Of a DNA stretch of 36,645 bases, positions 1-36,645 are shown in pieces. The notes below the pieces were generated by a model that was not told the DNA's origin, did not search any database, and was given only the letters and a program-made list of their open reading frames with translations. How positions within the stretch are numbered: the first letter of the stretch is position 1; the number at the start of each line of letters is the position of its first letter. The stretch is from assembly GCA_029931975.1 (NCBI GenBank), contig JAOZQY010000038.1, forward strand, positions 1-36,645, in the 5' to 3' direction. A program made the translations under genes and the position numbers. The stretch is from Bacteroidales bacterium (GTDB lineage Bacteria; Bacteroidota; Bacteroidia; Bacteroidales; GCA-2748055).

Positions 1-55
1 ACGCGCGACCCACAGCTTAGAAGGCTGTTGCTCTGTCCAACTGAGCTACGGAACC
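1..55 (-). tRNA. tRNA-Arg (anticodon UCU), truncated by window edge
   Basis: Read on the minus strand from position 55, the sequence gives a 7-base acceptor arm (GGTTCCG), TA, a D stem GCTC/GAGC, an anticodon stem ACAGC/GCTGT and the loop CTTCTAA, so the anticodon is TCT, which reads AGA arginine codons. The variable loop and the start of the T stem are present; the T loop and the 3' acceptor strand lie beyond position 1. An exact -7 promoter box sits about 25 bases upstream at 80-87. Confidence 0.93.
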
Positions 56-79
56 ATATCATTATCAGTTTTCAGGATG

Positions 80-87
80 CAAAGATA
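80..87 (-). promoter_or_regulatory. -7 box for tRNA-Arg
   Basis: The minus strand reads TATCTTTG, an exact match to the Bacteroidota -7 consensus TAnnTTTG, followed by C. Transcription would begin near position 73, about 18 bases before the mature tRNA 5' end. No clear TTG -33 element is seen at the right distance. Confidence 0.6.
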
Positions 88-127
88 CAAAAAAGAATCT
101 TTTGGGAAACCTTGGAAAAAAGGTCAA

Positions 128-1900
128 TTACTGATTCCTGATCCAGTTGACCAAGCCCTTCATCTCCAGAATCTCCATAAGCTTATTGGGCAGAGGTTCA
201 AAGGAGAAATGATGCTCACCCACCTCTATACTCCCGGCCCCAAAGTCTATCTCAACCCCGTCACCCTCTTCATATGCCTCCACTGCTTCCGGTAAAACGA
301 TTAGCGGAAGGCCCTGGTTTATCGCTGAGCGGTAAAAAATCCGGTTCACAGACTTTACAATAACCGCCTTCACACCCAAATATGCAAGTCCCACCGAAGG
401 ATGTTCCCTGGAGCTTCCACAACCAAAATTATCACCCCCAAAGATGATGTCACCTGCTTTTACTCCGGTGGAAAAACTTGGATCAAAGCCCTCAAACAGA
501 TGCGGTATAATTGCTTCCGGATCTGAACTTTGCACCTCATATGTGAGGGAACCTGCAAACATTTGATCTGTATTGAAATTGTTGATATCCCCATAGGCCC
601 AGACCCCATTATTATTTCGGTTTTCGCCCGGCTCGATGCTGACACTTCCGGATTGTTGTTTCCGGAATGGAAATTTCTCAGACCCCTGATTCATTCTCGG
701 ATCCGAGATTTTACCATGGATCGCACTCAAAGCCACAGCTGCAGGGGAAGCAAGGTATATCTCGGCATTTTTATTGCCCATGCGGCCGAGGAAATTCCTG
801 TTAGCTGAAGAAATCACCCGCTGATTATCTGCAGGAATCCCCTGCCCTGTCCCCAGGCATGGGCCACATGAAGAACTTAAAACATTGGCGCCTGCTTCAA
901 GGAAAATGGTGATGAGTCCCTCATCAATTGCCTTGTGATAAATTTCCCGGGATGCAGGTATGACAAGCAACTGGACACCCGCTTTAAGCTTCTTCCCACT
1001 AAGCATGGCCGCTGCTTCACGCAAATCCTCAATCCGGCCATTGGTACATGTACCAATCAATCCCTGGTGTATATCCAGTCCGACAACCTCCGCAAGAGCC
1101 ATTACATTGTCAACATGATGCGGTGCGGCCACAAGAGGATATACCTCGTTCAGGTTGATCTCTATTTCCCTGCTGTAAGTCGCACCCTCATCGGCCCAGA
1201 CTCCTGCCGCTATTTCTTCCAGGTAGTCGTTCAATACCTGATCTGCCGGAAATACAGCATTCTTGGCGCCCATCTCCGATGCCAGGTTTGCCAGGGTCAT
1301 CCTGTCGGCAATGGTCAATGTTTTTACACCATCCCCATGATACTCAATGGACATATAGTTGGCCCCTGCCGATCCCAGAATTCCTATTATCCAAAGGCTC
1401 AGATCTTTGGCGAAAACTCCCTGAGCTAGTCTTCCTTGTAAGATGATTTTCAGAGATTCCGGCACACGAAACCACGTTTCACTCCTTAACCATAGTCCCG
1501 CAGCTTCGGTGCGATCAATTCCGGCAGCCATGGCATTAAAAGCACCCGAGGTACAGGTATGGCTGTCACTTCCCACAATAAGCATTCCGGGCTTTGCATA
1601 AGAGGCCATGATCTGATGGCATATACCACTTCCAGCATCGTGAAAATTCTTTACTCCCTGCTGAGCCACAAAATCACGAATAGATTGATAGGTGTTTGCA
1701 AGGGCTGCAGTTGTTGGAGGTGCGTTATGATCAAGCACCACTACAAGCTGCTCAGGATCAAACAAATTCTTCCCTCCCATTTTTTTGAAGGTTTTTCGGA
1801 TGCTCCCGGTATTATCATGGGTCAGAATCAGGTCGGGACGCTTAAACACAATGGAACCGGCCGGGGCCTGGAAAATCTTTTCAACAAAAGTAGAAGGCAT
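128..1900 (-). CDS. Fused LeuC-LeuD/aconitase-type hydro-lyase (copy A)
   Basis: This 590-residue protein joins a large and a small subunit of the aconitase/isopropylmalate isomerase superfamily in one chain. The combined length fits the compact LeuC2 plus LeuD2 type rather than full-size aconitase. The large part has the active-site pair D57-H58, H95 in GSGICHQ, DSHT at 112-115 and [4Fe-4S] ligands C285 (TCTNGR), C345 and C348 (SCGPC). The small part starts near residue 430 and has NTDQMF and GCGSSREH, the substrate carboxylate-binding loop. It should dehydrate and rehydrate a 2- or 3-hydroxy di/tricarboxylic acid in the cytosol. It is last in an operon: copy B, asnA, then this gene 30 bases later. 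Substrate (isopropylmalate, homoaconitate, citrate, citramalate or other) cannot be told from sequence. Start ATG at 1900 fits the family. Confidence 0.85.
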   Translation of the reverse strand: MPSTFVEKIFQAPAGSIVFKRPDLILTHDNTGSIRKTFKKMGGKNLFDPEQLVVVLDHNAPPTTAALANTYQSIRDFVAQQGVKNFHDAGSGICHQIMASYAKPGMLIVGSDSHTCTSGAFNAMAAGIDRTEAAGLWLRSETWFRVPESLKIILQGRLAQGVFAKDLSLWIIGILGSAGANYMSIEYHGDGVKTLTIADRMTLANLASEMGAKNAVFPADQVLNDYLEEIAAGVWADEGATYSREIEINLNEVYPLVAAPHHVDNVMALAEVVGLDIHQGLIGTCTNGRIEDLREAAAMLSGKKLKAGVQLLVIPASREIYHKAIDEGLITIFLEAGANVLSSSCGPCLGTGQGIPADNQRVISSANRNFLGRMGNKNAEIYLASPAAVALSAIHGKISDPRMNQGSEKFPFRKQQSGSVSIEPGENRNNNGVWAYGDINNFNTDQMFAGSLTYEVQSSDPEAIIPHLFEGFDPSFSTGVKAGDIIFGGDNFGCGSSREHPSVGLAYLGVKAVIVKSVNRIFYRSAINQGLPLIVLPEAVEAYEEGDGVEIDFGAGSIEVGEHHFSFEPLPNKLMEILEMKGLVNWIRNQ

Positions 1901-1930
1901 GGAGGAAGGTTAATGGTTTGTGGATAGTGA

Positions 1931-2965
1931 TTAGATAAGCTGGATACCGGAACGACGGCAATGGTTCACCATTTCGCCGGGCCAGATGGCCGACTGGACC
2001 TCCCCGATATGGGCCTTCTTTAGCAACTGCATGGCAGTTCTGGTTTGCCCAATACCACCGCCTATTGACGGGGGAAGCTCATCATTGAGGAGCCTTCTGT
2101 GAAACAACAGTTCTACACGATCCATATCTCCGGTAATTTCCAGCTGGGTCATCAATTCTGCCTTGTCCACCCGGATACCCATGGAGGTAAGTTCCACCGC
2201 ACACTCCAACGTTTCGTTCCATACAATAATATCACCGTTCAGTCCCCTGAACCCATCCTCAGTTTCGCTACTCCAGTCATCATAATCCGGGGCCCTTTTA
2301 TCATGTGGCTTTCCATCGGGAAGTTCATGGCCGATTCCGATAATAAAAACTGCTCCATATTTTTCGGCAATCTTATCCTCACGCTCCTTGGGATTTAAAT
2401 CGGGGTACATTTCATAGAGCTGTTCAGAGTGAATAAAGATAATGTCCTCAGGAAGAGAGGGAAGAATCTGGGCATAAAAGGTATGAATGAAGAACTCCGT
2501 TCTTTTGATATTCCTCCAAACCTTCAGCACTGCCTCCTTCAGGGTCTCCAGGGTACGTTGCTCCTGGAAAATTGCCTTCTCCCAATCCCACTGATCCACA
2601 TACAAGGAATGCAGGTTATCCAACTCCTCATCGGGACGCAGGGCATTCATATCCGTATAAATTCCATATCCCTGACTGATGTCGTAATCCCTGAGCATCA
2701 TTCGTTTCCACTTGGCCAGTGATTGTACCACTTCTGCCTCCTGCTCGCGCATATCCTTAATGGAAAAAGTTACAGGTCGCTCCACACCGCTCAGGTCATC
2801 ATTCAGACCGGTGCCTTTAAGGACAAAAAGGGGTGCAGTTACGCGCCTTAGTCTTAAATCGGAAGAAAGACCCAATTCAAAATGATCCTTTAACATCTGC
2901 AGGATCTTCTCTGTCTCCTTCAATGTGATTAGGGATTTATACCCTTCTGGTATGATAAGTCTCAT
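1931..2965 (-). CDS. asnA: Aspartate--ammonia ligase (asparagine synthetase A)
   Basis: A 344-residue AsnA, the class-II-aminoacyl-tRNA-synthetase-like enzyme that makes asparagine from aspartate, ammonia and ATP in the cytosol (giving AMP and pyrophosphate). The length is close to the usual 330-345. Recognisable segments include LRRVTAPLFV near the N-terminus, the central WDWEKAI region, and near the C-terminus ELTSMGIRVD and GGGIGQTRTAMQLLKKAH, which form the ATP/aspartate site. It lies between two aconitase-type fusions in one operon: 11 bases after copy B stops, and 30 bases before copy A starts. A metabolic link with those hydro-lyases is not obvious from known asnA biology. Confidence 0.95.
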   Translation of the reverse strand: MRLIIPEGYKSLITLKETEKILQMLKDHFELGLSSDLRLRRVTAPLFVLKGTGLNDDLSGVERPVTFSIKDMREQEAEVVQSLAKWKRMMLRDYDISQGYGIYTDMNALRPDEELDNLHSLYVDQWDWEKAIFQEQRTLETLKEAVLKVWRNIKRTEFFIHTFYAQILPSLPEDIIFIHSEQLYEMYPDLNPKEREDKIAEKYGAVFIIGIGHELPDGKPHDKRAPDYDDWSSETEDGFRGLNGDIIVWNETLECAVELTSMGIRVDKAELMTQLEITGDMDRVELLFHRRLLNDELPPSIGGGIGQTRTAMQLLKKAHIGEVQSAIWPGEMVNHCRRSGIQLI

Positions 2966-2976
2966 AGTTATATTAT

Positions 2977-4788
2977 TTAAAACAATCCATTATTCTGATA
3001 AATCTCCATTTGCACATCGGAAAATGGAGCTGATTCAATTGTTATCTGTTTTGTTAAGTTCCGGATGACTCCTGTAGTAAAATCTAAGCTGATTAAATCT
3101 CCTTCTTCAAGATGAAGGGAAGCGATATGGTCCGATTCCATAATCGGGAATGCGGCATTTATTGCATTTCGTTCGTATATCGCACCAAATGACTCTGCAA
3201 GCACACATTGAACACCCAGTGAAATAAAGCAATCTACAGCCTGTTGACGTGAGCTGCCCGATCCAAAGTTTTTCCCGCATACCACAATATCACCAGGCTT
3301 CACCTTCTTTGCGAAATCTTCATAGCCCTCAAGATTCCCGAAGGTGAACTGCCCCATCTCTTCAATTTCTGTAATGGAAAGATGACGATTGTGAAAGATC
3401 ATATCGGTGTCGATATTGTCCATGGGAATATACCATGCCCTGCCTTCAATCTTACTGGGACGAAGCCCCCGATTCTTAAGCTCTTTCACCATTTTCTGCC
3501 CAGCAGAATCATCCTTTGATCTGGCAGGCCGCTTCTCAGGGGTCTCAGGAACAGTGTCCGGGCTACATATATATCCTGCTACAGCCGATGCGGCCACCAC
3601 AGAGGGGGATGCAAGGTAAACTTCGCCTTGTCCCTGCTTTCCCGGGAAATTACGGTTTCCTGTACTTACTGTAATCTCACCAGGGCCATTCTGTCCCACC
3701 TGCCCTGCTGCACATCCGGCACAGCCTGCATTGGAAATCAGGGCTCCTGCAGATTTAAATATCTCCAGCAATCCTTCTTCCATACATGCTTGCCAAACCC
3801 TGTCTGTGGCCGGAACAATCTTCAAAACCACTCCCTCGGCCACATGCCTTCCTGCCAGGATAGCTGCCGTTGCCCTTAAATCTTCGATCCTCCCATTGGT
3901 ACAACTGCCAACAAATGCCGAATCGATCCATATTTTCCCTTCAGGTATTGCGGATGTATCATGGGGTTTCCCGGGAAGGGAGATTCTGGAACTGAATTTC
4001 GAGACATCCAGGCGGTATACCTCTTTATAGTTTGCATCCGCATCCGCTATTACCGGATCAACTTTCATTTTCGTCCGGGATTCGCAATATCTTACCACTT
4101 CCTTATTGGGAGTAAAGAGAATAATGATGGCTCCCATTTCGGTTGCCATGGATGAGATCGTAATGCGCTGATCCAGCGAAAACATCTCAACGACTTCCCC
4201 CTCTATCTCAATGGCAGTTCCAAGGAGGGTGCTTGCCCCGAAAGTCTGGAGCAGATTCAAAGCAATATCCTTGGCAGTAAGATGCTCATCAGGACTTCCT
4301 TCCAGCACTACCTTCACGGTAGGTGGAACCTTAAACCATGTTTTTCCCTTGTGCCAGGCCACAGCAATGTCTTTATCCCCCATGCCCTGTCCGAAGGCTC
4401 CAACAGCTCCCAGAATATTGGCATGTGAATCGGTCGATATGGCTGTGGAGCCCGGATATGACAGTCCTTCCTCCATCAGAATATGGGTCCCGATACCCTT
4501 ATCGATATCATATACTTTGATCCCCTCCCTTTGGGCAAACATGCGGCACTTATGCTGGTTGGCAGCATATTTCTGGTCCGATCCCGTAGGATTGCAGTCA
4601 AAAGTAAAAAATGTCCGGCTTGTATCATCGAGAGATAATTGATTATCTTCCAGGTGCTTGACCACATTAGCACCTCCAAAATCACGAGCCACCCGTGCAT
4701 CGATCACCACATCCACAATTTCACCAGGACTTACCTGATCCCTTCCGGAGTGAGCGGCCAAAATTTTTTCAATAACTGTCATTGTCAT
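2977..4788 (-). CDS. Fused LeuC-LeuD/aconitase-type hydro-lyase (copy B)
   Basis: A 603-residue fusion of large and small aconitase-superfamily subunits and first gene of the operon with asnA and copy A. Iron-sulfur ligands are C296 (SCTNGR), C356 and C359 (GCAGC); DSHAN lies at 120-124 and H102 matches the active-site His of HQ in relatives. The small part carries DNIDTDMIF and GSGSSRQQA. Two departures stand out: the normally invariant Asp-His pair reads Asp-Cys (D64-C65), and the usual CGPC cluster motif reads CAGC. Copies A and B are clearly diverged paralogues, so they probably act on different substrates. Two in-frame ATGs (M1, M3) are possible starts; M1 was used. Substrate unknown. 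Confidence 0.83.
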   Translation of the reverse strand: MTMTVIEKILAAHSGRDQVSPGEIVDVVIDARVARDFGGANVVKHLEDNQLSLDDTSRTFFTFDCNPTGSDQKYAANQHKCRMFAQREGIKVYDIDKGIGTHILMEEGLSYPGSTAISTDSHANILGAVGAFGQGMGDKDIAVAWHKGKTWFKVPPTVKVVLEGSPDEHLTAKDIALNLLQTFGASTLLGTAIEIEGEVVEMFSLDQRITISSMATEMGAIIILFTPNKEVVRYCESRTKMKVDPVIADADANYKEVYRLDVSKFSSRISLPGKPHDTSAIPEGKIWIDSAFVGSCTNGRIEDLRATAAILAGRHVAEGVVLKIVPATDRVWQACMEEGLLEIFKSAGALISNAGCAGCAAGQVGQNGPGEITVSTGNRNFPGKQGQGEVYLASPSVVAASAVAGYICSPDTVPETPEKRPARSKDDSAGQKMVKELKNRGLRPSKIEGRAWYIPMDNIDTDMIFHNRHLSITEIEEMGQFTFGNLEGYEDFAKKVKPGDIVVCGKNFGSGSSRQQAVDCFISLGVQCVLAESFGAIYERNAINAAFPIMESDHIASLHLEEGDLISLDFTTGVIRNLTKQITIESAPFSDVQMEIYQNNGLF

Positions 4789-4804
4789 AGTTGCTGTTTC
4801 TACC

Positions 4805-4812
4805 CAAAGATA
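4805..4812 (-). promoter_or_regulatory. -7 box for the hydro-lyase/asnA operon
   Basis: The minus strand reads TATCTTTG, an exact TAnnTTTG match, placing transcription start near 4798, about 10 bases before the ATG at 4788. No good -33 match was found. Confidence 0.55.
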
Positions 4813-4874
4813 GCCACAAAGCCATTTCCATAAATATTTTATAAAACATCTCTGGGCGATCGTTTCTCTTTTTA

Positions 4875-4882
4875 TAGTTTTG
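4875..4882 (+). promoter_or_regulatory. -7 box for the MFS transporter
   Basis: TAGTTTTG matches TAnnTTTG exactly. The predicted transcript would start near 4890, about 10 bases before the TTG start codon at 4900. No convincing -33 element. Confidence 0.5.
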
Positions 4883-4899
4883 TCTCAAACTATACTCTT

Positions 4900-6117
4900 T
4901 TGCCTAAATCAGTCCATCCGAATATTTACCGGCTCTACCTGATCAAGATCGCTAAGTGGTTCATGCTCTACATGCCCATCGTGGTCCCATTCTATGAAAG
5001 CAATGGACTTTCCATGAAGGATATTATGATCCTGCAGGCTGTCTACTCCATCGCCATTGTAATACTCGAGGTTCCTTCGGGTTACCTTGCCGATGTGATT
5101 GGCCGGAAAAAAACCTTAATTATCGGAGCGATTTTTGGGGTCCTTGGTTTTACCACCTACAGTCTGAGTTTTGGGTTTATGGGCTTTCTGGTAGCTGAAA
5201 TCATTCTGGGCATTGGACAGAGCTGTATTTCAGGAGCTGACTCGGCCATGCTCTATGACTCTCTGCTGGAGAAAGGAGAGGAAAAAAAATATACCCGTTT
5301 CGAGGGACGGATAACATCACTTGGAAACGTGGCAGAAGCCATTGCCGGAATAGCAGGAGGCTTACTGGCCGGCATTACACTCAGGGCACCCTATCTTGCC
5401 CAGACATTTGTGGCCTTCATTGCCCTGCCTGCTGCCATCACCCTTGTTGAGCCAAGCCGAAAAGTACCATTGATTAAAGCCGGGTTGAAGGAAATTGTAC
5501 ATATAGCACGCTTTGCGCTCTTCATCGATCGTCCTCTGCGAAGAAATATTCTTTTTAGTGCTATTACCGGCACAGCCACCCTTACCATGGCATGGTTTAC
5601 TCAGCCTTTTTTTGAATATACACGCATAGATATCGCCTGGTTCGGAATCCTATGGACCACACTGAACCTGACCGTCGCCCTCACCTCCTATACGGCACAC
5701 CGTCTGGAAAAAAAACTGGGACAAAAATGTTCCATCCTGCTTGTTGCCATGCTTATTCCACTGGGATACCTTGCCCTGAGCAGGTTTCATGCACCACTTG
5801 GTCTTTTCATTCTTTATCTGTTTTACCTGGTCAGGGGCTATGCTACTCCCGTACTCAAAGATTATATAAACCGGATTACTGCTTCCCACATCAGGGCCAC
5901 AGTGCTCTCGGTTAGAAACTTTGTCATCCGCCTGCTCTTTGCGCTGACCGGTCCCTTGCTGGGCTGGGTAAAAGATGTCTACTCCCTGCCCCAGGCCCTC
6001 GCACTTGCCGGAATCATATTTCTGATAATCAGCTTACTTACAGCCATTCTATTTATCAGTTCAGGAAAAGAGATGGAACAGATCAGGGATTATACCTCCA
6101 GCACCAATCCATCGTAG
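4900..6117 (+). CDS. MFS transporter
   Basis: A 405-residue major facilitator superfamily permease with about twelve hydrophobic helices. The loop between helices 2 and 3 has the MFS signature, GYLADVIGRKKT, after EVPS; a similar acidic stretch GADSAMLYDSLL follows helix 4. A substrate cannot be assigned. It starts with TTG: the first in-frame ATG (4963) falls inside helix 1, so the TTG is needed to complete it, and a -7 box lies just upstream. Its last 28 bases overlap the convergent hydrolase gene on the minus strand. Confidence 0.85.
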   Translation: MPKSVHPNIYRLYLIKIAKWFMLYMPIVVPFYESNGLSMKDIMILQAVYSIAIVILEVPSGYLADVIGRKKTLIIGAIFGVLGFTTYSLSFGFMGFLVAEIILGIGQSCISGADSAMLYDSLLEKGEEKKYTRFEGRITSLGNVAEAIAGIAGGLLAGITLRAPYLAQTFVAFIALPAAITLVEPSRKVPLIKAGLKEIVHIARFALFIDRPLRRNILFSAITGTATLTMAWFTQPFFEYTRIDIAWFGILWTTLNLTVALTSYTAHRLEKKLGQKCSILLVAMLIPLGYLALSRFHAPLGLFILYLFYLVRGYATPVLKDYINRITASHIRATVLSVRNFVIRLLFALTGPLLGWVKDVYSLPQALALAGIIFLIISLLTAILFISSGKEMEQIRDYTSSTNPS

Positions 6118-6851
6118 GCGGGCCGAATCTGTGAAGGCAGTTCCTTTTCCAATTCAGCCGCAGGCCCCATCTGGTGAGAGATATGAGTCAGGTAAGCCAT
6201 ACGCGGACTCAATTCTTCAATCAATGCTACTGCCTGTGAAAGGGTGAAATGCGAGATATGGGCCTCCTTTCTAAGGGCATTTACCACCAAATATTTTACC
6301 CCGAACAACTTTTCCTTTTCAGCTTCCGATATGTAATTGGCATCGGTCAGATAGCCAAAATCTCCGATCCGGAATCCAAGAACAGGCAGGCGGTAGTGCA
6401 TCAGCCTGATGGGTACAATCTCCATAGCCCCGATAAAAAAAGGATCTGTTGTTATGGGATGCATCCTTACCTGGGGAATCCCCGGATATTTCTTTTCTGC
6501 AAAGACATAGGGGAATCCACTGTTCAATGCACGCATCACCCGTTCTTCGGCAAATACATCCATAGGGCTCTTCTGGATATAGTTAAAGGCACGGATATCA
6601 TCCAGTCCCGCAATATGGTCCCGATGTTCGTGGGTAAACAGGACTGCATTTAGCTTTGAAACCCCTGTCCGAAGCATCTGCTGTCTGAAATCGGGACCCG
6701 TATCAATGACCACCACCTGCTCTTCGTGCTCCACAAGAACAGAAGAACGCAGGCGTTTGTCATGTTCATCCAATGAAGCGCACCCTGTACAATGGCATCC
6801 AATCACCGGAACACCCTGTGAAGTGCCGGTACCAAGAAAAGTAATTTTCAA
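6090..6851 (-). CDS. PhnP-like MBL-fold metal-dependent hydrolase
   Basis: A 253-residue metallo-beta-lactamase-fold protein. It begins with the strand MKITFLGTGTSQGVPVIGC, has a CHCTGC cysteine cluster (C19, C21, C24) as in PhnP, and the metal-binding motif THEHRDH at 73-79. Later metal ligands are likely D344-type equivalents in YLTDANYI and the final His of THISHQ. PhnP itself is a cyclic phosphodiesterase of the C-P lyase pathway, but no phn genes are present here, so the substrate is probably another phosphodiester or nucleotide. The divergent RsmI-like gene lies about 70 bases away. The 3' end overlaps the MFS gene by 28 bases. Confidence 0.85.
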   Translation of the reverse strand: MKITFLGTGTSQGVPVIGCHCTGCASLDEHDKRLRSSVLVEHEEQVVVIDTGPDFRQQMLRTGVSKLNAVLFTHEHRDHIAGLDDIRAFNYIQKSPMDVFAEERVMRALNSGFPYVFAEKKYPGIPQVRMHPITTDPFFIGAMEIVPIRLMHYRLPVLGFRIGDFGYLTDANYISEAEKEKLFGVKYLVVNALRKEAHISHFTLSQAVALIEELSPRMAYLTHISHQMGPAAELEKELPSQIRPAYDGLVLEV

Positions 6852-6920
6852 TTGAGCATGTCTAATTACGGTATTTACGAAGTTATAACTATTTTTAATA
6901 CTTCATTTTTAAGAATATCC

Positions 6921-7625
6921 ATGAAAGGAACCCTCTACCTGGTCCCCAATACCTTGGGAAATCCCGATACCTCCGCAACCATACCAGGAGGAATCACAGA
7001 AATAGTGAATGGTATCAGCCTCTTTATCGTGGAAAATCTGAGAAATGCCCGACGTTATCTGAAAAGTCTGAACAGGGAAATCAATATTGATTCTCTGACA
7101 TTCTTTGAGCTGAATGAACATACACCTGCTGCTGAGATCCCAGGCTTTCTGAACCAGGTGGAGAAGGGTGCTGATGCAGCTGTTATATCGGAGGCGGGGG
7201 TTCCCGGAGTAGCCGATCCCGGTGCAGCAGTGGTCCGGGTGGCCCATGAGAAAGGAATCAGGGTCATCCCCTTAACAGGTCCTTCCTCCATCCTGCTGGC
7301 CCTGATGGCTTCCGGACTCAACGGACAATCTTTCTGTTTTCATGGTTACCTTCCGGTGAAAAGGCCTGAGCGGATCAAAAAAATCAGGGAGATTGAGCAG
7401 AGCGTCCTCAGCTTAGGTGAGACACAGCTCTTTATTGAGGCCCCCTACCGCAATGATGCCCTGCTTGCTGACATTCTTGATTGCTGTTCGAATTCTACCC
7501 TGCTCTGTATCGCAGCCGATATCACACTGGAATCGGAGTTTATCTTCACCAGAACAATGGAGGCATGGAAAAAGAAAAAACCGGTCCTTCATAAAAGACC
7601 GGTCCTGTTTCTTATTGGGAGATAA
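6921..7625 (+). CDS. RsmI-family SAM-dependent methyltransferase (short form)
   Basis: A 234-residue member of the tetrapyrrole-methylase fold family that includes RsmI, the 16S rRNA 2'-O-ribose methyltransferase. Family features are the start MKGTLYLVPNTLGN, SEAGVPGVADPG in the SAM-binding region, and VIPLTGPSSILLALMASGLNG. It lacks the C-terminal extension of full-length RsmI (about 280 residues); Bacteroidota commonly carry such a short paralogue. ATG 6921 is chosen because the conserved fold starts right there; the open frame continues back to a TTG at 6852 without conservation. The coding 3' end also holds a terminator for the opposing strand. Confidence 0.82.
   Translation: MKGTLYLVPNTLGNPDTSATIPGGITEIVNGISLFIVENLRNARRYLKSLNREINIDSLTFFELNEHTPAAEIPGFLNQVEKGADAAVISEAGVPGVADPGAAVVRVAHEKGIRVIPLTGPSSILLALMASGLNGQSFCFHGYLPVKRPERIKKIREIEQSVLSLGETQLFIEAPYRNDALLADILDCCSNSTLLCIAADITLESEFIFTRTMEAWKKKKPVLHKRPVLFLIGR
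7569..7603 (-). terminator. Rho-independent terminator of the FKBP genes, inside the rsmI-like coding region
   Basis: Arms ACCGGTC (7580-7586) and GACCGGT (7597-7603) form a perfect 7-bp stem with a 10-base loop. On the minus strand the hairpin is followed by TTTTTTCTTTTT (7580-7569), a strong U tract; the plus strand has none. It lies about 50 bases downstream of the FKBP stop codon at 7653, so it should end that minus-strand transcript. Confidence 0.78.
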
Positions 7626-7652
7626 GGGTTCCACCTATTTAATGTTTTGGGA

Positions 7653-8648
7653 TTACTCTGTATCCGTATTGTCGTCACTTTCTTCAGGATCCACACTGAT
7701 CACCTCCACATCAAATACCAGGGTTTCATAGGCTGGAATAGATATATTTCCCTGGGAGCTATACCTCCCATATGTTCCATAGGCAAGTGTATGGGGAATA
7801 ATCAGCCGTCCCTTCTCTCCTTGCTTAAACTTTTCCAGTCCAAGATGCCAGCCCTCAATAGGTGAAGTTTCTGCGTCGTAATCACCCACCACAAACTCAT
7901 AATAATCATCGTCCAAAGATTGGTCAAACACACGTCCATCGGGCAGATAACCCTTATAAGCCACCTGTATTGTGGAGTCAATGCCCACCGGAACTTTATC
8001 TGTGCTTTCATCCACCACATAATACATTACTAAATCATTAGCTGCATCATATACGGTATCCACACCGACTATGGTATCTGTATAAGCCAAAATCTTTGCC
8101 GCCTCATAGGCCTCAATATCATCGCCCAGCACTTCCAAAAGAATCACCTCATATTTTAAGGAATTGAATGCACCAACATCACCTGTGTTCTTGGATCCAA
8201 ACCCCAGTTCACTGGTAAACAGGAAGGTGGCCTCTCCCCCTTCACGCATCATGCTAAGTCCCTCTGTAAAGCCTTCATTCAGAACACCATTCTGCATCTT
8301 ATATGGACCATAAAGAGCATCTTCATCATAAATTTGATTGTCTATGGCCACACGTTCAATGTAAGTGTCATAGATATTATCATTCTTAATCGTATAGGCA
8401 ACATGATTGATCAGTACCCAGGTACTATCACCCGGCATATCGCCACTACCCTCCTTATTCTCCACATAATAGAGTCCACTGGCTTGGGGAGATGCATCCG
8501 GATAGTTAGCGGCCATATAAATATCGAAAAAGCGCTGCTCCTCATCCAGGCTATCCTGGTCCGCGGTATCTTCCTCGCAAGAAGCCAAAAGCATCAAGCC
8601 TGCTATCATTGTCACAAAAGGATATAATCTCATCGTTATCTTCATCAT
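7653..8648 (-). CDS. FKBP-type peptidyl-prolyl isomerase lipoprotein, two domains
   Basis: A 331-residue predicted lipoprotein: hydrophobic signal then lipobox LLASC with the lipidated Cys at 24. It contains two FKBP-like domains. The first (roughly 70-175) is degenerate. The second (roughly 215-320) keeps typical active-site positions: the Tyr and Phe-Asp of VAYKGYLPDGRVFDQS, the Ile and Trp of IEGWHLGLEKF, and the Tyr of LAYGTYG. It would catalyse or assist proline-dependent folding in the periplasm. The tail is acidic (EESDDNTDTE). A smaller FKBP lipoprotein and nrnA follow upstream in the same direction; FKBP lipoproteins near nrnA recall GldI of Flavobacteria, but no other gliding genes are visible. 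Confidence 0.88.
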   Translation of the reverse strand: MMKITMRLYPFVTMIAGLMLLASCEEDTADQDSLDEEQRFFDIYMAANYPDASPQASGLYYVENKEGSGDMPGDSTWVLINHVAYTIKNDNIYDTYIERVAIDNQIYDEDALYGPYKMQNGVLNEGFTEGLSMMREGGEATFLFTSELGFGSKNTGDVGAFNSLKYEVILLEVLGDDIEAYEAAKILAYTDTIVGVDTVYDAANDLVMYYVVDESTDKVPVGIDSTIQVAYKGYLPDGRVFDQSLDDDYYEFVVGDYDAETSPIEGWHLGLEKFKQGEKGRLIIPHTLAYGTYGRYSSQGNISIPAYETLVFDVEVISVDPEESDDNTDTE

Positions 8649-8713
8649 TTCATCTCTCTTTCTATGCTGTGGTGGCTTTTCATTTCAAACTACCGTGGAT
8701 CAAAAATATTGTG

Positions 8714-8744
8714 CAAAATTAATATAATTAATGAACCTACTCAA
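8714..8744 (-). promoter_or_regulatory. Promoter for the two-domain FKBP lipoprotein
   Basis: The minus strand has TTG (8744-8742), a 20-base spacer and TAATTTTG (8721-8714), an exact -33/-7 pair. A second -7-like box, TATTTTTG, follows at 8708-8701. The leader would be roughly 50-60 bases to the ATG at 8648. The -33 element lies within the 3' end of the upstream FKBP gene. Confidence 0.6.
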
Positions 8745-9264
8745 CCTTCAGAACCCTTAGCCTGTATATGAGGACAGAATTTCCGGGAATTTTTACCCGG
8801 TCTCCAAAATTACCGTGCGCCAAATGAGGAGGTATCAATAAAATGGCCTCTGATCCTTCCGACAAAAGTTGTAAGCCCTGTTCCACGCCCGATTCAACTC
8901 CACCCTTGCCCACAGTGATGGTTTTTGGATCCAGCATGGAGGCCTGGTAACAGGGCGTTCCATCCAGCAGGGTAGATTCAAAGGAATAGCTGACACGACT
9001 GTTAAGACCGATCCGCTTCCCTGTCCCCCGGTTCTCAACCACGATCCATAGCCCCGACGGGGTCATTTCCGCCTGCCAACCCACCCGTTCAAGAAAGGCT
9101 GCTATATGATCCTGATGCCTCTGTTGCATATACTGATTGGCCCGGATAAGTTGCTCGAAAACAGGATCGGCTTGCTGTTCAATACTCTCCTGCACAGGCG
9201 GTTTACAGGCAGCAAGCATCCAAAGAAAAAGAAGAAGAAGACCCTTCTGCATTAATTTATTCAT
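8737..9264 (-). CDS. Small FKBP-like lipoprotein
   Basis: A 175-residue predicted lipoprotein with signal segment and lipobox LAAC (C20), a helical linker rich in Gln, and one FKBP-like domain (about 75-175). The fold is recognisable from VESGVEQGLQLLSEGSEAILLIPPHLAHG, but the active-site Trp is replaced in VESGV and the usual Tyr of AYG is His (LAHGNFG), so isomerase activity may be weak or lost; a chaperone role is possible. Its start overlaps the end of nrnA by 8 bases, so the two are translationally coupled. Resembles GldI-type proteins. Confidence 0.8.
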   Translation of the reverse strand: MNKLMQKGLLLLFLWMLAACKPPVQESIEQQADPVFEQLIRANQYMQQRHQDHIAAFLERVGWQAEMTPSGLWIVVENRGTGKRIGLNSRVSYSFESTLLDGTPCYQASMLDPKTITVGKGGVESGVEQGLQLLSEGSEAILLIPPHLAHGNFGDRVKIPGNSVLIYRLRVLKVE

Positions 9265-10288
9265 CCTTGAGCAAATTAAGATACTCCGGAAGCAAAGATT
9301 CGAATCCCGAGAGTGTTTCCTTCATAGACTTAAAGGAGTCTCCACCTGCAGCATTGATATGGCCGCCTCCATGATAGTGTTCCGAGGCAACAAGATTCAC
9401 GGGGAACATACCCCGCGATCGGAACGAGACTCTGATCAGATCTTTTTTCTCCACAAACAGGGCTGTGAATCGTATACCCTTTACTGAAAACGGAATATTC
9501 ACAAATCCTTCCGTATCGCCCTTACGGTGGTTGAAGCGTTTTAGCTCTTCATCGGTCACACTTATATATGCGGTATGATATTCAGGAAGAACCACCATCT
9601 TTTCCTGCATGCAATAGCCCTGAAGGCGCAAACGGTCCTCCGAGTAAGCATCATATACATTGGAGTATATCTTGTCCTTCTCAATATCATATTTCATTAG
9701 TTCGCCAACCACATGGAAAATTTCAGGATAGCTACTGGCATAGTTGAAATTGCCCGTATCGGTCATAATGGCCACATAAAGACAGGTGGCTATATCTTTG
9801 TCCATCACCTCCTCCGGGATAACCTCTTTAAGGAAGACATAGATCATTTCGCCCACCGACCCCCTCCACGTTTCAGAGATTGTAATATCTGCAAACTGTA
9901 CAGGATCCTGATGGTGGTCGATCAATATTTTTTTGACTTTGGACCTCCGTAGGAATTCCTCCACCCCATTCACCCGATTGGGGGCATTAAAATCGAGACA
10001 AAAAATCAAATCAGCACCCTCAATAATCTCAACTGCCTTCTCTTTCTTATAGGCATATGTTGTTGAGCGTTCAATACCCGGAAGCCATCTCAGAAAATCG
10101 GGTAGTCCGTCCGGTATCACCACCTGCGCATCAATCCCCAGCTTAAGCAGTGCCAGTGTCAGTGCCAGGCTCGATCCAATGGCATCTCCATCCGGATTGG
10201 TGTGAGTTATCACTGCCACCCTTTTAGCGGCCTCTATCCACGAGTAGATAGTTCTTGCTGTTCCTTCCTCAACCATTGTGCTTTCCAT
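9257..10288 (-). CDS. nrnA: DHH-family oligoribonuclease/pAp phosphatase (NrnA type)
   Basis: A 343-residue DHH/DHHA1 phosphoesterase. The N-terminal catalytic half has THTNPDGDAIGSS, LDFNAPN and the DHH motif in LIDHHQDP, followed by MTDTGNFNY; the C-terminal DHHA1 half ends with the glycine-rich HYHGGGHINAAGG. Members degrade short RNA and dephosphorylate 3'-phosphoadenosine 5'-phosphate, a by-product of sulfate activation. The ATG at 10288 or a second one at 10276 could start it; the promoter is so close that 10276 gives a more normal leader. Its end overlaps the small FKBP gene by 8 bases. Confidence 0.9.
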   Translation of the reverse strand: MESTMVEEGTARTIYSWIEAAKRVAVITHTNPDGDAIGSSLALTLALLKLGIDAQVVIPDGLPDFLRWLPGIERSTTYAYKKEKAVEIIEGADLIFCLDFNAPNRVNGVEEFLRRSKVKKILIDHHQDPVQFADITISETWRGSVGEMIYVFLKEVIPEEVMDKDIATCLYVAIMTDTGNFNYASSYPEIFHVVGELMKYDIEKDKIYSNVYDAYSEDRLRLQGYCMQEKMVVLPEYHTAYISVTDEELKRFNHRKGDTEGFVNIPFSVKGIRFTALFVEKKDLIRVSFRSRGMFPVNLVASEHYHGGGHINAAGGDSFKSMKETLSGFESLLPEYLNLLKDE

Positions 10289-10299
10289 CTTTAAGTGAT

Positions 10300-10333
10300 C
10301 AAAGTTAAAAAATATTGAAAGTGGCTTAACAAA
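10300..10333 (-). promoter_or_regulatory. Promoter for nrnA
   Basis: Minus-strand TTTG (10333-10330), a 22-base spacer, and TAACTTTG (10307-10300), an exact TAnnTTTG box. It lies in the 88-base region shared with the divergent ndk gene, for which no exact box is seen (ATTATTTG at 10341-10348 is one mismatch away). Confidence 0.6.
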
Positions 10334-10376
10334 GCCCGGAATTATTTGTTAATATGCATTATATAATCGACCAGCT

Positions 10377-10796
10377 ATGTCAGGAAACATCACTTTTACA
10401 ATTATCAAACCATTTGCCGTCTCCAACGGCCACGTCGGACCAATCCTGAACAAGATTCATACCGCAGGATTCAAAATCTCAGCAATGAGAATGCTCTGGC
10501 TTACAAAGGGTGAGGCTAAAATTTTCTATGCAGTGCATAAGGATAGGCCATTTTATATGGACCTGGTTGAGTTTATGACCTCGGGGCCCATAGTAGTGGC
10601 CGTACTTAAAAAAGAAAATGCGGTTGAAGACTTCCGGAAACTGATCGGATCAACCGATCCGGAGAAGGCTGATGAGGGAACCATTCGTAAGGAGTTTGCC
10701 GAGAGTATGCGTGCCAACGCTGTGCATGGTTCAGATTCGGATAAGAATGCGAATTTTGAAGCTTCGTTTTTCTTCTCGGGTCTGCAGCGTTTCTGA
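10377..10796 (+). CDS. ndk: Nucleoside-diphosphate kinase
   Basis: A 139-residue NDK that transfers the gamma phosphate of ATP to nucleoside diphosphates through a phosphohistidine. It starts ITFTIIKPFAVSNGHVGPI, has the binding residues around RPFYMDLVEFMTSGP, and carries the catalytic His in NAVHGSDSDKNANFE. Length is the usual 135-155. The stop TGA abuts, without a spacer, the stop codon of the convergent DUF721 gene. Confidence 0.97.
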   Translation: MSGNITFTIIKPFAVSNGHVGPILNKIHTAGFKISAMRMLWLTKGEAKIFYAVHKDRPFYMDLVEFMTSGPIVVAVLKKENAVEDFRKLIGSTDPEKADEGTIRKEFAESMRANAVHGSDSDKNANFEASFFFSGLQRF

Positions 10797-11087
10797 TCAG
10801 CGAAGCACCACATCATCAATCACATCCATTCCGGCTGCTTCGTTAAGTTTTGGAATCAGTGACTCTTTTATCATACTCAACTCATTTCTTACCACTGAAG
10901 AGTGAAGCGTAACAAATAGTTTTCTGTTTTGTATACGCAATGATTTAGTCTTCTTAGCTACAGTAATCCCCAGAAGGTCTTTCCACGATTTCATCAGCCG
11001 GTACTCTGCCAGCCCCTTCTCCAGCCCCTGGGCTTTTACAAACTGTTTAAGCAGTGAGTCGATTTTTTTAACCTCTTTTCTCTGCAT
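10797..11087 (-). CDS. DUF721/DciA-like protein
   Basis: A 96-residue basic protein of the DUF721 family, seen from WKDLLGITVAKKTKSLRIQNRKLFV and the hydrophobic strand-helix pattern LHSSVVRNELSMIKESLIPKLN. Related DciA proteins help load the replicative helicase. It begins 2 bases after the recF stop, so the two are almost certainly cotranscribed, a pairing common in bacteria. Confidence 0.85.
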   Translation of the reverse strand: MQRKEVKKIDSLLKQFVKAQGLEKGLAEYRLMKSWKDLLGITVAKKTKSLRIQNRKLFVTLHSSVVRNELSMIKESLIPKLNEAAGMDVIDDVVLR

Positions 11088-11089
11088 GC

Positions 11090-12202
11090 TTAAGCCTTCA
11101 TCTCTTCTAAAATGGTTTCAGGAGTGATTCTGAATATCCTGTTATTCGCCGGAATTTCCTTTAAAATACCCTGCAGCCTTTGTTCATTGGTGTCGGTGAT
11201 GAAAATTTGACCGAACTGGTTTTTTGCCACCAGGCTGACAATATGCTTTACCCTGCCAGCATCAAATTTATCAAAAATATCATCCAGCAATAGTATGGGA
11301 GGAATCTCTGTGAGTTTTCGGATAAACTCAAACTCTGCCAGTTTCAGGGCCACAAGAAAAGTTTTCTGCTGACCCTGGGATCCACTCTTCTTCAGGCTGT
11401 ACCCCTCCAGGGCCATTCCCAGGTCATCCTTATGTATTCCGAAAGTAGTATATTGTACAATTCGATCCTTCTCCATGGATGCCTTTAGGCCCTGCCTGAA
11501 ACCACTTCCCTGCAAATGTGCCTGATAGCTCAGGCTAACCTTTTCACGGTTCCCGGAAACATGTGCGTGAAAATCGTTGAATACAGGCAGAAGTTCATTC
11601 ACAAAACGCACTCTCTCCTTGTAGATCGGCTCACCATAACGAATAAGTTGCTCATCCCAAACCTCCAGCATCCCCTGGTCGAAACTCCTGGTCATTGCAA
11701 AATCCTTTAAGAGGCTGTTTCGCTGAGAAAGCGCCCTGTTGTACTGGATCAGGTTTTCAAGATAGACCCTGCTGTACTGGGCAATGACACCATTCATAAA
11801 TTTCCTGCGTTCCTCACTTCCTCCATTGATCAGAATTGCATCGGCCGGGGATATCATTACCAGAGGAATCAGACCTATATGCTCTGAAAGTTTTGTGTAG
11901 TCCTTCTGGTTTCTTTTGAACTGTTTCTTCTTCTGTTTCCTTATCCCACAATAGATATTCTCCTCCTTGCCCCTTCTTTCAAAAACACCCTGGACCACCA
12001 GGAACTCCTGTTCATACTTTATATTCTGGCTGTCGACAGGGTTCAGGTTGCTTTTGCATAGAGAAAGATAATGGATGGCATCCAGAAGATTGGTCTTGCC
12101 CACACCATTCTCACCCACAAAACAGTTGATCTTTTCCGAAAGGGAAATATCAACCTGTTCATAATTCTTAAAGTTGACCAGGGAAAGTGATTTCAGATGC
12201 AT
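11090..12202 (-). CDS. recF: DNA replication/repair protein RecF
   Basis: A 370-residue ABC/SMC-like ATPase that helps load RecA at single-strand gaps. It starts MHLKSLSLVNFKNYEQ, has the Walker A motif GENGVGKTN, the ABC signature-like KKSGSQGQQKTFLVAL, and Walker B ILLLDDIFDKFD. ATG 12202 is chosen because the RecF fold begins exactly there; the frame extends 41 codons upstream with no conservation and through the promoter region. Neither dnaA nor dnaN is nearby. The gene is followed by DUF721. Confidence 0.95.
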   Translation of the reverse strand: MHLKSLSLVNFKNYEQVDISLSEKINCFVGENGVGKTNLLDAIHYLSLCKSNLNPVDSQNIKYEQEFLVVQGVFERRGKEENIYCGIRKQKKKQFKRNQKDYTKLSEHIGLIPLVMISPADAILINGGSEERRKFMNGVIAQYSRVYLENLIQYNRALSQRNSLLKDFAMTRSFDQGMLEVWDEQLIRYGEPIYKERVRFVNELLPVFNDFHAHVSGNREKVSLSYQAHLQGSGFRQGLKASMEKDRIVQYTTFGIHKDDLGMALEGYSLKKSGSQGQQKTFLVALKLAEFEFIRKLTEIPPILLLDDIFDKFDAGRVKHIVSLVAKNQFGQIFITDTNEQRLQGILKEIPANNRIFRITPETILEEMKA

Positions 12203-12205
12203 ACA

Positions 12206-12234
12206 CAAAATTACTATTTTTGTGGCGCCACAAA
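12206..12234 (-). promoter_or_regulatory. Candidate recF promoter
   Basis: Minus-strand TTTG (12234-12231), a 17-base spacer and TAATTTTG (12213-12206), an exact -7 match. The box ends 3 bases before the ATG at 12202, so the transcript would be leaderless or nearly so. Confidence 0.45.
12219..12234. promoter_or_regulatory. 16-bp perfect palindrome between recF and the TPR gene
   Basis: TTTGTGGCGCCACAAA is a perfect 16-base palindrome. Its ends overlap the last bases of a plus-strand -7-like box (TATTTTTG, 12215-12222) and the -33 TTTG of recF. It could be a binding site for a dimeric regulator controlling both genes; no known consensus is recognised. Confidence 0.4.
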
Positions 12235-12256
12235 GGGCATTTTTCCAAAAAAGGGT

Positions 12257-12264
12257 TACTTTTG
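12257..12264 (+). promoter_or_regulatory. -7 box for the TPR protein-ribH operon
   Basis: TACTTTTG followed by C is an exact and classical Bacteroidota -7 box; start of transcription near 12271 leaves a leader of about 28 bases to ATG 12299. Confidence 0.6.
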
Positions 12265-12298
12265 CGGAAGTTTTTTTAAAACTAACAAAATCAGACTG

Positions 12299-12994
12299 AT
12301 GTCGAAGAAAAAAAATGTGAAGCAAACGGACAAGAATCTTGAAGGCATTGAAAGTGCATTAACACGTTCCGAACAATTCATAGAAGATAACTCGAAAGTA
12401 CTAACCTACATACTTGGAGGTCTTATCGTTATATTACTTGTCATTATCGGTGGAAACAGGTATTATCTGAAGCCTCTTAACGAAGAAGCTGCTGCAGACA
12501 TGTATTATGCAGAACGTTTTTTTGAGATGGACTCTTTTAATCTTGCACTGAATGGATACGGAACCTATCCCGGATTTTTGAATGTGATCGATGATTATGG
12601 AATAAGTAAATCTGCAAAAATATCAAGGTATTACGCTGGTGTATGTTACCATCATCTGGGCGATCATGAGTCAGCCATTCACCTTCTGAATAAGTTTAAA
12701 ACCGATGATCTGCTGGTTGGAGCTGCAAAATACAGCACGCTTGGAGATGCATATGTTGAAATGGGCGAACTCAGTAAAGCTGTATCTGCCTATAAAAGCG
12801 GGATCGAAAAATTTGAGAATAATTTCTCATCTCCCATTATGATGAAGAAGCTGGGAATCGTTTACGAAGAACTGGGTAAACTGGATGAGGCACTTTCAAC
12901 ATATAAAAACATTGAGATCACCTACCCAGAAACACCTGAAGGAAAAGAGATTAAAAAATACATTGGACGGGTAGAATCAAAAATGTCCCTCTAA
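12299..12994 (+). CDS. Membrane-anchored TPR protein (YfgM-like)
   Basis: A 231-residue protein with a charged N-terminus, one transmembrane helix at about 34-52 (YILGGLIVILLVIIGG), then helical TPR-type repeats outside: AKISRYYAGVCYHHLGDHESAIHLL, STLGDAYVEMGELSKAVSAYK, KKLGIVYEELGKLDEALSTYK. Architecture resembles YfgM/ancillary SecYEG-associated TPR proteins, so a role in periplasmic folding or secretion is plausible but not shown. ATG 12299 is chosen; an upstream extension to 12197 would run through the promoter. ribH follows after 20 bases. Confidence 0.83.
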   Translation: MSKKKNVKQTDKNLEGIESALTRSEQFIEDNSKVLTYILGGLIVILLVIIGGNRYYLKPLNEEAAADMYYAERFFEMDSFNLALNGYGTYPGFLNVIDDYGISKSAKISRYYAGVCYHHLGDHESAIHLLNKFKTDDLLVGAAKYSTLGDAYVEMGELSKAVSAYKSGIEKFENNFSSPIMMKKLGIVYEELGKLDEALSTYKNIEITYPETPEGKEIKKYIGRVESKMSL

Positions 12995-13014
12995 GTCTTA
13001 TTCCATAGATAAAC

Positions 13015-13509
13015 ATGGCTTCAAACCTGAAGAATTTGTCTGATTATGATCCGGCGACCATTCCCAACGGATCAGCAATGAAATTTGGTATTGTGGTCTC
13101 TGAATGGAACGAAAAGATCACTGCATCGCTTCTGAAAGGAGCACTGGCAACACTAAAAAAACATGGTGTAAAGGAAGAAAACATTAAGGTCCAGACTGTC
13201 CCGGGAAGCTTTGAACTCCCTTACGGGGCCAGGGTTGTTGCCGAACAATCAGTCCCCCATGCAGTCATCTGCCTGGGTTGTGTGATCCAGGGTGAAACCC
13301 GTCACTTTGATTACATCTGCCAGGGTGTTACAAAGGGGATAACCGAACTTAATCTTGATTACGATATCCCATTTATATTTGGAGTACTTACCACAGAGAA
13401 TCAACAACAGGCCCTGGACCGCTCTGGTGGAAAACATGGAAACAAAGGCGATGAAGCGGCTGTTACAGCTCTGAAAATGGCCTCGCTTCGAGGCATTCTT
13501 TTGCAGTAA
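13015..13509 (+). CDS. ribH: 6,7-dimethyl-8-ribityllumazine synthase
   Basis: A 164-residue lumazine synthase, the penultimate step of riboflavin synthesis. Signature segments: [35 protein letters not shown] (with catalytic-site His), [19 protein letters not shown] and [12 protein letters not shown]. It forms pentameric or icosahedral assemblies in the family. Cotranscribed with the TPR gene and followed by a strong hairpin terminator. Confidence 0.97.
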
Positions 13510-13534
13510 GACCATCGCAATCAAACAATATTTC

Positions 13535-13566
13535 AAGAGGGTGTCTTAGCGGGCATCCTCTTTTTC
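13535..13566 (+). terminator. Terminator after ribH
   Basis: AAGAGGGTG (13535-13543) pairs with CATCCTCTT (13554-13562) including one G-T wobble, with the stem possibly extended by two pairs, and is followed by a T-rich run (TTTTTCTTT). Confidence 0.8.
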
Positions 13567-13592
13567 TTTGATGGCGAAGGGGAGAAATATAG

Positions 13593-13627
13593 AAGGGGCC
13601 ATCTCAAAGTTGATGAGACGGCCCCTT
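13593..13627. terminator. Bidirectional terminator between ribH and yidC
   Basis: AAGGGGCC (13593-13600) pairs with GGCCCCTT (13620-13627), with one mismatch then a further 5-bp stem TCTCA/TGAGA and a 7-base loop. It lies 22 bases beyond the yidC stop and should end yidC transcription; the T-rich plus-strand flank makes it a back-up for ribH. Confidence 0.75.
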
Positions 13628-13649
13628 TATATATTCTCTTTACAGCCTC

Positions 13650-15539
13650 CTACCTATTCTTCTTTTTAGGCTGTGGCTTTCCTCCACCCAGGGACTGTTG
13701 CTTCTGTAATGCTTCAAGCCGCTGTGCAAACTTCGATTTCTTAGCCGGTTTATTCTTCTTGGAGTTTATCTTCCTCATGATCTTCTCTTCATCAATAAAG
13801 CGTTTGAATAACAGGTTCTGTCCCAGTGTAATGACGTTTGCCAGGAAGTAGTAATAGGTCAGACCGGCCGAGAAATTGTTCAGGATAAACATAAACATCA
13901 CTGGCATAATATACATCATGGTTTTCATGCCTGGCATCTGGTTGGATCCGGCGCCTGCCTGATTGTTATAACGCATGGAAAGCATAGTCGTAACGGTCAT
14001 CAGCAGTGTAAAAAGACTTACGTGATCGCCATACATGGGAATATCCCAGGGAAGATCAATTATGGAGTCATAGGTGGAAAGGTCATGTGCCCACAAAAAG
14101 CCCTGCTGACGCAGTTCAATGGATGTGGGGAAAAAGCGGAACATAGCATAGAGAATGGGGAACTGCAGCAACATGGGCAAACATCCACCCATGGGATTGG
14201 CTCCCGCCTTCTTATACAGATCCATGGTTGCCTGCTGCTTCTTCATGGCATCATCCTTCTTGGGATAACGTTCACTGATCTCGTCCACCTGGGGTTTCAG
14301 AAGCTTCATGACCGCCTGCGACTTAAAAGATCTATAGGTAAGCGGAAAGAGGGCCACTTTGATAATCAGGGTTAGCAAAAGGATAATGATCCCGTAGTTA
14401 ACAAAATATTTACTCAACCAGTTAAAGATGGGGATGACCACAAAGGCGTTGATCCACCGGAGCATGGAACCTCCAACTGTGACCACATTTTGAAGTCCCA
14501 GGTCGCCGTAGCCCTTGAGAGATGTGAATTTATTCGGACCAAAATATAGTTGCATCCCAATCAGCTGATCGCTCGTGCGATCGTAAGGCATATCCACCGA
14601 AGTGGAGAATCGGCGAACGTATTTACCCGGATCATTAAAGCGTTCCTGTAGCATGTAGGCCCCATTGAAATAATCATCAGCCACCAGAATGGTCGAGAAG
14701 AATTGTTGACTGAAGGCAATCCAGCTGATGCGGGTAGACTCGGTCACATCTTCCAACTCTTTCTTTGACCGCGATTTAAAACTCTCCACACCCCCCCCTT
14801 TATACCTGTAATAAAGGGTTGTGTACATCGCTTCATTCTGGTAGCCCTTCTCCTGAGAAGGTGCGTAGTAATCAAATTTGAATTCCATTCTGTCGGTCCG
14901 GTACTGATCCAGTCCTTTGAGACGCATATCAAAATCGAGCATGTAATCCTCATCAAACAGTCTGTATATATAAGAGATAGAGGCTGTTTCAGAGATATCC
15001 ATTTTCATGGTTAGCTGTTGATAGGAGCGTCCGTCTTCACCGGTCAGCTTCTCTACTACAGGCTGAAAATAAAGGTCTCCTGTATTGATGCTCCGGTTCT
15101 CGGCAAAGAACTGGAGGGCAAAGATGGTGGAATCTCCATCCATCATGATAAGCGGAAGAGAATCGTGGGTTTGATACTGCTTTAATTGCACTGTGTAGGG
15201 CCGGCCACCAAGGGTCGAAAAGCTTAGCTTAACCAGATCGTTCTCAAGTACCACAATTTCGGAAGTTCCTGTAGCTGCATTAGCAAAATCGCCCAACTCA
15301 CCGGATAAACGTTCCATCGATACAGCATCACTTGTGCTACTATCTCCTGTCTCATCAGTAAGAACACGAGCCTCTCCCTGTCGGGCAGCCTCCATAGCCC
15401 TGAGCTGCTCCACTCGGGTGATGGAATCAAGCCTGCTGCGTTCTGCCATCTGTGCCTCACGCTGTGGTTTTGTAAAAATGCTGTAACCCACAAGAAGGAG
15501 TCCGATTATCCCAAGACCTATAATTGTATTTCTATCCAT
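13650..15539 (-). CDS. yidC: Membrane protein insertase YidC
   Basis: A 629-residue YidC/Oxa1 protein that inserts and folds inner-membrane proteins. It has an N-terminal helix (5-21, IIGLGIIGLLLVGYSIF), a periplasmic beta-rich domain (about 80-350), then the five-helix catalytic core with GGCLPMLLQFPILYAMFRFFP and a lysine-rich tail ending KPQPKKKNR. The length fits Bacteroidota YidC. An 8-G run lies in the periplasmic-domain coding region at 14791-14798. pyrG is immediately upstream but yidC has its own promoter. Confidence 0.97.
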   Translation of the reverse strand: MDRNTIIGLGIIGLLLVGYSIFTKPQREAQMAERSRLDSITRVEQLRAMEAARQGEARVLTDETGDSSTSDAVSMERLSGELGDFANAATGTSEIVVLENDLVKLSFSTLGGRPYTVQLKQYQTHDSLPLIMMDGDSTIFALQFFAENRSINTGDLYFQPVVEKLTGEDGRSYQQLTMKMDISETASISYIYRLFDEDYMLDFDMRLKGLDQYRTDRMEFKFDYYAPSQEKGYQNEAMYTTLYYRYKGGGVESFKSRSKKELEDVTESTRISWIAFSQQFFSTILVADDYFNGAYMLQERFNDPGKYVRRFSTSVDMPYDRTSDQLIGMQLYFGPNKFTSLKGYGDLGLQNVVTVGGSMLRWINAFVVIPIFNWLSKYFVNYGIIILLLTLIIKVALFPLTYRSFKSQAVMKLLKPQVDEISERYPKKDDAMKKQQATMDLYKKAGANPMGGCLPMLLQFPILYAMFRFFPTSIELRQQGFLWAHDLSTYDSIIDLPWDIPMYGDHVSLFTLLMTVTTMLSMRYNNQAGAGSNQMPGMKTMMYIMPVMFMFILNNFSAGLTYYYFLANVITLGQNLLFKRFIDEEKIMRKINSKKNKPAKKSKFAQRLEALQKQQSLGGGKPQPKKKNR

Positions 15540-15561
15540 TTTCAGCTTTTAAATTCAGGCA

Positions 15562-15590
15562 CAAAAGTAATGGTTTAGCCTGTATATCAA
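15562..15590 (-). promoter_or_regulatory. yidC promoter
   Basis: Minus-strand TTG (15590-15588), 18-base spacer, TACTTTTG (15569-15562), an exact -33/-7 pair; transcription would start near 15555, about 15 bases before ATG 15539. Confidence 0.68.
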
Positions 15591-15650
15591 CATAAATTAA
15601 GGTAAAATCCGCCAGATTTCGGTGAATTGCAGAAGGAAGTGTGTAAAGTG

Positions 15651-17267
<1,617 letters not shown>

Positions 17268-17285
17268 TCAGATTTCTATTAAGGA

Positions 17286-17293
17286 CAAAAGTA
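17286..17293 (-). promoter_or_regulatory. -7 box for pyrG
   Basis: Minus-strand TACTTTTG, an exact TAnnTTTG match; transcript would start near 17279, about 18 bases before ATG 17261. No clear -33 element. Confidence 0.55.
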
Positions 17294-17298
17294 AAGAT

Positions 17299-19356
17299 TT
17301 AATTTGCATTTTCCATATCATCCAGGATACGGATTTTCTGCTCCAGAACTCGGATTCTTTCGTGTGCAGCATCGATTTTTTCCTGGAATCCATGAATAGT
17401 CTCTTCTGAACTGTCCGATTGTTTAAAAAACCCAATGTTATTTTCCCAGACTCCCATATCGTTTCGAAGTTGCTGCAGTTTATTAATCAGCTTGTCTCTT
17501 TCAAAATTGATCTTCATTTCGGACCTGGGCGCATCTGCCATGCTGGCAATACGGTAGCGGAATTTGAAAATGCTGCGTTCAGACTCGTTCATTCCACTTT
17601 TTTCAAGTAAGTTGTCCTGAGCCAGTCTGAACTGCTCCTTGATCCATTCCTTTTTTCCTGAAGGCACGTAGCCAATAGCGTTGAATCTTGATTGAAAATC
17701 CTTCAGCGCCTCCAGATTTGTTTTGCGATTGTCTGTTGCTTCGAAAGCCTCCATTTCGGCCAAAAGTTGTTCCTTGGCTTTCAGATTCTCATCATAGGTG
17801 GAGTCAATATCTTCAAAATACTTTGACTTATTATTAAAGAATGAATCACATGCAGCCCTGAAACGCTTCCATAATTTATCAGAATCTCTCCGTGGAACCG
17901 GGCCTATCTCTTTCCACCTTTTCTGCAACTGGATGAGAGCGGTGGTAGTCTCCTTCCATTCTTTACTGTTAGACAAAGCTTCTGCTTTCTCAATTACTTC
18001 CAGCTTTAAACTCAGATTATCCTTCTGGTCCTCGTAGGCTGAAGCATAATACCTTGCCTTGTTCCCGAAAAAGACATCACATGCTGTTCTAAACCGCGCA
18101 TAGATAGTATTGTTATCCTTTTTTGGAGCATATCCAATGGCCTTCCACATTTTCTGGATCTCCAGCACCTTGTTGGTCATATCGGTCCATTCACCATGAG
18201 TGGTGTATACTGTTGCTGCTATATTTTCAATCTTCTCACAGAGGTTCACCTTCTTCTCCAGGTTCTCATGAAGTGATTCTTTCAGCCTGGAGTGATAATC
18301 CTGATGCTTTTTATTGATTACTGAAGTGGCCAGCTTGAAGCGGTCCCAGATCTCATCCCTGTTTTCTCTTGGTACAGGACCTATCTCTCTCCATCGTGTA
18401 TGATTCTTCTGAAGTACCTTAAAGGCATGTACAATGTTGGGCTCTTTATCGAGTTCCTCTGTACGCTCGCAAAGTTGCACCTTGAGTTCCAGGTTTTTCT
18501 TCAGATCCAGAGCACGAAGATCACGGTTGATTCTCACATAATCGTTAAATTTTTCAACGAAATAGTTATATGAATCCCATAAATCCTTCAAATTCTGATG
18601 AGGAACAACACCTACAGAAAACCACTGTTTCTGAAGGTCCTTGAACTTCCTGAATGTCAACTCGAAAGTATCCTGTCCCTCCATTAAAATTCTTAACTGT
18701 TCCAGAACCTCTTGTTTCTTTACAAGGTTTTCCTGTTTGGTCTTTTCCAGCTGACGTGTAAATTCCGCCTTCAGTCCCTTGTACTTATACAACAACTCTT
18801 TCATTGTTGCCTCAACAGGTTCCTCTGCAGGCTTAAAGTCCTCAAGGTTACCTCCCTCATTCAGGAAGTGTTTCTTCTTCTCTTCAAGCGCAGCAGCCAC
18901 CTTCTCATTAAAGACCTGCTTGATTTCCTCCACTTCTTTCCGGATATTGCCTTTTCCTGGCTTATCCAGTTTCTCACTCATTAACTTAACCAGATCTTCC
19001 TTACTCAGCAAGCCATAATTGATCTCCTCAGCTTCTGTGTCATGATGTTCATCATCATTTTCATCATAGATAGCATTGCTTTGCTTCTCCTCACTGTCGT
19101 TTATCAAATTTTCCGCATCGATTTTTAAAGAGGCCAGATCTTTTTCGGGAGTGGCTTCGATGGGCAGGACAGCCTCATTTTCGGGTACAGGCGCGCTTGA
19201 CCCGGGCTCTTCATGCTCAGCTTCCAGGCTTGTATTTTCCCCTATTTTTTCATTCTTCTCTTGCTCCTCTTTCAGCGTATCTGCTTGCCTGGTTTCTTCT
19301 TGTTTCTCTATGTTTGCAGTCTCGTTCAGAAAATCATTTTCATCAAAGTTTTTCAT
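17299..19356 (-). CDS. DUF349 repeat protein
   Basis: A 685-residue protein with an acidic, low-complexity N-terminal third (rich in Glu and Asn) and then five DUF349 repeats, each around a core like LQKRWKEIGPVPRRDSDKLW followed by a RFRxACDxFF helix, and a C-terminal coiled coil (about the last 70 residues). The function is not established; DUF349 proteins have been linked to nucleic acid binding and to late cell-cycle roles in other phyla. ATG 19356 (MKNFDEND) is preferred to the ATG at 19389 because a near -7 box (TTAATTTG, 19398-19391) lies directly next to the latter. Confidence 0.82.
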   Translation of the reverse strand: MKNFDENDFLNETANIEKQEETRQADTLKEEQEKNEKIGENTSLEAEHEEPGSSAPVPENEAVLPIEATPEKDLASLKIDAENLINDSEEKQSNAIYDENDDEHHDTEAEEINYGLLSKEDLVKLMSEKLDKPGKGNIRKEVEEIKQVFNEKVAAALEEKKKHFLNEGGNLEDFKPAEEPVEATMKELLYKYKGLKAEFTRQLEKTKQENLVKKQEVLEQLRILMEGQDTFELTFRKFKDLQKQWFSVGVVPHQNLKDLWDSYNYFVEKFNDYVRINRDLRALDLKKNLELKVQLCERTEELDKEPNIVHAFKVLQKNHTRWREIGPVPRENRDEIWDRFKLATSVINKKHQDYHSRLKESLHENLEKKVNLCEKIENIAATVYTTHGEWTDMTNKVLEIQKMWKAIGYAPKKDNNTIYARFRTACDVFFGNKARYYASAYEDQKDNLSLKLEVIEKAEALSNSKEWKETTTALIQLQKRWKEIGPVPRRDSDKLWKRFRAACDSFFNNKSKYFEDIDSTYDENLKAKEQLLAEMEAFEATDNRKTNLEALKDFQSRFNAIGYVPSGKKEWIKEQFRLAQDNLLEKSGMNESERSIFKFRYRIASMADAPRSEMKINFERDKLINKLQQLRNDMGVWENNIGFFKQSDSSEETIHGFQEKIDAAHERIRVLEQKIRILDDMENAN

Positions 19357-19442
19357 AACAGGTAGAGGATTAGTAGGTCGCTTGCACATACAAATTAATC
19401 AATTTTCATTAAATGGGCTCTTTTTCAGAAAAAAAACTGTCC

Positions 19443-19450
19443 TATCTTCG
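19443..19450 (+). promoter_or_regulatory. Candidate -7 box for trmD
   Basis: TATCTTCG differs from TAnnTTTG at one position and lies 17 bases before the trmD ATG at 19468; no -33 element seen. Confidence 0.35.
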
Positions 19451-19467
19451 TATAAATTCTCCCTGTT

Positions 19468-20154
19468 ATGCGTATCGACATAATTACAGTGTTACCAGCC
19501 CTGCTGGATGGTCCACTTAAACACTCCATCGTCAAAAGAGCCAGTAAGAAAGGTCTGGTTGACATCCAAATTCATGACCTGAGAAACTTTGCAAAAGGCA
19601 AGCACAGAAGTGTGGATGATTATGCCTTTGGTGGCGATGCCGGCATGGTGATGTCCATAGGTCCCATTCACAGGGCCATCACCCACCTGAGTTCATTGCG
19701 GGAATACGACGAGATAATCTACACATCGCCCGATGGGCACAGATTCGATCAACGGGAAGCCAACCGCCTGGCCACCTTAGAGAATGTCATTATCCTGTGT
19801 GGCCATTACAAAGGAGTGGATCAGAGAATCAGGGATCACCTGGTTACCCGTGAGATCTCCATTGGGGATTATGTGCTTACAGGAGGCGAACTGGCTGCCG
19901 CCATCATCACCGACAGTGTTGTCCGCCTTCTACCCGGAGCCATCTCCGATGAAACTTCAGCTCTAAGCGATTCCTTCCAGGATGGACTGCTTGCGCCACC
20001 TGTTTATACTCGACCGGCAGAATACCAGGGGTGGAAAGTGCCAGACATCCTTTTATCGGGACATGCTGCAAAGATAGACCAGTGGAAACATGAGCAATCT
20101 CTTGATCGAACACGAAAACTAAGACCCGATCTTCTGGAGGGATTTGAAGATTAA
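19468..20154 (+). CDS. trmD: tRNA (guanine-37-N1) methyltransferase
   Basis: A 228-residue SPOUT-fold enzyme that makes m1G37 in tRNAs reading CNN and GNN-type codons, preventing frameshifts. Seen: [30 protein letters not shown], the knotted SAM site [13 protein letters not shown] and [15 protein letters not shown], and the C-terminal part [19 protein letters not shown]. Here it stands alone rather than with rpsP/rimM/rplS. Its stop codon abuts the stop of the convergent channel gene. Confidence 0.96.
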
Positions 20155-21897
20155 CTAGCGCAGTACTTTTCGTACGAATGCCACGGTAAAGTAAGACATC
20201 AGGAAGAGTCCAAAGAAGCCTTCGATGGCAGATACCCAACGGACTGCACCATAGGGATAGTGATCTCCATAACCAATGGTCAGAAAGGTGATTGCACTAT
20301 GGTAAAATGAACGGGCCATCATGCTTAGCTGATCATCGACCGATGCAATAATATCGGCAGGGGTCCAGAGCAGCATGAAATAATAGAGCAGGCTGAAAAG
20401 CACAAAAAAAGTAAGCATGGTGATCAGCACCCTCACCGGACTGGTTGCATAGAGTCCGGCCTTGTCGAACAGCGCAAGTTTGAACCAGTAAAGAGGATAT
20501 TGATAGATGGCCGTATGCGGTTTTCCTTTTACAGAATCGTGAAGAATAGCTTTTGACTCGCACCTCTTGAATTCAACATAGGCCTTATCTTCGGCATTAT
20601 AGAGCCCCAGGTTTTTAAAATTTTCCTTCAGGATTCTGAACTGTTCTGCCCTTAAGATGTGACTACTTTTGGCCTGGCTGTAAATCATCTCTTTGACATG
20701 ATTGCTGTTCCAGTCCAGATAAAACCTTCCAAGCAGCCGCATGCCACCCATAAGAAGTGTGTCGATCTGTGCAGTAAATTCATGTGGATTCATATCGATG
20801 ATATCCCTGACTACCGTATTAGAGAGATCAATGGCGCTGCTTTTGTTCACCCTGAGATCCAGGAATCCATTAAGATGACAGAAGCGAAACGAAAGACTTG
20901 AGAACCACGATTTATAGAAGCTAAGCTGCTCATCACTGAAAAGGGTACGTTCAAAACTCACATCCACATTTTCAAACATCACTTCTTCGAAACTAAATAC
21001 CCCGCTTCCCAGGATGCCTCTTTTAAAACTGAATTTCCCGGAATCCATCTCGCATCCATCAAAAACCACCTCCCCGGCACCAAATATTGAGCGGTTAAAA
21101 TTCACCCTCCCTTTTCCAAACTCAACCGTTCTGAAGTCGACCCGTCCCGAACCAAATTCGGTCCGTTCAAAACTGAGTTCCACCTCCTTAAATGCTGCAA
21201 AATGAAAATCCACCTTTCCATCTCCAAATCGTGCTATCTTAAAGGATACTCTCTTTCCCCCGAAGTGGGCATTGATAAAACTCACATCTCCGTCATCAAA
21301 CTCCGCATTTGCAAAAGATAATGTGGCCCCACCAAATGAGGTGTACTGAAAATCTTTTATGCCCTTTCCAAAGACGCAGTTCTTAAAGCTTACATTATCT
21401 GCCTTGATCTTTACATTCTTAAAATTGAAATAGCCCTCAGAAAAATGGGTGTCATGAAAAGAAATAAGAGTGGTATCAAATACTACGGCTTCAAAATTCA
21501 CGCTTCCGCCGCTGATCCAGGCACCTCCCAGGTTGAACTCCTTCCCTTCAATAACTGCATTTGAAAAGTCCAATTCAGCATAGCCTTCAAAAAGCGCCTC
21601 CCGGGCAGTGAAGCCTTTAATCACCACCTTCTCTCTTGCATCCATATTGCGGGTAAGACGGTAATCGCGCAGGGAAAATTTTTCGATATAACAATGATCC
21701 AGGTTAATGGCTTCCCCCCGGTCAATGGCCTTGTAAATCTCCTTCTCCTCCATGTATCCCATCAGTTCCACCACCGACTTCTCCTTACCTGGTACATTAA
21801 AATGAACCAATGCAGTACCGGGAAACCTGACTCCTTCCTCTGTTTCAAATTTGAGCTTTTTGATTTCCGATGTAAAAGAGGTGTATCCGGGTAGCAT
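20155..21897 (-). CDS. Two-helix potassium channel with N-terminal 12-residue repeat solenoid
   Basis: A 580-residue protein. From about residue 135 to 332 it has 17 tandem 12-residue units of the pattern F-x-x-[AT]-x-F-G-x-G-x-[VL]-[SD], with Phe at n and n+5 in nearly every unit; this is a beta-solenoid of the pentapeptide-repeat-like type. A helical region (about 395-460) follows, then TM1 (488-510), a pore helix, the K+ selectivity filter TIGYGD (540-545) and TM2 (554-576). The solenoid should be cytoplasmic and could sense a ligand or anchor the channel, but this is inference. It has no typical RCK/TrkA-N gating domain. It lies 33 bases downstream of the addB-like gene and abuts trmD convergently. 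Confidence 0.8.
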   Translation of the reverse strand: MLPGYTSFTSEIKKLKFETEEGVRFPGTALVHFNVPGKEKSVVELMGYMEEKEIYKAIDRGEAINLDHCYIEKFSLRDYRLTRNMDAREKVVIKGFTAREALFEGYAELDFSNAVIEGKEFNLGGAWISGGSVNFEAVVFDTTLISFHDTHFSEGYFNFKNVKIKADNVSFKNCVFGKGIKDFQYTSFGGATLSFANAEFDDGDVSFINAHFGGKRVSFKIARFGDGKVDFHFAAFKEVELSFERTEFGSGRVDFRTVEFGKGRVNFNRSIFGAGEVVFDGCEMDSGKFSFKRGILGSGVFSFEEVMFENVDVSFERTLFSDEQLSFYKSWFSSLSFRFCHLNGFLDLRVNKSSAIDLSNTVVRDIIDMNPHEFTAQIDTLLMGGMRLLGRFYLDWNSNHVKEMIYSQAKSSHILRAEQFRILKENFKNLGLYNAEDKAYVEFKRCESKAILHDSVKGKPHTAIYQYPLYWFKLALFDKAGLYATSPVRVLITMLTFFVLFSLLYYFMLLWTPADIIASVDDQLSMMARSFYHSAITFLTIGYGDHYPYGAVRWVSAIEGFFGLFLMSYFTVAFVRKVLR

Positions 21898-21930
21898 TGC
21901 TAGATTGTTTATATGCTAAGATAGAGAAAC

Positions 21931-24801
21931 TCAATCAATGAATTTACGCTGACAGAGGGATGCGAAATCGCAGTAGCTGCATATTTTATCGTTCTCCCTC
22001 TGAACAAAAGGAATAGTTGGATCGAAGAGTTTTTGCACCAGCTCTTTCAGTAACTCCATAAACTGATTCTCCAGGGGAAAAAAGGAAGCCACTCTTCCCT
22101 CCTTCTTCAGACTGGTCATATTAAGGGCCGCATCAAATTCCTCTTTAAAAAGACCCTTCATGGAATACAGCCCTGGCATAACATCCTTCCCGGGGAAGGC
22201 CTCCCCCACCAGCCAGGCATAATAGAAGGTTTGCATTGCCGCACTGTTCCTGCTTCCGTAATTCCCGTCGAAGAGGCTCTCCACATCCCTGAATTTCTGA
22301 TCGGTCCGCCCGGTTTTATAATCAATTACCCTTAGCTGGCCTCCGACCCGGTCAATCCGGTCAATCTTTCCGCCCAGACTGAGTTCTATGGTTTTTCCTT
22401 CCACTTCAATTGCCAGGTTTCTCCTGTAGGTCGCCTCGGCGGCCACCAGCTCGAAGGGAGCAATGGTAGTATCCTGCTTCAGTACCTGCTTCATATACCT
22501 GAGCATTACGCTGAATATCAATATATTCCTACCTTCAATAGTTTCCTTTTTCCGTCCCTTATAGTGATGCTTTATGAATTGCTCTCTCAGCAAAGATTCG
22601 TACTCATTACTGCTCAATAACTTATTAAGGTCCTCTTTGCTGATTATCCCTCTATTCTTCCCGGCAATTTCAAGATACAATTCATTCAGACTGTCATGCA
22701 CAACGGTACCAAAACCACTGGCATCGATATCCTCAGATATTTCATCCATTTCACCCAGACCCGCTATGTAACGAAAATAATACTTCAGGGAGCAATCGAT
22801 ATAGGTGTTGATTGCCGAGGGCGAGAGATAGCGATCCTCTTCACTTCCCATTACATAGCGCCTGAGCTTTTGGGTGACTACTTCGCCATGTTCAATCTTG
22901 ATCGGAGTAATTTCCCGGGCCTGGACGTTCAGACCCGGTCGGATGACCTCCAGGCCCTTCTCAAAAATCAGCTGCCGTACATAGCGACTCATTTCTCCGG
23001 TCGACACACCTTCCGTACTTCCATTGAACAGGATATCCACACGGTCAGCACGTTGAAGGAGGCGGTAGAAGTAGTAGGCATAAATCGCATCCATCTCTTC
23101 CCTGGATGGCAGGCCGAATGCCATCCGTAGAGAATAGGGAATATGACTGTGAGTAGCCTCCTGGGCAGGCATGACTTCCTCGTTCATAGAAAGCAGGATC
23201 ACATGCCTGAAATCGAGTAGCCTGGTTTCCAGGATACCCATAATCTGCATGCCTGAAAGCGGTTCTCCCTCGAAAGGAATACGAAGATTTTGCAGGGATC
23301 TCCGAAGCAAGCGCTCCATTAACTGGTAGCTGATATCGCTTCGCTGCTCATTGAGCCTTTCAAACTTATTTACCTGCTTTAAAAGCTGGAAGCAAAACTC
23401 CCGGTCCAGGACATCCTCATGTCGACTGCCCCTTCCTGCAATCAGTTCAAGAAGATGCAGAAAGATCTTTCTCAGGTATTCCAGCAGGGAAGCCGCATTG
23501 TCCAGGGGCCTGAAGATCATTTGTTCCAGCTCTCCCTTAAAAAGCTCCCGGTCGATCATATGCATGTTTTCTCGGATTATCCGCCCGCTGAGCTCGACGG
23601 ATCCTCCCCCCTGCATCTTCCAGAAATAGGGGTGCTGCAGGATATCATTCACATCCTTATGGTAAAAACGGGTACTTCCGTCTGCTTTCTTCCTGGCATG
23701 GTAATGCAAACGCAGGAGACTGTCCAGAAAAGAGAATACCGGAGTGTTTTTCATGGGATAACCCATGGTTATATTTACTTCCTCCACACCCTCGGGCAGG
23801 GACATCAGGACAGGCAGGAGCAGCTCCTCATCACAAAGAACCAGGGCTGTATCTGTACTCTTGACAAGCCTGTCCGGATCTTCATCCTTCAGCAAATGAT
23901 ATACGGTCTTGGACTGGAGCACATCCGTTGGTAATTCGTAAATCCTGTATTGTTTTCCCTTTGCCAGTCCCTTAAAATCTTCCAGCTTTTCAGCTTCCGG
24001 GAAACGTAAGATATTTTCTCGCAAAAAGCGGCCCGCTTCTTCTCCTCTGTCATCCATGAAGCGCTGGTCATAATCCCAGAAAAAAGCGGCACCATGTTCC
24101 CGGAGGGTGGAAAAGATCACCTTCTCACACTGGTTTAAAGCATTGAACCCGGCAACTATGGTACGCCCCCTTCGTTCAAAAGCATGTTCCCCCTTCAGGA
24201 TTCTTTCGGCCAGTTCGCGATACTGCATTCCCTGGTAACCCTCTCCAGAATACCTGAGTTCTTCCTGCAGTTTATTATAGAGCCGGGGAAGTAGTTCCCA
24301 GGTCTGCAAAAACTGCCGCTTTTCCGGGGTCAGATTGCCCTCGTAAAATCCTTCCCAGAACTGCCTGATAAATACAAGCTGTTCGGGTTCCAGCCCGGCC
24401 AGGGGTTCCTCCAGTGCCTTCAGGTCACGGATGTTTCGAAAGAGTTGCTCTGCATCAACCAGGTACTTATCAAGCTCATCAAAATCCCGAATCATCATTT
24501 CACCCCATTGCAAGAACTGGTCAAGAGGCTCCGCCTGCTCCACCATCGCAGAGTAGATGTCGTACAAGCGAAACTGGAGTTCTACAGGGTCGCTCAAACC
24601 TAGCTTACTCTCTGTTTCAATAAAGTCACCTATCCCGCTAACCCGAGGCATCCACATACTTGAATCCGTTGACTCTGACATATAGCGCTGAAGGAAGAGT
24701 CCCGCCCGGCGATTGGGAAGAATGACCAGCAGGTCATCCTCTCCCTCCCTTGCAGTCCGCAGCAGATAATCTGCCAGTCGTTTTAAAATGGCTTCTGTCA
24801 T
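21931..24801 (-). CDS. AddB-like helicase/nuclease subunit with PD-(D/E)XK domain
   Basis: A 956-residue protein resembling AddB of helicase-nuclease complexes that process double-strand breaks. The helicase-like N-terminal part lacks a usable Walker A (LLVILPNRRAGLFL), as in many inactivated partners. The C-terminal nuclease has D814 in GGKIDRID, then D827 and K829 of VIDYKTG, and an iron-staple cysteine set: one Cys in INTYIDCSLKYYFRY (near residue 670) plus C941, C944 and C950. It is third in a 4-base-overlap operon after addA and a radical SAM gene, which supports pairing with AddA. Confidence 0.85.
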   Translation of the reverse strand: MTEAILKRLADYLLRTAREGEDDLLVILPNRRAGLFLQRYMSESTDSSMWMPRVSGIGDFIETESKLGLSDPVELQFRLYDIYSAMVEQAEPLDQFLQWGEMMIRDFDELDKYLVDAEQLFRNIRDLKALEEPLAGLEPEQLVFIRQFWEGFYEGNLTPEKRQFLQTWELLPRLYNKLQEELRYSGEGYQGMQYRELAERILKGEHAFERRGRTIVAGFNALNQCEKVIFSTLREHGAAFFWDYDQRFMDDRGEEAGRFLRENILRFPEAEKLEDFKGLAKGKQYRIYELPTDVLQSKTVYHLLKDEDPDRLVKSTDTALVLCDEELLLPVLMSLPEGVEEVNITMGYPMKNTPVFSFLDSLLRLHYHARKKADGSTRFYHKDVNDILQHPYFWKMQGGGSVELSGRIIRENMHMIDRELFKGELEQMIFRPLDNAASLLEYLRKIFLHLLELIAGRGSRHEDVLDREFCFQLLKQVNKFERLNEQRSDISYQLMERLLRRSLQNLRIPFEGEPLSGMQIMGILETRLLDFRHVILLSMNEEVMPAQEATHSHIPYSLRMAFGLPSREEMDAIYAYYFYRLLQRADRVDILFNGSTEGVSTGEMSRYVRQLIFEKGLEVIRPGLNVQAREITPIKIEHGEVVTQKLRRYVMGSEEDRYLSPSAINTYIDCSLKYYFRYIAGLGEMDEISEDIDASGFGTVVHDSLNELYLEIAGKNRGIISKEDLNKLLSSNEYESLLREQFIKHHYKGRKKETIEGRNILIFSVMLRYMKQVLKQDTTIAPFELVAAEATYRRNLAIEVEGKTIELSLGGKIDRIDRVGGQLRVIDYKTGRTDQKFRDVESLFDGNYGSRNSAAMQTFYYAWLVGEAFPGKDVMPGLYSMKGLFKEEFDAALNMTSLKKEGRVASFFPLENQFMELLKELVQKLFDPTIPFVQRENDKICSYCDFASLCQRKFID

Positions 24802-25745
24802 TTCCTTGCAATAAATTTCTTACCCTGCCAGCTATCCTCTTCCTCAAGCAGCTTTTCAAAAGCCTTCAATACTCCATCGTAACGAAGGCCCCAGCCTTCG
24901 AGCAATCCCATTCCCGGAGTAACTTCACCGGCTATGCGTTCGATCACTAGCCAGGGCGGTAAAAGTTCCATGATCTCCATCATCAGATCAAGGTATTCCT
25001 CCAGGGTAAAAGAGGGGAAATCCCCCGGTTTTTTTTCAAATTCCCTGGCCATGGCCGTCCCCCTGATGAGCTGTAATTGATGAAATTTCACTGAATCCAA
25101 AGGCCAATCTGCCAGTTCCCTGGCCGTGTGCAGGTAATCGCTACGCTGCTCGCCCGGAAGCCCGAGAATCAGGTGACCTCCCACATGAATTCCCCTCCGG
25201 GCTGTTTCCTCAATGGCCCAGCGGCTCTTTTCCACATCGTGCCCCCGGTTCACGCGAAGCAGGCTTTGGTTTAACATGGATTCTATACCATATTCAAGCA
25301 CCAGGTGACAACGCTTTGATAGCTCCGCAAAATAGTCCAGCTTCTCCTCATCCACACAATCGGGCCGTGTCCCCACCACAATGCCCATAATTTCAGGAAC
25401 AGCAAGCGCCTCTTCGTAGAGCTTTTGCAAATGCTCCAGATCTGCATAGGTATTGCTGAAGGCCTGAAAATATGCCAGGTAGCGTTTTGCCTTGCGATAA
25501 CGCTTCTTATGAAATTCCATGCCCTTTATAATCTGTTCGGTCACCGAGCTATGGGCATCCTTATAAGATGGATTGAATGCACGGTTATCGCAGAAAGTGC
25601 ATCCTCCCCAACCCACCTTTCCGTCCCGGTTCGGACAGGTAAAACCAGCATTAATGCTTATCTTCTGAACACGCTCCCCATACTCCCTTCGGAAATAGTC
25701 GCTGTAAGCATTAAATCTTCTGTTTGTCCCCCAGGAATAGCTCAT
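24798..25745 (-). CDS. YhcC-type radical SAM protein (TIGR01212-like)
   Basis: A 315-residue radical SAM enzyme. The cluster cysteines appear in TCPNRDGKVGWGGCTFCDN, with spacing Cys-x12-Cys-x2-Cys as in the YhcC/Elp3-like group; GGHLILGLPGE is a later SAM-fold strand. Substrate is unproven. Both neighbours overlap it by 4 bases (ATGA-type), placing it between the two subunits of a recombination nuclease, an unexpected location. Confidence 0.88.
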   Translation of the reverse strand: MSYSWGTNRRFNAYSDYFRREYGERVQKISINAGFTCPNRDGKVGWGGCTFCDNRAFNPSYKDAHSSVTEQIIKGMEFHKKRYRKAKRYLAYFQAFSNTYADLEHLQKLYEEALAVPEIMGIVVGTRPDCVDEEKLDYFAELSKRCHLVLEYGIESMLNQSLLRVNRGHDVEKSRWAIEETARRGIHVGGHLILGLPGEQRSDYLHTARELADWPLDSVKFHQLQLIRGTAMAREFEKKPGDFPSFTLEEYLDLMMEIMELLPPWLVIERIAGEVTPGMGLLEGWGLRYDGVLKAFEKLLEEEDSWQGKKFIARK

Positions 25746-28700
25746 GCTTCAACCTTTATGGTTTGATCCAACATCACGTACCAGAGATAGCCATCTACCT
25801 GCTGATGGCCCATCTGCTTTAATTGTTCCATATAGCCCCTTACTTGCTTATGATAAGCAGATTTTTGTTGTTCCCCAAATTTAAAATCCACCACGGTTAC
25901 CTTGTGGGGACCTATCATCACCCTATCGGGTCTGAGTACCCTGGAATCACCACAAAGAATGGCCCGTTCATTAATAACCCTTTCCCTGCCGGAGAACCAG
26001 TCTGATACCAGGGGCTGCCTTATTTTTGAACGGATCAGCTCCTCCAGTGAGACTCTTTCGCCCCGGGGAACCAGGCCCGATTGCACATAACGATCCAAGA
26101 GCAAGGTAAGATCCTCAAGGCTCTTCATACCGGAAAAAAGCTCGTGCATCATATTTCCAAAACTCCGCTCAGTTCTGAACAGCCCCTGTTCATCCACAAA
26201 AAACTGATCATTTCTCAGGCGAATCCGAAGGGAGCGGCTTCGCACATTCACCGGATAATCTGAAAATTCCCAGGGATCCTTAAGTTTCTCTTTTGTGACA
26301 ATGGGCCTGCTTTCTCCGTAATCCAGATAGTTCTTATCCAAAAACTCTTTCAAAGGCGGCGTACAGGGCTCTTTCACGGGCCGACTGCTCAGAATGGCTG
26401 CCAGCAAATCATTCACTTTTTTCATACCCTTTCCCTTGCTACCAGGAAGCCCGAGAATTAGTTGGTCCTTTGCCCTGGTACAGGCCACATAGAGAAGATT
26501 CAGGTTATCCATATAGGATTTCATACGCTCCCGGTAATAGTCAGGGGCAAAGCTGGAATGAATCAGTTCCTTCTTGTATTTTAGTGGAACCACCGGAATC
26601 CGATCGAGCCCGGTACCCCCGGTCCGGCACCAGAGAATGTTCGCATGCCTCGAATCAGGTGTCAGAGACCAGTCGCAGAAAGGTATAATCACAGCCTTAA
26701 ATTCCAATCCCTTGGATTTATGAATGGTCATAATTCGAATTGCATTGGAGGCCTCCGAAACAGCCACGCTCTTCTTGTCACCGTTTTGTTCCCAGTAATC
26801 CAGGAAATCGGCCACTCCCATAGCCTCCTTTCGCTGCAGTTCCATGATCAGTTCCTGGAAGGCCTGAATATAGGGCATATCTTCAGACCGTTGTCCCAGC
26901 TTAAAAATCTCAACAAGGTTTTCACTGAGCTCATAAAGAGGCAAAAGTTTTAATCGCTCCTTTTGTTCAATAAAGTTTGTTGGGAAAAGCTTTTCGGGAC
27001 TCAATTCATGCATAAACCGGCTTCCCTCCACATCCACAGAGTCATCCTGTAAAAGGGTATAGAGCTGTTTGAGCAGGGCGTTATTTACAATATGGTCGGG
27101 CTGAAGGGTATAGCGCAGGAGGGATACCAGGAAGGACACAGAGGTATTCTGGATCAGCAGCAGGGAATCATTAGATATCAGCCTGAAATTCCCATTCTTC
27201 CTACTTTGTCTGGCATGTTCAAGCAGGCTGGATGCCACCTGCGCACCCTGCCTGCTGCTGCGTACCAGGATGGCTATCTGACCTGGCTCAATCCCGGTCG
27301 CCTGCAAATCCTCTACCCACCCTGGCAGGGACTCCAGAACACCCTCAGTAAATACTCCATCCTCGTTTTCAAATATGTGCCATTGTACACGCCCTCCGGT
27401 TCCCTGGAGCTTATCAGGTATATTCTGCACCACATCGTCATAGGCTAAGCGAAAACGTTGCTCTTCCCTGTGGGCCTCCTCCCTGCTGATTACGGAAAAG
27501 CTTAACTCCCTGGAGATCTCATCACCAAGCAAAGCCGATGCCAGTTGAAACAGACTGTTATTGAAACGCACAATATTTTCCGAGCTGCGGTAATTCTTGT
27601 CCAGCTTTTCTATTTGCAGTTCCTGATGCCTGAAGTCTTCTTCAAGGTCACTAGCCAGAATTTTCCAGTCAGAGTTTCTCCATCGGTAGATGGATTGTTT
27701 CACATCCCCCACCACCAGATTTTCATTTCCGGAAGCCAGAGAGTTATCCAGGAGCGGCCTGAAATTCTCATACTGGAAGAAAGAAGTATCCTGGAACTCA
27801 TCCAGCATGATATGATGGAATCGGTTACCGGTTCGTTCGTAAATAAAGGGCACCTGGCTACCGCCGATAATACCTTTCAGGAAGCGGCTCGAATCGGCAA
27901 TCAAAAACAAATTCTTTTCCCTGGTATATTCCCTCACGTAGTTCCAGATATCGGCCAGTATACCCAGGGTATAGAAATAAGAACGAACCGCCTCCACCGT
28001 ATTCAATACCACCCATTGCTGGTATAGTTTATTCAAAAGGGGCATCAATTCATTTTCAACCAGGCTCAGTATTCCGGGTCCATCATTTTTCTTTAACCAG
28101 GGAGCCGGATCGGTCATCCCCTTCAGGCGGGTATCTGAAAAGCTGAGTTTCTCTCCATCCCGGGCCTTTAAAAAGATAATCGGTATGGACCTTGAAGCCC
28201 CTGAAAATCCCTCAGGCTCAAGATTTGCCATTTGTATCTTTTGCAGGGCAAAACTTCCTGTTTCTTTTAGCAGCCTGTTACTTTCCCGTTCCAGCCTGCG
28301 GATATCAGCCAGGTAGAGATCCAGGTTTTCCTTGTTCAGCACCTCTATGTTCTGATGTTCAAAGAGGGACTGGAAAGCTTCCATAAACAATTGCTTCCCA
28401 AGAAGAATAATCTCGTTCTTAAAGTTCCAGGAGGCAGTACTCTCCATGCGTTCTTCAGCAAAACGGATGAGCCAGCGTTGCAGGTCCTCTCTGCTGCCCA
28501 GGTCATGGAACATGCGATCAACGGCAAGAGAGAGCACCCGGCTATGATCCAGTTCCAGGTTGTAACCCGGTTGTATTCCAATTTCCCTGGTAAAAGCTCG
28601 GATTACACTCTGGAAAAACTTATCAATGGTTCCGACGGAAAAACCGGAATAGTCATTCAGGATTCCCTTCAGGAGAGCTTCGGACCTCTGGCTGATCGCA

Positions 28701-28954
28701 CTGTCCTTCAGTCCCGTAGCCTCCCTTAAAAGTTTCATCTCCTCCAGTTCATCGCCCTCCCTGTAAAGGGAGAGAGCATGCAAGCGGTCCAGGATTCGCT
28801 GCTTCATCTCTCCCGCCGCTTTATTGGTAAAGGTGACAGCCAGAATATGTCGTTGAATACCCTTATGCCTGAAGAGAAGCTTCAGGTACTCCATGGTCAG
28901 CGCAAAGGTTTTTCCCGAACCAGCAGAAGCCTTATATATGTTTAGGGGGGGCAT
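25742..28954 (-). CDS. AddA/RecB-like UvrD-family helicase with C-terminal nuclease
   Basis: A 1070-residue superfamily 1 helicase. Walker A is ASAGSGKT (9-16), motif II LDEFQDT (384-390), then [11 protein letters not shown] (416-426), and a motif VI region [11 protein letters not shown]. The C-terminal PD-(D/E)XK nuclease has D1010 and D1023/K1025 (VVDFKF). It would resect broken DNA ends with the AddB-like partner and load RecA. The start ATG is followed at once by seven Cs. First gene of the addA-radical SAM-addB-channel series, divergent from mnmA. Confidence 0.9.
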
Positions 28955-28970
28955 TATGTAAAGATAGAGA

Positions 28971-28998
28971 TTGGATTGATTAGAATTTCATATTTTTG
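28971..28998 (+). promoter_or_regulatory. mnmA promoter
   Basis: TTG (28971-28973), 17-base spacer and TATTTTTG (28991-28998), an exact -33/-7 pair. The transcript would start near 29004, downstream of the ATG at 28976, which supports the TTG at 29015 as the start codon. Confidence 0.65.
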
Positions 28999-29014
28999 TG
29001 CCAAAATAGAAACA

Positions 29015-30196
29015 TTGACAAAACGGGTTGTTGTAGGATTATCGGGAGGAGTTGATTCCAGTGTGGCTGCTTATCTTTTAAAAGAGAAAGGATATGAAGT
29101 CATTGGACTTTTTATGATCAACTGGCATGATAAAACCGGTGTGATTGATGCAGACTGTCCCTGGAACGAAGATGTGGTCTTTGCCGAACTGGTGGCCAAA
29201 AAGCTTGATATTCCATTTCATGTGGTGGATCTGAGTGAACCTTACCGGGAACGGGTCATCGATTATATGTTCTCCGAATACAAGTTGGGTCGGACCCCAA
29301 ATCCCGATGTGCTCTGCAACCGGGAGATTAAATTCGATGCTTTCCTGGAAGCGGCTGAAGCCTACAAACCCGATTATGTGGCAACGGGACACTATTGCAA
29401 GAAAGAGACCAGCCTGATAAACGGAACAACGATCCAGCACCTGCTGGCCGGGGATGACCCCAATAAGGACCAGAGTTATTTCCTTTGTCAGCTCTCCCAG
29501 GAACAACTGGCCAGAACTCTTTTTCCCATCGGACACCTTCAGAAATCTGAGGTAAGGAAGATTGCCAGGGCACAAAATCTCGCCTCGGCAGGAAAAAAAG
29601 ACTCACAGGGTATCTGTTTTGTTGGCAAGGTTCATCTTCCCGTTTTCCTGCAGCAGAAACTCAAAGCTAGGGAGGGTAATATCTTTGAGATACCGCCCAC
29701 GCTGCCCCAGTACAGTTCTGAAAAACAGGATATGAGCGATCTGGAAGCAGTCTGTTCACCCTGGGTATATGTCAAAGAAGATGGCACCTGGACGGGAAAA
29801 CACCAGGGGGCCCATTTCTTTACAGTGGGACAGCGTAAAGGCTTAAATGTGGGAGGAAAAACCTTACCCCTTTTTGTGATTGCCACTGATGTACAAACGA
29901 ATCGCATCTATGTCGGACAGGGACAAAATCATCCGGGACTGTTCCGCCGCGGACTAAAAATAAAATCCGGTGAGATACACTGGATCAGAAGGGACCTGGA
30001 GATGCAAGTCGGTGAGAGTCGCGATTACCTGCTTCGTATCCGTTACCGCCAGGCCTTGCAGGAAGGCACTCTACAGATGACCGAAAATGGTTTGTATATA
30101 AGCTTTCAGGAAGCCCAGCGTGGAATTGCACCCGGCCAGTTTGCTGCCTGGTACGATGGAGCAGAGCTCCTGGGTTCGGGTGTGATCGACCGGTAG
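29015..30196 (+). CDS. mnmA: tRNA 2-thiouridine(34) synthase
   Basis: A 393-residue enzyme that makes 2-thiouridine at the wobble position of tRNA-Lys, Glu and Gln. Seen: the PP-loop [15 protein letters not shown], the catalytic Cys of [12 protein letters not shown] and the second Cys of SQGICFVGK, and the RNA-binding C-terminal domain with [16 protein letters not shown] 29015 (giving [11 protein letters not shown]) is chosen: the conserved fold starts there and a promoter lies inside the longer ORF beginning at ATG 28976, whose extra residues are not conserved. The gap to the convergent cysH is 7 bases. Confidence 0.95.
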
Positions 30197-30203
30197 CCAG
30201 GTT

Positions 30204-30923
30204 CTATTTCTTATGAAGGCCGCACTCCTTGTGCAGCTCATTTTCCCACCACCATCGGCCGGCCCGAATATCTTCACCCGGCTCTATTGCCCGGGTACAA
30301 GGTTCACAGCCAACACTGGGAAACCCACGCTCGTGCAGAAGATTATAAGGAATATTGTTTTTCTTAATGTAGTCCCACACATCCTTTTCAGTCCACTTGA
30401 TAAGCGGATTGATCTTCACCAGTCCGTTCGCAGCATCCCACTCCACCAGCTTGTTGAAAAACCTGGATACGGATTGATCCTTTCTCAATCCACATATCCA
30501 TGCCTGCTTGCCTTCAAAGGCCCTGGGAAGCTGGGCCACCTTTCGGATGAAACAACACAATTTTCGCTTCTCCACACTGTCATAAAAAAGATTGATCCCA
30601 TTCTCGGCAACCATCTTCTCCACCCTGGCAGCCTCGGGAAAATAAGTCTTCATACGAATACCAAAGTGTTTGTTGGTCCGGGCAATCAGATCGTAGGTTT
30701 CCGGGAAGAGCCTCCCCGTATCTAAAGTGAAAACCTCTGTATCTTTTTTCTGACGAAGCACCATCTCGGTAATTACCTGGTCCTCCAGTCCCAGACTGGT
30801 GGAGAGTACAATTTGATCTCCGAAATGCTGCAGGAAAAAGCCAATGACCTCTGCAGGACTCTTCTCCTTCAACTCCTCGTTCCATTGCGCTATCTGCGCC
30901 TTCATCCTATCTGTTGTTTCCAT
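30204..30923 (-). CDS. cysH: Adenylyl-sulfate (APS) reductase-type CysH
   Basis: A 239-residue PAPS-reductase-fold enzyme that reduces activated sulfate to sulfite with thioredoxin-like donors. The presence of C123-C124 and C206-x2-C209, the [4Fe-4S] ligands of the APS-using class, together with catalytic C234 in ECGLH, indicates it takes APS rather than PAPS. The other features STSLGLEDQV and TLDTGRLFPET fit. No other sulfate assimilation gene is present, so it stands alone here. It has its own promoter in the 20-base gap to the MurU-like gene. Confidence 0.93.
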   Translation of the reverse strand: METTDRMKAQIAQWNEELKEKSPAEVIGFFLQHFGDQIVLSTSLGLEDQVITEMVLRQKKDTEVFTLDTGRLFPETYDLIARTNKHFGIRMKTYFPEAARVEKMVAENGINLFYDSVEKRKLCCFIRKVAQLPRAFEGKQAWICGLRKDQSVSRFFNKLVEWDAANGLVKINPLIKWTEKDVWDYIKKNNIPYNLLHERGFPSVGCEPCTRAIEPGEDIRAGRWWWENELHKECGLHKK

Positions 30924-30933
30924 GATCTACAAA

Positions 30934-30941
30934 CAAAAATA
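30934..30941 (-). promoter_or_regulatory. -7 box for cysH
   Basis: Minus-strand TATTTTTG, exact TAnnTTTG match, with a TTG 16 bases upstream (slightly short spacing). It lies 11 bases before ATG 30923, giving a very short leader. Confidence 0.55.
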
Positions 30942-30943
30942 AC

Positions 30944-31693
30944 TTAAGAAAAAGATTCAAGTTTTCCCAGATCTGTCCAGCTATCGCGATCGTGCCTGTA
31001 CAGGTTAACCTGATGTGTATTCGCCAGTTCCAGGTAAAAAGGCATCAACGGAAAACGTTTCTCCTTAGGAAAAAGCGAAAAAACTTTAGGATCCATAATA
31101 TGAATGGCACTGAAAGCGATGGGCACAAGCCCCTCTGCTGTATCACCCGTAAGGATGGTCTCACCGCTACGATTATCACGCCATCCCTTCAGAAAGCCAT
31201 CTTCGCTCATCAGGAGGCTGCGGGAGGTAAGCCGTTCCTTTACTGCCAAGGTGGCAATTGCTCCGCTCTCCAGATGATCCCTGTACATGGCACGCAGATC
31301 GATATCACTTATGATATCCACATTATAAACCAGGAAGGGATTTTTTCCGAAAAACCAGGAGGCCTTTGCAATGCCTCCCCCGGTATCGAGCAGTTCCGCC
31401 TTTTCATGAGAAAACTCAATTTCAATCCCAAACATATCTTTAGCCTTCACAAAATCCATGACCATCTCCGCATAATGATGCACATTGATAACGATGGAGG
31501 TAAATCCCTCCGATTTCAGTTTAAGTATACTATGTTCCAATAAGGTATGTCCTTCCCACTCCAACAGTGCCTTGGGTTTGAAATCGGTCAGCGGCTTCAG
31601 ACGGGTTCCCAGTCCGGCCGCAAGAATCATTGCTTTATTTCCCTGAGTTTGCAACACCATACTATCTGTCTCCCTGCAAAGTTTTTTACTCAT
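30944..31693 (-). CDS. MurU-like sugar-phosphate nucleotidyltransferase
   Basis: A 249-residue nucleotidyltransferase with the signature AMILAAGLGTRLKPLTDFKPKAL, the sugar-nucleotide region LDTGGGIAKAS and the metal-binding segment YNVDIISDID. The length and pattern fit MurU (MurNAc-1-phosphate uridylyltransferase), which feeds recycled MurNAc into UDP-MurNAc; other NDP-sugar transferases are possible. The MurNAc-6-P etherase fusion two genes away supports the peptidoglycan-sugar role. The AmgK kinase partner is absent here. In-frame ATGs at M1, M12 and M22 are possible starts. Confidence 0.78.
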   Translation of the reverse strand: MSKKLCRETDSMVLQTQGNKAMILAAGLGTRLKPLTDFKPKALLEWEGHTLLEHSILKLKSEGFTSIVINVHHYAEMVMDFVKAKDMFGIEIEFSHEKAELLDTGGGIAKASWFFGKNPFLVYNVDIISDIDLRAMYRDHLESGAIATLAVKERLTSRSLLMSEDGFLKGWRDNRSGETILTGDTAEGLVPIAFSAIHIMDPKVFSLFPKEKRFPLMPFYLELANTHQVNLYRHDRDSWTDLGKLESFS

Positions 31694-31739
31694 CTGTTTC
31701 CTCTATTCAGACAATAACAGATATAATCAATGATTTGTT

Positions 31740-32468
31740 TTAATTCCTCTCCGTTTTCATGTGCTTGTTATAAATCACACGGGTCCTTTCCAGGTGATCT
31801 TTCATAATCACATAAGCATTTTTTTCATCCTGTTTTCGAATAGCATCCAGTATTTCCCTGTGGAACTTCAGGGTATTTACCTTCTCCCCTTCAATATTTC
31901 CATAGATGTAGTTACGCATCCTTGGAAGCAATGAGTAGATAGGCTCCATGGTTATCTGCACAATCGGATTCATTGTAGCTTTTGTAATGGTCAGGTGGAA
32001 ATGGTTATCCAGGTCTGCTTCCAACTGAGTATTGTCGGGGTCGCACTCTTCAAACCTGGTCAGGTTCCCGGCAAGGTCATCCAGGTCCTTTTTGGTCCGG
32101 CTAATGGCTGCAAGCTTCGCAATTTCAGGTTCAAAAATATACCTGACCTCTATGATCTGGGAAAGAAGATTTTTATCAAATTTCAGATCGTAATAGAGAT
32201 CCAGCGTTTTGATGGCATCCTCAATTTTAATCTCTGAAACATACATGCCACTCCCTTTATGGATATTAATTAATCCACGTGCACTCAGCCGTCTTAAAGC
32301 CTCCCTTAAAGCGGTCCTGCTAACGCCAAATGACTCGCACATCTCACGCTCGGTGGGTAATTTCGATCCAACAGTAAGTTTCTTCTCTCTGATGGCATTT
32401 TCAATGGTACGTTCAATACGTTGACTCAAAGTAAGTTTATTCCCAATATTTTGAAAAATATCATCCAT
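31740..32468 (-). CDS. GntR-family (FadR/FCD) transcriptional regulator
   Basis: A 242-residue regulator. The N-terminal winged helix-turn-helix has LPTEREMCESFGVSRTALREALRRL, followed by an FCD ligand-binding domain whose metal or acid ligands include the DNHFH region and the later HREIL. It probably senses a sugar acid or peptidoglycan sugar signal. ATG 32468 is chosen; the longer frame begins with TTG at 32492, inside an exact -7 box. Divergent from the kinase-MurQ gene, and its operator candidates overlap both promoters. Confidence 0.87.
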   Translation of the reverse strand: MDDIFQNIGNKLTLSQRIERTIENAIREKKLTVGSKLPTEREMCESFGVSRTALREALRRLSARGLINIHKGSGMYVSEIKIEDAIKTLDLYYDLKFDKNLLSQIIEVRYIFEPEIAKLAAISRTKKDLDDLAGNLTRFEECDPDNTQLEADLDNHFHLTITKATMNPIVQITMEPIYSLLPRMRNYIYGNIEGEKVNTLKFHREILDAIRKQDEKNAYVIMKDHLERTRVIYNKHMKTERN

Positions 32469-32489
32469 CACATCTATTTTTTGGGTAGA

Positions 32490-32521
32490 CAAATGTACTC
32501 ATTGAATAAATACTATTGCAA
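32490..32521 (-). promoter_or_regulatory. Promoter of the GntR regulator
   Basis: Minus-strand TTG (32521-32519), 21-base spacer, TACATTTG (32497-32490), an exact match; transcription near 32483 leaves about 15 bases to ATG 32468. Confidence 0.65.
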
Positions 32522-32546
32522 TTTAGAAATATTATCAGGTAATTTG
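32516..32546 (+). promoter_or_regulatory. Promoter of the kinase-MurQ gene
   Basis: TTG (32516-32518), 21-base spacer, TAATTTG (32540-32546), which has one base fewer than the consensus between TA and TTTG. It shares the palindromic TTGCAA -33 core with the divergent regulator promoter. Confidence 0.5.
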
Positions 32547-32572
32547 TCGTACATCATTCATATTACTATAAC

Positions 32573-34237
32573 ATGATTTTGATTGCAGACAGCGGGTCCA
32601 CCAAGACCGATTGGAGATTAATTGCAGGTGAAGAGATCCGCAGCTTATCAACAAGGGGGATCAATCCTTACCACTCCAGTGAAAAAGAGATTGCTGCAGA
32701 ACTATTGAAACTGGATTTCCAGGGAGATGAACAGAATATCCATGAAATCTATTTCTATGGCTCCGGTGTTGCTAACGAAGAGATGAAGGATATCATCCAG
32801 AGCTTGCTACAAAAACGAATAGGGGTCCACCCTTATATCCAGATCCAGGACGACCTTGTGGGAGTAGCTCGTGCACTTTTCAAAGAAAAAAGCGGAATTG
32901 CATGTATTCTGGGGACAGGATCCAACTCGGGATTATTTAAGGACGGGAAGATCTATGACAAGGTACCTGCAATGGGTTATTCCCTGGGTGATGAAGGAGG
33001 TGGTGCCGATATTGGAAAGCGTCTTGTAAATGCACTGCATAAACGAAACCTGAGTGATCAGTTGCGAGAAGCTATTATCGCTGAAGAGGGCCTCTCCATG
33101 GATCAGATCCTTGACAACGTCTATAATAAACCTCATGCGAACAGATATCTGGCCTCCTTAACAAAAATTGCAGCAAAACATATTGAAAATCAGGAGATCA
33201 GAAATATTGTTTCTGCCGCTTTTGAGGATTTCATTGATAAGAATATCTCCAAATACAGCAAGTACAGCTCCCTGGAGATCGGTTTCGCCGGATCAGTGGC
33301 CTGGTATTTCAGGGAAGTTCTCGCCGAGGTGATGGAGAAGCATCATTTGAAAATTAGCCTGATTATCCCCTCCCCCATAGAAGGCCTGGTCACCTATCAT
33401 AAGGAGCTTCATTCCAGTGGAAGGTCAGGATCGGTAACTATTACCGAATCGGACTCCAGGTATAATGACCTGGATAAGATGAGCGTCAAGGAGTTGCTTC
33501 ATAATATCAACCGGGAGGACAGTACAGTGCATCAGGCTATTCATTCCATTATCCCTAACATTGAGAAACTGGTGGAAGGTATTGTTCCCAGACTGATGAA
33601 AGGGGGACGGCTCTTTTATGTGGGTGCGGGCACCAGTGGTCGCCTGGGTATTGTGGATGCATCGGAGATTCCTCCCACATTCGGAGTTCCCTTCGATATT
33701 GTGATAGGAATCATTGCAGGTGGCGACAGGGCCATCAGGAAAGCGGTGGAGTCGGCCGAAGATGATATCGGTGGTGCCTGGCGTGATCTGGCCATCTATA
33801 AGCCGAATAAGAATGATGTGGTGGTGGGTATTGCGGCTTCCGGGAGAACACCCTATGTGATTGGTGCTGTTAAAGATGGTAAAAAACATGGTCTGCTAAC
33901 CGCCTGTATCACCAACAATCCCAATACAGAACTGGCGGCTGCAGTGGATTTCCCACTGGAGGCACTGGTGGGACCTGAATTTATTACCGGAAGCACCCGC
34001 ATGAAATCGGGAACCTCTCAGAAACTGATCCTCAATATGATTACTACCTCCACCATGATTAAACTCGGTCGTGTTAAAGGCAATAAGATGGTGGATATGC
34101 AGCTGACCAACGCCAAGTTGGTGGAGCGAGGTTCCAGGATGATCAGCGAAGAACTGGGACTGGAGATGGAAGAGTCCAAACGACTGCTTCTGCTACACGG
34201 ATCGGTTCGAAATGTACTGGATAGTTTCAAAAAGTGA
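32573..34237 (+). CDS. Bifunctional sugar kinase-MurNAc-6-phosphate etherase fusion
   Basis: A 554-residue two-domain protein. Residues 1-282 are a BadF/BadG/BcrA/BcrD-type kinase (DSGSTKTDW at 6-14, GTGSNSG at 114-120, GDEGGGADIG at 139-148), the class that includes GlcNAc kinase and clostridial MurK. Residues about 289-554 are MurQ, seen from ITESDSRYNDLD, GAGTSGRLGIVDASEIPP (catalytic-site E365), VESAED and GIAASGRTPYVIG. The fused enzyme could phosphorylate MurNAc and then remove lactate to give GlcNAc-6-P. The MurQ half lacks some 30 C-terminal residues of the E. coli protein. Regulated by the divergent GntR gene; the stop abuts the convergent qmoC-like stop. Confidence 0.92.
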   Translation: MILIADSGSTKTDWRLIAGEEIRSLSTRGINPYHSSEKEIAAELLKLDFQGDEQNIHEIYFYGSGVANEEMKDIIQSLLQKRIGVHPYIQIQDDLVGVARALFKEKSGIACILGTGSNSGLFKDGKIYDKVPAMGYSLGDEGGGADIGKRLVNALHKRNLSDQLREAIIAEEGLSMDQILDNVYNKPHANRYLASLTKIAAKHIENQEIRNIVSAAFEDFIDKNISKYSKYSSLEIGFAGSVAWYFREVLAEVMEKHHLKISLIIPSPIEGLVTYHKELHSSGRSGSVTITESDSRYNDLDKMSVKELLHNINREDSTVHQAIHSIIPNIEKLVEGIVPRLMKGGRLFYVGAGTSGRLGIVDASEIPPTFGVPFDIVIGIIAGGDRAIRKAVESAEDDIGGAWRDLAIYKPNKNDVVVGIAASGRTPYVIGAVKDGKKHGLLTACITNNPNTELAAAVDFPLEALVGPEFITGSTRMKSGTSQKLILNMITTSTMIKLGRVKGNKMVDMQLTNAKLVERGSRMISEELGLEMEESKRLLLLHGSVRNVLDSFKK

Positions 34238-35329
34238 TCACTTCCTGCCAATGGATCGGGCATAGAGTAACGCCGTGGTGCGATAAAAAATATGGCCCAG
34301 CTTGGTAAAGGGCAGGTACATAATCACGAACCAGACGACCACCAGGTGGAAAAAGTACAGATGGTAGGCTATGGCCCAGTTGCCAAAACGGGCCGCCTCC
34401 ACAAGGGTTCCTGAAAGGGTCAGCAGAGCAATGGCTACAAGCAGAAGCCAATCCGTATATCCGCTCTTTCCAAAGACTTCCCTGTTAAAGAGCCGTTGTG
34501 AGGTCATAATGCCCAAACCCGAATATATCATCAAAGAGGCCACATTCCCCATGATTTTAAAGGGATTGCTTAAAGGAAGCGGGTAGTTATTGGTAATGGT
34601 GGCAAATATAGCATAGATGGTCACAAGGATCAAAAGGGAAAAGCCAAAGAAGAGCAGCATATGGGCCAGCTTTCCAGGCTTCCTGGAACCGCATCCGGAA
34701 AAATTGGAATGGGAGAGAATCTCACCAAGGACCTTGCCCACGGGGATGCTATGGATACCTGATTCGCCCGGAGGTGTCTGCCGTTTCATATCCTTCCAGA
34801 ATCTACCAATTCCACAGGCTGCCATCAAATAAAAGAAAAGCGTAATGGCAGAAAAGGTTCCATTCAGCAGACCGTGCGGAAAGAAAGCTGAGTAATCCAC
34901 CGGACCTTCAGGAATCCTGAAAGTCCCGGCCAGGGACAGGATTGTAATTATTACAACAACAGGAATGGCAATTGCCACAGGCAACAAGGCCGGCTCACTA
35001 AGCAGTTTACCCAGGAAGCGGGGTCTTGCATAGTGCTGGTAGGTCTTCTGACGGATGGCCGCTATAACATCAGCGGGTTTTACATCGCGGGGACAGGATG
35101 AACTGCAGTCGCCACACTGGTGACAGAGCCAGATATCCACGTTCCCAATCAATTTGTCTTTCAATCCCCAACCTGACCAGACCATCTCCTTACGTGGGAA
35201 TGGTCTCTCGGCAGGAGCCAGCGAACATACAGCGGAACAGTTCCCGCACTGCATGCATTGGTTCAGCTGTGAGCCGCTCAGCTTGCTCAGCTCCCTCTTA
35301 AATCCAATATCTGGTATAACTTCTAACAT
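34238..35329 (-). CDS. qmoC: QmoC-like iron-sulfur/heme membrane subunit
   Basis: A 363-residue fusion of an HdrC-like ferredoxin domain and a NarI-like membrane domain. Cluster ligands are C25, C28, C31, C35 and C69, C72, C75, C79 (two CxxCxxCxxxC motifs). About six transmembrane helices follow, with His residues such as H223 (LAHM), H323 and H328 that could bind heme b. In Qmo complexes it links quinones to a flavin/Fe-S partner. The next gene, 19 bases away, encodes the partner. Which soluble enzyme it serves here is not visible. Confidence 0.85.
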   Translation of the reverse strand: MLEVIPDIGFKRELSKLSGSQLNQCMQCGNCSAVCSLAPAERPFPRKEMVWSGWGLKDKLIGNVDIWLCHQCGDCSSSCPRDVKPADVIAAIRQKTYQHYARPRFLGKLLSEPALLPVAIAIPVVVIITILSLAGTFRIPEGPVDYSAFFPHGLLNGTFSAITLFFYLMAACGIGRFWKDMKRQTPPGESGIHSIPVGKVLGEILSHSNFSGCGSRKPGKLAHMLLFFGFSLLILVTIYAIFATITNNYPLPLSNPFKIMGNVASLMIYSGLGIMTSQRLFNREVFGKSGYTDWLLLVAIALLTLSGTLVEAARFGNWAIAYHLYFFHLVVVWFVIMYLPFTKLGHIFYRTTALLYARSIGRK

Positions 35330-35348
35330 TAACTCACTAACTATTTCT

Positions 35349-36645
35349 CTACATACTCTTAAAGGGATTGGGACCTATGACGTCCATCTCCTCCACATAG
35401 TCGTTTATAATCTGCTGTATCTTCTGGTGTTCTGTTATTTCAACGAATTCTGTCTTGATCCTCTCGGGCTCAAGCATCATGGTTTGCAAAGTCTCCTGCA
35501 GGTTTTCACCCCGTTTTTCGTTGAGCTCACTGCCATGGATAAAGTGACACTGGTAGTCGTCGCCCGGTTTGCACCCTATCTGCAGGATTCCGTCATAGCC
35601 GTGCGACAGGGCATCGGAAATCCAGACCTTGTTGACGGAACCCAGGCAACGTACGGGTATAATTCTGACGAAGGGACTAAATCTCAGTCGATGTACGCCT
35701 GCAGCATCAAGTGCCGGGTAGGCGTCATTTTCACACACAAATACCAGTATCCGCGGTTTCTCTTCAAACTCATCGGGAACATGAACTGCCTTAATCATGG
35801 CCGAAACACTATTGATATTGAAATCGGCAAAACCAATGACCCTTTCCGGGCAGGAGCCCACACAGATTCCACACCTCCTGCAACGCGCCGGGTTAGACAG
35901 TGGTGTGCCCTTTTCAGTCTCATCATAGGCTCCGAAGGGGCACTCCTCCGTGCAACGCTTGCAATCCGTACATCGCTCCATATAAAGCTCTGGCCAGCTC
36001 ATATCACCTGTCCTGGGGAAAACAGCCTCTCCTCGCTTTACACACTCCACGGTCTGGATGGCCTTCATCATGGCTCCCGTACCATCCTCAGCGCTCATCT
36101 CTATATCCATAGGTGCCCTTACAGTTCCAGCCGCATAAATCCCTGTACGCCTGGTCTCATAAGGGAAACAGATGAAATGCGAATCAGAAAAATCATATTC
36201 CAGTTCGGGTAAACCCTGTCCGAGCCGATATTGTAATTGCAAATCGACAGTGGTATTGGGAACCATGCCAGTGGCCAGAACCACCATATCTGAAGTAATA
36301 CTTATACGCTCATCCAGCAGGGATTCGTCTACGACTACCTCCATGGCTTCGCCTGTATCCACGACAGAGCTAACAAGTCCTTTGGTCATAAATATGGCAT
36401 CATCGGCCTGGACCATTTTATAAAATTCCTCCTGGAAACCCGGTGTACGAATATCCCTGTAGACAATATAGACCTCCGCATTGGGATTAAGCTCACGTAC
36501 ATAGAGGGCCTGTTTCAGAGAAGCACCACAACAGTAAGTGGAGCAGTAGGGTAAATGATTCTTATCCCTTGAACCCGCACATAATATAAACAGCACGCGA
36601 TCAGGCACTGGTTCATGCTGAACAAACTGTTCAAACTCCTCCAAT
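35349..36645 (-). CDS. qmoB: QmoB/HdrA-like flavin iron-sulfur subunit, 5' end truncated by window
   Basis: The visible 431 residues are the C-terminal part of an HdrA-like flavoprotein. It shows the HdrA cysteine signature CSTYCCGASLKQA (C34, C38, C39 counted from the visible start), the FAD-fold end GIYAAGTVRAP, two ferredoxin clusters (C225-C235 and C255-C265) and a C-terminal MvhD-like [2Fe-2S] domain with C304, C333, C358 and C366. The HdrA plus MvhD arrangement matches QmoB. The first residue shown is an artefact of the window edge: the frame runs on beyond 36645, where a QmoA-like gene may follow. Confidence 0.85.
   Translation of the reverse strand, partial: LEEFEQFVQHEPVPDRVLFILCAGSRDKNHLPYCSTYCCGASLKQALYVRELNPNAEVYIVYRDIRTPGFQEEFYKMVQADDAIFMTKGLVSSVVDTGEAMEVVVDESLLDERISITSDMVVLATGMVPNTTVDLQLQYRLGQGLPELEYDFSDSHFICFPYETRRTGIYAAGTVRAPMDIEMSAEDGTGAMMKAIQTVECVKRGEAVFPRTGDMSWPELYMERCTDCKRCTEECPFGAYDETEKGTPLSNPARCRRCGICVGSCPERVIGFADFNINSVSAMIKAVHVPDEFEEKPRILVFVCENDAYPALDAAGVHRLRFSPFVRIIPVRCLGSVNKVWISDALSHGYDGILQIGCKPGDDYQCHFIHGSELNEKRGENLQETLQTMMLEPERIKTEFVEITEHQKIQQIINDYVEEMDVIGPNPFKSM

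Follow-up and report, generated by a model that had tools for sequence, protein, structure and literature searches.

What gates a potassium channel that has nothing after its second transmembrane helix and begins instead with several hundred residues of a phenylalanine-marked repeat? The question is raised by a 580-residue protein encoded by a bacterium of the Bacteroidales group, in a stretch of 36,645 nucleotides that was analysed as a whole and is called the window here. We consider it probable that the protein is the subunit of a two-transmembrane (two-TM) K+-selective channel gated through an N-terminal solenoid (~390 residues) of the Phe-type pentapeptide kind. The pore family points to a tetramer, K+ selectivity and gating by a ligand are inferred, and the solenoid is presumably cytosolic. 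Both repeat and pore belong to known kinds, and the architecture has one characterized precedent that we found, HalA, the channel of the Hailong anti-phage system (Tan et al., 2025, doi 10.1038/s41586-025-09058-z, as described in citing papers). What is new, as far as the literature examined shows, is the size of the protein, the coil of 24 residues predicted for it, the division of its family into two length classes, and its linkage to AddB-type nuclease genes.

Two Pfam families match the protein, Pentapeptide_3 (PF13576; 2.2e-9, 37.8 bits against a cut-off of 27, in 5 stretches) and Ion_trans_2 (2e-9, 37.6 bits against a cut-off of 22.5), and no other family was found in a Pfam scan up to E 1; a scan against NCBIfam returned no match. 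The Ion_trans_2 match and a GYG filter lying between two helices identify the C-terminal part as a two-TM K+ channel: the model places the pore helix at residues 526-540, and TIGYGD forms residues 540-545 (window 20263-20280). The chain ends at residue 580, one residue past TM2, and the Pfam scan up to E 1 found no RCK (TrkA) domain there, in agreement with the original prediction. The same genome (G000) holds three further Ion_trans_2 matches (L199, L200, and L201); by eye, L199 resembles the voltage-sensor type and L201 seems to carry a TrkA-N domain. The parts of the protein and the neighbouring genes are listed in Table 1.

Table 1. Parts of the solenoid-channel protein and neighbouring genes, with positions in the window
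Feature	Positions	Strand	Basis
Solenoid-channel gene, 580 aa	20155..21897	-	open reading frame; full-length relatives
Residues 1-131, N-terminal, beta-rich, with short helices 51-59 and 76-82	21505..21897	-	model DSSP
Residues 132-335, 17 x 12-residue units, Phe at n and n+5	20893..21504	-	repeat counts, conservation, Pfam PF13576
Residues 168-275, proposed binding surface	21073..21396	-	conserved non-core positions; function inferred
Residues 336-398, final solenoid strands, less regular	20704..20892	-	DSSP
Residues 399-486, conserved helical linker from solenoid to TM1	20440..20703	-	alignment conservation, model
Linker helices: residues 401-406, 413-430, 433-458, 463-483		-	model
TM1, residues 487-511	20365..20439	-	Pfam, model
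Pore helix and TIGYGD selectivity filter, residues 526-545	20263..20322	-	translation, Pfam, model
TM2, residues 551-579	20161..20247	-	model
AddB-type PD-(D/E)XK nuclease gene, immediately upstream, 33-bp gap	21931..24801	-	Pfam PDDEXK_1 1.7e-35
Radical SAM protein gene, between AddA- and AddB-type genes	24798..25745	-	Pfam typing
AddA-type UvrD helicase gene	25742..28954	-	Pfam typing
TrmD (tRNA m1G methyltransferase) gene, convergent downstream neighbour	19468..20154	+	Pfam typing

The repeat that had been noticed at window positions 20880-21495, which correspond to residues 135-339, is as regular as claimed. Phenylalanine stands at position n in all 17 units at a step of 12 (positions 135, 147, and so on to 327) and at n+5 in 14 of the 17, the exceptions being Ile164, Met284, and Leu296; F339 keeps the register, bringing the longest unbroken step-12 run to 18. 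These counts lie far beyond those of shuffled sequences: the 14 in-phase F..F units compare with at most 6 in 10,000 shuffles of residues 131-350 and at most 5 in 5,000 shuffles of the whole protein, and the 30 lag-12 F-F pairs with at most 16 in 5,000 whole-protein shuffles. (An automatic unit count was set aside because it ran past the ladder into the helices.) Across 78 aligned sequences, the Phe at n is kept in at least 81% at each of the 17 units. A new repeat type was considered and ruled out, given the Pentapeptide_3 match and a Streptomyces albus plasmid protein (WP_135567495.1) with an identical 12-residue Phe register. The Streptomyces protein shares with the channel protein both the F-x4-F-x6 spacing and the match to PF13576 and has the longer unbroken run (23 against 18), but it matches only Pentapeptide_3 and, unlike the channel protein, no pore family; its gene (L197:96-1652) is followed by one annotated as an AAA family ATPase. 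In all, plasmid records gave 68 matches, none covering more than 80% of the query; the best 15 of the 68 span the repeat part, and 14 of these 15 are annotated as pentapeptide repeat proteins.

An AlphaFold2 monomer prediction for residues 1-580, built from an alignment of 78 sequences, has a mean pLDDT of 88.2 and a pTM of 0.75. It confidently predicts a beta-solenoid over residues ~51-370, with pLDDT in ten-residue blocks mostly above 90 over residues 51-370 and lower in the first 50 residues and in the pore region, and it shows the originally proposed path from solenoid through a helical region to TM1, TIGYGD, and TM2. The strands of the ladder have an autocorrelation in the model of 0.78 at lag 24, 0.35 at lag 12, and -0.13 at lag 20, which suggests that a coil consists of two units, 24 residues, rather than the canonical 20; a 12-residue coil was ruled out, as the model strands recur best at lag 24. 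Comparison of alignment profiles gives 0.442 at lag 12 and 0.448 at lag 24 and does not separate the two, so that the 24-residue coil is to be taken as a prediction of the model. We read it as an enlarged pentapeptide coil, which would have four faces of 5, 7, 5, and 7 residues. The canonical coil, as defined in a review of pentapeptide proteins (PMC8145042), consists of four contiguous pentapeptides; here the repeats are spaced by 5 and 7 residues and do not form contiguous five-residue repeats, four to a coil. The best 50 rows of a VIA-align comparison of the full model hold beta-helix proteins, phage tailspikes among them (best Z 22.6, rmsd 3.7, 320 aligned), which we regard as look-alikes without kinship to the channel protein. 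Neither HalA nor canonical pentapeptide proteins appear in these 50 rows, an absence that, by the tool's own note, is no evidence against either.

The closest CHARACTERISED protein is HalA (PDB 9nyi, with oligodeoxyadenylate, released 2025-05-07), which is the top Foldseek match of both the whole model (E 1.2e-4, the sole match below 0.001) and a model of residues 270-580 (E 4.2e-6, probability 1.00; SV2A is second at 6.9e-4, probability 0.41). In VIA-align, positions 1-311 in the numbering of this second model align with HalA 50-356 over 262 residues (Z 11.4, rmsd 12.9 Å); among the 49 other rows listed, 44 start at position 217 of that model, covering the pore only, and 5 at 145-191, taking in some of the linker as well. 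Because a pore-only row reaches Z 11.1, and a Z below ~13 for repeats or helical bundles may reflect merely a common arrangement, Z by itself fails to single out HalA, and the case for it, as judged from the models, rests on alignment coverage and Foldseek. HalA was not found by sequence in searches up to E 10 that used a profile of the linker or the single sequence of residues 1-482, and it was absent from the best 60 of 265-269 matches of a whole-length profile. Other solenoid-channel fusions, a search for which had been proposed at the outset, exist at the level of fold, in HalA, and in a second pentapeptide-channel fusion of the order, L089. The repeat region of L089 itself matches HalA residues 81-161 weakly (E 0.0071), where the HalA sequence is visibly pentapeptide-like. 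L089 (L089:360-1676) is a protein of 439 aa matching Pfam Pentapeptide_4, Pentapeptide_3, and Ion_trans_2; its three typed neighbours are a response regulator, an OmpA-family protein, and one without a Pfam match. Titles and abstract openings in the literature, a weak guide as most subscription papers lie outside their scope, describe no pentapeptide-repeat K+ channel, and the pentapeptide review (PMC8145042) never uses the word 'channel' in its text; the HalA precedent surfaced through the fold search and citing papers. It overturns the initial impression that no channel of this type had been characterized, since HalA has the same order of parts.

Matches to the protein occur in 15 of 28 genomes of the family (its own genome counted) and in 74 of 393 genomes of the order, a count that takes in fragments and doubtful matches such as G446 (pore only) and G742 (a frame with 8 stops); among good genomes of the order the figure is 58 of 326. 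In a sample of the phylum, 4 of 395 genomes have a match, its own included, and the other three match just around the pore. A species-level genome collection gave 415 pattern matches, of which 336 encode relatives, and the best 80 of these 336, which as such are biased to near relatives, all come from metagenome-assembled bins; these carry labels such as Bacteroidales or Bacteroidota in nearly every case, with three labelled Chlorobiota and one Chitinophaga. Viral contigs gave 3 pattern matches and no relative, and phage records no match to the protein; two PHROGs families without an assigned function do have matches, phrog_25690 to the repeats (2.1e-24) and phrog_15350 to the pore (3.4e-4). 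Among 67 aligned sequences there are two length classes, 46 of 572-585 aa and 21 of 648-672 aa, and the 21 long sequences have in common an 84-column insertion after residue 141, equal to 7 units in the alignment. A tree built from the last 240 residues groups the long class together, with 2 label changes, which is compatible with a single origin. In two genomes of the same genus (L013 and L015) the channel gene lies in pieces over several frames, through decay or assembly errors.

The gene neighbourhood differs between the two classes. In the window, the genes upstream, of a kind that acts in the repair of DNA breaks, are named AddB- and AddA-type because of their PDDEXK_1 and UvrD matches and their order. 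AddB lies upstream in 65 of the 80 best loci, and in the short class the immediate upstream open reading frame is AddB-like in 55 of the 77 loci with at least 600 bp upstream. It is quite possible, if somewhat short of probable, that shared ancestry accounts for this linkage, which would then be accidental and uninformative on function. AddB turned up in 38 of the 39 good genomes in which it was looked for, so that, set against the 58 of 326 with channel matches, most AddB genes must stand without the channel; the other 22 of the 77 loci have a different immediate upstream frame, in some cases short and on the opposite strand; AddB is near none of the 22 long-class loci, several of which reach contig ends; and the 80 loci carry the bias to near relatives already noted. 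Mere accident is harder to reconcile with AddB staying upstream while the downstream flank switches between TrmD (24 of the 80 loci) and lumazine synthase, TPR, and RecF-like genes (22-23), or with all 55 immediate AddB neighbours being on the same strand at a median gap of 66 bp. One of the differing upstream frames, L098:1883-5875, separates AddB from the channel gene and encodes a hybrid of PAS histidine kinase and response regulator, and L132 has a frame of equal size (1331 aa) at the matching position. The channel gene is also missing from some such sites: in L189 and L191 AddB adjoins TrmD directly, and in L188 a channel remnant lies between them (L188:5381-6003), made up of a piece that matches residues 1-162 and then, in a different frame, one that matches residues 534-580. 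The long-class loci (the 21 aligned and G801, whose frame is cut) have other neighbours. Six of the 22 (L173, L176, L179, L180, L182, and L206) encode a DUF6272-SiaC protein upstream of the channel gene and on its strand, and four of these six, the only such loci among the 22, also have a polyphosphate kinase gene downstream; a fifth polyphosphate kinase is nearby on the opposite strand. Pfam confirmed the SiaC assignment at five loci and that of the kinase at three.

Conservation was measured in two alignments, A1 (the window protein and 66 others of at least 550 aa reaching the end of the pore, with fragments and pore-only matches excluded) and A2 (the window protein and 77 of the 80 best loci, leaving out L103 and L141, both partial, and L154); two further alignments, A3 and A4, hold 29 and 62 relatives drawn from the same 80 loci. 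In the 78 sequences of A2, T540, G542, Y543, G544, and D545 of the filter are invariant, as are R387, L388, G390, W396, N399, K424, G431, E436, D437, F443, R445, and E447 of the linker region and G481, Y483, A484, T485, P487, R489, and V490 around the start of TM1, as expected of a coupling element. Within the solenoid, non-core positions conserved to at least 90% in A2 are concentrated in residues 168-275 (17 of 63, against 0 of 28 in 120-167 and 2 of 35 in 276-335), where mean non-core conservation is 2.70 bits against 1.85 and 2.12 in the flanks. The Mann-Whitney p for this difference is 1.0e-4 in A2 and 5.7e-5 in A1. These 17 are K172, N173, Q184, G189, N197, N209, K220, R223, H232, E244, R245, G249, D254, R256, N268, R269, and G273. 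The repeat phase suggests that they face outward, and we propose from their conservation that residues 168-275 are a putative binding surface. When the long class is included, as in A1, G225 is the sole non-core position of 168-275 conserved to 90%, which implies that the identity of the surface varies across the family.

From these elements a gating mechanism can be proposed in which the solenoid would replace an RCK or cyclic-nucleotide domain. A ligand or partner would bind the conserved middle coils of the solenoid, by analogy with HalA; the conserved helical linker would relay this change, making TM1 open or close the pore and thereby altering K+ flux and membrane potential. The suggestion in the original prediction that the solenoid stands in for the usual gating or sensing domain is reasonable, given the predicted solenoid, linker, and pore and the absence of an RCK match. 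An unlikely alternative is that the solenoid serves as a scaffold or localisation platform, for contact, assembly, or tethering, with the pore gated by voltage, pH, or lipids, or not gated at all. The clear functions of pentapeptide proteins in the review are protein contacts, those of gyrase-directed proteins and of SV2C as a receptor (PMC8145042), the core Phe is conserved along the entire ladder, and no ligand pocket was identified in the solenoid. A scaffold fits less well with the near invariance of the linker and pre-TM1 residues, which resemble a coupling element, or with HalA, which has its parts in the same order and is reported, in a citing paper and in its PDB title, to be blocked by poly-dA.

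A Hailong-type anti-phage effector, held shut by DNA oligomers or guarding the neighbouring AddAB-type nuclease and opening when a phage inhibits that nuclease, is a reading to which we give little credence. It draws on HalA as the closest solved fold, on the AddB-type gene immediately upstream in the 55 loci, and on patchy presence (58 of 326 good genomes, some matches doubtful, with one in-place remnant and two AddB-TrmD junctions that lack the gene). Yet HalB is a nucleotidyltransferase, and none was found among the nine window proteins typed, the adjoining genes being AddB-type and TrmD; no PADLOC 2023 model, phage record, or viral-contig relative matches; and the site beside AddB is common to distant relatives, which suggests inheritance with loss, not a moving defence cassette. 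Equally improbable is that the family consists of polyanion-gated K+ channels, of which HalA would be a distant cousin, the short class reading DNA that the neighbouring AddAB-type nuclease produces as oligomers or single strands and the long class polyphosphate from the neighbouring kinase: HalA's ligand (oligo-dA), the basic and amide conserved residues, and the two gene contexts are each circumstantial, and against them neither linkage holds at every locus, residues 168-275 are near neutral overall (15 K+R against 13 D+E), and the flanking units are acidic.

If, as we favour, the solenoid does gate the pore, these genes would represent a large uncharacterized channel family of Bacteroidales-type genomes, whose sensor fold has one characterized channel precedent that we found, HalA. 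The difference in solenoid length by whole units (7) between the two classes would then amount to a natural experiment on length versus gating, and the linkage to AddAB-type genes, and in part to SiaC and polyphosphate kinase in the sister class, would point to specific candidate ligands. Were the polyanion reading true, membrane potential would respond, by way of the channel, to DNA damage or phosphate state.

Among known systems, canonical pentapeptide proteins are likewise beta-solenoids with large hydrophobic residues at regular positions, but their coil is of 20 residues, whereas lag 24 is dominant in the model of the channel protein. The luminal domain of SV2C is described as a pentapeptide beta-helix (PMC8145042); SV2A and SV2C are eukaryotic and transporter-like and have no K+ pore, and their resemblance to the channel protein is limited to the repeat fold. 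With two-TM K+ channels of the Kir, KirBac, and KcsA type it has in common Ion_trans_2 and the GYG filter, and pore-only alignments are at ~2-3 Å, but its soluble domain is N-terminal with nothing after TM2, and unlike RCK-gated channels of the MthK type it has no RCK domain in that place. HalA, like the channel protein, runs from an N-terminal pentapeptide-like solenoid through a helical linker to a C-terminal two-TM pore. It is shorter, at 371 aa against 580, and the 12-residue Phe units set the channel protein apart from it. HalA has HalB as its partner, whereas the channel gene, beside which no HalB-like gene was seen, is accompanied by AddB or, in the long class, by SiaC and polyphosphate kinase genes.
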